From positions 62,001 through 126,000 of the forward strand of contig JAUQPB010000001.1 of NCBI GenBank assembly GCA_030550585.1: 64,000 nucleotides of DNA, in the 5' to 3' direction. Each line of letters begins with the position of its first letter. Position 1 is the stretch's first letter. The translations under genes were made by a program, and so were the position numbers. Source of the stretch: Thermoproteota archaeon. GTDB lineage: Archaea > Thermoproteota > Thermoprotei_A > Sulfolobales > Ignisphaeraceae. Under the pieces are notes generated by a model. The model worked only from the letters and a program-made list of their open reading frames with translations. It made no database searches and was not told the DNA's origin. Below are positions 1 to 64,000 of the stretch, in pieces.

Positions 1-975
1 CAATGCATCGCCTATAGCAGCACTCCCAATTTGAAGAGCAAAGCTCAGTCTATATAGAGCAGCTGTATAGTAAGACGATATCACAATGCCTATTGGATTC
101 AAGCCGCCGAGCCATGCAACCATTATGGATGTGAAGCCCATTCCGCTGCCAACAATGCTCCCCTCAACAAGCTTTCTATGGTAGACAAGAATCTCTGCAC
201 CACCGACAAAACCTGCAAAGGCTCCTGATATGCAAAACGCTGCTAGTGCAAGTCTTTTGCTTGATATGCCAGCAAGCTCGACAGCCGCTATGCTAGAGCT
301 TAGGGCTCTTAGCGATATCCCGAATCTTGTTTTGTAGAGCAGTAGATAAACTATGGCAACAAGCACAAAGGCTGTCACAACAATGTACCAAGAGAAGCTG
401 TAGCCTGGTACCACAGGTAGCTTAGATGCATCTGGAATCATATCTGTTGTTGTATAGCCGTAGACCCCCCTGCCTCTCCAAGGGCCTTTGACTAGGTAGC
501 TAGAGAAGTAATAGGCTATATAGTTCATTAGAAGGGTTGTAACAGCCTCGTTAACCCCTAGATAAAGCCTCATAACAGATGGTATGAGCGCCCACAGCAA
601 TCCGATGATTGCTGCAAAAGCGAGGGAGGCTATCGGGGCTATATAATCCATTTTCCCAAGTGGTGTAAACAAGGCTATGTATGTTGCTCCTACAGCCCCC
701 ATCACAAGCTGGCCTTCTGCACCAAGATTCCACAGATTTGCGTTGAACGCTATCGCCAAGCCGAGTGCAATTGGCAGGAAAACAGAGATGTATCTGAAAA
801 CATTTAGATCTAAAAAGCTTTCAAAAGCTGTTCGAAGCGTTTCAGAAAATCCCAATCCTGTGGCAACAGATGTTATGTAGACTGCTATCAAAAACCCTAT
901 GAATGCCGTTAAAAACCTCGTTAAAATGCTTAGACTTGGCGGCAAAACCCTTTTCACAACGACTATTCTAGCCAT
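1..975 (-). CDS. ABC transporter permease, BMP/nucleoside type (partial, runs off the window start)
   Basis: Manual minus-strand translation from ATG at 975 gives a multi-TM protein (MARIVVVKRVLPPSLSILTRFLTAFIG...AFNANLWNLGAEGQLVMGA...); overlaps the ATPase gene start at 968. Confidence 0.85.
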   Translation of the reverse strand, partial: MARIVVVKRVLPPSLSILTRFLTAFIGFLIAVYITSVATGLGFSETLRTAFESFLDLNVFRYISVFLPIALGLAIAFNANLWNLGAEGQLVMGAVGATYIALFTPLGKMDYIAPIASLAFAAIIGLLWALIPSVMRLYLGVNEAVTTLLMNYIAYYFSSYLVKGPWRGRGVYGYTTTDMIPDASKLPVVPGYSFSWYIVVTAFVLVAIVYLLLYKTRFGISLRALSSSIAAVELAGISSKRLALAAFCISGAFAGFVGGAEILVYHRKLVEGSIVGSGMGFTSIMVAWLGGLNPIGIVISSYYTAALYRLSFALQIGSAAIGDAL

Positions 976-2440
976 GCACCATAGCCTTCTCGATTTCACT
1001 TCTAAAACTCTCTAGATTGCCGCCCTCAAAAAGCTTAGCTATTCTACCATCCACCATAACAGCCACCTTATCCGATATCTGAACAGCCTCATCAACATCC
1101 TCTGTGATTAGAAGAACACCACCGCCTGACAGGCTAAACCTCTGTAAAATGTCTAGCACCAAAGCCCTCGACCTCTCATCAAGCATTCTCGTGGGGTTGT
1201 GAGCTACAACAACCTTCGGCATTGTTAGGAGGAGTCTGCTTATAGAGACCTTCTGAACATTTCCACCAGACAATTTAGATACTTGTATAGCTGGATTCTC
1301 AGGAACTATGCCAAGCTTCTTAATAGCGTCTAGAACAACATCCTGGCTCAGCCTCTCCCTAGCATACATCCTCATATTCTCGATTATCGATAGCGTTACT
1401 GCTGTACCCTCTTTGAATGGGTCTTCAGGTATGTATACAAGTCCTTTTCTGGTTCTCTCGCTCGGAGGGCTCTTCGTCACATCAAATCCATCGATCTTTA
1501 CAGAACCGCTTGAAGCTTTTCTGAGACCGGCTATAGCCTCCCCCAGCTCTTTTTCCCCATTCCCAGCAACACCAACAATAGATACAATCTCACCTGCTCT
1601 AACATCAATTGAAAGTCCATCCACAGCTGTTTTCCCGTAGTCGTCGAGAACAACCAGCTTATCGACTGAGAGAACATTTTTAGAATCTTTTGATAGTCTC
1701 TGCAAAAGCTGTCTCGAAACTAGTTTGAGATACTCCTCTGTTCCAAACATTGCATGGCGAAGCTCCGAGGGGTTGGCAGCACCATTGAAAACCCTAGCAA
1801 CTTTTCCACGCCTAAGTACAACAAATCTATTTCCTATCTCAAGCGCCTCCGGTATCTTGTGCGTAATATATATAACCGCTCTATTGTCTGACACAAACCT
1901 TCTTAGAATCTCAAAGAACTTTGTTTTCAGGTCTTGTGGCAGATATGTAGCCGCCTCATCAACTATTAGAAGCCTGGGGTTTATCAGCAAGGCTTTTGCC
2001 AATTCGATGAACTGCTTCTCTGTATAGCTAATGCTAAAAACCTTTTTATGCACATCAATGCCTATGTCAAAACGTTTCAAAAAATCTTCAATCCTTTTGG
2101 CGAGGGTACCCGAAGGCGGTTCTCCGATGAAGAGAGCTATATTCTCTAGAATGCTTAGATCGTCTATTAGCTGCGGCCGCTGGCTTATCATTACAAAACC
2201 TTTTTTCTTGGCATCGAATGGCGATGAAAATCTAGCCTCAGAGCCGTCAACTATTATCTTGCCTCTATCGGGGACATAAACACCGTAGAGAACCTTGGCG
2301 AGAGTCGATTTTCCCGATCCATTCTCTCCGAGAACCACTAGAATCTCATTGAAGAAAATATCTAGTGTCACACCATCTAGAGCAACAACATCACCAAACC
2401 TTTTGTAAAGGTCAACAACTCTTATGAATGTCCTATTCAT
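968..2440 (-). CDS. ABC transporter ATP-binding protein with two ATPase domains (sugar/nucleoside RbsA/YufO-like)
   Basis: Two ABC domains: Walker A GENGSGKSTLAK, second-half LSGGNVQKVSISR signature. Confidence 0.9.
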   Translation of the reverse strand: MNRTFIRVVDLYKRFGDVVALDGVTLDIFFNEILVVLGENGSGKSTLAKVLYGVYVPDRGKIIVDGSEARFSSPFDAKKKGFVMISQRPQLIDDLSILENIALFIGEPPSGTLAKRIEDFLKRFDIGIDVHKKVFSISYTEKQFIELAKALLINPRLLIVDEAATYLPQDLKTKFFEILRRFVSDNRAVIYITHKIPEALEIGNRFVVLRRGKVARVFNGAANPSELRHAMFGTEEYLKLVSRQLLQRLSKDSKNVLSVDKLVVLDDYGKTAVDGLSIDVRAGEIVSIVGVAGNGEKELGEAIAGLRKASSGSVKIDGFDVTKSPPSERTRKGLVYIPEDPFKEGTAVTLSIIENMRMYARERLSQDVVLDAIKKLGIVPENPAIQVSKLSGGNVQKVSISRLLLTMPKVVVAHNPTRMLDERSRALVLDILQRFSLSGGGVLLITEDVDEAVQISDKVAVMVDGRIAKLFEGGNLESFRSEIEKAMVHG

Positions 2441-2507
2441 GTCCCCTTCCTCAACACAAATAATTTGGATGTGAGGATATAAAAAAGGTCATTCATTTCA
2501 TATATGT

Positions 2508-4046
2508 TTATTTGATAGTGCCTTGAAAGGCAACCCACTTAACAAACCAGTCCATGTTCCACAGATCGTCGTGTGTTAGCCTCTCACCAGGCTGCACATT
2601 CACCGGAGCATTGTCTGGCTGTCCTGTGCAGAATCTGGAGTAGTGCATTCCGGCTATGCAGTAGCCTGCTAGAGGTCCTGTGAAGGGGTCGAATACTGGG
2701 GCTATTGTGGCTGCTGGTACGTGGCTAGACCCTGTCGATATATTTGCTAGAACTTCGAGTTGATGTGTTAGAGCAGTTCCTTGTAGAGGCTGTAGGAGTG
2801 GTGCTTCTTTCATCTCATTGTATCTCCTCATAACGAGGTCGTAGACAGATAGTGTCTCGCCTGTTCTAACATCCTTTACCATTATGCTCTTGAGCAGTGG
2901 AACAAACTTTGGATTGATTCTCATAACACTTCCATTTGGATAGACATGTGCTCCCAGATCAACTGCTCCTGTGTTCAGAAGGTACCAGTAGTCAACGTTC
3001 TGGAGGTTGCTGGGGGTGTAGATACCTGCTTTGATCTTAGCCAATATATCGGCGTATATAACCTCCCATCTAACAAGCTGTCCACTTACAACAACGTCTG
3101 GGCCCCACTCATACATTGGGCTATAGTGGCTAAACACATATATCTGCTTGCCCTGCTTGTATAGACTCTCAGCATATTCTACAACAGCTGTTGAGTCCTC
3201 TGTAAATGCAAGCACATCAACATTGAACTGGTTGACGAGAGTCTCTGCAGCAGCCTTGGCCTTGTCCGGGTCGAACCAGGCGCCAATCTCAATAACATAC
3301 ACTGTTATGTTCTTGCCTAACTGCTCGCCAACCTCTTTAGCCCCTATGGCAAAAGCGTTTATGTGCCTAACAACCTCTGGAATTGTGTGCGCCGCAACAT
3401 ACCCTATCTTACCTGTCTTCGTTAGCGCCCCCGCCATCAGACCATTCAAATAGTATATCTGATATAGATCGGCAAAGTATGTGCCCATGTTGGACAGTCT
3501 CTTGTAGCCAGAGCAGTGGAAGAACATCACATTCCTGTACTCCTGTGCCTTCTCATATGTCTGATCCATGAAATCAAAGCTTGTTGTGAATATCACTGTA
3601 TAGCCCTTTCTAACGAGATCGTCTATCACAGCTGGCGACTGCGATGCCTGCACATTCTCAACATATGTTGTTTCGAGCCAATCCTTATAGAGCTCTGCCA
3701 CAACCCTCCTACCAACATCATGCATATAGCTCCATCCAAAATCTCCAACAGGCCCAACATAGATCCATGCAGCTTTGATCTTCTGAGGAACTGTATATGC
3801 AACTCCCTCGGTTTTCGTAACTGTTAATGTTGTTGTAGCTATTTGTTGTATGGGTGTTATTGTGACTGTTTGGACTCGGGGAACACTCTGGTCAGTTCCA
3901 GCTAGATATGTAGTTTGTGTCGCTAGCGATGTGGTTGTTATGGTTATAGTTGTAGCTGGATTTGCTATGTAATATCCTGCTACATAACCAGCTACAATAC
4001 CTATTATCAATAGGACCACTGCTATGATATATGGTGTTTTGGGCAT
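2508..4046 (-). CDS. BMP family (PnrA-like) substrate-binding protein, membrane anchored
   Basis: N-terminal TM, Thr/Ser-rich linker, BMP-like motifs (VGPVGDFGWSYMHDVGRR); adjacent to ATPase and permease. Confidence 0.87.
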   Translation of the reverse strand: MPKTPYIIAVVLLIIGIVAGYVAGYYIANPATTITITTTSLATQTTYLAGTDQSVPRVQTVTITPIQQIATTTLTVTKTEGVAYTVPQKIKAAWIYVGPVGDFGWSYMHDVGRRVVAELYKDWLETTYVENVQASQSPAVIDDLVRKGYTVIFTTSFDFMDQTYEKAQEYRNVMFFHCSGYKRLSNMGTYFADLYQIYYLNGLMAGALTKTGKIGYVAAHTIPEVVRHINAFAIGAKEVGEQLGKNITVYVIEIGAWFDPDKAKAAAETLVNQFNVDVLAFTEDSTAVVEYAESLYKQGKQIYVFSHYSPMYEWGPDVVVSGQLVRWEVIYADILAKIKAGIYTPSNLQNVDYWYLLNTGAVDLGAHVYPNGSVMRINPKFVPLLKSIMVKDVRTGETLSVYDLVMRRYNEMKEAPLLQPLQGTALTHQLEVLANISTGSSHVPAATIAPVFDPFTGPLAGYCIAGMHYSRFCTGQPDNAPVNVQPGERLTHDDLWNMDWFVKWVAFQGTIK

Positions 4047-4173
4047 TTTACATACACCACGCTACACGCTATCCACGTTAGGCTAATAAGCTCTGTGTAC
4101 AACAAATATGTAGCTATATACATAATCTATGTAAAGCGTGTTGAAAATGCTTGGCAACACCTTTGAGAAATGC

Positions 4174-6051
4174 CTAGCGTTGCCTTGGTAAGTAGAGTGC
4201 TTGAACAAACTCTTGCTTGAATAGTGGATGTGCCGAGAGCTCTATATACCTTATACTTTTGGCGAGATCCTCGAACTCTCTCCTTATCTCACTTGATTTT
4301 AGAGCCATTTTGGCACCGCTAATAGCGGTGTTGCCCACGAAAACAAATTTCCTTGCATCTGCCTTTGGCAGTAATCCTATGGCCATAGCGTTCTCAATGT
4401 TTATATGTGTCCCAAACGACCCTGCAATAAATATTTTTTGGAGGTCGTTGGCAGATATGTTGGCGTGTTTAAGCAGTATATTGATACCCGATGCAACAGC
4501 TGCTTTGGCTAGCAGAAACTCGTTTATGTCTTTTCCGCTAACTGTTATGCTCCTCCCCACCCCTGTTTCGTGGCTCCATGCAACAACAAACTTTTTCTTC
4601 CCATTGTCAACAACAATCCTCTTTGTCTTTATATCTTCTCTGAACCTCCCCCTATAGTCTATCAGGTTGTTTCTGTATAGATTGGCTATGAGGTCTATCA
4701 TTGCTGATCCGCATATCCCAATGGGCTTTGCGTTTCCAACAACATTGTACCTAACGTTGTAATCTCCAATGGATCTGTCGAAATATATGAAGACCTGGTC
4801 TATGGCGCCGACAACAGCCCTCATTCCAAACTCTATTGTGGCACCTTCAAACGCTGGTCCAGCAGGTGTTGAACATGCCAATATCTCTCTACCTGTATTA
4901 AAAAGTATTTCGCTATTGGTTCCAATGTCCACTAGGAGACATGGAGCATCACAGTCTCTAAGCCCGACAGCTACTGCATCTGCTAGGGCATCTGACCCTA
5001 CATAGCCTGCTACCACAGGTAGTGCATATACAATGCCCCTCTCATTGATGTTAACACCAATCTCTTTTGCATATAGATACACACCTCTTCTAACAGCTGG
5101 CACATATGGGGATGTGCCGAGGTATCTGGGGTTTATCCCGAGGAAAATGTGGTGCATAGCTGTGTTTCCAGCCACAACAACTTCGTATATTCTATTCCTA
5201 TCTACATTGGCTCTCAAAGACATTTTCTCTATAAGCATGTTTATAGCTGATACAACGAGTTTTTGGAGCTTCTCCAAACCCTCTCTATCTCTGCTAGCAT
5301 AGGCGATTCTAGATATTATGTCTGCTCCGTAGCTTGCCTGGGGGTTTGGCATGGACTCAACAGCTATTGTCTCCCCCTTGACAAGGTCGACGAGATGGGC
5401 AACAATCTTCGATGTGCCGATATCAACGGCAATTCCATAGATGCTGTTTGTTGTGTCTCCAGGCTCTATAGAGAGCACCTTGTTTCTCCATAAAACAACA
5501 GTTACAGACCAGTTCCCAGATCTCAGAGCTTCGGGAGCAATCCTAGCAGCATGCACATCAACGTCGTAGTCCCCCGCCAAAGTCTTTTTGCTGAGCTCAT
5601 CTAGAATCCTATCCAAGTCTGCTGTAACATCGGTTAGAGAAGCCGGGTTGACGGATACAAAAACCTTTTTTACTAGGGGGTTTAGAGGGACTGCCCTCTC
5701 AAAACCGATATCGGCAGAGGCATACCTCTGGACAAGACTTTCGTGGGGAACAGAAACAATGTAGTCTCCATCTACGACTTTAGCCTGGCAAGCAAGTCTA
5801 AAACCCTTTGAGATATCCTCAGAACCTAGAACCCTCTTCTCAGAATCTGTCAGAGGAGATGCAACACCTTTTTCAACAACAATTCTGCATTTGCCACACT
5901 CGCCAATACCACCACAATCAGCTCTTATGGAGATCCCAGCCTCTCTCAAACAATCCAAAAAAGTTTTTGAGGCCGCACATAAAACATCTCTTCCAAGGTT
6001 CTTCACAAATACCCTAGACGCCTTGCCCTCTCCACTCACGGCCAATACCAC
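4174..6051 (-). CDS. [2Fe-2S] ferredoxin / ASKHA-type ATPase (RACo-like, DUF4445 family)
   Basis: N-terminal CGGIGECGKC...LACQ cluster motif, then ASKHA motifs (AVDIGTSKIVAHLVDL, LLVDIGTNSEIL, IAGSFGTHINIENA). Confidence 0.88.
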   Translation of the reverse strand: MVLAVSGEGKASRVFVKNLGRDVLCAASKTFLDCLREAGISIRADCGGIGECGKCRIVVEKGVASPLTDSEKRVLGSEDISKGFRLACQAKVVDGDYIVSVPHESLVQRYASADIGFERAVPLNPLVKKVFVSVNPASLTDVTADLDRILDELSKKTLAGDYDVDVHAARIAPEALRSGNWSVTVVLWRNKVLSIEPGDTTNSIYGIAVDIGTSKIVAHLVDLVKGETIAVESMPNPQASYGADIISRIAYASRDREGLEKLQKLVVSAINMLIEKMSLRANVDRNRIYEVVVAGNTAMHHIFLGINPRYLGTSPYVPAVRRGVYLYAKEIGVNINERGIVYALPVVAGYVGSDALADAVAVGLRDCDAPCLLVDIGTNSEILFNTGREILACSTPAGPAFEGATIEFGMRAVVGAIDQVFIYFDRSIGDYNVRYNVVGNAKPIGICGSAMIDLIANLYRNNLIDYRGRFREDIKTKRIVVDNGKKKFVVAWSHETGVGRSITVSGKDINEFLLAKAAVASGINILLKHANISANDLQKIFIAGSFGTHINIENAMAIGLLPKADARKFVFVGNTAISGAKMALKSSEIRREFEDLAKSIRYIELSAHPLFKQEFVQALYLPRQR

Positions 6052-6192
6052 TCAGACCGCTTTGGACATACCTTTACCATTATGTATTCTGCGTTAATAA
6101 GCGAGTTGTGTATGAACTCTGCAGATACTGTTTCGGTTGAGCCTCATAGGAAATATACTTTGTTACACAGAGATCTTTTCTAGGGGTCTGAA

Positions 6193-6927
6193 ATGAGTGT
6201 TGTCTATGTGCATGCCAAGAGCCTTCCAGAGGCTTGGGAGAAGAGCCTTGTCGAGCTGTCGAGGGTTGGAATAGTCATAGAGACTGAATACAATGAGAGG
6301 TCTATTGATGCCCCAGCCTTCATAGTTGTTGAAGAGCCTTTCTCAGAGCCTAGAGTACATCTAAAGGGCATTGTAGCAGGCTCTCTCAAAGGTCTTCTGG
6401 AATATGTTGACGAGGTTGTCAAGGGAACCCACGACCATCTCGTAGAAAAGTTTGGCTACACATACCACGAAAGGCTCTTCAGCTATAGACTGCCAAACGG
6501 GTTGGTGGTAAACCAGATTGAGAAGGTTATAGAGAAGCTCAGAAAAGCTCCATACACAAGAAGAGCACAGGCAATAACGTGGCAACCTTGGAAAGATTTA
6601 GAGACAGAGCACCCACCATGCCTACAGAGAATGTGGTTCAGAGTTGTAAACGGGAAGCTAGTTATGCATGTCCACATGAGAAGCAACGACGCATTGAAAG
6701 CGGCCTACATGAACATGTACGCATTCACAGAACTACAAAAATATGTTGCAGAGAGGCTTGGAGTGGAGGTGGGGAGATACATACACGTAGCAGACTCGTA
6801 CCACGTATACGAAAGAGACTGGAAATGGTTCAAAACATTTGTGGAACAAATAAACAGCGGAGAATCGAGAAAAAGATGGAAAACAACAGAAGAATACATG
6901 AAAATGATACAAGCAGCAAAACAGTAG
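6193..6927 (+). CDS. thyA: Thymidylate synthase, ThyA family (archaeal)
   Basis: PPCLQRMWFRVVNGKLVMHVHMRSNDALKAAYMNMYAF and HVADSYHVYERD motifs. Confidence 0.85.
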   Translation: MSVVYVHAKSLPEAWEKSLVELSRVGIVIETEYNERSIDAPAFIVVEEPFSEPRVHLKGIVAGSLKGLLEYVDEVVKGTHDHLVEKFGYTYHERLFSYRLPNGLVVNQIEKVIEKLRKAPYTRRAQAITWQPWKDLETEHPPCLQRMWFRVVNGKLVMHVHMRSNDALKAAYMNMYAFTELQKYVAERLGVEVGRYIHVADSYHVYERDWKWFKTFVEQINSGESRKRWKTTEEYMKMIQAAKQ

Positions 6928-7062
6928 CATATCTGCGACTAACAGGTTTGTAAGTGCCACATCAACAATTTATTTAGGTTATGTGAAATATAAGTTGACA
7001 ATGTTTCTTACCAGCTTTTGAACGAAAAGCCATTCTGCAAAATTTACTATCGATTTGTATTA

Positions 7063-8412
7063 CTATGCCAGATTACTTATTATAATCTGTTTTCTTGGGC
7101 CTAGCTGAGATAGTGAGGCAGAAGCTGTTTTAACGGCTTTCTCTGTAGCTGACTCTATATCCGCTCCTCTGAGTAGCATGTATATGAAGACAGCTGAGAA
7201 TATGTCTCCAGCGCCTATAGGGTCTAAGACCTCTGTTTGAGGAGCCTCTATTTTCTTTGGCTCTGTCTGTGGGTAGCTATAGATCTTGGCTCCTCTGCTC
7301 CCCAGTGTTATTATTAGATGTTTAATTCCGTGGTCATAGAATGTTTTTGGGATGTCAAACCCCTTTCTGGAGAACAACTCGGCTTTATCCTCGTTTAGAA
7401 TCACTATTGGACTTTGTCTAAACACTGATAAGACTTCTTCTAGGAAATACTGGATGGCTTCTGCGCTGGGTCTATATACGATGAGCTTCTCCCCACCGAT
7501 TTCTCTGATGAGCTTTACATATAGACTGTTTATCCCCTCTCCCAAGTAAATTGCTTTAGCTTTTCTGCATGCCTCAACCAATTTCTCAGACAATTCTGTT
7601 ACAACTGGTGGTCTACCTCTATCATATCTACATTCAATCTTTATCTTGTCGCCATGAACAATGCTACAAATAGATGGTTCTGCATTCCTATCGAATACGG
7701 ATAAACTTATATCCACTCCTTCTCTAGCAATGCTATAGGCTGATTGAAGTCCTATGACATCTGTTGAAAACCTTGATGCAAAGCCTGTTTTTAGTCCAAG
7801 CCGAGACAGGGTCACAGCGACATTGGCTCCCGACCCTCCGAAGAACGCTTTATAGCCATGGGTTATATACACATCAAGAGCATTTGAGCCGAAAACAATA
7901 ACATCAAAATCTTTGTACCGAGGTTTTGCAAGGAATGTTCTAGCAATATCTGCAATATCTATATAGCTACTTTGGGGGATAGAGAATTTTGATGCAAAAT
8001 TCGTGATTCTCTCTATAAACTCTCTAACTACCTCTGTCAGATATATCTTTACAGTATCTCTATCAAGCTCTTGGGGGTCTCTGAACAGCAGATTGTACCA
8101 TTTGCCGAGTTCAGTAAGTCTATAGCATTTCACCTTAACTCTTCTCTTACCCCTCTCCTCAAATCTATATTCCTCTGAAAGGATATTCAATGAAACAAGC
8201 TTTTTTAGAGTAGCTATAATAGTCTTGTTGGAGTGCATCCTAAAACTTTTCACTATATCGCTTTGGCATAGATCTTCATTCCATTTAAACAGTCTAAGAA
8301 CATCTATAGCTATCTTAGATGAGAAAAGAGTTGATAGAAACAAAGCCCTCTTATCCACATCTATCGGCATAAAGACTATGAAAGGCCAAAAACTGTTCTC
8401 TTTATTGCTCAT
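7063..8412 (-). CDS. N-terminal winged-HTH fused to PfkB-family carbohydrate/nucleoside kinase
   Basis: HTH-like first ~130 aa (SDIVKSFRMHSNKTIIATLKKLVSLNIL), then PfkB motifs GGSGANVAVTLSRLG and DPIGAGDIFSA. Confidence 0.85.
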   Translation of the reverse strand: MSNKENSFWPFIVFMPIDVDKRALFLSTLFSSKIAIDVLRLFKWNEDLCQSDIVKSFRMHSNKTIIATLKKLVSLNILSEEYRFEERGKRRVKVKCYRLTELGKWYNLLFRDPQELDRDTVKIYLTEVVREFIERITNFASKFSIPQSSYIDIADIARTFLAKPRYKDFDVIVFGSNALDVYITHGYKAFFGGSGANVAVTLSRLGLKTGFASRFSTDVIGLQSAYSIAREGVDISLSVFDRNAEPSICSIVHGDKIKIECRYDRGRPPVVTELSEKLVEACRKAKAIYLGEGINSLYVKLIREIGGEKLIVYRPSAEAIQYFLEEVLSVFRQSPIVILNEDKAELFSRKGFDIPKTFYDHGIKHLIITLGSRGAKIYSYPQTEPKKIEAPQTEVLDPIGAGDIFSAVFIYMLLRGADIESATEKAVKTASASLSQLGPRKQIIISNLA

Positions 8413-8464
8413 GATCCGCCCCTCGCTGTGTAGTTTTCTTGCACAGCAAAGCTTAAAGTTTTCT

Positions 8465-8482
8465 TGTGTAGCATGCTACACA
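8465..8482. promoter_or_regulatory. Perfect 18-bp palindrome between HTH-PfkB and ECF genes (candidate operator)
   Basis: TGTGTAGCATGCTACACA; second GCTGTG(8425-8430)...CACAGC(8442-8447) inverted repeat and duplicated AGTTTTCTTG (8432-8441, 8457-8466). Confidence 0.65.
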
Positions 8483-8492
8483 GGGAAAAAGA

Positions 8493-9299
8493 ATGTCGTT
8501 GAAAGAAGGTTTAGGTGCGAGATATAGGGCATCGCTTATAGCGGCCTTTGCAGGTATTGGCGCTGCGGTATACTACATATTGTTGTGGCTACCAGGCATA
8601 CCTGTAATTGGGTTGCCAAATATAAAGATGGAGATTGGTGCTTCACTATCACCTGTATTCGGAATTGTTCTAGGGCCTTACATAGGGTTTTTGGCTGTAC
8701 TCATAGGGAATGCTATAAAGACCTTTGTTCCTACGCCAAACATTTATGGGATTCCATTTTTGCTTGCAGCACCCCTATCAGCTTTTGGTGCTGGAATGCT
8801 TGTGAAGAAGAGGTGGGCTGAGGTATCCATAGTCATGCTAGCAATGCTTATAGCAGCAATGTTTGCACCGCCATTCTATCCTGTGACGGAGTATTGGTAC
8901 GTATATCTAGTGGCATTTTACGACAAAATTGCTGCATTAATTCTCACACCAATCTTAATGATAATTGTGAATAGGATTAGCAAAAAGCAAAACACATTCC
9001 TATTTTACATAGCTCTATACATTACGATGTTCATTAGTAGAGAGCTTGACAAGGCGTTTGGCTGCTTTGTATTTGCACTACCACAAGTGTATAGAGATAT
9101 ATTTGGCATCACCAAAGTCTCTAAAGTGAGGAGCCTGTATCTTGTGAGCCCAATGTTCTACCTAGTGGAGTATATCCTAGAGGCTATAGTGGCGTTCGCC
9201 GTGGCCATACCGCTTATAAAGGCTCTAACTAGAGTGCCAGGACTATCCGAAATTCTGCACATAAGGTATTTGAGGGAGTGGCAAGGCAGTAGAAAGTGA
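8493..9299 (+). CDS. ECF transporter substrate-specific (S) component
   Basis: Multi-TM protein immediately upstream of ECF ATPase and T component. Confidence 0.78.
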   Translation: MSLKEGLGARYRASLIAAFAGIGAAVYYILLWLPGIPVIGLPNIKMEIGASLSPVFGIVLGPYIGFLAVLIGNAIKTFVPTPNIYGIPFLLAAPLSAFGAGMLVKKRWAEVSIVMLAMLIAAMFAPPFYPVTEYWYVYLVAFYDKIAALILTPILMIIVNRISKKQNTFLFYIALYITMFISRELDKAFGCFVFALPQVYRDIFGITKVSKVRSLYLVSPMFYLVEYILEAIVAFAVAIPLIKALTRVPGLSEILHIRYLREWQGSRK

Positions 9300-9305
9300 T
9301 AGGGT

Positions 9306-10988
9306 GTGGCCATAGAGGTTAGAAACCTAACATATTTTTACCCAAACTCAGATACTCCGGCTCTGCAAGATATAAACTTTAAAATTGATTACGGAGAGTT
9401 TGCTATCATAACAGGCCCATCCGGTGGGGGCAAGTCAACACTTTGCAAAATCTTGGTGGGTCTAATACCTGGGATTTATGGTGGTAGGCTTAGTGGAGAG
9501 GTATATATTGATGGAGTCAACGTAATTGAGAAGGGGGTTAGAGGAGTTATAGGCAGGGTTGGTATTGTTCTACAGGTTCCCGAGAACCAGATTGCTAGTT
9601 TGCTTGTAGAAGAGGAGCTGGCTTTCGGACTAGAGAATCTTTTGTATGATCCTAGAGTAATTAGGGAAAGGATATACGAGGTTTCAAAAAATCTAGAAAT
9701 CGACCATCTGCTAAACAGAGCAACATATACCTTGTCTGGTGGAGAGGCTCAGAAGGTAGTTATCGGCAGTGTTCTTGTTTACAAGCCAAAGATTCTAATA
9801 CTGGATGAACCGCTTGCCCACATAGACCCTACTAGTGTGGAGAATCTGCTTTCTTTACTCATCAGAATTAACCGTGAAGAAGGCATAACTGTTGTGGTTA
9901 TTGAGCATAGATTATCGGAGTTGCTTAAATATGCATCAAGAGTAATTGTTTTGAATAGGAAGATAATTTTTGATGGTGGAGCCGAGGACAGCATACCATA
10001 TCTCATCGAGTCTGGCGTAGAAATACCCCCTGTCACAAAGCTTACTATTAGCATCAATGCAAAACCTGTCTTCTCTGTAGAAGATGCTTCCAGAGTCTTA
10101 GCTAGACATTTAACTCAAGGAATATGCAGATGCAAAAATGTTAGTGCTAACAGAAATGCGGTAAGATCTAGAGACAAAGAGGTGGCAATATCGCTAAACA
10201 ATGTTTGGTATGCTTATTCGGGCAACAGATACGTTTTGAGAGGTGTTAGTCTAGATATCTATAGAGGGGAGATGCTAGCTATTGTAGGTCCCAACGGCTC
10301 TGGGAAAACAACTCTTATAAAGCATTTCAATGGCCTTTTAAAGCCTGTGAAAGGCTATGTAAAGGTCTTTGGCAAAGACACTAAAATGCATAGTGTAGCT
10401 GAGCTGGCTAGACATGTTGGCATAGTATTTCAGAACCCTCTTCACCAATTTTTTGAGGAGACAGCATTAAAAGAGGTTATGTTTACCTTAAGAAACATGG
10501 GGATAGAGTACTCAGAAGATAGAGCAATGAAGATTCTCGAAATGTTTAAACTGGAGCACGTCGCCTACAGGTCTCCATATGAACTCTCTGTCGGTGAACA
10601 GAGGAGACTGGCTATAGCAAGTGTTGTTGCCTATGAACCAGATGTGATTGTATTGGACGAGCCCACAGCAGGTATAGACTATGCGCTTAAGATGGAGCTT
10701 CTAGAGGTAGTCAATAAGCTTCGAAAGAAGAATAAAACAATAGTAATAGTTACACATGACATGGAGTTCTTATCCAAAGCAAATGTGGATAGAGTTGTCG
10801 TTTTATACAATGGAAGAGTTGTTAGCGAGGGGAACCTTAGAGACGTTCTCTACTCGCCAAAGATAGAAGAGACTGGTGTATTTCGCCTTCCACAGGTGGT
10901 GAGACTGGCAAAAGCTCTAAAGCTAGATATCTGCATAAATCCATTGACCGTTGAGGAATTTGTGAACGCCATTGAAAGGTGCTTTTGA
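9306..10988 (+). CDS. ECF transporter dual ATPase (EcfA-EcfA' fusion)
   Basis: Two ABC ATPase domains (GPSGGGKSTLCK, GPNGSGKTTLIK; LSGGEAQKV, LSVGEQRRLAIA); GTG start. Confidence 0.92.
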   Translation: MAIEVRNLTYFYPNSDTPALQDINFKIDYGEFAIITGPSGGGKSTLCKILVGLIPGIYGGRLSGEVYIDGVNVIEKGVRGVIGRVGIVLQVPENQIASLLVEEELAFGLENLLYDPRVIRERIYEVSKNLEIDHLLNRATYTLSGGEAQKVVIGSVLVYKPKILILDEPLAHIDPTSVENLLSLLIRINREEGITVVVIEHRLSELLKYASRVIVLNRKIIFDGGAEDSIPYLIESGVEIPPVTKLTISINAKPVFSVEDASRVLARHLTQGICRCKNVSANRNAVRSRDKEVAISLNNVWYAYSGNRYVLRGVSLDIYRGEMLAIVGPNGSGKTTLIKHFNGLLKPVKGYVKVFGKDTKMHSVAELARHVGIVFQNPLHQFFEETALKEVMFTLRNMGIEYSEDRAMKILEMFKLEHVAYRSPYELSVGEQRRLAIASVVAYEPDVIVLDEPTAGIDYALKMELLEVVNKLRKKNKTIVIVTHDMEFLSKANVDRVVVLYNGRVVSEGNLRDVLYSPKIEETGVFRLPQVVRLAKALKLDICINPLTVEEFVNAIERCF

Positions 10989-11759
10989 ATGACGAGGAGA
11001 TTCTTTGAGGATATAGGCATTGCACTAAGTTTTGATGAGGATAAGGGGTTCTATCATTTCCTAGATCCAAGAACAAAGCTATTCTACATAATTTCAACAG
11101 CTATCGTTACCATGATTATGAATAATGTTCCCAAGTTAGTGGTTGTGGTTCTAGTCAACATTGTCATTGCGATGCTTTATAGGGGTTTTCTAACAAAGCT
11201 TGCTAGTTTCATAAAAGGTTTGACACCCTTTATAATCGCTATAATAGGTCTGAACATAGCATTGTCGGTTCTGTTTGCGGAAACAGTTGATTGGGTGGAA
11301 ATCCTAGAGACACAGGCAAGAGCTTTTATGCGTATAGTTGCAATAGCAATCCCCATACTCATACTAATAGCCACCACAACACCATCAGATCTCATTCAAG
11401 GGCTTGCAAAAATGGGCATTAGATACACATATCTATACCCTTTCATAGTGGCTTACAGGTTCATCCCATTGATATTCACAGAAATGAAGAACATATACGA
11501 TGCCCAGAGATCTAGGGGACTAGAACTAGAGAAGGGTGGTATTAGACAAAAGGTGAAGTCACTCACACCAATACTAATACCAACTACTATATGCTCGCTT
11601 CTCAGAGCAAAGGATTTGGCAGAGGCCCTCGAAATCAAAGGGTTTGGATATAGCACAAGGAGAAGTTTTTACAAAAGCCTTAGAATGGGGAAAAGAGACT
11701 ATGTGTTCATGGCAATAATCACAGCTGCATACATCATCGTGACGATATTATACCCCTAA
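10989..11759 (+). CDS. ECF transporter T component
   Basis: Hydrophobic protein with AQRSRGLEL and RAKDLAEALEIKGFG EcfT-like motifs; abuts the ATPase gene. Confidence 0.9.
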   Translation: MTRRFFEDIGIALSFDEDKGFYHFLDPRTKLFYIISTAIVTMIMNNVPKLVVVVLVNIVIAMLYRGFLTKLASFIKGLTPFIIAIIGLNIALSVLFAETVDWVEILETQARAFMRIVAIAIPILILIATTTPSDLIQGLAKMGIRYTYLYPFIVAYRFIPLIFTEMKNIYDAQRSRGLELEKGGIRQKVKSLTPILIPTTICSLLRAKDLAEALEIKGFGYSTRRSFYKSLRMGKRDYVFMAIITAAYIIVTILYP

Positions 11760-11856
11760 ATTCGCTTCCAACAGGATTGTATTCTCTTTTATTCTTCTCC
11801 TTACACAATAAAACAAATAGATGTTATTGAAAATGCGCTATCCCAAGCCCTTTGAT

Positions 11857-12771
11857 TCAAATTTTCGAAGACATATCGACTTGCCTTTCTCTGATCCTCT
11901 GCCTTCTAGCGACTAGAATGACTATTGCTATCAGAAGAGCTGCTGAAATTGCTCCAAGGGTGTAGTTTAGTGCTTTACTGAGTGCCAGTTCATTTGATAT
12001 GGCATTGCATTTTGTTTGGAGGTCGCTGTAGCTTGATTGTAGTTCGTTATATTTTTTGGATAGATTGCTATATTCTCTATTGAGATATTCGTAGTTGGAA
12101 GAGAGTTTGGTGTAATTCGATTGAAGATTTGTGTACCCGCTCGCAAGCTTGTTGTACTTATCCTCTAGGGTGCTATACATTGATTTTAGATTGTTGTAAT
12201 CAGAGATTAGGTTCCTGTACTTTGAAAGTGTTTCGTTGTATTCTAATGCCAATCTACTATAGCTTTGTTGTAGAGATTGGTAGCTCTCTAGAAGATTTGT
12301 TAGATATGCAACATTGAAGCAGCTTCTATGCGTGTAGCTCCTCTGGATGAGCAGTTCGTAGTGAGACCAGCTCAGATAGACACAGCCGTAGATTAGACTG
12401 GGGTCCACGTCCGATGGTATTGAAATGCTGTACGTCTCATCTCTCACAACACCGGAAGATAGATCGATACCCTGCAGGTGGTACCAGCCATAGCTCCACG
12501 AGCCATATCCATAGTTTCTAGAGCCTCTCAATTCCAGATAGACTGTAACACTATATAGATTCTCGAGAGCCTCCACCCTAACCCTAACAACAATATTTCC
12601 ACCAGCCCTCGCCTGATAGGGTGCATAAACTTGTATACGCAGACCCTCATATTCATAGCTGTACACAAGCCTAGACTCAGACAAAACATCTGGCACTACA
12701 GCAAATACCGATACAAACAATGTTAGCAGTATCGCCAAAGCCGATGAAAACGGTCCTCTCATGAAAAACAC
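11857..12771 (-). CDS. Secreted/membrane-anchored coiled-coil protein with tyrosine heptads
   Basis: Signal-like N-terminus, beta-rich ectodomain, YxxLxxx heptads, C-terminal TM and basic tail. Confidence 0.75.
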   Translation of the reverse strand: MFFMRGPFSSALAILLTLFVSVFAVVPDVLSESRLVYSYEYEGLRIQVYAPYQARAGGNIVVRVRVEALENLYSVTVYLELRGSRNYGYGSWSYGWYHLQGIDLSSGVVRDETYSISIPSDVDPSLIYGCVYLSWSHYELLIQRSYTHRSCFNVAYLTNLLESYQSLQQSYSRLALEYNETLSKYRNLISDYNNLKSMYSTLEDKYNKLASGYTNLQSNYTKLSSNYEYLNREYSNLSKKYNELQSSYSDLQTKCNAISNELALSKALNYTLGAISAALLIAIVILVARRQRIRERQVDMSSKI

Positions 12772-13293
12772 CTAATGTAGCGTATTAGACCCAAACTTAA
12801 AAACATTAATCAAATCAACTCGACCAGCTAACACCCCCAACTTCCTCAAAGCCAAATTTTAAATCTTATAGGCTTTTTGATCCTAGAAAATAGAACTCCA
12901 GACATTTCATCTCTTTCCATTATCTGCTACTAAACCCTTAAAAACTTTCATCTGCTCATCGCATAATCTATGGAAGTCTTTGGCGGAGACAAGCTCCCGT
13001 AGGTGTTGAATTAAATTATCACAGCCTTAACCCGCACCAGATTACAAGATTCAGATATTGATTGATCGAGATGCGTGGATGTAGTTGTTAGGAACGAAGC
13101 TTGGAGAATGTGCCGAGTGCTTTCAAAGCATTTGCGAATTAAATGACTTTTGTGGTTTGATAGAGAAAGATCTTGTTCAAAGTCTTGTTCTCTACATCAT
13201 GGAGAAGGGCAGAAATATAGGAGTTGGTAGCAGAAGGTCTGTGTTGCTGTATAACTATGTGCATAGATGCTGTAGACTCTTTAATGAGACTCT

Positions 13294-13670
13294 CTACTTT
13301 GCAGAGATTATCTTCTTTGTTTCTATCACAATCTTCTCTATGTATGGTAGCCTTGCTCTAACGTCTTCGGTGTCGAGTTTTGCTTCGTGGAAGCCTATAC
13401 GTGAAGCGCCCATGCATGGTTCCAGGAGCTCAGTATCCACTCCCCGATTTTCTGAGCAGCCCTTAGAACAGCCTTCTCCAGCTCTGTCACAGTCCATCTA
13501 CCCCTCTCCTCAGCTTCTGCAACTATTTCCTCAAGGTTTAGATATAGGGCTAGGGCCTTTACACACTCCTCAGCAGCCTTGTAGAGCTTCTCACCCGCTT
13601 GAACAGGATCTCCATCAATTAAATTCCTACCCTCTTCAAGATGCTTTTCCGCCAGCGTAATATGCGCCAC
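13294..13670 (-). pseudogene. PaREP1-family protein, disrupted by an apparent single-nucleotide frameshift
   Basis: ORF 13395-13670 (HLEEGRNLIDGDPVQAGEKLYKAAEECVKALAL...NHAWALHV) continues in another frame as GFHEAKLDTEDVRARLPYIEKIV (ORF 13294-13497). Confidence 0.7.
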
Positions 13671-14053
13671 AACCTGAGAACATTCAAAAGCCCTTTTGGA
13701 TCCGTAACCACCATCTACAACACCTCAAAAACTTCCGCAATTTAGCCTTTAAATTTTAGAGACTTTATGTTAAATGATCATAAAACGCCTTGCTTCGAAG
13801 GACGAGGCTTTCAGTTGCAAGAGTATGTCCTATGATTGATGAAGTTCATTGAATTCAATGGAATAGATGCAAAGAGCAAACAGTAAAAAGCTATATTAAA
13901 AAGAAAAGCTGTATGTAGCACTGCATTGATGAGCCCATAGCTGAAGCAGATCATCGAATATTTGTGTATAACTTTATTGACTTCCGCGATTGAAGTATTC
14001 TGAGGTTGGCTGATAGTGTTTTGGAGAAGCCTTGATCTTGTATCGTATTTTTG

Positions 14054-14449
14054 CTACTGCTCGGAGATTTCGATCCATGTTTTTCCCCTTCTAACATATC
14101 TTCTCCTCACATCTTCATAGATTTTCATTACCATTGTGTAAAACTCTTTGTCTGCGTATAGGACAGCACCTTCATCTAGTATTTCGAGTAGAAATGTGCT
14201 GCCAGCTCTAATTTTCTTGAGGAACACCTCTGTGTTGAAGCCTATGGGGTTGACGCTAGGATACCTAGCGTCTCGCAACATTGAGAACGCTTCTCTAGGG
14301 TCTTTCGGGAGGTCATCCGCAACAACCAAAATATCAATATCGCTTTCATCTGTGTAGTCCCCCCTCGCCCTAGAGCCAAAGAGTATAACAAGTTTTAGCA
14401 AAAACCTATTTCTATAGCTTTCAACCAGGCTCTTCAAATCATCTAACAA
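14054..14449 (-). CDS. MNT-type minimal nucleotidyltransferase
   Basis: LFGSRARGDYTDESDIDILVV nucleotidyltransferase motif. Confidence 0.9.
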   Translation of the reverse strand: MLDDLKSLVESYRNRFLLKLVILFGSRARGDYTDESDIDILVVADDLPKDPREAFSMLRDARYPSVNPIGFNTEVFLKKIRAGSTFLLEILDEGAVLYADKEFYTMVMKIYEDVRRRYVRRGKTWIEISEQ

Positions 14450-14822
14450 TGCTTTTCACCCACTCTACAATCCTCTTAGCACATTCCAAACATCTATCGG
14501 CATCTTCTCTAGAGTAGTAGTCTAGAGGAGCACCCTCATCATATACATCCGGGTATCTAGTGGGGATATAGTGTTTATCCAACTCCAAAATGCATCTCCT
14601 CACATCCTCTGGCACCTCAACAGAAACCTCAGAAACTAGGTAGAGGAGCGAGTGGCCTCTCCTCTCCCTATGAAAATAGTTTAGAAGAGCCTTAACAGCC
14701 TTCTCAGCAGCCTGGTGAGACTCGAAACATGCCTCCTCATATAAACCCTCACTGTAGTTAATATGCGCAGAACTCAAATTTCTCTCAGATTGTCTTAGCC
14801 AGTCCCTATATCTAGAAACCAA
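14439..14822 (-). CDS. HEPN domain protein
   Basis: LRQSERNLSSAHINYSEGLYEEACFESHQAAEKAVKALL typical HEPN; overlaps MNT gene by 11 nt. Confidence 0.9.
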   Translation of the reverse strand: MVSRYRDWLRQSERNLSSAHINYSEGLYEEACFESHQAAEKAVKALLNYFHRERRGHSLLYLVSEVSVEVPEDVRRCILELDKHYIPTRYPDVYDEGAPLDYYSREDADRCLECAKRIVEWVKSIVR

Positions 14823-15455
14823 TGACCATCACCACAAAAGCTTTCAAAAACATTAAAACCCCGCTATAGCTTCTCACCCCAAATAGCAAACATTTGTATT
14901 CTCTACCTTCATTTTATATTCTCCCTAGTCCTTACCACGATTCAGCCAAGGATTTTGAAAAACTAAGATTACACACTATATTCATTGACTTAAAGGCTTA
15001 TAAAACCTTATAACCTTGAATAAGCTAGAACAGCCATAAAACATATCCACTATTCCAGCCCCTCACACTATTACTAGGCATCAACACTACACATCAATAT
15101 TTTAGACATTCTCTGTAATTTGTCAGTAATGTTTTACAGATACACTAAAATCAATGAGATTTAACATCTTTCTAATGGCAATGCCTTAGAGAAAAGCTAT
15201 GTAAAAAGAATGAGGTGAGATAATTTGGGGGAGAGTATAAAGATTTTGTGAAGGTGCTTGGATGTAGGGGTGGGGAGATAAATTTGTAACATGTTTTATG
15301 CTGAAGGAGGTTGTGTATTGGCAGCTCTCTCAGAAGTTGCTGTCTCTAGCTAAAGTCTATTTATAGAGAAGGCTATACTCAACTGAAGTTTGAATTTTTA
15401 ATTTACGTAGGGGAGATGATTAAGGTTTAAACAATTTAGCTTATATTATGCCACG

Positions 15456-16079
15456 TTAATTATTTTGGCGCTGTTTTCTCTTCAGAAGCGTTATAATTGT
15501 GATTGCTATGATTGTTGCTGTTAGAGAGAATATGCCTGCGAGTAAAGCTGTTGCTAGATATGATTCACTGAAATCTCTTGCCAGACCCCCTATTAGTGAT
15601 CCAGTAATAGATGCCAGCATTACAGCTGATGTTTGTATGCCAAGCAACCTCCCCATGTTCTCTCTACCAAAAAGTGTTGGTATGAGAAGCATGTGGACGA
15701 CAGGCTCCCCTCCAAATGCTAGAAATCTAAGCCACAACATTGTGATGACTGGGTACACGCCATATCCAGTAAGGCTTAGAGCTAGGAAAACTGTAGCTGT
15801 CTCTAGAGAATATAGAAGGGGGAGTGCTGTAAAAATACCCAATCACATAGTAGCAAACCCCCATGCAAAGGCCCCCAAACTCTGTAAAATACCAGATATG
15901 CTCATGACAAGTGGTACATAAACTTCATTTGCCACCTCTACATCTACACCAGAAGCAATACAAAAATCTGCTATTATAGGGGCTAGGAACTGCATAAGCA
16001 TGGTCGAGGAGGTGGCTATGAGGAATATAGGTATAAGCGTCATTATAAAAGATCCTTTTGCTACTGTTCTAGCTTTCAT
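15456..16079 (-). pseudogene. MFS transporter remnant (truncated, in-frame TGA)
   Basis: Two same-frame ORFs (15843-16079 and 15456-15842) separated by TGA; together about 206 aa, roughly half a usual MFS length. Confidence 0.65.
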
Positions 16080-16556
16080 GAGAGTTCATGTTGGTTGATA
16101 TCAATTTTGCTTAGTCACCTTGGTGTCACTAGATATGTAGATACTGTGTGCCTGTTTAGCCCTCTTGTTTTCATAACTCTCTTGCACTCGTCTGAATTAG
16201 ATGCACCCTTTAGATTTACAAGCACCACACGTAGTCCTTCTTCAAGCTCTTTAGCACTCTGTGTGGCACAAGTTGTCTCTTAGCGAATTTGCTTATCCTC
16301 CTGATTAACCGTAGGATCCTTAGCGAATTTGAAGAGATTCCCAAATAATGCATGAGTTGCCACAAGCTTTCTCAATACTAATTATATGGGATGGTTGTAG
16401 CACAATCATGATGGCCTTCAGTCTATAAAGTAGGACTCCTATGAAGTAGGACTGTTATTCATGATAAAACATTTTAAAATACTTCAGGCTATATGATTTA
16501 AGCACAATCGCAAATGTACTTTACATATACCCAGCCTACTTGCATATCGCAGTATT

Positions 16557-16682
16557 CTACCCCCTTCCTCCGCATGTAAAGTAGGGACATGCAATACCAC
16601 AAGCTGCTAGAATGCCGAATATTGCTATTACTATTATAATAAGCACTACAATTACTACGGGATATATAGCTTTCTTGAGGTT
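16557..16682 (-). other. Possible Cys-rich hydrophobic mini-ORF (open frame, no canonical start at its 5' end)
   Basis: Manual translation: NLKKAIYPVVIVVLIIIVIAIFGILAACGIACPYFTCGGRG-stop; -1 frame relative to the 3' end of the 88-aa ORF. Confidence 0.3.
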
Positions 16683-16921
16683 CTACGGGCAATACCATAT
16701 GTAATCGTAGATGCGATTGCAACACTTATTATGATGAGAAGTGGTGTGGCCTCAAATATTGTTGCATTGCCAGATTTCTCCACATTGACAAGCAGGCTTG
16801 GAGTACTGTGTGTTGCAATGGAGTACAGTGCAATGCCTATAAGAAATATTGTATTAATCAGTAACGTTAATACTATGACTAGTACTGCTAAGGCAATGTA
16901 TCGCACAACACTGTGGTTCAT
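16655..16921 (-). CDS. Small two-TM membrane protein (88 aa)
   Basis: MNHSVVRYIALAVLVIVLTLLINTIFLIGIALYS...TPLLIIISVAIASTITYGIARRTSRK; same strand as the ABC operon. Confidence 0.5.
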   Translation of the reverse strand: MNHSVVRYIALAVLVIVLTLLINTIFLIGIALYSIATHSTPSLLVNVEKSGNATIFEATPLLIIISVAIASTITYGIARRTSRKLYIP

Positions 16922-17073
16922 AGTTTCTAACCCCCTATTACATAGTATGGGTTGGGACGGTTTTCAACTTTTATCACCATGATAAATTTTAGAGTAATAC
17001 AATAGAAGTTATGCTTAGAACATGCACACTAGTTCATTAAAAGCACGAACTTATGTATGATATTGTCTAAAAG

Positions 17074-17235
17074 ATGAAATGGGCAAGCAAAGAAAAGATA
17101 GTTTCTGAAGATATCTTGTTGATTTATTCAGAAGTGGGTGTGAATATGACACCAAAACTCTTAGATGACTCACCACGTAATTGTTTTACACTTAGCTTTA
17201 AACATGATGTTGTAGGAATGCATAACAGAATATAA
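17074..17235 (+). other. Candidate small ORF (53 aa)
   Basis: MKWASKEKIVSEDILLIYSEVGVNMTPKLLDDSPRNCFTLSFKHDVVGMHNRI-stop; below the 60-aa cut-off of the ORF track. Confidence 0.3.
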
Positions 17236-17266
17236 TTATTCTTACATTGGTTAATATCTTTTTGCA

Positions 17267-17437
17267 ATGTGGATAAAAAGGGAAATAAAGGAGGTGCTAA
17301 TGGAGATACAACACATAAGATTACTTTGTTTCACATGTCTTTTAGGCAGTGGATCGGGTTATTGTCTGCTTTGTTGCTCTATAGCGCAACTCATCTGTAT
17401 GAAGTACGCTTGTGTTTGGAATTTCTTTGTGGAATAG
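17267..17437 (+). other. Candidate Cys-rich small ORF (56 aa; internal ATG at 17300 after GGAGGTG)
   Basis: MWIKREIKEVLMEIQHIRLLCFTCLLGSGSGYCLLCCSIAQLICMKYACVWNFFVE-stop; 3' part antisense to the ABC ATPase gene end. Confidence 0.3.
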
Positions 17438-18016
17438 CTCTATAAGGCGATTTTCTCTACTTGTTATAATTACTGCGCTATAGTTTTTGATATTCTTCAC
17501 AATGTCTGCAAGAAGTGGGAGGCCCTCGTCATCTAGCCCCACAGTGGGATCGTCTATTGCTATAAACCGCACCTTCTTCTTTACCACAATTGCTGTAGAT
17601 AGCTGTAGACGCCTCCTCTGGCCTTGGCTAAGCTTGGCTATAAGCACCTTTCTTGGTATATCAACAATAGCCAGAGCCTCTTCCACAGATTCGCTATCAG
17701 CCTTGTAGAGCAGTGCTATAGTCTTGACATAATCTTCAGCTGTTATACTTACTGGTAGTGTTGTGGTCTCTGGAACTAGGTAAATAAAGCTTGCTGTTCT
17801 ACTAGGTTCACCTCCACAGCAGATTATTCGCCCCTGCAAGGGCTTTCGAAGCCCAGTAAGCGTCTTGAGAAGAGTTGTCTTACCAGATCCGTTGGGTCCA
17901 AATACTATGAGCACATCACCTAGCCGCAACCTAAGGTTGAGGGGGCCAAGGAGCGGATTACCTGGATATCCTACTACAAGTCCCTGAGTCTCAAGCACAT
18001 AGCCATCTTTCACCAT
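17342..18016 (-). CDS. ABC transporter ATP-binding protein
   Basis: GPNGSGKTTLLK Walker A, LSQGQRRRLQLS signature, RFIAIDDPTVGLDDEG Walker B. Confidence 0.92.
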   Translation of the reverse strand: MVKDGYVLETQGLVVGYPGNPLLGPLNLRLRLGDVLIVFGPNGSGKTTLLKTLTGLRKPLQGRIICCGGEPSRTASFIYLVPETTTLPVSITAEDYVKTIALLYKADSESVEEALAIVDIPRKVLIAKLSQGQRRRLQLSTAIVVKKKVRFIAIDDPTVGLDDEGLPLLADIVKNIKNYSAVIITSRENRLIELFHKEIPNTSVLHTDELRYRATKQTITRSTA

Positions 18017-18483
18017 ATCTTTCCCCTCATGTCAATAGATTGATTAAATGCCCCTATAAAATCTGCTAGAGATAATACAACCATGACAAGGTAGAGCATA
18101 ATATAGATTGTATTTCTTGATATGAATATTACAGGGAATGCTAAGATCGAGGGTATTATGAGGCTCCAGACTGCGGAGCACAACAGCAATGATGTATCTG
18201 TACAATCAACCTCTACTACAATCCTCATACCCTGCCAGTACACAGCAACTTCCTTGTTCTTAAGAGGTACCAGATGACCAACTTCGTGTAGAAATAGTAA
18301 TATGAAACCAAAGCTAACATATAGCATGGCATCAATGGCTTTCCATACTGTACAATACCTCAATACTGTGAGACATGGTAGCACAACTATAATTACGGCA
18401 ATCACATAGAGAAGTAGCAGTCTCGGGTCTACGCGCCTTATAAGAAGGAGAAGGTTAGAAATAATTGACTTCATCATCACCAC
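18010..18483 (-). CDS. Membrane-embedded HExxH metallopeptidase-like protein (M50/DUF3267-like)
   Basis: Multi-TM with LLFLHEVGHLVPL (HEVGH) in a hydrophobic segment; overlaps both neighbouring genes. Confidence 0.65.
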   Translation of the reverse strand: MVMMKSIISNLLLLIRRVDPRLLLLYVIAVIIVVLPCLTVLRYCTVWKAIDAMLYVSFGFILLFLHEVGHLVPLKNKEVAVYWQGMRIVVEVDCTDTSLLLCSAVWSLIIPSILAFPVIFISRNTIYIMLYLVMVVLSLADFIGAFNQSIDMRGKIW

Positions 18484-19706
18484 CTCTTTGCATGGAACGT
18501 ATATAGCTGAGGAATGAGGCCTTTGGCTATGGCTATGAGGTAAACCGCAAGGACTGGGGCTAGAGAGGCTATGGCTAAGGTCGTGAGAGATAGGTTGTAG
18601 CGTATAACAAGCTGTTCATACACAAACATCAGTGCTATGTAGATGAGTATGAGCCTCGAATAAGTGTCTTTGTTCTCTGGGTCGACAAGACTAATAATTG
18701 CTGCTTTTACCGAGGCCGCGATAACTGCTTCAAGGTTTGAGAGAGATCCGATACCAGCTATAACAAAGGATGCAAATGCAGCTATGAGAACTGCTGTGCC
18801 ATAGAGCATCGACACCACTATGTTTATTGCAACAATCAATGCTCCGTAAAGTCCACGAATATAGGGTGCAAAATGCGCTTCAATGAAGCGTGTGGCTGCA
18901 AAAGGCAGGGACTCTAGAAGCCTCAATAATAATTGAAGGGCTGACCACAGCGAGGCAATAGCGTAGATCTCAAAATGCTTTGCCGGATCTAAGGGGCCGA
19001 CAATGGCAACAGAAGTAGATAATGGGCTGGCGAAGAGCCGGATCTGGTCTTTGGGAATAATATATGCAAGGACTAGCGACGAAAGGAGAACCGGCCCTAT
19101 AAGAAGGGCTACGAAAACCGGGTGCTGGATAGCTATAGGCACTTTGCCTATTGTTAACAGCTTAACCTTTGGTATTCTTGCAAGCGCATAGACTATTTCT
19201 CCCCCAATCGAAAGTATTATGAAGGCTGTGGCTGTGTATGCATCAAATGCATAGACAACTAGACCTGCTATCACGCCGTAGAGTGGGCGAACAAGAAGAG
19301 TTAGATAGGCTATCGAAAAGAAGAATAAGACTATCACAGCTTTTGCAGGTTCTAGCACCCCTATGTAAACTGCTACAGCAGCTGGAACTAGAAACACCAA
19401 TGTATTCAGCAATACAGAGGGTATCAGAAGCTTCCTAGCCACCAGAAGATGCTCAACTCCAAGAACATGAAGTGGATTAGCAGACAGTGCCAACATCACA
19501 GCTAAAAGAGTGTAGTAGAGGAGAAATAGTATGTGGATACAATCCCCTAGTACTGCCATAGGAAGTAAAAGTAGGAAGCTGCTGAATCGAAGTAGCAAAA
19601 AGGTGAAAAAGATTGTTAAGGCTACAATCATAAGCCAGCTTGGCCTCTTAATGTACGCCTTGAGCAATACTTTCATAAGAGATATCTGGTGGATCTGGTG
19701 GTGCAT
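18477..19706 (-). CDS. Polytopic membrane protein, probable ABC permease of the same operon
   Basis: 409 aa, many TM segments, overlaps the HEVGH gene. Confidence 0.65.
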   Translation of the reverse strand: MHHQIHQISLMKVLLKAYIKRPSWLMIVALTIFFTFLLLRFSSFLLLLPMAVLGDCIHILFLLYYTLLAVMLALSANPLHVLGVEHLLVARKLLIPSVLLNTLVFLVPAAVAVYIGVLEPAKAVIVLFFFSIAYLTLLVRPLYGVIAGLVVYAFDAYTATAFIILSIGGEIVYALARIPKVKLLTIGKVPIAIQHPVFVALLIGPVLLSSLVLAYIIPKDQIRLFASPLSTSVAIVGPLDPAKHFEIYAIASLWSALQLLLRLLESLPFAATRFIEAHFAPYIRGLYGALIVAINIVVSMLYGTAVLIAAFASFVIAGIGSLSNLEAVIAASVKAAIISLVDPENKDTYSRLILIYIALMFVYEQLVIRYNLSLTTLAIASLAPVLAVYLIAIAKGLIPQLYTFHAKRW

Positions 19707-19790
19707 AGCAGCGCACCAAGGAAATATTGAAAGGGGCGTGGATTAATACCTTATCTACTTACCGCCTCTATGAGTTGCTCTATGTTCTCT

Positions 19791-19940
19791 CTATTCAGCA
19801 GTAGTGTAGACAACTACAACCACCTCTTTTCCATGCAGGTGCCCCATCTTCTCGGCAACGCTCTTAGGGATGTAGATGCCTAGAGACCTCCCTCTACCAA
19901 GCTTCGAGATAGTAGCCCTAAACACATAGACCTCAGACAT
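19791..19940 (-). CDS. AbrB/SpoVT-like DNA-binding protein (antitoxin-like, 49 aa)
   Basis: MSEVYVFRATISKLGRGRSLGIYIPKSVAEKMGHLHGKEVVVVVYTTAE; start reassigned to 19940, upstream extension in the ORF track appears spurious. Confidence 0.7.
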   Translation of the reverse strand: MSEVYVFRATISKLGRGRSLGIYIPKSVAEKMGHLHGKEVVVVVYTTAE

Positions 19941-20007
19941 CTTCCGTCTCCAATACAGGTAAGAGACAGAAAAACTTATAAGCTTTTCAGTTACATGTTT
20001 ATATCGA

Positions 20008-20185
20008 GAGCGACACAAGGAACTCGATGAGCAGTTGCGAGAGGGAGGAAGTCGCTCAATGAGGCTCTGTGTTCGCCCGAGGGAGGCAGGCTCCCGAAGG
20101 GCGGGCACAAAAGCCAGACAGGGGGTGATGAGGCGAGCGGAGATATCAACCATCATGAACCGCTATGAAACCAGAACCCCTAACC
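20008..20185 (+). ncRNA. Candidate structured non-coding RNA (or IS/MITE-derived RNA element)
   Basis: GC-rich island. Helices GAGCGAC(20008-20014)/GTCGCTC(20051-20057), GTGTTCGCCC(20069-20078)/GGGCGGGCAC(20099-20108) with inner GGGAG/CTCCC. TATA-like cttataagc at 19975-19983. 3' end uncertain. Confidence 0.5.
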
Positions 20186-20237
20186 TAGTTACCTCAAACA
20201 CTTGATGCCAAAACATGTTCTCTAGAACTACATGGAT

Positions 20238-20271
20238 ATCTATTTGCTAAACAAAAGACGTTCAAATAGAT
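20238..20271. repeat. 9-bp perfect inverted repeat (hairpin)
   Basis: ATCTATTTG (20238-20246) ... CAAATAGAT (20263-20271), 16-nt loop. Confidence 0.7.
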
Positions 20272-20467
20272 GATCATTCAAGGTCCAGTGTCTAGACTAA
20301 AACCGTCACAAGAAACAAGTTTAGGATTGGTACAAAAATTGGGTATAGAATCTGAGGCAGGCTAAAACTATGTTATTAGCTGTTATTGCATTGGTGCTAG
20401 GTGTATTTAGTCCTAGACACTACGATACTACTATATATGCATAGAGAGGTGTCTACCCATCCTTTCT

Positions 20468-21886
20468 CTATAGGAGGAGTGGTATTGTAGATGCTATTAG
20501 TATCCACAGCGGTGTTGGTGCTCCAAAGGCTATTTGTGTTGTGAGCATCTTTGCTGGTCCGTAGAGGATTGTTGCATATGTTGCTATAGCTTCTCCAAGT
20601 GCTAGTGATGCTATTGGTCTCCACCTACCCAAGCCTTTTCTGGCTATGCCTGCAAGTGTTATTGGTGCTAGTGGGAGTAGGTAAGCTGATGAGGCTACAG
20701 AGAGCTCTGCTACATACCCTATCCTAGCTATGGCAAATACTGTTGCAAGAACCATTATTATGGCTATTGATGTATATGAAAATGCTTTTGATGTTGATTC
20801 CCTTGGGTTTTTAGCTACCTTCTCATAGAGTTCTCTTGTAACTGCGCTTGCAACAGACAAAACTATGGAGTCTGCCGTTGATATTGCAGCTGCTACTATG
20901 GATACATAGACAATCGATGCTAGTATTGGATGGGACAGAGATATTATGTATGGTGCAACAGCATCTCTGTTGCCCATGAACTTGCCCGCCATCCCAACAC
21001 CCTCTAGATAAGCTCTATAGGCCAGCCCCAGAACAACGCAGAGAAGTGTGTAGATGAGGCCGTAGATGGAGAAGTATCTCACCATCCTTCTATAGGCCCT
21101 CTCATCCTTAGGTATATAGATTCTCTGGACAACTTGTGGGTTTGTCAATGCGAAGAATATCCATGGGAGTGTCATACCAACAAACATCTGCGTACTCCAC
21201 GTAAATGACAGTAGGTTTTGGTTTCTAGTCAATAAGTCTACAAACCTGTTCCAGTCTATCCCAGCCGATGGCAAGAGGAATTGCAGTACCCACACAAAAA
21301 ACGCTGTAGCTCCTACAATCATCCATATCCCCTGAAAAGCATCTGTTGTTGCAACACTCCACAGACCGGCTACAACAGTCCACAAAGCTATTGCAATTGC
21401 TCCAAACAAGACGCCTATCTCATAGCTTATTCCAACAGCGTTGAAAACCTCTCCAATGCCCTTGAGCTGTGCTGATGTATATGGCACTAATGCAAATAGG
21501 TAGAGGATAGCTACTATAATGCCTAGTGCTCTAGAGCCATACAAATCTGATAGCATGTCTGTTGGGCTGACCCACCCCCTAGCCCTAGCCCCATACCACA
21601 TGTAGACACCTACAGTAGATAGTATGAGTATTGTTGCGGCGAGGTAGACAAGCTCGAAACCAAGAGATGCAACCCCAGTTGCAAATGTTAGACCTGCTAG
21701 GCCTACCATCATAAAGGCGCTGTAGGTTGTTGCAGCATATGTCATAGCGGATATGAATCCCCCTACCCTGTAGCCGCCAACGAAAAACTCTTTTGATCCT
21801 ACCCCTAGGTACCTCCTACTCAAAAAGGCTATTGCAGTGCCCAAAACAAAGAATATTACAAGCATGGCAATAAATTCTAGGATCAT
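20468..21886 (-). CDS. Sodium:solute symporter (SSS/SLC5) family transporter
   Basis: 472 aa, about 13 TM; YRVGGFISAMTYAATTYSAFMMVGLAG and ISTADSIVLSVAS. Confidence 0.88.
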   Translation of the reverse strand: MILEFIAMLVIFFVLGTAIAFLSRRYLGVGSKEFFVGGYRVGGFISAMTYAATTYSAFMMVGLAGLTFATGVASLGFELVYLAATILILSTVGVYMWYGARARGWVSPTDMLSDLYGSRALGIIVAILYLFALVPYTSAQLKGIGEVFNAVGISYEIGVLFGAIAIALWTVVAGLWSVATTDAFQGIWMIVGATAFFVWVLQFLLPSAGIDWNRFVDLLTRNQNLLSFTWSTQMFVGMTLPWIFFALTNPQVVQRIYIPKDERAYRRMVRYFSIYGLIYTLLCVVLGLAYRAYLEGVGMAGKFMGNRDAVAPYIISLSHPILASIVYVSIVAAAISTADSIVLSVASAVTRELYEKVAKNPRESTSKAFSYTSIAIIMVLATVFAIARIGYVAELSVASSAYLLPLAPITLAGIARKGLGRWRPIASLALGEAIATYATILYGPAKMLTTQIAFGAPTPLWILIASTIPLLL

Positions 21887-22080
21887 TTTCTAGCCACCCC
21901 TCTAAGCCCCTTCTCCAATAGAACAAAACCAATAACAATGCACACAGCTGTTAGTGCTGTCCAGTAGATGAAGAGCCCCATGACATTGGCTCTGTATAGA
22001 AGATTTGAGAAGGCTGGGCTCATAGGTACATAGAAAAGAGCCACTAGGGCTATGTACAGTGCTGTTAATAGCCTTCTCAT
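21883..22080 (-). CDS. Small two-TM symporter-associated subunit (DUF3311-like)
   Basis: 65 aa, directly upstream of and overlapping the SSS gene. Confidence 0.65.
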   Translation of the reverse strand: MRRLLTALYIALVALFYVPMSPAFSNLLYRANVMGLFIYWTALTAVCIVIGFVLLEKGLRGVARK

Positions 22081-22221
22081 GTTTTCACCATTAAACGTTT
22101 GTACACATACAAACAGGTTCTGGTTTAAAAGTCTTTATCTCCAATACTAGATCGCTAGCTCGGATCACAACTATGGTATAGCCACAACGTTATTGTTAAA
22201 TGAATAAAGCTTTTAAAGTAT

Positions 22222-23421
22222 TTGATATGCAAGCGAATAGAGGTGAGAATCGCTTTGGCCAAACTCTCTACAGATGCTATTCATGGGCATGGGCACAGGG
22301 ATGCGCTCGGATCTCACATACCGCCCATCTACCTAGGTGTGATATACGAATATATCGACTATGAGTCCGGAGATGCCATATTCATTGATAGGGGCAACTA
22401 CCTTAGATATGGAAGAGAGGAGAACCCCACCACAAGAGCTCTCGAAAGAGTTGTTGCAAAACTTGAGAATACTGAGGATGCATTAGCGTTTAATAGTGGC
22501 ATGGCAGCCATATCGACAACGTTTCTGTGGAGGCTTAGACCTGGGGACAGGATCGTCATTCCGATGGAGCTATACAGCTCCACAATAGTTCTCCTCAACA
22601 ACCTAGCCGAGAAACTTAGTCTGAAAATCGCCAAGGTTTGGCCATCTGCAGAAGCAATAGTTGAGGCTGTAGACAGCAAAACATCTATGGTGTTTATAGA
22701 GACTATGACCAACCCCACAAACAAGGTTATAGATCTTGAGTATCTGTATAAACACCTAGACCTCTCTAAAACTCTTCTAGTAGTCGACAACACATTCACA
22801 ACACCTGTAATCCTAAAACCAGTTAAATACGGTGCACACCTCGTTGTACACAGCATGACAAAATACTTTGGAGGTCACAACGACGTTGTTGGAGGTGTTG
22901 TTGCGGGTTCCAAGAGCTACACAACTGCCTTGTGGGATTGGAGGAGAATGCTTGGAGGAATACTACAACCATTCGAATCATACATGATTCTAAGAGGTGT
23001 TAAAACACTTGAGGTGAGATTCGAGAAGCATAGCAGAAACGCCCAGGCAATCGCAGAGTATCTGGCTGATCACCCAAGAATTGAGGAGGTTATGTATCCG
23101 GGACTGAAGAGCAGTCCATACCACGAAATAGCGAAGAAAATATTTGAAAAACCGCTGTTTGGAGGGGTGATAAGCTTCAAAATAAAGGGCACCTATCAAG
23201 ACGCTATAAAATTCCTTAAAAGACTAAAGGTGATTAGGAGATGCCCAAGTCTTGGGGGGACAGAGTCCATGGCCGTGCTACCAGTAAAGGCAGGCTCAAT
23301 GTTTATCGAGCCAGAGGATAGGGTGAAACTGGGAATAACAGAGAATCTGGTCAGGCTTTCGGTTGGGCTAGAGGATGTTGAGGATCTGAAAGAGGATATA
23401 TCGCAGGCACTCAACATCTAA
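22222..23421 (+). CDS. Cys/Met metabolism PLP-dependent enzyme (cystathionine gamma-synthase/lyase family)
   Basis: ALAFNSGMAAIST, VVDNTFTTPVILKPVKYGAHLVVHSMTKYFGGHNDVVGG. Confidence 0.93.
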   Translation: MICKRIEVRIALAKLSTDAIHGHGHRDALGSHIPPIYLGVIYEYIDYESGDAIFIDRGNYLRYGREENPTTRALERVVAKLENTEDALAFNSGMAAISTTFLWRLRPGDRIVIPMELYSSTIVLLNNLAEKLSLKIAKVWPSAEAIVEAVDSKTSMVFIETMTNPTNKVIDLEYLYKHLDLSKTLLVVDNTFTTPVILKPVKYGAHLVVHSMTKYFGGHNDVVGGVVAGSKSYTTALWDWRRMLGGILQPFESYMILRGVKTLEVRFEKHSRNAQAIAEYLADHPRIEEVMYPGLKSSPYHEIAKKIFEKPLFGGVISFKIKGTYQDAIKFLKRLKVIRRCPSLGGTESMAVLPVKAGSMFIEPEDRVKLGITENLVRLSVGLEDVEDLKEDISQALNI

Positions 23422-23524
23422 TACTGTATGAAAACAATACGGTTTTCCGCTCTATCCCTTGCTTTGATCAAATTTTATAATGTTTTTAATAAAGAGATAG
23501 ATTCTGGGTTTCAGGTAACATTAT

Positions 23525-24529
23525 ATGGATGCATATGAAAGTATCTTGGATATCCTGTCGAGGCATGCCGATGGGGTTCCACAGTCGTTTTTGTATAGGG
23601 CTCTACCCTTTTCCAAGTCCTATATTAGCATCGTTTTGAGAGAGCTTGAGAGAAGAGGTGTTGTTCATAGGGTTAGAATCGGCAACACATATATTGTTAG
23701 ACTTGCCAAGCCATTTACTAAGAGCTTCCATGGAAAGAGGCTTGTTCTTGGAATTGTCTGGTCGAGCGAATACCTGTTTCTAGGGCATTTTGCTAAAATG
23801 CTTAGAGACTCTCTTTCAATGGATCTGGATGTAAAGGTCTATCCAAATGCTGTTTCAGCCACCCTATCAATTTTAATGGGCGATGTCGATGCTGTTCTAA
23901 GCCCCCTCGCAACACAGCTCTACTTGTATCCAATTTCAAAGAGCTTTAAAATCGTTGGCGGTGGCGCAATCGGAGGTGGCTTTATATATGAGATTGGCGA
24001 TGGCGCAGAAGGTGTTGTAGCATCAAGCGAGCTTTCCACAATGGATCTATGCAGAGCTGTTGCAAGCGAGAGGAGATTGATCAACGAAGAAAGTGTTCTA
24101 TATTTCAACAGCTCGCAACAGGCTATAGAGATTGCCAGAGGCAGAGGCGCTAGAAACATTGTTGTTTGGCACCCAATCACATATGAAATAGAGAAGATGG
24201 GTGGAAAAAGAGTTGGGGAGTGCATAGAATTTGAGGAGACGAAACATTGTTGCACACTAGCAATCTCTGATAGGGTGCCTCCTGAGATGGTCGAGAAAAT
24301 AGCTACTATCTATAGACAGTCAATAGATGTTTTCAAGAGAGAGCCTAGCAGATTCCTCGACTGGTACTCAACATTAACAGGAATAGATACTGCCCTCCTT
24401 AGAGACGCTCTAAAGGTCTACAGATATGATGGCGAGCTAGACCACAAAAGCATTGACAAACTGATAAGGTTTATGAACATAAAGATACCTCACATTCAGA
24501 AATTGGAGAATGCCTTTTACAAAATATAG
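23525..24529 (+). CDS. Winged-HTH fused to a periplasmic-binding-protein-like (type 2/DUF3834-like) domain
   Basis: N-terminal HTH (LERRGVVHRVRIGNTYIVRL) followed by an SBP-like fold (LGIVWSSEYLFLG...). Confidence 0.65.
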   Translation: MDAYESILDILSRHADGVPQSFLYRALPFSKSYISIVLRELERRGVVHRVRIGNTYIVRLAKPFTKSFHGKRLVLGIVWSSEYLFLGHFAKMLRDSLSMDLDVKVYPNAVSATLSILMGDVDAVLSPLATQLYLYPISKSFKIVGGGAIGGGFIYEIGDGAEGVVASSELSTMDLCRAVASERRLINEESVLYFNSSQQAIEIARGRGARNIVVWHPITYEIEKMGGKRVGECIEFEETKHCCTLAISDRVPPEMVEKIATIYRQSIDVFKREPSRFLDWYSTLTGIDTALLRDALKVYRYDGELDHKSIDKLIRFMNIKIPHIQKLENAFYKI

Positions 24530-24661
24530 TTTTTCTAACCAGCTCAATAAATTTTGTAGATATTGCCAATAAAAATATTAATAATATTGTTCATAAAAAT
24601 TCATTATGAAAAAGTTTAAATTTCTTCAGGAAACAAAAGATTTGTTAGAAGGTGCAGGAAA

Positions 24662-25375
24662 ATGGAAGAAAAAATACCTCTTCAAATAGGGTCTAAATTC
24701 CCTGAAATGACCGTTGTAACAACCCATGGTGTCAAGAAGCTACCCGACGACTACAAGGGAAAGTGGCTTGTGCTCTTCAGCCACCCAGCTGACTATACAC
24801 CAGTTTGTACAACAGAATTTGTGGGATTTGCTGTTAGATACGAGGATTTCAAAAAGCTTAATGCAGAGCTGCTCGGGCTTAGTGTTGACAGTGTTTATGC
24901 CCATATCAAGTGGATTGAGTGGATAAAGGAGAAATTGGGTGTTGAAATACCATTCCCAATTATAGCTGATCCAACTGGTGAGGTTGCAGCAAAACTCAAT
25001 ATGTTCCCTGTTGGGGGCACACATACCATCAGAGCTGTGTTCATAGTCGATCCAAGTGGTGTTATAAGAGCCATGCTGTACTATCCAGCCGAGACTGGCA
25101 GGAACTTGGATGAGATACTAAGGCTCTTGAAGGCTCTTCAAGTATCTGACAAATACCGTGTAGCGCTACCTGCCAACTGGCCAAACAATGCACTGATTGG
25201 CGAGAGAGCTATTGTGCCACCACCAACAACTGTTGCAGATGCGCAGGAGAGACTGAAGAAGTATGAGTGCTTTGACTGGTGGTTCTGCCACAAGGAGATA
25301 CCTGCTGAGGAAGCTGAAGAGGCTAAGAAGTTTCTTGAGAGAGCTGCTAAAAGACCGGAGCTACCAAAGAAGTGA
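24662..25375 (+). CDS. Peroxiredoxin (Prx6/archaeal type)
   Basis: [17 protein letters not shown] peroxidatic motif; C-terminal [14 protein letters not shown]. Confidence 0.95.
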
Positions 25376-25379
25376 GGAA

Positions 25380-26597
25380 CTACCTAAAATAATTATCCAA
25401 TCTACTATTTTTTAGCAAAAGTGTTAGAATTCTCGACTTTCTAACCCAGATCTTCGACCCCAGCGCAGAGTATTTGTCGACTATCTTCAGAGCCTCATCT
25501 AAGCTACTAACCCTGTAAGGCTTCTGGCTATACATAGCCCTGAGCTGCTCCCTCACAAACCAGACGCCAATGGGTATGTCGAAACCTGGGTAAACCTCCC
25601 TCAAAACAACTGCTATAGCCTGTCTAGCTATCTTATTCAAGTACTCAGCTGTTGCAAGTCTAGCAGCATAGTAGCACCCACCTATAGACGCATATTCGTC
25701 TCTAGGTCTAAACAATTCGTGGTCTCCCTCTACAACAACTTCACTACCGTTTGGATTCCACGTCGACTTTGGGAACCATGCCTCCATCCACTCAAAGCTC
25801 CATTCACCTGGAATGAGAATCGATATGAATAGGTTCTTCGCATAGAACCTTACAAAAACTTGTATCTCACTCAAATGGCTGTAGAACCTTATCCTCTCTG
25901 TTATCAAGTGTCTCGATATTATATCGTCTACAGCTGTTATAGCCCATCTTGTTGGAACAAGTCTCCTCCTCTTTGCAGCGCCCAATGCACCCACGCTAAA
26001 GATCTTCTGTATCTGTGAAACTGGAATCCCACCCCTATAAAGCTCAACAACAGCCTCCAACGCTGTTGCATCGCCATCTCCATAAATTCTCTCAACAACT
26101 TTAGATGTCGACGGAATTGAAACAACCTTAAAGCTGTCTATAGGTGCTCTAGGGCCTATAGGAGGCTCGAACTCGCTGAAGCTATATCCCCTAGGCCTTT
26201 TAGCAAACCTCATCTCTATATCCACAGGCCTTAGAGTCAAGACCATTTGCTGAAGCTCTTGAACAAACCTATCATCTATTTTCGTTACACCAACAACCCT
26301 TCTACCAAGAAATAGGCTGAGCCTCATAGAAACAACCTCGTCCACAGGCTTAGACTGCCAAAGCTCTGGATAGTCGTAGATAGATGTGTCACCGGTTTCG
26401 GCAGGTGCCATAGGCCCTGCGAAAACATTTGGATATCCGATCCTCCCGATGAAGACTGATGGGGGTGAGGAGCCAAAGACGGTGTCAGAAACGTTAGAGA
26501 CTTTGATGTATGCCCTTGTCTTTGCTAGTATTGGGCAGTAAGCCCTTCCACAAAGATATTTTGCCCCTCTGCACAAAATACATAGACTGCTACTCAT
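25380..26597 (-). CDS. Archaeal Nre-family DNA repair protein
   Basis: N-terminal CILCRGAKYLCGRAYCPIL, GRIGYPNVFAGPMAP, C-terminal SRLDNYFR. Confidence 0.88.
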   Translation of the reverse strand: MSSSLCILCRGAKYLCGRAYCPILAKTRAYIKVSNVSDTVFGSSPPSVFIGRIGYPNVFAGPMAPAETGDTSIYDYPELWQSKPVDEVVSMRLSLFLGRRVVGVTKIDDRFVQELQQMVLTLRPVDIEMRFAKRPRGYSFSEFEPPIGPRAPIDSFKVVSIPSTSKVVERIYGDGDATALEAVVELYRGGIPVSQIQKIFSVGALGAAKRRRLVPTRWAITAVDDIISRHLITERIRFYSHLSEIQVFVRFYAKNLFISILIPGEWSFEWMEAWFPKSTWNPNGSEVVVEGDHELFRPRDEYASIGGCYYAARLATAEYLNKIARQAIAVVLREVYPGFDIPIGVWFVREQLRAMYSQKPYRVSSLDEALKIVDKYSALGSKIWVRKSRILTLLLKNSRLDNYFR

Positions 26598-26694
26598 ATC
26601 ACGCCCAGTCTATTGTGTTGCTAAACAAAATTTAAATTGTGTGAACCGAAACTAAAAATTGGCTATTCTAGGCATTGCATAGGTGTTGCACAGC

Positions 26695-27003
26695 ATGGCC
26701 ATACTTGTAGAGCTTAGGGTTGTACCTGTAGGCACAAAAACAACTAGTTTGAGTGGCTATGTAGCAAAGGTTATCGAGTTGATAAAGAGTAGAGGCTACA
26801 ACTACTTCTTAAGTCCTATGGGAACATCTATAGAGGTTAAAACGTTTGACGATATAGCAAAGCTGTTAGAGGACATCGCAAACATGCTCAGAAGCGAGGG
26901 TGTGCAGAGAATTGTGATAGACATTGCAATTGATGCGAGATTCGACAAGGATGCCCATCTAGAGTCGAAGATTAGAAGTGTTGAGGAGAAGCTAGCTAGG
27001 TAG
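26695..27003 (+). CDS. MTH1187/UPF0045 family (thiamine-binding-like) protein
   Basis: VELRVVPVGTKTTSLSGYVAKVIELIKSRGYNYFLSPMGTSIE. Confidence 0.85.
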   Translation: MAILVELRVVPVGTKTTSLSGYVAKVIELIKSRGYNYFLSPMGTSIEVKTFDDIAKLLEDIANMLRSEGVQRIVIDIAIDARFDKDAHLESKIRSVEEKLAR

Positions 27004-28041
27004 AGAACCGTTCAAGGGCCTTGCAATGTATATCCCATCATCGCTAGACACAATCTCCACCTTAATCCTCTTACCCACAAGCCTATCATACCACTGAACA
27101 CCAACCACAGTAATTGCAACATCATAGTCTTTATCAACAGCTATAACCTCGTTTTTGAGCCACCCAGGAACAGCAATGACAACGTCTATGACATCGCCTC
27201 TCCCATATTTTATCGGATACCTTCTAGCGGGTCTAATACCAAAATCAAGCCTTTTATAGTATAGAGCAATTCCATATTCTTTTTCCAGATCCTCCAAAAA
27301 CCTTTTGAATGTGCTCCAAGAAACTTCTTTGACGTTTCGAACCTTTCTTCCATACCTATGAACCTCATATTTCTGTATTCCGAAGGGTGGAAACCTCTTT
27401 CCAACCCCTATTCTGAGACCCCACTCAACAATCTTCTTTATATCGTCGTCGTTTAGACCCGGTATCCACACAGGGGTTAGATGGACATCTATCCTGGTGT
27501 TTTTAACAATGTACTCGACGATCTCCATAACACTTTTAACGCTGTACCACGGAACCCCCTGGATGGTCTTGCCCTTCTCCTCGTCGAGTGTATCGATGCT
27601 GATGTTCAGCCTGTCTAGGCCAGCCTCGTCGAGCATGTCTATCAATGCTTTGGATAGTGTCTGTCCCCTACTCTCCATAGCAACCCTTGGAAAGATCTTC
27701 TTAAGCTCTCTAACGATGTCAACTATGTTTGGGTGTGTTGGGGGCTCCCCCACACCATCTATGAGAGCTTCTAGCACGTCGCCACCCTTGGCATTTCTCA
27801 CATGCTTTGCCCACTTGACCAAGTGTCTCCAGTCCACAATATACTCTGATTGTCTGTGTCTAGAGAAGGGCCCAGCGTCAACACTACAGAATATGCAGTT
27901 GTAGGGGCATATCGTTGTCGGTCTAATCTGCAAAACGTTTGTCCCTCTATCAACAATGCCAAATGCTATGTGGCCCACGAGGGGGAGGTCATCAACGTAT
28001 ATGTAGAGCCTTGCCTTTGTTCTCCCTATTATCTGCGTCAT
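26992..28041 (-). CDS. Radical SAM protein (archaeal, COG2100-like)
   Basis: CPYNCIFCSVDAG cluster motif (CxxxCxxC). Confidence 0.87.
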   Translation of the reverse strand: MTQIIGRTKARLYIYVDDLPLVGHIAFGIVDRGTNVLQIRPTTICPYNCIFCSVDAGPFSRHRQSEYIVDWRHLVKWAKHVRNAKGGDVLEALIDGVGEPPTHPNIVDIVRELKKIFPRVAMESRGQTLSKALIDMLDEAGLDRLNISIDTLDEEKGKTIQGVPWYSVKSVMEIVEYIVKNTRIDVHLTPVWIPGLNDDDIKKIVEWGLRIGVGKRFPPFGIQKYEVHRYGRKVRNVKEVSWSTFKRFLEDLEKEYGIALYYKRLDFGIRPARRYPIKYGRGDVIDVVIAVPGWLKNEVIAVDKDYDVAITVVGVQWYDRLVGKRIKVEIVSSDDGIYIARPLNGSLPS

Positions 28042-28109
28042 CGTATCTTTCTATCGGTTTATACATATGTGACTTTATAAAGATTTTCCTGTAGAAAAAT
28101 CCAACATTT

Positions 28110-29618
28110 CTATGGCACATCCTTCGACTTGACTATGATTCTAAGTGTTATCGGCTTCTTCAACCTCTTTGTGTCTGGCAAAACGATTTTCAAGCCGTTT
28201 TCTGTTAGACTCCAAGAAACCTTTTCTTGTGTGTTGGGTATATCGATGCTGACTATATCTTCGTGCACGCCTCCCAACGCTTTTAGCGTTATCTCCTGCT
28301 TTGGCTCGCCTAATATTGTGGCATAGACAATTTCTTTGAATGGATATGCATACTTTGTTGTATATCTTACATCCTCTCCGGTGAAGGCAAGTCTCCTCTC
28401 AGTGAAGAAACCTTCCTCAACTTTTGTAGGCCCCTCACCAAACACTATCCACGGTCTTGAGCCGTAGACAGACTCTCCATAGATTTTCAGCCACTCGCCA
28501 ATGTTTAAAAGTATCCTCTTCTGCTCTTCTGGTATCGTCCCATCGGGCTTTGGACCTATGTTCAATAGAAAAGAACCGTTCTTGCTAACAACATCCACCA
28601 TGTGTCGGATTATAGTCTCTGGCGATTTATACTCGGCATCTCTTATGTACCCCCATGACTTGTAGTCAACAGAGGTGTCGGCAAGCCACGGATAGTCCTG
28701 TATCGTTGCCACACTCCCTCTTTCTAGATCTGGGACTGCCACACCCTTGGGGAAGGCACCGTGCTTATAGACTATAACAGGCTCTATGCCCCAGCCATAG
28801 CATCTGTTATAGTAGTAGGCTGCAAATGCTTTTAGGTATGGCTCGAAGGCCGGGTTTGCTATCCACCAATCGAAGTACACTATCCAAGGTCTATACCTCT
28901 CAACAACCTCGACAATTCTTAGTAGCCAATCCATTAGAAAGCTGTGGTCTGGAGGAACATTATCCGGTGATGGCGGTGCCCTGGGGTCGAGCGAGGCGGG
29001 TTTTGCGGGCCCATATAAGTCAAAGTATTTTGGGTCTCTAACATCAGAGTCTATCTTCATCCCAGTGTTGAAGAACCACCAGTGCTCTGCCCTATGATAG
29101 GACACACCAAATATTAGCCCCCTATCCTCAACAGCTTTCTTAAGCTCTTTGACAATATCTCTCTTCGGGCCAACTCTAGTAGCGCACCATCTTGTGTAGC
29201 TAGAGTCCCACAATGCAAAGCCGTCGTGGTGCTCCGCAACAAGAACAACAAATTTTGCGCCTGCCCTCTCGAATATCCTAGCCCATTCGTCTGGATCCCA
29301 GTTGTCGGCTGTGAACATGGGTATAAAGTCTTTGTATCCAAAATCTCTGTGGGGGCCAAAGTTTTTTAGGTGATATTCGTACTCTGGCTGCGAAGGGTCG
29401 TACATGTTTCTAGGGTACCACTCGCTGCCAAAAGCAGGTACAGAATATGCTCCCCAGTGAATGAATATGCCGAACCTCGAGTCTGTGAACCACTTTGGGA
29501 CTTTGTACATGTTCAGCGAGTCCCACGATGGTTTGAAAGGCCCTTTCACAGGAGCTGGAATGCTAGACAAGATCTCCTCAGGGCTCATAACAATATCCCA
29601 GCGACTTATTGACACCAA
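28110..29618 (-). CDS. GH29-family alpha-L-fucosidase
   Basis: WFTDSRFGIFIHWGAYSVPAFGSEWYPRNMY, AEHHDGFALWDS, FLLNIGPKPDGTIP. Confidence 0.93.
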   Translation of the reverse strand: MVSISRWDIVMSPEEILSSIPAPVKGPFKPSWDSLNMYKVPKWFTDSRFGIFIHWGAYSVPAFGSEWYPRNMYDPSQPEYEYHLKNFGPHRDFGYKDFIPMFTADNWDPDEWARIFERAGAKFVVLVAEHHDGFALWDSSYTRWCATRVGPKRDIVKELKKAVEDRGLIFGVSYHRAEHWWFFNTGMKIDSDVRDPKYFDLYGPAKPASLDPRAPPSPDNVPPDHSFLMDWLLRIVEVVERYRPWIVYFDWWIANPAFEPYLKAFAAYYYNRCYGWGIEPVIVYKHGAFPKGVAVPDLERGSVATIQDYPWLADTSVDYKSWGYIRDAEYKSPETIIRHMVDVVSKNGSFLLNIGPKPDGTIPEEQKRILLNIGEWLKIYGESVYGSRPWIVFGEGPTKVEEGFFTERRLAFTGEDVRYTTKYAYPFKEIVYATILGEPKQEITLKALGGVHEDIVSIDIPNTQEKVSWSLTENGLKIVLPDTKRLKKPITLRIIVKSKDVP

Positions 29619-29692
29619 TTATTAATAAGTCCAGATGCTATATAGCCTCTCGCTATTAGCGACATCTAACATCTCTGCCAAGTATTTAGAAG

Positions 29693-30730
29693 ATGGGCTG
29701 GGGGTGTATTTTAACGATGTTCGGACTTGTTGAAGGTTTTTATCTGCTTCTGAGAGATAAGTCCATATTCTATGTCAAGGGGGTTTCCCACCCACCGAAC
29801 AGGGTCGTGGCTTTTCCTAAATATGTGCCTAGAAGCGATGGGGATAGGATACATCCATCCGGGCTTAGATATGCAAAAATACCTGGTGTAGACAATGAGA
29901 TGAGGTTTCTACTGAGCAACTACCCCCATTACATAGCCTACGACAGTTTCTTCTGCCGACCAGTTCCCACAGTACCTCTAAGCGATATAGAAACGGTTTT
30001 GAATCCTCTTGAAAAAGCTGAGGAGATATTATTGCATAGAGTGATTGAAGACGATGTTATTAGAAGTGTTAGAGAGTTTATACTGCTTGCCAATGAGGTT
30101 GGCGGTGTTAGAAACATTGGTGTTTCAGGATCTATTCTAGCAAATCTGCACACTCACAACTCGGACATCGACATTGTTGTCTATGGCTGGCGCGACTCAA
30201 TTAAAATGTATAGGTTTCTACAAGATGCTATCGGTGATAAGAGCCTTGGATTTGCGAAGTACTCTGGCAATGCTTTGCAGGAGCTGTATAGAGAGAGGGT
30301 GTCTGAGACCCCCATACCATTTGAGAAATTTGCTGAGATAGAGTCTCAGAGGGTTTTAGACGGCTTGTTCAGGGGGAGGAGATACTTTGTAAGGTTGGTG
30401 AAAGAGCCTGGAAGAGATGACACATACGGTTCTTATACATGTGCAAAAATTGGTGTGGCAACCCTAAAGCTTAGAGTAGAAGACGATTCAGACTCTATAT
30501 ACACTCCATGCAGATACAAGGTGGAGGTAGAGGAGTTCATAGACGGTGTTAGAGCCTATGTCGAAGAGGTCTATAGTCTCAGGGGGAGATTCAATGAAAT
30601 AGCTAAGAAGGGGGACACAGTCGTAGCAAGAGGGTCAGTCGAATTACTTAGATACAGAGATGGCTCCACCAAGTATAGACTGTATGTTGGTGATGCAGGA
30701 GATTTTATCTACCCGATAAAAACCCTCTAG
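29693..30730 (+). CDS. Predicted nucleotidyltransferase (COG1665-like)
   Basis: GVSGSILANLHTHNSDIDIVVYG. Confidence 0.75.
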   Translation: MGWGCILTMFGLVEGFYLLLRDKSIFYVKGVSHPPNRVVAFPKYVPRSDGDRIHPSGLRYAKIPGVDNEMRFLLSNYPHYIAYDSFFCRPVPTVPLSDIETVLNPLEKAEEILLHRVIEDDVIRSVREFILLANEVGGVRNIGVSGSILANLHTHNSDIDIVVYGWRDSIKMYRFLQDAIGDKSLGFAKYSGNALQELYRERVSETPIPFEKFAEIESQRVLDGLFRGRRYFVRLVKEPGRDDTYGSYTCAKIGVATLKLRVEDDSDSIYTPCRYKVEVEEFIDGVRAYVEEVYSLRGRFNEIAKKGDTVVARGSVELLRYRDGSTKYRLYVGDAGDFIYPIKTL

Positions 30731-30818
30731 ATCTATACAAAAGATCTGTACCGAATAAAGACTTTTATAAACAGACTAAGCAAATCTTGTAACAAACTCT
30801 GCAAATGGTGTTGGCAAA

Positions 30819-31331
30819 ATGGCTAAAATAGGTATGAGGTTTGGAGAAGCTCTTGTTGGCGAAGAGCCTGAGGTCGCCCACATAGACTTGATTATAGGGG
30901 ATAAAGATGGGCCTGCAGGCATAGGCTTTGCATTTGGTCTAGCCCACCAGACATATGGACACACAAAACTGTTTGCCGTTCTAACACCAAATCTCCTTGT
31001 CAAACCTGTTACACTGATAGTCCCCAAGGTGACTATAAAGAATTTGAAGCAGGCAGAGCTTGTGTTTGGTGCTGCACAATACGCTGTTGCGAAAGCTGTT
31101 GCTGATGCTGTTGCCGAGGGCATCATACCAAAGGATATTGTTGAAGATGTTGTTATAATCTGTGGGGTGTTTGTCCATCCAGCTGCTAAAGACCCTGACA
31201 AGGTGTTCAAATTCAATTACGAAGCTACAAAGCTAGCTATTAAGAGGGCTATGGAGGGAGAGCCAAAGATAGACGAGATACTTGCAAAGAAGGATACTGT
31301 TGCACACCCCTTCTACAAGCCAAAGAAGTAA
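30819..31331 (+). CDS. fae: Formaldehyde-activating enzyme (5,6,7,8-tetrahydromethanopterin hydro-lyase), stand-alone
   Basis: RFGEALVGEEPEVAHIDLIIGDKDGPAGIGFAFGLAHQTYGHTKLFAVLTPNL. Confidence 0.93.
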   Translation: MAKIGMRFGEALVGEEPEVAHIDLIIGDKDGPAGIGFAFGLAHQTYGHTKLFAVLTPNLLVKPVTLIVPKVTIKNLKQAELVFGAAQYAVAKAVADAVAEGIIPKDIVEDVVIICGVFVHPAAKDPDKVFKFNYEATKLAIKRAMEGEPKIDEILAKKDTVAHPFYKPKK

Positions 31332-31335
31332 AAAA

Positions 31336-31776
31336 TCAACTCTTTTTCACTTTTTCAACAACCCTAATACCCTCGATCACTGTGTATGGGTATTGACCCT
31401 GCTCATCCTTCTCATACTTCTTAACCATATCCCACACATTTAGAAGTGCTATTGAAACAGCTGTTAGAGCCTCCATCTCCACACCTGTTCTCTCACGGGT
31501 CTTAACCAAAACCTCTATGCAAAGCCTTTCATCTTCAAGCCAGATCCTGGGCTCTACATAGTCTATCTTTATGGGGTGGCAGAAAGGCAGTATCATATGT
31601 GCTAGCTTGGCAGATGATATCGCCACGAGAGATGATGCTGCTATAACATCGCCTTTCTCAATCTCCCTATTTCTAATCCTCTCAACAGTTTCTCTCCTAA
31701 GCTTTATACACCCTCTTGCAACAGCTTCTCTGAAAACCTCGGGCTTTTCACTCACATCAACCATTTTTACAGACAT
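31336..31776 (-). CDS. moaC: Cyclic pyranopterin monophosphate synthase MoaC
   Basis: MVDVSEKPEVFREAVARG, LPFCHPIKID, RTGVEMEALTAVS. Confidence 0.95.
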   Translation of the reverse strand: MSVKMVDVSEKPEVFREAVARGCIKLRRETVERIRNREIEKGDVIAASSLVAISSAKLAHMILPFCHPIKIDYVEPRIWLEDERLCIEVLVKTRERTGVEMEALTAVSIALLNVWDMVKKYEKDEQGQYPYTVIEGIRVVEKVKKS

Positions 31777-31813
31777 AGATTTTAACCTCTGAAAAAACTG
31801 TTAAAACATATTC

Positions 31814-32305
31814 GTGGTGTCTATGCTAATATCCTTTGTAGATGCTAAAAACGGTTTAAAGTTCCTAGAGTACCTTAGAAGCCTCGGATGTACTGTAGAT
31901 GAAGAGGCGCACACAGTGCTACCAGACTCGTCTGAGTATGGTCTATACGCCTGCAGACAGAACGGCACTCTCAAAGCGGTTTTCGTAATGCATTATATAG
32001 ACCATCACTACGCAGCTCTAATGAATCTCAAGGATGATGCTAGTGATAGAGAGGTTATAGAGGCTTTGCTAAAGGCGAAGGAAAATGGGGTTTGGATGGC
32101 GCCGACAGAGCCTGTAATATATATATCAGTTGATTATGATATTGTTAAAAAGCTTGGTATGTACGTAGATGAGATCCCGTCTGAGGCTTCAAAGCATGTA
32201 GAAACATACCTCAATTCCAATACCAGCTGGAGAGAACTGCTAAGAGAAGTTGTTCCCAGTCTAATCAGATTCGTTCAGAATATTGCAAGCACAGCTGAAG
32301 TTTAG
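31814..32305 (+). CDS. Hypothetical protein
   Basis: 163-aa ORF, no family recognised. Confidence 0.6.
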   Translation: MVSMLISFVDAKNGLKFLEYLRSLGCTVDEEAHTVLPDSSEYGLYACRQNGTLKAVFVMHYIDHHYAALMNLKDDASDREVIEALLKAKENGVWMAPTEPVIYISVDYDIVKKLGMYVDEIPSEASKHVETYLNSNTSWRELLREVVPSLIRFVQNIASTAEV

Positions 32306-32392
32306 TTTCTTGGATGAGTTTGAAAGTTTATATATAGCTCCAAATGATAGCTACAGTAGTGATAGTTACTGCAAAAGGGTAAGCTAAGTGGT

Positions 32393-32716
32393 ATGCGAGT
32401 AGCTGAAAGTGAGATGCAAAAACTTGTTGATATAGCTAAGGAGATGTGCTCAAGATATAGGGTCTTGTGTCTAGAGCCTGCTGGGGAACTAGACTACAAG
32501 TTGCTGGTGTTTTCACTGACATGGATAGAAAACTTTTTCTATGTGGATCCGCAGATGTGTAGCAAGGATGCTACATGTGCTGAAAAGGTTATTGAGATGC
32601 ATAGAGATGTTCTGAATTATGCTCTAAGAGGAGAGTATATAATTGATTTACGCAAAGAAAAGTTTCTAGAGGCTGTGGAGAAGCTTCTCAAAATAGAACA
32701 GCCTTCGACTCCCTAA
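32393..32716 (+). CDS. Hypothetical protein
   Basis: 107-aa ORF between annotated genes. Confidence 0.6.
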   Translation: MRVAESEMQKLVDIAKEMCSRYRVLCLEPAGELDYKLLVFSLTWIENFFYVDPQMCSKDATCAEKVIEMHRDVLNYALRGEYIIDLRKEKFLEAVEKLLKIEQPSTP

Positions 32717-33281
32717 GTCTTCTCCAAGGATTGAAGCAAAGCTCTCTCCACAGTTGACTAGCCACAACCCTATTTTGAGGTAGCGATGCTATGTAGTCTA
32801 GCTCTAGATGCCCTTTATACAAGACTGTGTCGTCTTCGTACGAGCATGCAAGCCTTTCTAAAAAGTTTATGGTGCTCTCCTTAAGATGTTCAAAAGGTAT
32901 CTCGATGTAGCCAAGACCCCTAAACATTTTAATCGATGCTATGTTACCTCTATGCGTGGTAGCCACATACATGTTACTACCAGATATGTATTCGGCTGAG
33001 GACACAAGAACCTTGCCTATACCCCTCCCCCGATACCTTTCATCGACAGCCACATAATATATTACAGTCAAGTCATCTGGGCTAAGCCCAGCCTTGTAAA
33101 ACACCAGCGACCCTACCGCAACGTTATCAACAAATGCTATCAATGCCCTACACCTCCCCAGCTCTAGACATGTTGTAGCAAAGTAGGTGTGGTACCACCC
33201 CATGTTTCTAGTCAGAATAGCTTTGACCGTATCTAGGCATTCCACACTACATTCATCTATCTTCACTTTTATCAACCCCAT
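32688..33281 (-). CDS. GNAT-family N-acetyltransferase
   Basis: VAVDERYRGRGIGKVLVSSAEYI and GNIASIKMFRGLGYIEI. Confidence 0.9.
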   Translation of the reverse strand: MGLIKVKIDECSVECLDTVKAILTRNMGWYHTYFATTCLELGRCRALIAFVDNVAVGSLVFYKAGLSPDDLTVIYYVAVDERYRGRGIGKVLVSSAEYISGSNMYVATTHRGNIASIKMFRGLGYIEIPFEHLKESTINFLERLACSYEDDTVLYKGHLELDYIASLPQNRVVASQLWRELCFNPWRRLRESKAVLF

Positions 33282-33348
33282 TTATTTTCGGCTATCTCTC
33301 TCCTTTATAACCTTCTACTCAATTAAATAATACTGTAGTATTTCACAA

Positions 33349-34353
33349 GTGCTACCACGGCTGATAAATGTGCTTTCAAACACCCTCGACTTCGCACTAA
33401 CACATTTTGGCACTATTAGAAGTAAGGTTGATGAGGTAATAAGCTTTGATGTTGCTAGAAACGTCAAGTCTATGTGGATTTTCTATAGGGGATATCGAAA
33501 CTCTTATCAAAAGAGGTATAAGATAACGGCAATTGATAGTGGATACAACTATAGGGAGTTCCGAGGATATGCACTCTACATACAGAATACGGTGTGGGTT
33601 TCTATAGATGGTGGTGGCGAGGAGATGAGCAATGGTGTAGTCGATATAGATGTTGTGTCTAGTAGCAACGTAGAGTATGATCTTTCTCTACTCTCATCGA
33701 TAAGAGAAATAGATTTTATGTGCAAGCTCATTCAAAGCTCTGACATTGTTTTGATTGATGGTAGTCTAATAGCTGTGTTCTCAAAGTTTAGAAAGGCTTT
33801 GTTTGATGGGGATAACGAGCTTGTTGAGGCAAAGGGGTTTAACATCAAAAACGTTTTGAATGACCTGCTGATAACACTTTCTTTGTATCCAAGGAAAGTG
33901 TTTTTCATATCGAAGAACTCCACAGCTAAGGATGTTCTCGGCCTAGTCAAAGGGGATATATACTACTTCGAGAGATATACAGACGGGTTGCCCGGGTATA
34001 CAAAACCTGTTGATCTTACCAACTCTAGGCATATAGGTATTGCAGTAACTGCAAAGACGTTTAGACAAAGTGTAAAGAGGGTTACAGGTATTGATGCCAC
34101 CATCTACATGTCTTATGTTAGATTCGAGCCATTTTCAAGAATATACAGAATAGAATTTGTTGGAGAGGCTAGCGAGCCTGTAGAGCCTAGAGTCAGGCAT
34201 TTGATAGACGTTCTATCACAATACATAGTCTCCGGCTATCCCTACCCACTTATGAGAGCAGATCAAATAGCCCATATTAGCACTGGAGATGTTGATAGAA
34301 TAGCCGCTGTACTAGGCATCTCCTCAGATCCATACGATAGAGAGCCTTTGTAG
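33349..34353 (+). CDS. nurA: NurA-domain nuclease
   Basis: ITAIDSGYNYREFRGYALYI; directly upstream of herA. Confidence 0.85.
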   Translation: MLPRLINVLSNTLDFALTHFGTIRSKVDEVISFDVARNVKSMWIFYRGYRNSYQKRYKITAIDSGYNYREFRGYALYIQNTVWVSIDGGGEEMSNGVVDIDVVSSSNVEYDLSLLSSIREIDFMCKLIQSSDIVLIDGSLIAVFSKFRKALFDGDNELVEAKGFNIKNVLNDLLITLSLYPRKVFFISKNSTAKDVLGLVKGDIYYFERYTDGLPGYTKPVDLTNSRHIGIAVTAKTFRQSVKRVTGIDATIYMSYVRFEPFSRIYRIEFVGEASEPVEPRVRHLIDVLSQYIVSGYPYPLMRADQIAHISTGDVDRIAAVLGISSDPYDREPL

Positions 34354-34357
34354 GCGG

Positions 34358-35863
34358 TTGAAAATGGCTTTGCAAAAACTTGTGGAGCTTGGGGATGCCG
34401 CTAAAGAGAGTGAGGTTGTTGGCTACATAGTTGGAGAGTCTAAGCCCTATAGAGCTGAGATCCTGGCTTTTAGACCTCTTGCAATGGGCGAGTACCTGTA
34501 TATGGAGTACCATGGGTATAGGGTGCTAGCATTTGTCGCAAACTCGATAACTGGTAGCACAGTTATATCAAGAGACTTGATTGATCCTAGAGATGTTGAG
34601 AGACTTGTTAAGAGTGTGAGGGTTGGCGAGAGGCTTTTCTATCATAGGGGTGTGATCAAGATTCTAGGCTCTGTGGAGAACGATGGTCACAAGCTCCACA
34701 TACCAGCTATACCGCCTCCGCCAGGGACAGAGGTATACAAAGCCCCTAAAACAGTTTTAGAGATGGTGTTTAGCCCGAGGAGACACGGCTATGTTAGAAT
34801 CGGCACGCTTCTGAGAGAACCAGATATAGAGGTTAGGGTAAATATCAACAAAGTTGTCTCTAGGCATCTGGGAGTGCTTGCAATGACTGGAATGGGGAAG
34901 AGCAACCTCGTTGCATTGATTGCCAAGAGAGTTGAGGAGCTTGGAGGAACAATAGTTATATTCGATTACCACGGGGAGTACACATCACTTAGAAACACTA
35001 CTTTGATAAAGCCTGTTCTAGACCCATTGAGGCTTACCCTAGATGAGCTTGCAAGGCTTTTGAACATACCAAGGAACGCAACTAGACAGAGAATGGTGCT
35101 CAAAGAGTGTTTGGATTCGATCGATGAGGAGACAGCTAAAGAGTTTTTCAATGTAATGAAGAGATGTGTTCAAGGGAGGGTTGCAAGATATGGCACATCT
35201 GCCCAAAAGGTTCTAGACTCTCTAACAGTCTACGAAAACTTTTTGAAGAGGATTCTCAAAGAGGATTCAGGCGATGTTATAGACAGGATAGTGATGGGCG
35301 CTATAAACGTTGTTGATTTGAGCGAGTTGCATCTAAACCACGCTGATGCTGTGATAGCACATTGGCTCTCAAGGCTCTTGGAGGCTAGAAAGGTTAGTGT
35401 GTGGAGCAATGGCTCAAGAGGGTTTCCAACGCCACTTATAGCAGTTATAGAAGAGGCCCATGTATTCATACCGGCTGATGAGGACACAGCTACAAAGTAT
35501 AGCGCATCGCTTGTGGCTAGAGAGGGTAGGAAATTTGGTTTGGGGCTTGTCATAGTGTCTCAAAGACCCAGGGGATTAGACCCAACCATCCTTAGCCAGT
35601 TAGGAAACCTAGCAATTCTTCGGATAGTTCATCCAGAGGACCAGGCATATATATCCAAGTATTGCGAGCCCGTTATGCAGGATGTTATGGAGGAGCTGCC
35701 AGGTCTCAACATTGGAGAAGCTATATTGCTTGGAGAATGGGTGCCGATACCAGCTGCCACTAGAATTGATTTGGTTAGCGAAAAAGTTAGTGGTATGGAT
35801 ATAGATGCTGTGGGTATTTGGAGTAGGTATGGGAAAAAGGAGCTAGATCTCCAAGTCTCTTAG
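34358..35863 (+). CDS. herA: HerA hexameric DNA helicase/ATPase
   Basis: [19 protein letters not shown] Walker [23 protein letters not shown] Walker B. Confidence 0.93.
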
Positions 35864-36562
35864 AGTTAGCTTCTTTCTGCTCCTTCCACTCTCAATAGAC
35901 TCTAACTCCTCCGACAATATCTCCTCTTCTTTCTTAGTCTCTCTCAAGCATCCAAGGTCCCTAAGCTTGATATAGACATTTCTAACTGCTAGAAACACCT
36001 CATCCTCGCTTTTCGCACCTGTTATAACCATCTTCCCACTGCTGAATATGAGTAGAACGACGTGGGGTTCACTCATTCTGTATATGAGGCCTGGGAACTG
36101 CTCCGGCTCATACATTGTGTTCTCTAATAGGAAGGCAACCTTCTCTAGCATAACCTCTGAACCAATGTTTGCAGATGCCACAATGTTTTGTATTTGTATC
36201 CTCGGCTTGGACGATATTGTTACATAGTATTTTAGAAGCATTTTGATTATCTTCTTCACAGCTCTTATGAGCATTGGAGTGCTCTTAGCACCTGTAACAA
36301 CCATTCTCCCAGATCTGAAGACAAGTGCTGTAACCTTTGGATTGTCCATTCTCAGTACAAGCCCTGGAAACTGCTCTGGGTCATACTCGACATTTGGCAG
36401 TACTTTGTCTAGGTAGTCCAGATCTATGGTCTGTCCTATCGATACTGTGGCAACTATGTTCTCAACTTTAACACTTATGAACGGGTTGTTTAGGTCTAGG
36501 AGGTATTTCTCGTAAAATTGCTTATAATAGGAGTCTAAGGATGAAATAATCTCACTCTCAAT
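35843..36562 (-). CDS. tbp: TATA-box-binding protein (TBP); open frame extends to 36562 without ATG/GTG/TTG upstream of 36349
   Basis: Two TBP repeats: [37 protein letters not shown]...VVTGAKS and [37 protein letters not shown]...VITGAKS; N-terminal part translated manually. Confidence 0.9.
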
Positions 36563-36632
36563 TCAAGTTTTTAACTTAGGCTTATATACCTCTAACCAGG
36601 TTTATAAGCTCTTTTTAAATTATGGCAATGAA

Positions 36633-37400
36633 TCAAAACATTGCTAGAAGATCCTCTACAGCTGATAGTGTTGGAAGTTCGAACAGACCTTCGTTCTCTA
36701 CTATTGCAAAGGGCTTTGCATCTCTCAAGACACCAAACCTCTTTATAATTGGAGACAAGTAGCTTTCAGGTGATGTTGAAACAGAGGTGCCAGTTTGATA
36801 AGCTCCCGCTGCAGGTAGCACAACAGCTGTTGACCCGTTCTGAAGCGGAATTCTCAGGAAACATGGAAGCTTTGTAACAGTCTCTGTAACAGGATCTTTT
36901 AACGCTATGCTCGGATGCTCATGACCCATTATAACCAGCTTTGCGTTATCTCCCAAATCCATTTTTTTGTGCCCATGAACAAAAAGCATGTTTTCAATCT
37001 CCATAGACTCATAAAACTCTATTCCATATCTCTGCGAGAGAGAGTATATGAAGTTGTCGTGGTTTCCCCTCACCAGAACAACTCTATTGAATCTCTTCTT
37101 GACGTAGAGTATAAACTCGTGGAGATCCTTAGACTCTCTTCTACCAAGCTTGTCGAACAGATGCTTTATATCCCCAACAATAATAAGTGTATCCACATTT
37201 ACTGTGTTCAGAGCCTTTTCAATAATATCTATAGCCTTGTTTAACTGCATTCTAGGAATGTAAATCCCCTTCGTAGCCATATACTCCTCAAAACCAAGAT
37301 GGATATCGGCAACAACAAGAGATTTCAAGCTACCGGTAGAGAGATAGGCTATGGGAAGATCATCGACACCGTAGATACCATTGTAAATCTCGTATAGCAT
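36633..37400 (-). CDS. Metallophosphoesterase (COG1407-like)
   Basis: VVADIHLGFEEYMA, VGDIKH, VRGNHDNF, VIMGHEHPS. Confidence 0.88.
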   Translation of the reverse strand: MLYEIYNGIYGVDDLPIAYLSTGSLKSLVVADIHLGFEEYMATKGIYIPRMQLNKAIDIIEKALNTVNVDTLIIVGDIKHLFDKLGRRESKDLHEFILYVKKRFNRVVLVRGNHDNFIYSLSQRYGIEFYESMEIENMLFVHGHKKMDLGDNAKLVIMGHEHPSIALKDPVTETVTKLPCFLRIPLQNGSTAVVLPAAGAYQTGTSVSTSPESYLSPIIKRFGVLRDAKPFAIVENEGLFELPTLSAVEDLLAMF

Positions 37401-37479
37401 AACTACTCTCGCAGATCTTTTACCACTGTAAAATGCTTAACCTAGCAAAAAGTCTTATGCACCCCTTAGCTCTACTGTT

Positions 37480-39048
37480 TTAGCATGGCTCTATTGTTGA
37501 GGGGGGTTTCGACGATATTGCATATGTAACCATCGTTACACCGGGTATTTCCCGCGCTATTCTATTCGATATCCTTTCAAGAATCTCGAGCGGTATTTTA
37601 CTCCAATCAGCTGTCATGGCATCTTCGCTTTCAACAATCCTCACAGTAACTATGTATCCCAATTCTCTTCTATCTCCTTTTACACCAACCCATCTATCCT
37701 CTCCAACAACGGCAAATGCTTGCCAAACCCTCTCATACAGCCCCTCCCTCCTCAGCTCTTCCTCAACTATTTTAGAAGCCCTTCTGACTATCGCCAGCTT
37801 CTCTTCTGTTACCTCACCAATTATCCTAACGGCTAGTCCGGGACCTGGAAACGGGTGTCTATATGCCCATTCTCTCGGCACTCCAAGCGCTATAGCCAGT
37901 TTCCTCACCTCATCTTTGTATAGATGTCTTATAGGCTCTAAAACCCTTAGATTTAGCCATTTTGGCAGTCCAGCAACGTTGTGGTGGCTCTTGATCTTAT
38001 CTGCGCCAACTGCACCACCACTCTCTATGACATCTGGGTATGTTGTTCCCTGGGCAAGCCACTTTATATCTTTGTTGCTTTCGGCGATCTCCTTGAATAT
38101 TTCTGCAAATAGTTCTCCTATGATCCTCCTCTTCTCCTCGCAATCTTTAACACCTTTGAGTGCCTTCAAGAACCTCTGCGATGCGTCGATGTATATCGGG
38201 TTAATGCCAAGGCTTCTAAGCATATTCAAAACCTCTCTATCCTCATCCTCTCTAAGAAGACCGTGGTTGACAAAAACAGCTACTAGCCTATCTCCAATGG
38301 CTCTTTTCAGTAGGAGAGCTGTTACAGTTGAGTCAACACCGCCGCTAACTGCGCATAAGACCTTCTCATCCCTTCCCACAGCAGATTTAATTTCATCTAC
38401 AATACGATCTATTATGTTTCCCGGATTCCAGTTTTGTCTAGCCTTGGCTATTCCCACAACAAAATTTTCAATGAGTTTCCTACCCTTTGGGGTGTGGTAA
38501 ACCTCTGGATGGAACTGAACACCATATACAGGTCTATCGATAAGCTTAAACGCTGCTATATAGCCTGTTTCAACAGATCTTGCCAATACAATGGCTTTGT
38601 CCCTAGGAACCTCAGCCACATAGTCGCTGTGGGACATCCACACAAACTCTCTCTTGCCCCAACCAGCAAAAATATCATTGTGTGCTACAATCTCTATCTC
38701 TGTTTTCCCATACTCGCCAACACCTCTCTCAACCCTGCCACCAATCAAGTAGGCTAGAAGCTGATGTCCATAGCAAATACCTAGAATAGGCACACCAACA
38801 TCAAGTACCCAGCCACCTATTACCGGGGGATTGGGAGATGCTATAATACTGCTGGGCCCGCCAGACAATATGATTGCCTTGGGCCTAATCCTCTCAACAA
38901 CATCAACACTGAAATCAGTGTAATTGACAATCTCGCTATAAACATTGAGCTCCCTAACCCTTCTAGCAATCAAGTGAGCATACTGACCACCAAAATTGAC
39001 TATGACTACAGTGTCAAACTCCTTGAATGGAGTCCAGCCACTCTCCAT
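37480..39048 (-). CDS. guaA: GMP synthase (glutamine-hydrolysing)
   Basis: GATase PILGICYGHQLLAYL; PP-loop AVSGGVDSTVTALLL; C-terminal MTADWSKIP. Confidence 0.96.
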   Translation of the reverse strand: MESGWTPFKEFDTVVIVNFGGQYAHLIARRVRELNVYSEIVNYTDFSVDVVERIRPKAIILSGGPSSIIASPNPPVIGGWVLDVGVPILGICYGHQLLAYLIGGRVERGVGEYGKTEIEIVAHNDIFAGWGKREFVWMSHSDYVAEVPRDKAIVLARSVETGYIAAFKLIDRPVYGVQFHPEVYHTPKGRKLIENFVVGIAKARQNWNPGNIIDRIVDEIKSAVGRDEKVLCAVSGGVDSTVTALLLKRAIGDRLVAVFVNHGLLREDEDREVLNMLRSLGINPIYIDASQRFLKALKGVKDCEEKRRIIGELFAEIFKEIAESNKDIKWLAQGTTYPDVIESGGAVGADKIKSHHNVAGLPKWLNLRVLEPIRHLYKDEVRKLAIALGVPREWAYRHPFPGPGLAVRIIGEVTEEKLAIVRRASKIVEEELRREGLYERVWQAFAVVGEDRWVGVKGDRRELGYIVTVRIVESEDAMTADWSKIPLEILERISNRIAREIPGVTMVTYAISSKPPSTIEPC

Positions 39049-39280
39049 TATAGCACCTACAACGCCTTAAAAACTCAAAGCGTATAGTAAAAGTCTAGGA
39101 TTATAAGCTCAAACGTGCTCTAGGCAACTCAACAAAATAGCGTTGTAAATGTTGATCAATTTTGATTCAGGCTTTTCTGCTTAGCTATACCCTAATATTA
39201 TATTGAGTATATATGAATGCGTACCCAAATCTCATTGCCTGCCTCCCAAGCATTGCCATGCATAGGCTATAGCAAATTTT

Positions 39281-39330
39281 GTGAACACTTGTTCACGTTA
39301 TGTGAATAGCACATGCATGCTCTGTTCACA
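39281..39330. promoter_or_regulatory. Inverted-repeat cluster upstream of glnA (candidate operator)
   Basis: GTGAACACTTGTTCAC at 39281-39296 and TGTGAATAGCACATGCATGCTCTGTTCACA at 39301-39330. Confidence 0.55.
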
Positions 39331-39434
39331 TAGACATAGTGAAATAGTTGAATGGACATTTTAACAGATTTTTATTGACTATTACCAGTAAGAATATATT
39401 TTTACGTGTATAAGCCGTTTTGCTGTGAAATAAA

Positions 39435-40820
39435 ATGGGTGAAGACATCTCAGAAAAACTAGATAAGCTTGGGATAAAGTGGGTCAACCTCCAATTCACC
39501 GATGTTGTAGGCATATTCCGCCAGGTTACCGTGTCTAGGGAGTTGCTCACTCCAGAGGCTTTTGAAAATGGGCTGGGAAAGCTTGATGGCAGTAGTGTGA
39601 AGGGGTTTACAGGTATTGAAGAAAGCGATCTAAATCTTAAGCCGATTAAAGAGACTTTCGCTGTTATTCCATGGCTCAACGGAGTCGGTAGAATGATATG
39701 TGCTGTATATAGAGGTGGCGCCAGGTTCCCCAAGGATCCCAGAAATGTTGCTGAAGGTCTCGATAGCCTGCTTCGCGACAATGGCTTAAGGGCTTTTGTA
39801 TCACCAGAGCTAGAGTTCTTCATATTTGACAAGGTCACAGTCTCTATAGACACTTGGAGACAGTTTGTCGAGATCATGAGTTCCGAGGGGTACTGGACCT
39901 CTACACAGCCATTCAATGTGCTGAAGGAAGGCTACTACGTTACCTATCCAAATGATAAGTTTGAGGATCTGAAAATCGAGATTGGTGAAACACTCAAGAA
40001 GTTCTTTGGCATAAATGTCGAGGTATTTCACCACGAGGTTGCCGGGGCTTCACAACATGAAATAAACTTCAGAGGTGGTGAGGTAACAAACACTGCAGAT
40101 GTTGTTCAAACTGTGAAATATGTTATTAGATCTATTGCCAGTAAGAAAGGGTATATAGCAACATTCATGCCAAAGCCTCTCTACGGAGATAATGGATCTG
40201 GCATGCACGTACATGTAAGCATTTGGAGAAATGGTGAGAACCTATTTTATGATCCAAGCGATGAATATGCAGGAATAAGCCAATATGCGAGATACTTCAT
40301 AGGAGGCTTGATAGAACATGGAAGAGCTTTATCAGCACTTGTAAGCCCCACCGTTAATAGCTACAAGAGGCTTATACCGGGCTATGAAGCTCCAGTCTAC
40401 CTAGTCTGGAGCAAGGCAAATAGAAGCGCTGCCATAAGGGTTCCTGCATACCACAAACTCAATAGCCACTCTAAGAGAATAGAATATAGACCGCCAGACC
40501 CAACAGCAAATCCATATCTAGCCCTATCAGCAATAGTGCTAGCAGGTCTAGACGGGGTCAAGAAGAAGATAGACCCCGGTGACCCGATAGATGAGAACGT
40601 GTATAAGATGAGTCCACAGAAAAGAAAAGAGCTTGGGATAAAAGAGCTTCCAAGATCGTTGGACGAGGCATTAGATGAGCTGGAAACAGATAACGAGTGG
40701 CTAAAGCCTATCTATCCAAGCGAGTTGATAGAGACTTATATAGAGTTGAAGAGGGAGGAGGCTAGGAAGATACAGTCATATCCATCGCCAGCAGAAATAT
40801 ACAACTATATAAACTACTAA
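39435..40820 (+). CDS. glnA: Glutamine synthetase type I
   Basis: MPKPLYGDNGSGMHVHVSIW, NSYKRLIPGYEAPVYLVWS, RIEYRPPDPTANPYLA. Confidence 0.96.
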   Translation: MGEDISEKLDKLGIKWVNLQFTDVVGIFRQVTVSRELLTPEAFENGLGKLDGSSVKGFTGIEESDLNLKPIKETFAVIPWLNGVGRMICAVYRGGARFPKDPRNVAEGLDSLLRDNGLRAFVSPELEFFIFDKVTVSIDTWRQFVEIMSSEGYWTSTQPFNVLKEGYYVTYPNDKFEDLKIEIGETLKKFFGINVEVFHHEVAGASQHEINFRGGEVTNTADVVQTVKYVIRSIASKKGYIATFMPKPLYGDNGSGMHVHVSIWRNGENLFYDPSDEYAGISQYARYFIGGLIEHGRALSALVSPTVNSYKRLIPGYEAPVYLVWSKANRSAAIRVPAYHKLNSHSKRIEYRPPDPTANPYLALSAIVLAGLDGVKKKIDPGDPIDENVYKMSPQKRKELGIKELPRSLDEALDELETDNEWLKPIYPSELIETYIELKREEARKIQSYPSPAEIYNYINY

Positions 40821-40920
40821 ACATTTTCATACGTGTTTATACATACTTAAATTTATTAAACAATTAAGATATACTTAGTTGATTATAATTTAGCAGAAAA
40901 GCCACAAGGTAGCAATACCT

Positions 40921-41853
40921 ATGTGTGGTATAGTAGGCGTAATGTCCACAGATGGTTTTGGCCCCGTTGGAGCTTATCTTATAGATTCCTTGGAGGCTCT
41001 CCAGCACCGCGGAAAAGACTCTGTGGGTGTAGCTGTATATAATGCAGGGTACGTAGAGAAAGATGCCATTAAGCTACATGTTCTAACAAAAGATGTTGTA
41101 GGCGCTTTAGGCAAGGTTGCAACAGCTATTGCCTCTGTTCATGGAGACATCAGAAATATTGCTATGGGGCTCTATTTGAAGGAAGGCTATAGCTACGATT
41201 CTATAGAGATAGTCTATAAGGGTTCTATAAAGCATTTGTATGATGCTGTGGAGTCTACTGGTGTAGCGAGGGTTGTGAGTATTGGTAGAAGAGCTCTTAT
41301 ATACAAATACACCACAACTGTGAGGGAATTCAATGGTATTTTCAATATTTCTGGTTTCCAAGGATCTCATGGAATTGGACATGTGAGATTCTCAACAGAA
41401 AGCGGTGTTGATATATTTCATGCACATCCATTTCAAGACCTTGAGAATCCTGACATAACCGTTGTTCACAATGGGCAAATAACTAACTATTGGAAGCTTA
41501 GGTCGCTACTTGAGATGAAGGGCGTAGAATTTCTAACAGACAATGATTCTGAGCTAATAGTTCACTATGTTGCATACAAAATGTCTAAGGGACTATCACT
41601 AGAGGCAGCACTCAAAGATGCTATAAATGTGTTGGAAGGTCCTTTTGCATTCATTATCGCTACTCCCGACGAGATTGGTGTAGCATGTGATAGACTTGGT
41701 TTAAGACCACTTGTTATCGGCATTTCTGATACTATTCATGCTGCTGCAAGTGAGGAAAGGGCTCTACAAGTTCTTGAATCTAAATATAATGTAAAGTTTC
41801 GTAAAAAACAGTTGAACTCAGGTGAAGTTGTTGTATGGAGGCTAAAAAGATGA
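40921..41853 (+). CDS. Class II glutamine amidotransferase subunit of archaeal glutamate synthase
   Basis: MCGIVGVMS N-terminal Cys; GHVRFSTES, VVHNGQITNYW, LTDNDSELI. Confidence 0.9.
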   Translation: MCGIVGVMSTDGFGPVGAYLIDSLEALQHRGKDSVGVAVYNAGYVEKDAIKLHVLTKDVVGALGKVATAIASVHGDIRNIAMGLYLKEGYSYDSIEIVYKGSIKHLYDAVESTGVARVVSIGRRALIYKYTTTVREFNGIFNISGFQGSHGIGHVRFSTESGVDIFHAHPFQDLENPDITVVHNGQITNYWKLRSLLEMKGVEFLTDNDSELIVHYVAYKMSKGLSLEAALKDAINVLEGPFAFIIATPDEIGVACDRLGLRPLVIGISDTIHAAASEERALQVLESKYNVKFRKKQLNSGEVVVWRLKR

Positions 41854-44003
41854 AAACGCTATCAGCTAAGAATCTAAGCCCACGAGATGTTAACAGAGCT
41901 CTAAGACAAATTGTTAGTGAGGGTGTAGAAGATGTAGAGATTAGCGATCCTAATGGTATACACTACCTTGCTGTGGGATTAAAAGGATCTATCAACATAT
42001 ATGTTAGAGGGTCTGTTGGATTCTACGTAGCAGCTTTAATGCATGGGCCTAGGGTATATGTAGAAGGCAATGCTGGTTGGTTCGCAGGGGAGAATATGTC
42101 TAGTGGAGAGCTGGTGATAATGGGTGATGCTGGTAATGGTACTGGTCAATACATTCTTGGTGGGACAATAGTTGTTAATGGCGATGCCGGTGCCCGTGTA
42201 GGTGCGTTAATGAAGAAAGGAACTGTTATTGTCAATGGAAAGACAGATATTATGACTGGTATGTACATGTTCGGCGGTAAAATCATTGTATTGGGTAATG
42301 TTGGGGAATATGTAGGAGAGCTTATGGTTGGTGGCGAAATCTATGTTGGCGGTGGGTATGAAGATCTTGGAAAAAATGCGATTGTTAAAGAAGCTTCAGA
42401 AGAGGAGAAGGAGCAGATAAACAATGTGTTGAGCAGCTATGGGATCAAGGGTAAGAGCAGCTATTTCAAAATTGTTCCACAAAGCAGAAGACCTGTATAT
42501 GGACACCAACAATATTTGGGGGTGCCAGAACCTCTAATCCCAAAGTATAAGGTTGAAATTCTGTATGATATTTGTAACGGCTGTAGAGAATGTGTTAAGG
42601 CATGCCCGCAAGGCGTTTTCTATGCTGTGCAGAAGGATGGTGAATACAAGGTTGTGCCACGCAATATAAACAAATGTGTTGGTTGCTATGCATGTGTTAG
42701 AGCATGCCCCAATAAAGCCATCCATGTAATTCCCTTGCCAGATCTGAGACGTGTTGGCTTTTGGGATACAGAATCAATTAATTACACCATTCAGACCTCT
42801 GTTACTGGAATACCTCTAGTCAGGGGCACTGGTGCAAGAAACTTTAACTTGCCATCACTTGACGAACTGCTGATCCTTCCTGCACAACTATCGAGACCTC
42901 CTATCGATAGCTATAGAGAGCCTTGTGACACTGAAGTGGTTTTAGGCTTTAGATTTGCTGAAAGGCCCTTGAGACTCAGAGCACCTATAATTATAGGTGC
43001 TATGAGCTATGGCTCGCTAAGTAAAGAGGCTAAAATAGCCATTGCTAGGGCAGCTTCAAGAGTTGGGATCGCTGTTAACACTGGTGAAGGTGGTATGCTG
43101 CCAGAGGAGAGGGCTGAGGCAAAAATACTTATTGCACAATATGCTAGCGGAAGGTTCGGTGTAACAATAGACTATCTACTCAATGCCGATGCCATAGAAA
43201 TTAAGATAGGGCAGGGAGCCAAGCCTGGACAAGGAGGTCTCTTGATGGGGGAGAAGGTAACAGAAGAGATAGCGCAGCTAAGGGGTATACCAGTTGGAGC
43301 AGATGCTATAAGCCCAGCCAGGCATCTGGACATTGTTGGACCCGAAGATCTGAAGATGAAGATAGATGAGCTGAGAGAGGCCACCGACTGGAAAATCCCA
43401 ATAATTGTCAAAGTTGCTGGTGGGAGAGTAAGAGACGATGTGAAAATAGCGGCTAAGGCTGGTGCAGATATCATTGTTGTCGATGCTAAACCGGCTGGGA
43501 CAGGCGCTTCACCAAATCTAGTCACAGACCATGTTGGATACCCGGTTATTGCAGCTGTTGTAGAGGCTGACAGGGCTTTGAGAGAACTGGGGCTAAGAGA
43601 CGAGGTATCGCTGGTTGTATCTGGTGGCGTTAGAAATGGTGCTGACATAGCAAAGCTCATAGCACTAGGGGCGGATGCTGTTGCCATTGGAACTCCTGTT
43701 CTAGTTGCCATGGGATGCACAATGTGCGGACTCTGCAACACGGGTAGGTGCCCCTATGGAATAGCAACTCAGAACCCTGCTCTCAGGAAAAGACTAGATG
43801 TAGAGAGGGCTGCAAAAGCTGTAGAGAATCTCTTGCATTCAATGATAAAAGAGTTGTGCATGTTCTCACAGCTAGCTGGAAAAACCTCGCCTAAGGGGTT
43901 GGAGAAAGAGGATCTAAGAGCGTTGACGCTAGAAGCATCTCTTATAGCAGGGGTAAAGCTGGCCGGGTTAGAGGGTGTGCCAAGCAAATGCCAGGAGCAT
44001 TAA
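41835..44003 (+). CDS. Glutamate synthase fusion: GXGXG domain - 2x[4Fe-4S] ferredoxin - FMN-binding synthase domain
   Basis: GXGXG repeats (GDAGNGTGQYILGGTIVVNGDAGARVG...), CNGCRECVKACPQG...CVGCYACVRACP, then RAPIIIGAMSYGSLS, GEGGMLPEER, KPGQGGLL. Confidence 0.93.
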   Translation: MEAKKMKTLSAKNLSPRDVNRALRQIVSEGVEDVEISDPNGIHYLAVGLKGSINIYVRGSVGFYVAALMHGPRVYVEGNAGWFAGENMSSGELVIMGDAGNGTGQYILGGTIVVNGDAGARVGALMKKGTVIVNGKTDIMTGMYMFGGKIIVLGNVGEYVGELMVGGEIYVGGGYEDLGKNAIVKEASEEEKEQINNVLSSYGIKGKSSYFKIVPQSRRPVYGHQQYLGVPEPLIPKYKVEILYDICNGCRECVKACPQGVFYAVQKDGEYKVVPRNINKCVGCYACVRACPNKAIHVIPLPDLRRVGFWDTESINYTIQTSVTGIPLVRGTGARNFNLPSLDELLILPAQLSRPPIDSYREPCDTEVVLGFRFAERPLRLRAPIIIGAMSYGSLSKEAKIAIARAASRVGIAVNTGEGGMLPEERAEAKILIAQYASGRFGVTIDYLLNADAIEIKIGQGAKPGQGGLLMGEKVTEEIAQLRGIPVGADAISPARHLDIVGPEDLKMKIDELREATDWKIPIIVKVAGGRVRDDVKIAAKAGADIIVVDAKPAGTGASPNLVTDHVGYPVIAAVVEADRALRELGLRDEVSLVVSGGVRNGADIAKLIALGADAVAIGTPVLVAMGCTMCGLCNTGRCPYGIATQNPALRKRLDVERAAKAVENLLHSMIKELCMFSQLAGKTSPKGLEKEDLRALTLEASLIAGVKLAGLEGVPSKCQEH

Positions 44004-44111
44004 CTAAGCGTATGCCGCGAACAAATTTTGGAAAACAATATCTAGTTCATAATCTCAAAAAAACGCATCATAATTGATTATTTAAAAATAAACAATGTTT
44101 TAGCTAGCTTT

Positions 44112-44480
44112 TCACTGAGCAGTCTTTACTATTTGCTTCTCAATAGCAATGCTCTGAACTCTGGGAGCCTTCATCAAATGTCTTTGAACCAATACTATCG
44201 CACCCCATGTAGCTGTAACGGCAATGCTCATCGCCACCCCTGCTGTCGCTATTTCATGTAATGCTGTTGCCCATTCTGTTGGTGAGCTCATTGCTGTTAG
44301 AAATGGTGGCCATGGCACTATTTCCCCGTGCCAGAGATGCTCGAATGCCAGTAGTGCTGCTCCTCCCCATAGCATTGCTTCTAGAAGACCTAGATTAACT
44401 TTTTCGCTTACACTTTTGAACAGTCGTCTTATTACAGATACTATAACTGCTAGTATTGTTGGTGCTATGAAGCACGCCAT
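44112..44480 (-). CDS. Small membrane protein (122 aa)
   Basis: Hydrophobic; AMLWGGAALLAFEHLWHG motif shared with the divergent neighbour. Confidence 0.65.
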   Translation of the reverse strand: MACFIAPTILAVIVSVIRRLFKSVSEKVNLGLLEAMLWGGAALLAFEHLWHGEIVPWPPFLTAMSSPTEWATALHEIATAGVAMSIAVTATWGAIVLVQRHLMKAPRVQSIAIEKQIVKTAQ

Positions 44481-44482
44481 TT

Positions 44483-44512
44483 TTGTGCACCGAAAGGCTT
44501 TTATTGTGCACC
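44483..44512. promoter_or_regulatory. Duplicated TTGTGCACC element in a divergent promoter
   Basis: TTGTGCACC at 44483-44491 and 44504-44512, 21-bp spacing; TATA-like aaatatataag follows. Confidence 0.5.
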
Positions 44513-44538
44513 AAATATATAAGTTTTTGTGATGCTTG

Positions 44539-44826
44539 ATGTGGCTCTTGATACTAGCCTATGCAGCAGCTATATCGACTATGCTTTGGTATAGCAAAGC
44601 TGAGAATGATGTTTATGGCTATAAATATCTGGCTGCAATTCTTTGGGGAGCGACGATCATGGTTTTCATAGACCATCTCTACAGCTATTTCAGCGAAGGT
44701 GGGGAGTTCATGGAGATCTCTGTAGATGCTGCTGTTCTAGGCTTTTCAATGCTTTTAATAGCGATTCTGATATGGATTCTGATAGTCTTTATTAAAGACC
44801 CTAGAAAAGTTCTTCACAAGAGATAG
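44539..44826 (+). CDS. Small membrane protein, divergent paralog-like of 44112-44480
   Basis: AAILWGATIMVFIDHLYSYF; TM-rich. Confidence 0.65.
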   Translation: MWLLILAYAAAISTMLWYSKAENDVYGYKYLAAILWGATIMVFIDHLYSYFSEGGEFMEISVDAAVLGFSMLLIAILIWILIVFIKDPRKVLHKR

Positions 44827-44865
44827 CATTTTTAGGGCTGCTCAGAAACATTTTCCCTGATTCGA

Positions 44866-46122
44866 ATGAACATTGATGCTACTGTATCTATACTGGCCAA
44901 CGTGCTGTACACAGTTATGAGAAAGAGAGTTAGTACTAGAAAGGCATTTGCATACACCTGCAAAAGATTTGGATGTGGCAAGGCTCTGCTAGAAAGAGAG
45001 TTTCTGTATAGGCTAGCCCAAGAGTTTGTCTCTAGCTATTACAAGGTTCTGTACATTGTGGAGAATAGTGGGAATATCAGAAATCCCAGCCACAGAGTGT
45101 TGGCAAGGGTATTTATGTATCTGTGGCTTGTTGAAAGGGGTGAGAAGATAGATTCTAAGCTTAGAAAGTCTGTGAAGAGAGATGTGCCTAGAATAGATGT
45201 TGCAATATCGCCTGACGAGCCTTGGGCTGCACTATCCTATCCAAAGTGGCTTTTCGAAAGACTTGCAAGTGTTATGCCTAGTGAAGAGGTTGTTAAAATG
45301 CTTAGCGCTATGAATAAGAGGGTTCTATGGATAAGGGTAAACACCTTGAATATAGATGTAGACAAGGCTTTGAAGCTTCTCGAGAAGGAGGATGTATACT
45401 ACGAGGTTCACAGAGACATACCATTTCTCCTTAGAGTTGTTAAGAGTAAGAAACCCATTAGAAAGCTAGATCTATTCAAAAACGGCTCCATAATAATCCA
45501 GGACAAGGCCAGCGTCTTGACTGTTCTAGCCCTTGAGCCAGAGCCTGATATGCTGATATACGACTTTGCTGCAGCCCCAGGCATAAAAACATCTCTTATA
45601 ATGCAACTAACAGAGAATAGAGCAAGGGTAGTAGCATTTGATCTGTCTAGAAGAAGACTAGAGTCTATGAAAACACTTTTGGAGAGATATGGCGTGGACA
45701 CATCGAGGGTAGACCTAGTTCTGTCTGACAGCACAAAAATATCACTTAGTAGAGAGGCTGACGCCATCCTAGTCGATGCCACTTGTAGTAGTAGTGGGGC
45801 TATTTCAAAGGATCCAGCAATAAAGATTATTCTAAGAGATCCTAGAATCCCACAAAAAATGAGTGTTATCCAAACCAACATGCTGCTCAACGCTCTAAAA
45901 CATGGGGAGAGAATAGTCTATGCAGTATGCTCTCTACTTCCAGACGAGGGTGAGGAGGTAATTGAAAGGGTTTTGGCCACAAGCCCAAGCCACAGACTTG
46001 CAGATCCTAGGATACCTGCCTCAAGAGGCTATAAAACCTATAAGATATGGGACAAGGTTAGAAGGACAATTCCACATATAGATGAGAGTGAGGGCTTTTT
46101 CATAGCAAGACTTGAGAAATGA
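44866..46122 (+). CDS. RsmB/NSUN-type RNA m5C methyltransferase
   Basis: YDFAAAPGIKTSLIMQ, VDATCSSSGAISKDP, YAVCSLLPDEGEEVIE. Confidence 0.93.
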   Translation: MNIDATVSILANVLYTVMRKRVSTRKAFAYTCKRFGCGKALLEREFLYRLAQEFVSSYYKVLYIVENSGNIRNPSHRVLARVFMYLWLVERGEKIDSKLRKSVKRDVPRIDVAISPDEPWAALSYPKWLFERLASVMPSEEVVKMLSAMNKRVLWIRVNTLNIDVDKALKLLEKEDVYYEVHRDIPFLLRVVKSKKPIRKLDLFKNGSIIIQDKASVLTVLALEPEPDMLIYDFAAAPGIKTSLIMQLTENRARVVAFDLSRRRLESMKTLLERYGVDTSRVDLVLSDSTKISLSREADAILVDATCSSSGAISKDPAIKIILRDPRIPQKMSVIQTNMLLNALKHGERIVYAVCSLLPDEGEEVIERVLATSPSHRLADPRIPASRGYKTYKIWDKVRRTIPHIDESEGFFIARLEK

Positions 46123-46201
46123 TCTCCATAAACATTTATAAAGTTCTTATATATGCGAAAGAGTAATACACCTTTTAAGCAAAAATATAACTGACCCAGT
46201 T

Positions 46202-46585
46202 ATGAATAAGAGACTCATATCCATTAGAAAACATGGGGACTGCTGTGATATAAATCTTATAGAATTTCTCGACAGCAAAAGATGTCATGGTCTAGAGATA
46301 AAGGTCTCTCCTTCTGGCACAGTCGAAATATATGGTTTTGGCAATGGATTTCCAAGCCCCATCAATATGTTTCAGAGCAATGGCAAATGGCATTGGGCCA
46401 CAATCAAATATGAGAATGTTCCAAAGGTTTTGAAGAACAATCTTTCATGTGAAGACGTTGCATATCATCTATATACTGTTGTATCTATGTCGAAAGACCC
46501 TATACTCATATCATTTGCTGAGAAATTTGTTAAGCCGTATTCGATGCATGGAAGGGTTCAGTGTATAGGTATTGAATTCACCTAA
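46202..46585 (+). CDS. Hypothetical protein
   Basis: 127-aa ORF, no family recognised. Confidence 0.6.
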   Translation: MNKRLISIRKHGDCCDINLIEFLDSKRCHGLEIKVSPSGTVEIYGFGNGFPSPINMFQSNGKWHWATIKYENVPKVLKNNLSCEDVAYHLYTVVSMSKDPILISFAEKFVKPYSMHGRVQCIGIEFT

Positions 46586-47054
46586 ACCTTGTTATTTCTT
46601 TTAATCTGTTGGGCCATGGAGCAAGGGTATACCTTTTTAGCCACTCCTCATCAATGCTAGCATTTTTAAGTGCGCTCGCAACTCTCTCAATAAACTCTTT
46701 GCTTATTAAACCCTTTTCTGCTGCTGGACACTCCAAATCGAGGTAAAGCACCTTCTCACCTGTAGCAAAATCATAGTATAGTATCAGTGGCCATAGCCTG
46801 CAATCAAATGGCCTGCGATTATATATTCTACAGAAGCCACTGCTATCCAAAAACTGGCATGGCTGCCCATTTCTCGAGCCAATAGCTTTTACACTACCAA
46901 TGCTTGTTTTTATTTCAAATGCCACGTCCTTGAACTCCTCTTCTTCCTCCGGCAATAATATAGCATAGAACCTTCTACAGCAATTCACTTTACAATTCTT
47001 GCAAATATCTCCGAAATCCACAAAACCAAGTTTCTTAGTTAAATCGCTCACCAT
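46578..47054 (-). CDS. YkgJ-family Cys-cluster protein
   Basis: CKNCKVNCCRRF...CQFLDSSGFCRIYNRRPFDCRLWPL. Confidence 0.87.
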   Translation of the reverse strand: MVSDLTKKLGFVDFGDICKNCKVNCCRRFYAILLPEEEEEFKDVAFEIKTSIGSVKAIGSRNGQPCQFLDSSGFCRIYNRRPFDCRLWPLILYYDFATGEKVLYLDLECPAAEKGLISKEFIERVASALKNASIDEEWLKRYTLAPWPNRLKEITRFR

Positions 47055-47255
47055 TTAATCATCAAAAACTTCTTATAATGGCCAACTATTTTTAAGCTGC
47101 TGTTCAAATGCTTCAATGATTTTCAGGCAAAGCGCATTTGTCTAAAATGTTCAATAGCATTACTATACAATTGTTGATACCACAACTTAATGTGGTATTA
47201 GATATCTGATATTAATGAATAGGAATTTTATGTGTGTTCAGCAACTTTTCTTTAG

Positions 47256-48233
47256 GTGATTAATGTGACAGACAGGTATGGTGATAGAGCTAGGCTTGTG
47301 GCACACCTCATAGCATCTGCCATTATTCTCGAGGTAGCTGCGTATCCAAAGCCTGGGAATGTTCATAGAGCAAGAGATTTCTCTGATACTAGATTTGAAG
47401 ATTTTCTGATAACAGGTGTTGTTGGACATCACTACATTTCAAAGGCTGTTGCTAGGGGATGTAAAATTGCTAGAGATGGCAAGAGAATCAGGGTGTTGGT
47501 CGGAGATCTTATTGAGGGTATTATGAGAGACTATAAGCATGTTTCTGGTGGGGGTAATACATGCCTTGGTTCATCTCTCCTCTTGCTCCCAATGGCTGTT
47601 GCAAGCGGCTATATTCTATGCAGTGGTGAACCGGTGAATATCCAAGGTATTTGTAGCACTTCTGTCAAGATCCTTCAGCAATATTCGACGGTTCTAGACT
47701 CAATACATTTCTACAATGCTATTAGAATTGCGAGGCCGAGTTACATAAGGAAAGAGGATGGCGTTGTAGACCCTCCCAATGTCTGGGACAAAGACTATAA
47801 AGCTAGGCTAAGAAGAGGTGGGTATACACTGTGGCATATACTATTGCATAGCTCTAAATGGGATATGGTATCGCATGAGATTGTAAATGGCTATCCAAGG
47901 TCGCAGACAAACGTGTTTTTCCTGAGAAATAGACTTAACAAACATGGGGATTGGAATAGAGCTGTTGTGGAAACCTATCTCTTTCAACTGTCGAGAGAGC
48001 TAGACAGCTTGGTGGTGAGGAAGCATGGGGTTGCTGTAGCCAGGATGGTTATGGGGAGAGCAGCAAAGCTGCTAGAAACTTGTCAAAAAGACTTTGGAGC
48101 TTGTAGCAGCTCTCTAAATGACTTTGACAAGGAGCTAGGCAACTTGGGTGTAAACCCAGGTTCTACAGCAGACATCATTGTATCAACCATAGCTTTGCAC
48201 GCTGTTGACAAGGGGTCTGAAATAATAAGATGA
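47256..48233 (+). CDS. Triphosphoribosyl-dephospho-CoA synthase family (CitG/MdcB, COG1767)
   Basis: EVAAYPKPGNVHRARDF, GGGNTCLGSSLLLLPMA. Confidence 0.87.
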   Translation: MINVTDRYGDRARLVAHLIASAIILEVAAYPKPGNVHRARDFSDTRFEDFLITGVVGHHYISKAVARGCKIARDGKRIRVLVGDLIEGIMRDYKHVSGGGNTCLGSSLLLLPMAVASGYILCSGEPVNIQGICSTSVKILQQYSTVLDSIHFYNAIRIARPSYIRKEDGVVDPPNVWDKDYKARLRRGGYTLWHILLHSSKWDMVSHEIVNGYPRSQTNVFFLRNRLNKHGDWNRAVVETYLFQLSRELDSLVVRKHGVAVARMVMGRAAKLLETCQKDFGACSSSLNDFDKELGNLGVNPGSTADIIVSTIALHAVDKGSEIIR

Positions 48234-48313
48234 GACATCCAATCGCAATTTTATGTGTCTAATTGACAAAGTATATAAGGCTGCGACAAAACGATAGTTA
48301 TTAGCGATGCTAA

Positions 48314-49309
48314 TTGGAGATGGAGATGATTAGAACAAGCCATGTTGGCAGCTTTCCCCTCTCATACTCTGAAGACAACATTAGAAGGGTTTTAAGAGAC
48401 TTGAAGAGGATAGGACTTGATGTGCCTACATATCCCCAGCTCAGATCATTCATAGACATCTATCTCAAGCCGCTGGAATCTCTAGGGATTGTATATAGTA
48501 GGAGAGGAATTTATTTCTCCAGCAAGAAAAACTTTGAGAAAGCCCCTCCAGAGGTTGTTATAGAAGACGCTGAAAAAACTATCGAGATAGTTAGAAGCGA
48601 GGGGCTCTCATTTAAGTGGCTGAGAGGGCCTGTCACAGGAGCTTTCACACTATCTTCTAGAATCTACCTGTCTGAGGATGTCTCAAAGGGTTTGCAGTCA
48701 ACGGTTCTCGCAGACAAGGATATAGTCAAAGACTTTTTCACAATATTCGTGGGTAACATGGTCAACAGACTCAGCAGTCTAGGATACAATATAGTCTTCG
48801 TAGACGAGCCGGCGCTCACATTTATAGTTGGCAGGAGGATTCTCTATGGATGGACAGAAGAGGAGATAATAGAAGTTCTCAGCAAAGTCTCTAAAAGTGC
48901 CACAACATCTGAGGTGGGCATACACATATGCGGCCACCTCAACCCCAAGATATTGGAGATTGTGTCAAGAGTTGATAAAATAAAGTATTTAAGCCTCGAG
49001 TTCTTCGCAACACCATCAAATATAGATTTAATAGATAAGAGTCTTCTCGACAAATACGACAAGATAGTCTCCCCGGGGATAGTTGCAGCATCAAAACCAA
49101 GTGTTGAGAGTGTGGACGAGGCGTATACAACACTTTTGAAGGTGTATGAAAGATCTGGAGGCAGGGTAGATCTTGTGTCAGGTGACTGTGGTTTTGGAGG
49201 TCTGAGGGGGAGCCTAGGAGATGAAGAGAAGGAATATGCTATATCTATAGATAAGCTGAAGACAGTTGTAGAAGCTGTTAGAAGACTGGAGTCTAGGACT
49301 AGACTCTAG
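48314..49309 (+). CDS. Cobalamin-independent methionine synthase-like (archaeal MetE C-terminal domain family)
   Basis: RTSHVGSFPLS, VDEPALTF, IHICGHL, SGDCGFGGLRG. Confidence 0.88.
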   Translation: MEMEMIRTSHVGSFPLSYSEDNIRRVLRDLKRIGLDVPTYPQLRSFIDIYLKPLESLGIVYSRRGIYFSSKKNFEKAPPEVVIEDAEKTIEIVRSEGLSFKWLRGPVTGAFTLSSRIYLSEDVSKGLQSTVLADKDIVKDFFTIFVGNMVNRLSSLGYNIVFVDEPALTFIVGRRILYGWTEEEIIEVLSKVSKSATTSEVGIHICGHLNPKILEIVSRVDKIKYLSLEFFATPSNIDLIDKSLLDKYDKIVSPGIVAASKPSVESVDEAYTTLLKVYERSGGRVDLVSGDCGFGGLRGSLGDEEKEYAISIDKLKTVVEAVRRLESRTRL

Positions 49310-49541
49310 TTCCTTAGTATATTGATTGTTCTAACCCCAATTTATCATGCAATTATTCTAAACACCTTCAGCTCAACCACTCGTTTCAACTTGTAGCAAA
49401 AGACTGTGTCGCTTAATGCATAAAGGTCTTAGGTACGAGCATATATGGGCAAAGCAAGTCCAAAGATTTAAAACTGCGTCCATGCAATAGCTTTGCTGGA
49501 GAGGTTTAAATAATTAATAGCTTTTTGATGGTGCTGAGCCC

Positions 49542-50939
49542 ATGTTTATAGAGCGACTTAGAGCGAATGTGACTGTTCTTACAATTATAGCTGCCTTTAT
49601 AGTCTCGTTCTCTTTGTCGATATATATGCATGTGCCCTACCCCCCAGATAGAAAAGCTCCATTCGATGATCTAGGCTTTATATACAGCGATATTGTGTAT
49701 GGTGTCTTTACCCCGAGATTTCTCGACACAGTCTCTTCTACTGGGCTCGTCGATTCCAAGGTTTCTGAGTTTTGGTATAATAGAGATGCTTTGGCAAGGC
49801 TTGTTAACGGCAGTGTCAATATATTCACATGTCCTGTTCCATACAAAGACTACAAGTTTGAGTATCCACCTATGATAGCACTTCTATGGTATTTCTCTAC
49901 ATGCACCTCATTTCTATACACATACAACTTCATCAAAGTTCCTAGAAGCCCTCTGGAATATAGATCCATAGTCTCTGAATATGTTACTCCAATGCACTTC
50001 GCAATACAAGTTTCCTTTACTATCATCTTCGCCTCTATTCTAGTTTTATACATGCTTAAAATAGCCAAGATAATAAACTTTGATTATAGAAGACTCGTCC
50101 TACTGTTTCTACTTCCATCGACCATCATCTACTCCACATACAATTGGGACGTTATAACAGCCACACTTGTCGTAATGTCGTTATATTACCTCATCAACAA
50201 GCGCTATTTTGTTAGCGGATCCCTGCTAGGTCTAGCTGTTTCAGCAAAACTCATACCAGTATTAGCAGGTGTTGCAATTGGTTATGATCTTCTGCAAAAA
50301 GCCTTTGCAAAGAATTCCAACAGCCATGGATACAACGATGTAGCTATGTATCTAATTGGGCTGGGGGCAACAAGTGGCATACCCTATGCAGCTGTGGCAA
50401 CATTGTTTAGCAAAGGTTTTTCAGATTTTGTAAACCATCATTATTCGTGGTATTGTGAAAATTGCATATATCTTCCATTTATCCAGAATATCTATAGTCC
50501 GCTTCACAAAATACTATTCTACGCATTGGCAACATTGTTCATGTTACTCATTATGACTATCAACATTGAATACAATTGGAAGCTGTTTGGCGTGGCCTTC
50601 TCATCCATCGCCGTTGGTACTGTTTTGAACTATGTGTTCTCCCCTCAAATGATGTTGATGCTAACACCATTGGCAATAGCTGTTTTACCCCAAAGAATGC
50701 TTACAATATATGCTATAGCAGACTCCGCTAATGCTCTAATCATACTACTGTTTTTTGAAGACTCGGCTATCCGAGCCTGGTTATCAAACTATATTAGCAT
50801 ATCAACATCTTTCTCGCCTTGGACCATAGACTCGCCGGTTCAGTGGATTGCTTTCATAAGGAATCTGCTACTATTCATCATATTCTTGGATGTGATTGCC
50901 CAGCTCATTCACAAAAACGGGCCGGGAAACACATCATGA
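49542..50939 (+). CDS. Polytopic membrane glycosyltransferase-like protein (DUF2029/GT87-like)
   Basis: Multi-TM with FEYPPMIALLWY extracytoplasmic motif. Confidence 0.65.
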   Translation: MFIERLRANVTVLTIIAAFIVSFSLSIYMHVPYPPDRKAPFDDLGFIYSDIVYGVFTPRFLDTVSSTGLVDSKVSEFWYNRDALARLVNGSVNIFTCPVPYKDYKFEYPPMIALLWYFSTCTSFLYTYNFIKVPRSPLEYRSIVSEYVTPMHFAIQVSFTIIFASILVLYMLKIAKIINFDYRRLVLLFLLPSTIIYSTYNWDVITATLVVMSLYYLINKRYFVSGSLLGLAVSAKLIPVLAGVAIGYDLLQKAFAKNSNSHGYNDVAMYLIGLGATSGIPYAAVATLFSKGFSDFVNHHYSWYCENCIYLPFIQNIYSPLHKILFYALATLFMLLIMTINIEYNWKLFGVAFSSIAVGTVLNYVFSPQMMLMLTPLAIAVLPQRMLTIYAIADSANALIILLFFEDSAIRAWLSNYISISTSFSPWTIDSPVQWIAFIRNLLLFIIFLDVIAQLIHKNGPGNTS

Positions 50940-51493
50940 AGAGCTGTTTGCTTGCAATTCCTTTAGCTAGTATAGCAATTCCATTGATATGCATAGCCAT
51001 CTCAATAGCGCTTTCCCCATGGTTCAACATAACAAGCAATGCTCTTAGTGACTTGGGCCACGCAATCAACAGTAAAGTCTCCCCAATATTCAACTTTGGT
51101 CTTAGCCTAGGAGGAACGCTAATCATTGTAACAGCAGTCACAATAATAATCAGAGCTGGCAAACCAATGGCTATCTCCACGTCTGTTACTGGCTATACAT
51201 TAATTCTTGTGGCTGTATTTGATGAGGTTTACAACAGATATGGCAAACTGCATTTCTGGGTTTCTGTAGCATTCTTTCTCTCTTTAGCAACATCGCTAGT
51301 AATATACTCTCTAATTACATCAAATAAAATAAAAAGGATTATGCCATTAGCCCTACTCGCAGTTGGTGTGGCTTTGTGGATACTACACCTATTTTACAAA
51401 ATACCGCCTGGTGCTGCCATACCAGAGTTGATATCAATATTCATCATAATTCCATTCTATATTGATATTGTTATAAAAGCTTTGAAGAAGTAG
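50936..51493 (+). CDS. DUF998-family membrane protein
   Basis: NITSNALSDLGH motif; start reassigned to ATG 50936 (ATGA overlap with upstream stop). Confidence 0.75.
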   Translation: MKSCLLAIPLASIAIPLICIAISIALSPWFNITSNALSDLGHAINSKVSPIFNFGLSLGGTLIIVTAVTIIIRAGKPMAISTSVTGYTLILVAVFDEVYNRYGKLHFWVSVAFFLSLATSLVIYSLITSNKIKRIMPLALLAVGVALWILHLFYKIPPGAAIPELISIFIIIPFYIDIVIKALKK

Positions 51494-51524
51494 TTAATCG
51501 GAAATTGAATAGCTAAGGTTTTGA

Positions 51525-52460
51525 TTATATTCTAGACTCGTTTACGTTGAGCAGACTTGAGTATCTCTCAACAAACTTCTCTAGTTCTTCTCTTTTCGGC
51601 GAATCATATGACAATATGCGTGTTGCTTTTAACCCAGCTGCAATAGATGCATATACCAGCGCTTCGCTAACTCTTCTTTTCTCTAGGTACACTGTTGCAA
51701 ATACCCCTGTGAAGACGTCTCCACATCCAGATGTGGAATAGGGTTTTAGACCAAGCTTTTTTAGTGGAAGCGCGTTAACCTCTATGACTCTACCCCTCTT
51801 GTAGTCGTATAGCACTGCCCCCTTCTCACCTCTCTTAACAATTATCAGACAATTCGATTTTGAGTCTTCAGCACCACCGCCCTTTCTAGTTCTAATGTAG
51901 TGCAAATACTCGTTTTCATTTGGCATTATAAAACATTCATACTCTACGTTGTTGACTATCTCCAGCGGGTTCCAAATGTTTCCAGGATCCATAAAAACAG
52001 TGTTCCCACGAAATCTTGCAAGCACCTCTACAGCTACATGCCTCGGTATGTTAGCCACCACTACAGCCAATGCTTTTTCAATCTCTTGCGGAATGTGGGA
52101 AATATCCAACTCGTTGTTTGCACCTGGAATAGACACTATTGTAGACTCTCCATAGTCGTCTACTATAACATATGCCCTACCTGTGGCCTTGCCGAGCACA
52201 ACTATATGTTCTGTACCAACACCTTCTGAGCTGAGAAAACCCATAATCAAATCCTTTAGATCGTGCCCAACAGCACCAAAGAGTTTAACATCCCTTGTAC
52301 CTGCTCTAGCCATGGATATTGCTATATTTGCGCCTGTTCCCCCCACACCCTCAGCAATTACCCTACCAACAAATTTCTTACCCCTTTCAAACACACCTCC
52401 AACAGATATTATTGTATCGTAGTTTATTCTACCCGCTACAAAAACTGTCAATAACATCAC
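51525..52460 (-). CDS. PfkB/ribokinase-family carbohydrate kinase
   Basis: GGTGANIAISMARAG, STSGCGDVFTGVFATVY. Confidence 0.92.
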   Translation of the reverse strand: MMLLTVFVAGRINYDTIISVGGVFERGKKFVGRVIAEGVGGTGANIAISMARAGTRDVKLFGAVGHDLKDLIMGFLSSEGVGTEHIVVLGKATGRAYVIVDDYGESTIVSIPGANNELDISHIPQEIEKALAVVVANIPRHVAVEVLARFRGNTVFMDPGNIWNPLEIVNNVEYECFIMPNENEYLHYIRTRKGGGAEDSKSNCLIIVKRGEKGAVLYDYKRGRVIEVNALPLKKLGLKPYSTSGCGDVFTGVFATVYLEKRRVSEALVYASIAAGLKATRILSYDSPKREELEKFVERYSSLLNVNESRI

Positions 52461-53056
52461 CTCGAGTAAAACCCTACTATATACCCATATGCAATCACAT
52501 GCCCATTCACTCTACTCAGCACATCCTCTGGCATTAGACCACTACCCCAGTCAGAATCTATGTCGAGGGCCATAGCCAAGAATATGTATCTATGCGGCTT
52601 ATCTCCTCTAGGGGGGCACATCCCCCCATAGCCCACATGTCCAAAGCTATTCAAACCCTGTCTTAGACTACCGCTCTTAGACTCTCCCTCGCTAATATCT
52701 ATATTTGCCCCGTTTAATCCATAAACAATCCAGTGATAGAAAACACCGCTAGGAGCGTCAGGGTCATAAACAATTAAAACAATGCTTTTGGCTTCTTGGG
52801 GTATATTGGATATTGTTAACTGTGGCGATATATTCTCTCCATCACATGTGTATTTCTGGGGTATTACCGAGCCATTGCTAAAAGATGTGCTGGTAACCAA
52901 TATAGATTTTCTTGCAGATTTAACCACACTCTCTATGCTTATACCAATTGAGGTGGATTCTGGGGTAATAAGATACTTATATGCTATTATAGTAACAATA
53001 ATTAATGCAATTATAGCTATTGTTATATAAAAAACTGTTTTTCTCAATACAACCAC
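52457..53056 (-). CDS. YbhB/YbcL (PEBP/RKIP-like) protein with N-terminal TM
   Basis: IPQKYTCDGENISPQLTISNIP, YDPDAPSGVFYHWIVYGLN, GYGGMCPPRGDKPHRY. Confidence 0.93.
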   Translation of the reverse strand: MVVLRKTVFYITIAIIALIIVTIIAYKYLITPESTSIGISIESVVKSARKSILVTSTSFSNGSVIPQKYTCDGENISPQLTISNIPQEAKSIVLIVYDPDAPSGVFYHWIVYGLNGANIDISEGESKSGSLRQGLNSFGHVGYGGMCPPRGDKPHRYIFLAMALDIDSDWGSGLMPEDVLSRVNGHVIAYGYIVGFYSR

Positions 53057-53123
53057 AAAAATTATGTAGGTATTCGTAGAAATTTAAGTTTAACAACTCT
53101 ATTCTGTTAAAATTTTACTGAAG

Positions 53124-53735
53124 CTACTTAGAAAGGGCTTTTCTAGCCTCTTCAATAATTTTCCTAACCATCTCATTTTCTGTAGTGCTTGGGTAGATAG
53201 CCACTAAACTATTGTTACTTGGCTGCTTTGGCTCCTTGGCTCTTCTCCTTATCAAACCTAGAACAATGTTCAATGAGTATAGAGCTATAGAGACCCATGC
53301 ACCCCACCCTATCGCTTCTATGCCGACACCCCCGAGCACCGCTATGGCTGTTGCTGATGATATAAACCCTAGTGCTATACCAAATCCTATCGATGATGAT
53401 GCTAAAAAGACTCCCCTGCCATCGACTATGTCAGCCAGCCATAGAACGCCTCCAAAGGCTGCAAATATAGAGGTTAGCAATAGCGACTTTGCAAAAACAT
53501 CGCCTGCCAATCCCATTACCTTGTATGCATTGTATAGCGTGTAGCTCTCACCTCCTTGTATAATCCACGGCGCTACAAATACCAAGACAAACACAGCTAA
53601 AGATGCTAATGCTCCAGTTCCTGGAACAGCTGCTTGCCAATACCTCCTATTCTTGGTGTTTATAGCTACTAGCGATATTATTGGTGCCGAGCCTAAAGCT
53701 GCTATGAAATAAACTATTTCTTCTAGTTCTAGCAT
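53124..53735 (-). CDS. Hypothetical polytopic membrane protein
   Basis: TM-rich ORF; start trimmed to MLELEEIVYF at 53735 to avoid overlap with the divergent mobB. Confidence 0.65.
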   Translation of the reverse strand: MLELEEIVYFIAALGSAPIISLVAINTKNRRYWQAAVPGTGALASLAVFVLVFVAPWIIQGGESYTLYNAYKVMGLAGDVFAKSLLLTSIFAAFGGVLWLADIVDGRGVFLASSSIGFGIALGFISSATAIAVLGGVGIEAIGWGAWVSIALYSLNIVLGLIRRRAKEPKQPSNNSLVAIYPSTTENEMVRKIIEEARKALSK

Positions 53736-53799
53736 ATCATACTGCACCACAGCATTATTTACAGCGATTAGATATATAAGATTGTGACCGCATAAAATA

Positions 53800-54573
53800 A
53801 TGGGAAGGATTTTGAATCCATATGTAATTAGATTCGTTTCTTTTGCGAGAAAAAGCGGCAAAACAAGCTTAGCTTCGCAGATAGTTGCAAAGCTTAAGTC
53901 GAGGGGCTACATAGTTGGCGTAATTAAACATTCCTATGACGAAATCGATGTTGCTGACAAAGACAGCTATGTATACTCCAATGCCGGTGCCGATGTAGTT
54001 GTTGTTTCAGCGCCTAGCAAGGGCGCTGTATTCTATAGCAAGTGGGTTGACGATCTGAGCCACATTGTCAGATATCTCACCACACCAATAGTTGTTGTTG
54101 AAGGGTTTAGAGATTCGAGCATGGGAGACTCTGTAGCCATTGTCAACAAGGCTGAGGAGATAGGGTCTATAAAGAGCCTTAAAAACCTCATTGCCGTTGT
54201 TGCTAGCGAGGAGCTTGCAGACGCCTTGAGAGGAAAACACGAGTTTAAGGTCTTCACAAAAAGCGATGTAGATGAGCTGGCTAACCTAGTTGAGGACAAG
54301 GCTATTAGCTATATAGAGTCTCAGACACCAAAGTTAAACTGCGGGTATTGTGGCTTCGAGTCTTGTAGAACATTTGCAAAGGCTTTTGCAATGGGGAAAA
54401 CAGGTTGGTGTCCCGTTAAACTAGATGTCAAATTGATTGTAAATGATAGGAATGTGCCGCTAAACCCATTTGTTAAAAACGCTTTGAGGTCTACCATAGA
54501 AGGGTTTATATCGTCTCTCAAAGGGGTTGAGGATAATAGGAGAAGAATTGTTATCGAGATAAATCTTGACTGA
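53800..54573 (+). CDS. mobB: MobB-like GTPase fused to a C-terminal [4Fe-4S]-type Cys domain
   Basis: FVSFARKSGKTSLASQIV P-loop; VVVEGFRDS; NCGYCGFESCRTFAKAFAMGKTGWCPV. Confidence 0.85.
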   Translation: MGRILNPYVIRFVSFARKSGKTSLASQIVAKLKSRGYIVGVIKHSYDEIDVADKDSYVYSNAGADVVVVSAPSKGAVFYSKWVDDLSHIVRYLTTPIVVVEGFRDSSMGDSVAIVNKAEEIGSIKSLKNLIAVVASEELADALRGKHEFKVFTKSDVDELANLVEDKAISYIESQTPKLNCGYCGFESCRTFAKAFAMGKTGWCPVKLDVKLIVNDRNVPLNPFVKNALRSTIEGFISSLKGVEDNRRRIVIEINLD

Positions 54574-54593
54574 ACACATTTCGGCGATGCTGT

Positions 54594-55457
54594 ATGAGAA
54601 TCACAATAGATGACATAACACAGATAGACTATAGCTTTGTGGAGGACTACCTATCAAAATTCTTGAAGAGCAGCCTGGCAGCTTCCGGCAAAAAAGGTTT
54701 TGTTATCGGAGTTAGCGGTGGTGTTGATTCTGCTACAGCCTATGCATTGGCTGTTAGAAGTGTGGGTAGAGAGAATGTCTTAGCCATTATAATGCCCGAC
54801 AAGAATACAACACCAAAAGAGGATGTGGATGACGCCATCGAGCTTGTCAACAGATTTGGCGGGAGGTACAACATTGTTGAAATATCTGATATAGTTGAAT
54901 CATATGTTAGAAGCATTCCAATAGCCTCAAACAGTGATACACTTGCTGTTGGGAATCTGAGAGCTAGAATCAGAATGTGTATTCTATACTACTACGCAAA
55001 TAAACTTGACTATTTGGTTCTTGGCACTAGTGATAGGAGCGAGTATCTAATTGGCTACTTCACAAAATATGGCGATGGTGCAACGGATATAGCGCCTCTA
55101 ATAGTGTTGCTGAAGACACAGGTTAGAAGATTTGGAGAGTTTCTAGGTGTTCCAAGAAAAATTATTGAAAAACCCAGTTCGCCAAGGCTTTGGCCCGGCC
55201 ATCTAGCTGAAGAGGAGCTTGGCCTAAGGTATGAAGATATTGATCTAGTTCTATTCACTTTTTTCGATCTTGGAATGCCAGTAAATATGATACCCGAGGC
55301 CACAGGGGTTAGCGAGGATGTTGTGAAGAGGGTTATACACATGTATTCTGCTTCTTCGCATAAGAGGATCGGCATTTTAATGCCTGATGCAAAGCCTGTT
55401 ATAGAGCATGTAACAGGGTCGATATATGCAAGGCTTAGGAGGAGTCACACAAAATAA
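54594..55457 (+). CDS. nadE: NAD+ synthase
   Basis: GVSGGVDSATAYALA, GNLRARIRMCILYYYAN, LGTSDRSEYLIGYFTKYGDGATDIAPL. Confidence 0.95.
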   Translation: MRITIDDITQIDYSFVEDYLSKFLKSSLAASGKKGFVIGVSGGVDSATAYALAVRSVGRENVLAIIMPDKNTTPKEDVDDAIELVNRFGGRYNIVEISDIVESYVRSIPIASNSDTLAVGNLRARIRMCILYYYANKLDYLVLGTSDRSEYLIGYFTKYGDGATDIAPLIVLLKTQVRRFGEFLGVPRKIIEKPSSPRLWPGHLAEEELGLRYEDIDLVLFTFFDLGMPVNMIPEATGVSEDVVKRVIHMYSASSHKRIGILMPDAKPVIEHVTGSIYARLRRSHTK

Positions 55458-55545
55458 TCTGCTCTTTCTATGCAAACCAATTGTCAATGGCGTCTCCAAT
55501 TTTATATTATCTTGAAATATTTTAATTCTTGTAGCGTGATAAAAG

Positions 55546-56001
55546 TTGGTGGCTCTCGTGGAGTATGTGTATAGACCAAGCGACGATATTGAAAATCTTC
55601 TAGAAGAGGCTTCAAACCCACAGCTAGCCGACCCTATAAAGGTTATACTGCTCTACACATACTTTGAAAAGGTTTCTGCAAACGTAATTGTAGCTTCCGG
55701 TGAGAGAAAGTTAAAGGCCATCCTATGTAGACTCTCTTCTAAAAAGAGGATAAACAGGGCTTTGGCAATACTGAGAAAAGGGGGTTTTCTTTCGGAGGAC
55801 GAATACAAGGCTATTAGAAGAGTTGCTAGGGTTCTTCGATGCCTAAGAAATACCTTTTTGCATCAGGTCTGCGAATCGTCTTGCCCATCTATAGACCTTG
55901 GAGAGGCAATAAACGTGGCTAGACTGTTTAGCTTAAGGGCTAGGGAGTACATAGACAAGGTATTGAATAGCTGGTCTGTAGACTCTCCAAAAAGCCTTTA
56001 A
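55546..56001 (+). CDS. Hypothetical helical protein, possibly HEPN-like
   Basis: RCLRNTFLHQ (Rx4H-type) in an all-helical sequence. Confidence 0.5.
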   Translation: MVALVEYVYRPSDDIENLLEEASNPQLADPIKVILLYTYFEKVSANVIVASGERKLKAILCRLSSKKRINRALAILRKGGFLSEDEYKAIRRVARVLRCLRNTFLHQVCESSCPSIDLGEAINVARLFSLRAREYIDKVLNSWSVDSPKSL

Positions 56002-56027
56002 CTATGCTAAACAGAGCAATATTTTAA

Positions 56028-57020
56028 ATGAAGTCCGGCAAAGAGATTAGATGCTCTTTATGTAGAGAACCGGCTGTCACAAGGATAGCCTATGCAAAGC
56101 TGTGGCTATGCAAAAAACATTTTATTGAGTTCATTGAGAAAAGGATTTTAGAAACCATCAATAGATATAGACTTGCTGGACGAGGACAGAGGATACTGGT
56201 TGCTGTATCCGGAGGCAAAGACAGTATCACAACGCTTTATATGCTTCACAAAGCATCTATGGAAATGGGTTTCAAGGTAATTGCTCTACACATAGACTTG
56301 GGTATAGGGATGTACTCAAAGATCTCGCGGGAAACCGTAGAACATTTCTGTCAATCGCTTAGAATCCCACTCATTACGCTAGATCTCAAGACTCTCACAG
56401 GCTATAGCCTACCTGAGTTTGTGCACAAAACGAGAAGACCTCCATGTAGCATATGCGGCTTGTTAAAAAGGTATTTGATAAATGTTGTTGCACAAGAGAT
56501 TAAGGCTGATGCTGTAGCGCTTGGACATCACCTCGACGACCTACTGCCATATATATTCAAAAACTTTATTCTTCAAAACCTCTTCGAAATATCTAAACTC
56601 GGCCCTAGAACAGAGAGCGAAAATGGTCTTGTCGGCAGGATAAGACCTCTATACGAGGTTTCAGAACATGAGATAGCTCTCTACGCAAAACTTTCTAACC
56701 TGCCTTTTGTAGATGAGGAGTGTCCCTACGCAGGTAAGAAGAATCTTGATAAGCAGGTCAAGGAGTTCTTAAATAGTTTAGAGAGTCTGCATCCCGGAAT
56801 CAAAATATCTTTTGCAAGAGCTGTGGCACGGAATATCCATGTATACAAAGCGCTTTCTACCACAAAACCATTGAAAAAATGTATGGTTTGTGGAGCTCCA
56901 TCAAATGATGACATATGTTCTTTTTGCAAGCTAACCAATAGAGTGGCTGGAAAACCACTTGGAGCTGAGGTGAGACTAAAAATAAGAGATGCGCTTTCTT
57001 CTCTAGGTCTGTTAGAATGA
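56028..57020 (+). CDS. TtuA/Ncs6-family tRNA 2-thiolation protein
   Basis: CSLCREPA...LCKKHF, AVSGGKDSITTLYML, CSICGLLKRYLIN, GHHLDDL, C-terminal CMVCGAPSNDDICSFC. Confidence 0.92.
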   Translation: MKSGKEIRCSLCREPAVTRIAYAKLWLCKKHFIEFIEKRILETINRYRLAGRGQRILVAVSGGKDSITTLYMLHKASMEMGFKVIALHIDLGIGMYSKISRETVEHFCQSLRIPLITLDLKTLTGYSLPEFVHKTRRPPCSICGLLKRYLINVVAQEIKADAVALGHHLDDLLPYIFKNFILQNLFEISKLGPRTESENGLVGRIRPLYEVSEHEIALYAKLSNLPFVDEECPYAGKKNLDKQVKEFLNSLESLHPGIKISFARAVARNIHVYKALSTTKPLKKCMVCGAPSNDDICSFCKLTNRVAGKPLGAEVRLKIRDALSSLGLLE

Positions 57021-57436
57021 GACTAAAAATACCGAAAAAAGTTTTTGAAGTGCTGATAGAGATTGCCACTAATAGCTCTGATGAGATTGTCCTCATAGGA
57101 GTTGGAAATACAAAGGAAGGCGATATTATAATCAGCGAATTTTTTAAATGTAGGAACATTGCTGAAAATACTAAAATAGAATTTAAGGCAGACCCCCTAT
57201 GTATATATACAGCATATAAATACGCTGAAAGGAATGGGCTAGAGATTGTGGCTATTATCCACAGCCATCCTGCACCACCATATCCGAGCAACCTTGACAT
57301 GAAAAACATGAGGCTTTGGGACATACCATGGATAATAATAGATAGTTTAACAGGAGCCTCAAAAGCCTGGATGGTCGATGACAATGTCGTTGAGGTGCCT
57401 ATAGAATTTGTGGATGATGATTGTGGCCGTAACTGA
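57017..57436 (+). CDS. JAMM/MPN+ metalloprotease-like protein
   Basis: IVAIIHSHPAPPYPSNLDMKNM JAMM motif; overlaps the TtuA-like stop by 4 nt. Confidence 0.88.
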   Translation: MRLKIPKKVFEVLIEIATNSSDEIVLIGVGNTKEGDIIISEFFKCRNIAENTKIEFKADPLCIYTAYKYAERNGLEIVAIIHSHPAPPYPSNLDMKNMRLWDIPWIIIDSLTGASKAWMVDDNVVEVPIEFVDDDCGRN

Positions 57437-57596
57437 GTTTTGATGATAGGTGGGCTTTTCTGATCGACTTCTCTAATTTTGATCTCGAGAGACGCAAATT
57501 GTGGGATGATTAAGGATTGAAACATGTTTCAAGATGACTTGATGTTTTGGAAAAATTCTAGGTCTAGAGATTTTGACGCATATTAAAGCACTTGAA

Positions 57597-59159
57597 TTAG
57601 AATATTGGAGCCTTTACTAAGTCAGCGTAGTACTCCCTCAAGACCCTCTGCATGCTTGCTCTAGGTATGAAGGATCTAAATGCTGAGAGGGCTATACCAT
57701 AGTATCTCTCGGGATTGTTCTTATACAAATTAAATATCTGTAAGAGCTTGGCCTTCAACTCTGCATATTCCCTTTCGTTGATTTCACCAGCTCTCTGGCT
57801 GTAGACATCTATCGGATCTCTTATGTCTTCTCCAAAGAGCCACCCATTCACATGGTCTACGATAAACTCTAGCGCCCCGCCATCTCTTGAGGCAAGAGTT
57901 GGAACAGCATTTATGGCTGCTTTCATGAAGCTTGTGCCGCATGCCTCAAGCCCTGAGAACGGTGTGAACAATAGCAGATCCCCAGATGATAGAACTATCT
58001 TTGCCTTTTGAATGTCATAGTCATGTATGTATACAACGTTTGGCAGCTCGTTGTGTAGCTTCTTAAACAGTTTCATGTATTCGAGGCCCACATAGTCATA
58101 TGGATGGGCTTTCCCTCCAAGTACAAAGAGTATTGGCATGTCTTTGAGTTCTCTAGCAAGTTTTATAGCCATCCAAGGTCTTTTATACTCTGTTATCCTT
58201 CTAGCCCAGACAACAACGAATTTGTCATCTATTGTAACATCCTTTTTGTATTGCTGGAGAAAAGTTTCAAAGCGGTTTCTAATCCTTTCTCTAATCTTTA
58301 CAAGAGCATCTAGACTTATTGACGTTGCTGAGTAGAGTTTTTTAAGCTCTTCATGCATCCACCTATCGATGTTTACACCATTGGTTATATAGCCAAGCTT
58401 GTCGCTGAAGTGCGGAAATATTCTAAGGAGAACATCGTAGTGTTTGGCTGATACAGCAAACGCTTGCTCTGCAACGGCAAGACCTATTTCAGTTAGATAC
58501 ACCTCCGACTCTATGAATCTATATTCATATTCTAGCGACAGGAGATCCCTTGGAAATGATGGGTGGCCCCATATGCCGGCGGTGTGTATAACCATTCTAT
58601 ACTTTCCAGGGATTCTAAGCTGAAGGGGCAGCAAAGCTGTGTACGCTTCTTGAAGATCTATATATGCTATGTCCTCCAATCCAATGTTTCTTCTGATATA
58701 CTCTGCCGCCGCCTTTGCTAGCAGTGTGTATTTGTAGAACTTTTCTTCTGTAGAGTCTTCAATGTATATTCTATCAACTATTTTACTAGCCCAAGCAGGG
58801 CTGTCAACATTGAAGAAAACTGTTTTTGCAGTTCCATATGTATATTCCAAAGCCTCTACAACTACATCACTATTTCTCAACTTTATCGTAAACTTGTCGC
58901 CAGGCTTTAGCATATTGAGAAATTCTTGGGGCTGTGGCTGGGGCTTTGGCTTCGGAGTACCATCTGGATCAAATTCGTAGTCTACATAACCATTCTTATA
59001 GAGAAGTGTTAGAACAACATATCTCATCCCCATTTTCCCAGCAGCATAAAACTTGTCTCCCTCTAAAACCCCTAGACCACCTGCATATGTGTAACCTGAT
59101 TCTAGCGCTAGATCAGGTGTTATGCTAATCGCATAAGCATCTCTTCTTACACTACTCAA
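57597..59159 (-). CDS. Alpha-glucan (glycogen/maltodextrin) phosphorylase-like
   Basis: GGLGVLEGDKFYAAGKMG, YITNGVNIDRWMHEEL, ARRITEYKRPWMAI, FSGLEACGTSFMKAAINAVPTLASRDGGALEF. Confidence 0.85.
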   Translation of the reverse strand: MSSVRRDAYAISITPDLALESGYTYAGGLGVLEGDKFYAAGKMGMRYVVLTLLYKNGYVDYEFDPDGTPKPKPQPQPQEFLNMLKPGDKFTIKLRNSDVVVEALEYTYGTAKTVFFNVDSPAWASKIVDRIYIEDSTEEKFYKYTLLAKAAAEYIRRNIGLEDIAYIDLQEAYTALLPLQLRIPGKYRMVIHTAGIWGHPSFPRDLLSLEYEYRFIESEVYLTEIGLAVAEQAFAVSAKHYDVLLRIFPHFSDKLGYITNGVNIDRWMHEELKKLYSATSISLDALVKIRERIRNRFETFLQQYKKDVTIDDKFVVVWARRITEYKRPWMAIKLARELKDMPILFVLGGKAHPYDYVGLEYMKLFKKLHNELPNVVYIHDYDIQKAKIVLSSGDLLLFTPFSGLEACGTSFMKAAINAVPTLASRDGGALEFIVDHVNGWLFGEDIRDPIDVYSQRAGEINEREYAELKAKLLQIFNLYKNNPERYYGIALSAFRSFIPRASMQRVLREYYADLVKAPIF

Positions 59160-59283
59160 AAGTTTTCACCATAGTAATTTCTATGTTGTCACAGATATTA
59201 AAACGCTATCAGCTTTCAATAGAGTATCTAGAGGAAAGATATATACTGTAAGAACCGTTATATTGACAGCTATTGGATAAACT

Positions 59284-60548
59284 TCAATGCAGGGCTATAG
59301 CCGGTACCCACAGTAGGGCGAGGTATATCAAGGTGTTTACAGCTGTTACGATAACCCCTATCCTTAGGAACTCTGTAAACGATATTGATGTGCTCATCTT
59401 TGACTCTAGATACTCAATTATTATTATATTCGATGCTGCGCCAAGAAGCGTTAGGTTCCCAGCTATTGTAGATGCCATTGCTAGTGTTATCCAAGATAGT
59501 TGGTCGTTGCTTGCATATCCAAGGCTCTTCATATAGTCTATAACCAGTTTTGTGAAAGGCACATTGCTTATGACCTAGCTTACAACTATAGACGCAGCTG
59601 TTATAGAGAGTATATCCATTATGCCACTGAGCTTCCTCGGTATGAATATGTTTAGAAGTGGGTTTAGAACACCACTTCTCCAAACCCCCTCCATAGTTAT
59701 AAACATCGTTATGAAGAATATTATTGTCCCCCAATCAACATTCGATAGAACCTTTCTCAGATTCCTAAACATTATGTATAGAGCAGCCGCTATTATAAAT
59801 GGTATGAACCCCCTCTTAGATATGTAGGGCAAACCCATTATCTGCAGAACATCATTGACGATAAGAGCTGCTATAGAGGATAGCAACCCTATGACCCCCC
59901 GTAGCGCTTCTCTCCTATCCTTTATGGCCTCATGGGGTACTAAGGCAAGTTGAACCCTCTTATTCTCTATCCTAAAATACTTTATGATTATATATGGCGT
60001 CACCAAGAGGTTTATGATGGTTGGTATAATCAGATAATTCACAAATCTTATGAAGGGGCCTCTAGACCAGATCTCTCAGCTATCAAAACGTTTTGCGGAT
60101 TTCCAATGGGTGTTGTAACAGAGCCTATTGTAAGCGAGAATGCGAGTAGGAGGAACATAGCCTTTGGATCAACGTCAATAGCTCTTGCAATAGTGTATGC
60201 TATTGGAGGTCCCATGAACGCTACAGTATCGTTCATTGCTATAGCTGCTAGAAGACCAAACAATATAGATGAGGCATATATCACCGTATACCTGCTTTTG
60301 AAGCGACCAATAAACCATGTGGAGATGGCTTCTAGAACCCCTGACACCTCGGCCAATCCAACTATTGAGAACATGCCAATTAAAAACAGTATTACATCAA
60401 GGTCGATAACATTGTCTAGCTCATCTGGTTTAACCAATCTGAAGAGAATTGTTATAAACGATAGAAAGGCCATTATGCTCCACACAGGTGTCTGGGGCCT
60501 GCGACTTCTAGCTATGAGTGATGCTATAAGCAGTATGACTATTATCAA
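59284..60548 (-). pseudogene. ArsB/NhaD (ion transporter superfamily) gene interrupted by frameshift and in-frame TAG
   Basis: Consecutive ORFs 60048-60548, 59575-60042 and 59284-59562 read as one transporter (GNPQNVLIAERSGLEAP / FIRFVNYLIIPT... SIVVS* VISNVPFTKLVIDYM). Confidence 0.75.
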
Positions 60549-60650
60549 CCCAGCTAAATTCTCATAGTTTATAACTCATCAAACTTGGGTTTGATAACTG
60601 TGGAGAAAACAAAAAGCTTTTCTATTAAATTCTGTATGTATAGTTGTTTT

Positions 60651-62039
60651 CTAACCTTTGTCAAGCCTCTTTATCGATGGGGGTATTAGACCCCCTCTTT
60701 CAACAAACTTTTTTGTATCGTATCTAGGCACATTCATGACTACGGTTGATCCTAGCAGCCCCCCAAAGTCAACCACATCACCTGGTTTTGCATTTGGTAC
60801 AGGTATTATTCTAACCCCAAGTGCTTTGTCGAGTGCTATTCCAACAGCCATAACATCTAGTATTAGAGCGGCTATTGTTTCTGGCGGTGTATCACCTGGA
60901 ATTGCAACCATGTCTATTCCGGTGTTGCAGACAGCCATCATGGCCTCTAGCCTATCTATCGTTATAGCCCCTAGCATAGCTGCTCTAGTCATCCCCCAGT
61001 CCTCGCTAACTGGTATAAATGCCCCACTCAATCCCCCTATACTCGAAGTTGCCATTGCACCGCCCTTCTTAACCGCGTCAACCAATATATATAGAGCTGC
61101 TATACTGCCAGGGGCTCCGGCAACCTCCAAGCCCATCGCCTCCAATATTCTTGCAACGCTATCCCCTATTTTTGGCGATGGAGCGACAGAAAGGTCGACA
61201 ATACCGAACTGTGCGCCTATCTCCTTAGCAACCTCTCTCCCGATAAGCTCACCCAGCCTAGTTATCTTGAATGCTGCCCTCTTCACATAGTCGTGCAATG
61301 TTCTCATATCAGCTTTTTCTCCAAGCCTCTTAATGACAGCCTCTATCACCCCAGGGCCGCTAACAGCAACATTGACAACTGTTTCCGGCTCTCCGAGACC
61401 GTGGTAAGCCCCTGGTACGAATGGGTTGTCCTCTGGGGCATTAGCCATAACAGCGAATCTTGTGCATCCAATTCCCTTCGGAGTCTTGTGGGCAAGGTCA
61501 ACAATTTTTCTAGAGACTGTGTTAACCGCATCGACGTTTATTCCAGTGTATGTTGATGCTGCGTTAATCATGGATGCTATTGTCTGTGTCGATGCTAGTG
61601 CATCTGGAAACGACTCTATTACAGCTATATCTCCATGTGTAAAGCCTTTGTGTACAAAGGCTGAGTACCCACCAACATAGTCTATTCCAATGCTTGTGGC
61701 AATCCTATCAATTGCTTTAGCGATCTCTATTCCAGCCTCAACAGCCTTGTCGATACTGTTCTTAGCTATAGCCTCTAGAACAATTGATATCGGTGTCAAC
61801 GCAATTCTCTTGGTAACTATCTTTACACCATATTTGTTGGCAACTTTGTCAACAGCTTTAACCAGCTTCTCGCCATATACACCAACCTTTCTCTCTACAC
61901 AGCCAATAGAGTCTGCTACGTTATGCGATATACAATCCTGGATGCTTAAACCAAGTGTTACAGACCTTATGTCCAGATCTTGAAAAAGTAGCATCTCAAC
62001 AACTTCTCCAATTTCCTCAGGAGCGAATATCCTTGGCAA
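60651..62039 (-). CDS. DUF711/UPF0210 (PFL) family protein
   Basis: 462 aa; GGYSAFVHKGFTHGD, GPGVIEAVIKRL, MVAIPGDTPPETIAALI. Confidence 0.9.
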   Translation of the reverse strand: MPRIFAPEEIGEVVEMLLFQDLDIRSVTLGLSIQDCISHNVADSIGCVERKVGVYGEKLVKAVDKVANKYGVKIVTKRIALTPISIVLEAIAKNSIDKAVEAGIEIAKAIDRIATSIGIDYVGGYSAFVHKGFTHGDIAVIESFPDALASTQTIASMINAASTYTGINVDAVNTVSRKIVDLAHKTPKGIGCTRFAVMANAPEDNPFVPGAYHGLGEPETVVNVAVSGPGVIEAVIKRLGEKADMRTLHDYVKRAAFKITRLGELIGREVAKEIGAQFGIVDLSVAPSPKIGDSVARILEAMGLEVAGAPGSIAALYILVDAVKKGGAMATSSIGGLSGAFIPVSEDWGMTRAAMLGAITIDRLEAMMAVCNTGIDMVAIPGDTPPETIAALILDVMAVGIALDKALGVRIIPVPNAKPGDVVDFGGLLGSTVVMNVPRYDTKKFVERGGLIPPSIKRLDKG

Positions 62040-62042
62040 GCG

Positions 62043-62363
62043 CTACACCCTCTGCATAGCCCTGAAAACAGCAATATGATTAACGCTCACCTCAACACCG
62101 AGATCCCTACCCTTTGCAATAAGCTCTTCTCTAAGCTTAGGCAAGTCGATTCTACCTGTAGACAAATCGACGATCATTATCATGCTGAAAATTCCTCTAA
62201 CAACTGTCTGGGAAATGTCAACAATATTCACATTGTATTTTGCTAGAACAGATGTTATGCCAGCTACAATACCAGGTTTGTCAGCACCGATAACTGTTAT
62301 AACGGCTAGGCTCTCATCTGAAGCTCTATCAAGATCGCTATGCAGCATGGCTTCTCGTACCAC
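62043..62363 (-). CDS. ACT-domain protein (UPF0237)
   Basis: AVITVIGADKPGIVAGITSVLAKYNVNIVDISQTVVRGIFSMIM; upstream of the DUF711 gene. Confidence 0.9.
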   Translation of the reverse strand: MVREAMLHSDLDRASDESLAVITVIGADKPGIVAGITSVLAKYNVNIVDISQTVVRGIFSMIMIVDLSTGRIDLPKLREELIAKGRDLGVEVSVNHIAVFRAMQRV

Positions 62364-62522
62364 AGCGAATATTAGTTACATAGTAATGCATAAAAATATT
62401 ACTGAATCTAGAATCAGGTTCCAGAAGAAGCGCATTTCAGAAAATGTGATGAGCTCAGGCGACTCTGAATAGTGATGTGGTCAGCCTTGGCTGAACCAAC
62501 TTGGCACAACAACCACTTTTAA

Positions 62523-62942
62523 TTGCTGCCAGCAAGCAACATTTTTGTGGTGGTTTTCGTGGATTTGAAGATGTATAGACTAACATTTGAGAGCAAAGGC
62601 TATGAGGCACAGGATATAACAGCACATATAGCTAATGTTATTAGGGAGAGTGGTCTTGTAAATGGAATAGCAGTTCTATATACCAATGAGAGGGGCTGTA
62701 GCGTTACTGAAATAGAGTATGAGCCTGAACTACTCGCAGACCTCGAACAGCTTCTTCATAGAGTTGGATGTGTAGACAAGTCGCTTTGCAATGTGATAAT
62801 AGGGAAAAATGTCTTTGTACCTGTTGTAAAAGGATCCATGTTTCTAGGCCAGTTCAAGAGAATAGTATTTGTAGATATATCCAGAATCGAGGGAAGCAAG
62901 TCTGTGGTGCTTGTCCTTGAAGGTGTATTCAAAGGTAATTGA
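62523..62942 (+). CDS. YjbQ/UPF0047-family protein, copy 1 (divergent)
   Basis: DITAHIANVIRESGLVNGIAVLYTNERGCSVTEIEYEPELLADLEQLL. Confidence 0.75.
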   Translation: MLPASNIFVVVFVDLKMYRLTFESKGYEAQDITAHIANVIRESGLVNGIAVLYTNERGCSVTEIEYEPELLADLEQLLHRVGCVDKSLCNVIIGKNVFVPVVKGSMFLGQFKRIVFVDISRIEGSKSVVLVLEGVFKGN

Positions 62943-63312
62943 AGTAAAAACCTACGGGCCAATGGTGCTACACAACATTACTGATATTGTAACAGACTGT
63001 ATCAAAGAAAGTGGCGTCAAAAACGGTTTGATATGGATCTCAGTTGAAGGGGCAACACCAGCCATTGTAGTCCTTGAGGTTGGCAAGGAAGAGGCGTTCT
63101 TGAATTTCATAACAAGGCTAATACCATTTGAAGGTTGGAGACATGGAAATGCATATGCACATCTAATCTCAACAATTCTATCGACAAATGCTGTTATCCC
63201 AGTTGAAAACGGGGCTATTATGCTGCGCAACGATGAGAGGATATATTTGCTGGAGACGAGATCTGTTTACAACCATGTGAGGAGAATAGCTGTGGAAATT
63301 CATGGTATCTAA
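62911..63312 (+). CDS. YjbQ/UPF0047-family protein, copy 2
   Basis: NITDIVTDCIKESGVKNGLIWISVEGATPAIVVLE...GNAYAHLISTILSTNAVIPVENGAIML. Confidence 0.85.
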   Translation: MSLKVYSKVIEVKTYGPMVLHNITDIVTDCIKESGVKNGLIWISVEGATPAIVVLEVGKEEAFLNFITRLIPFEGWRHGNAYAHLISTILSTNAVIPVENGAIMLRNDERIYLLETRSVYNHVRRIAVEIHGI

Positions 63313-63314
63313 AC

Positions 63315-63968
63315 TTGATAAGATCCTTTGTCATAGCCTTGTTTTTGAAGGCTCTCCACAGGCTTCTATGGAGAAAGAAGAGTATCAAGGGGTATGTGAT
63401 TCAAGGAGTCTTCATACCCTTCTACTTTGTCTCATCCAACGCTGTTGCAATAACGGCTAAAGTTCTCAACAATGTGACTAGCATAAAGAGTTTCTGCGAA
63501 GTTGGCAGTGGGTCTGGATACATAGCCATAGAGCTTCTTAAAGAATTTGAAAACCTGTATGCGGTGATCATAGACATTGACGAGAACGCTGCTAAGATCT
63601 CTAAAATAAATGCTAAGAAAATTGGTGTTTTCAGCAGATTGGATATAGTCCAATGCTTATCTGGCCATTGTCTAAGGAAAAAATCGTTTGATTTAGCTTT
63701 ATCCAACCCCCCATATTTGCCGTGTCCAGCATCACTATCGGTTCAACTATGTAGCGGTATTGATGAGAATGTATATATAGATATTGTGTCTCAGCTGGTT
63801 AGAGTATCAAAGAGGTTTGTCATGGTGTCTTCATCTAGTCTTGCAAAAGCGTGGAGAGCTGTTTCCAATATATTCAAAGGTGTTGTAACATTTGCTGTGA
63901 AAACTCCTTTTGACGAGGTGAAGGTCATGCTAATAGATGTTGATATGAAAAATATGCAAGATGTGTAA
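63315..63968 (+). CDS. HemK/PrmC-type protein glutamine methyltransferase-like
   Basis: CEVGSGSGYIAIELL and LALSNPPYLP (NPPY). Confidence 0.87.
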   Translation: MIRSFVIALFLKALHRLLWRKKSIKGYVIQGVFIPFYFVSSNAVAITAKVLNNVTSIKSFCEVGSGSGYIAIELLKEFENLYAVIIDIDENAAKISKINAKKIGVFSRLDIVQCLSGHCLRKKSFDLALSNPPYLPCPASLSVQLCSGIDENVYIDIVSQLVRVSKRFVMVSSSSLAKAWRAVSNIFKGVVTFAVKTPFDEVKVMLIDVDMKNMQDV

Positions 63969-64000
63969 ACAATGTTTGCCAACAGCATGCCTATTTTAAA

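Follow-up and report, generated by a model that had tools for sequence, protein, structure and literature searches.

A candidate archaeal cassette for peptide export and self-immunity with a cysteine-tailed membrane precursor

Layout of the Locus

What is served by a presumed ABC permease, a small membrane protein with a peptidase-like motif and an ABC ATPase, encoded one behind the other beside very short open reading frames (ORFs), is the question raised by positions 16557-19706 of the window, i.e., the whole 64,000-nucleotide stretch of archaeal DNA analysed here. The original prediction was a system for peptide secretion, self-immunity or signalling.

Re-reading of the ORF list and of the window sequence confirmed three minus-strand genes of the described sizes, overlapping by 7 bases each: a polytopic membrane protein of 409 aa (18477..19706), an M50-like membrane protein of 157 aa (18010..18483) with HEVGH at residues 66-70 (18274..18288), and an ABC ATPase of 224 aa (17342..18016). 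The 409-aa protein is the presumed ABC permease, named so from position and topology only; a seven-member alignment was obtained for it. No relative of it was found in Pfam, NCBIfam or the PDB, and the 157-aa protein likewise gave no Pfam or NCBIfam family match. Neither protein had a relative in ten genomes of the same genus, and direct searches with both returned nothing in 60-147 relatives or in the genome contigs, because both diverge too fast; the ATPase alone led to the family. The arrangement exceeds chance: small multi-TM HExxH proteins number five in the 1.76-Mb genome, two of which are flanked by a permease and an ATPase of these kinds, and the cysteine motif described below has two exact matches in 214 genomes.

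Regarding the surroundings, the HEPN/MNT pair noted earlier was recovered at 14054-14822 (minus strand; HEPN Pfam 1.3e-35, nucleotidyltransferase (MNT) 4.2e-11). A truncated, frame-broken MFS transporter gene lies at 15456-16079 (minus strand), with a 70% DNA-identical stretch elsewhere in the same genome (L187:17400-17929). Upstream of the module are a 48-aa AbrB/MazE-like ORF at 19791-19937 (minus strand; Pfam E 0.007, below the cut-off) and, upstream of the permease gene, a GC-rich, well-folding stretch at 19990-20160 (z -2.5), which is single-copy in the genome and had no Rfam match.

The Small ORFs as One Interrupted Precursor Gene

The ORFs following the ATPase had been taken for a separate 88-aa two-TM protein and several genes of less than 60 aa. 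To the contrary, when a precursor HMM derived solely from six other loci was run against the window in six frames (2,420 segments), it returned three significant segments, namely the 88-aa ORF, the frame with CGIACPYFTC and the frame ending in ..VEYCDMQVGWVYVKYICDCA (E 1.3e-4, 1.4e-5 and 8.8e-5); the next segment had an E of 0.59. The 88-aa ORF (16655-16921), a 29-aa ORF (16557-16646) and part of a 75-aa frame (16498-16725) are consecutive pieces. As read from these matches, the small ORFs are one gene of ~140 aa (16498..16921, minus strand), interrupted by two frameshifts or sequencing errors and spread over three reading frames in the assembly. It encodes a precursor-like protein with three TM segments and a Cys-rich C-terminal tail. 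Piece 1, the 88-aa ORF, holds the N-terminus, TM1, the predicted outside loop, TM2 and the basic, predicted inside loop; piece 2 (16560..16682) holds TM3 and the first three tail cysteines (..AACGIACPYFTC..), including CGIACPYFTC (16572..16601); piece 3 (16498..16562, upper boundary approximate) holds the last part of the tail with three more cysteines. The interval 16557-19706 thus stops about 60 bases short of the end of this gene.

Short runs of C or G are located at or close to both frame breaks. That the double frameshift is programmed is unlikely, given the intact precursors at L047, L136, L099, L100, L134 and L097. The end of the window tail is close to that of genome G359 (..VLSCGLEVGWLYVKNICLC).

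Over the whole own genome, the precursor HMM matched two loci only, and a DNA-level search for CGxACPxxTC in 214 genomes of the order gave exactly two matches, one at the window locus and one at a second locus of the same genome. The product being Cys-rich, the earlier idea of a disulfide-free peptide became unlikely.

Distribution and Transfer of the Module

The second locus, on contig C7 (stretch L047), also contains the best other ATPase match. Its operon encodes a Cys-tail protein of 150 aa, a polytopic protein of 465 aa, a membrane protein of 163 aa with HELVH and the ATPase; the Cys-tail gene precedes the permease gene, whereas it follows the ATPase gene in the window. Both tails carry CGxACPxxTC. 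Pairwise BLAST of the window and L047 permeases and M50-like proteins was not significant, and their homology is judged from the order of the genes, the topology, HExxH and the alignments of the family.

A two-row ATPase profile was run over 398 genomes, followed by an eight-row profile. Further modules were found in G354, G309, G324, G270, G489, G501, G359 and G191. Relatives match the archaeal 16S model; the 16S matches of G359, G250 and G324 (L144, L145, L147-L151) fall into several pieces, as with introns. Altogether, nine genomes have the four genes for precursor, permease, M50-like protein and ATPase at a total of ten loci, both copies of the own genome among them, with the precursor intact at most loci. 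The distribution is patchy, comprising 2 of 212 genomes of the own order and 2 of 27 and 5 of 19 elsewhere. Homologues lacking a small gene nearby, which would have spoken against the original prediction, were looked for: all ten readable loci have an adjacent Cys-tail gene. Decay is common and affects the precursor in the window, the M50-like gene in G270 and the ATPase in G359. In the clade of the G324 type, an extra membrane protein of ~144 aa follows the ATPase (L099:6613-7047, minus; L101:2187-2618, plus; L102:6645-7094, minus; L100:2886-3131, plus, cut), a candidate immunity or accessory protein.

L047 and L136, from genomes of different families of the order, share 88% DNA identity over 3.09 kb, i.e., the four genes plus about 0.1 kb around them, and the homology ends at the module edges. 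Synonymous divergence in this module is only 0.14-0.55, as compared with a 9-16% difference in segments of the rRNA locus (same-genus stand-in G003 versus G191, since no 16S match was obtained in the own assembly). By these sequence comparisons, the module was recently transferred as a unit between two archaeal families.

Searches of viral contigs with the pattern and the ATPase gave unrelated matches; plasmids yielded general ABC ATPases only, the best named one being of the lantibiotic protection LanF type, and PADLOC gave generic ATPase matches only. The cassette family is new at the family level, with no description found in the libraries and literature searched.

Precursor Anatomy and Tail Variation

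The precursors have three TM segments and tails of ~33-66 residues, mostly with six cysteines and a CxC near the end. Lysine and arginine per residue amount to 0.200 at the N-terminus and 0.193 in the second loop, versus 0.064 in the first loop and 0.076 in the tail; the averages are approximate, since TM segments of L047 and L136 were wrongly placed by the simple picker used. By this positive-inside pattern, the N-terminus and the second loop are predicted to be cytoplasmic, and the first loop and the Cys tail to face the exterior.

Stretch L097 encodes six paralogous precursors with a common body and different tails, varying in the number and spacing of cysteines. In copies p3 and p5, 260 bp of body DNA are 98% identical, and the tails are without detectable similarity. 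A second HEVGH membrane protein without a permease or ATPase of its own is encoded at the end of this array (L097:12199-12618, plus strand).

Between L047 and L136, dN/dS increased from 0.18 (ATPase) over 0.28 (M50-like protein), 0.44 (permease) and 0.71 (precursor) to 1.23 (precursor tail). Conservation is lowest in the tail, at 51% identity versus 92% for the ATPase, and all six tail cysteines are kept. The nonsynonymous and synonymous counts of tail and ATPase differed (p = 0.0008); the tail value above 1 is itself not significant (bootstrap 0.43-4.66). In the second close pair, L100/L102, the contrast between body and tail was absent (tail 0.46, body 0.80). Diversifying selection on the precursor tail is therefore suggested, not established.

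Two States of the M50-like Protein

In the window protein, H66, E67 and H70 lie in a TM helix and Asp141, the candidate third zinc ligand, lies in a later one. HExxH together with the Asp of the last helix is present in five proteins (window, L047, L136 and two L097 copies) and is kept despite identities of only 14-22% between the window protein and other HExxH members. Five further proteins (L098, L099, L100, L101 and L134) carry HExxQ instead, with Arg replacing the Asp, and the broken gene of L102 reads QExxQ. HExxH, whose lack in orthologues would have spoken against the original prediction, is thus conserved in half of the family, and proteolysis by the M50-like protein cannot be universal. 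The joint loss of HExxH and Asp supports the Asp as the probable third zinc ligand and marks a putative pseudo-protease branch.

The Pfam M50 model did not match the window protein and matched an L097 member below the cut-off (E 0.006, 16.4 vs 27.2 bits). A single-sequence AlphaFold model of the 157-aa protein had a low pLDDT of 62; its order of helix, hairpin, helix, helix would fit the M50 core at low confidence, and a Foldseek search with this model was uninformative.

An ABC ATPase Subfamily with Altered Catalytic Residues

The window ATPase matched Pfam ABC_tran at 1.4e-18 (68.2 bits, cut-off 25) with Walker A, signature and Walker B present. Its best NCBIfam match was CcmA, below the cut-off (87.7 vs 131.6 bits). 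Within the own order, the family members scored 244-265 bits with the ATPase profile, and no other sequence exceeded 120.

In the window, Walker B reads IDDP, with Asp for the catalytic Glu (17546..17557, minus strand), and the H-loop reads IITSR, lacking the switch His (17456..17470, minus strand). Both changes were found in 9/9 aligned module ATPases, as compared with background archaeal ATPases, which have DEP in ten of ten and the switch His in nine of ten cases. Changes of the catalytic Glu or the switch His in ABC proteins lead one to expect slow or regulated hydrolysis; this would therefore be expected of the module ATPases.

Among solved structures, the module profile best matched PDB 1SGW (E 1.1e-57, 198 bits; next 107), a putative ABC ATPase which we take to be a Pyrococcus furiosus protein. 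By profile, 1SGW belongs to the same distinct subfamily, and it shares the DDP Walker B and the missing switch His.

Proposed Function and Alternatives

We interpret the module as a transferable cassette of a Cys-tail precursor, a permease, an M50-like protein and an unusual ATPase that would yield an exported peptide and self-immunity, most likely an archaeocin; we regard this as about evenly balanced between right and wrong. The tail would fold outside the cell into a disulfide-stabilised peptide of ~35-50 residues. Where HExxH...D is kept, the M50-like protein may cut in or near TM3 and free the tail; at HExxQ...R loci, another protease might do so or the tail might stay anchored. The permease/ATPase pair would export or expel the peptide and thereby provide self-immunity; a separate immunity gene was not recognised. 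The window precursor is either mis-sequenced or broken, and if truly broken, the locus may be an immunity-only remnant beside the intact C7 copy. Of the original prediction, the export and self-immunity core thus gained support from the adjacent Cys-tail precursor, patchiness, transfer and the divergent tails, and a known unrelated function of the homologues was searched for and not found; the small ORFs, the disulfide-free product and a universal HExxH did not hold. Competition between related archaea would be the likeliest use; the patchy occurrence, the transfer, the decay and the exchange of tails favour it over signalling, adhesion and metal handling. The three TM segments of the precursors, being unusual for bacteriocins, count against an archaeocin, as do the loss of the zinc motif in half of the M50-like proteins and the lack of a conserved modification enzyme and of a recognisable immunity gene.

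The same three segments would suit a membrane-anchored tail that serves surface recognition or adhesion between kin or strains, with permease, ATPase and M50-like protein handling assembly or turnover instead of release. The lack of an encoded active protease at HExxQ loci and the L097 tail mosaics, which also resemble antigen-like variation, agree with such a role. We nevertheless consider it rather improbable, as the retention of HExxH and Asp in proteins so divergent from the window protein needs a reason, and a single module with an ABC pair that is transferred patchily is reminiscent of toxin/immunity cassettes.

Metal or cofactor handling, in which the Cys tail binds a metal moved by a CcmA/NosF-like ABC module, could draw on the Cys-rich tail with its CxC end and on the sub-threshold CcmA match. 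It is quite unlikely in view of the fast divergence of the non-Cys tail residues, the differing Cys number and spacing of the six L097 tails, and a patchy accessory distribution unlike that of cofactor maturation. An extracellular, pheromone-like signal, processed or received by the ABC/M50-like module, would be served by the same anatomy, and intramembrane metalloproteases are used by bacterial pheromone systems. We judge a signal slightly more doubtful still, since the ten loci have no conserved receptor or regulator gene next to the module and several different tails in one genome fit one signal poorly. That the locus is a stand-alone efflux or resistance transporter with an incidental small gene, as the broken window precursor beside three intact genes might indicate, is very improbable, given that the Cys-tail gene adjoins every readable locus and travels inside the transferred 3.09-kb unit.

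Returning to the exported, archaeocin-like peptide, a wider and more tentative possibility is a class of archaeal antagonism or recognition systems with tethered precursors of one body and swapped Cys-rich tails, a hydrolysis-impaired ATPase and a protease or pseudo-protease partner, mobile across archaeal orders and possibly reaching Thermococcales via the 1SGW lineage. Antagonistic peptides are almost unknown from hyperthermophilic archaea, and the combination of a DDP/no-His ATPase with a Cys-tail three-TM protein provides a searchable gene signature. Candidate mature peptides, presumably of very high heat stability, come with it, and a protein that occurs both as protease and as pseudo-protease in one genetic context lends itself to a natural comparison.

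Comparison with Known Systems

Half of the module M50-like proteins resemble peptidase family M50 (site-2 proteases) in having HExxH at a TM helix end and an Asp in a later TM helix (five members); the other half differ by HExxQ and an Asp-to-Arg exchange, and the Pfam match is sub-threshold in one member.

Sulfolobicins, the archaeocins of Sulfolobus, are comparable as membrane-associated proteins of archaeal antagonism from the same broad group (PMC4609331, PMC10105419), and together with halocins they are the two archaeocin types named (PMC10105419). Neither an ABC/M50-like module nor a Cys-tail pattern was described for them in the literature searched.

The closest layout is that of epeXEPAB (yydFGHIJ) of Bacillus subtilis, where a precursor, an M50-type protease and a two-gene ABC transporter share one operon (PMC12871923, PMC10885120, PMC5808125); EpeX is processed by the M50 peptidase EpeP, and immunity is provided by EpeAB (PMC12871923, PMC10885120). 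The likeness is one of layout, as the module permease and precursor have no family match. The epeXEPAB precursor is a short linear peptide, in contrast to the three-TM module precursor with its Cys-rich C-terminal tail; the module is archaeal, its ATPase has altered catalytic residues and half of its M50-like proteins lack the zinc motif. Moreover, epeXEPAB includes a radical-SAM epimerase. Neither the scanned neighbours in the window nor the modules of the other loci include one, and no modification enzyme is conserved across the module loci; a radical-SAM-like protein (CNLSCIMC) is encoded ~5 kb from the L097 module (L097:1329-2606, plus strand) and is not conserved elsewhere. By analogy, the module is best read as a bacteriocin-like system of archaea that resembles epeXEPAB but lacks the radical-SAM enzyme. 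Because this defining enzyme is absent, we do not file the locus as an epipeptide locus, but it may work like one.
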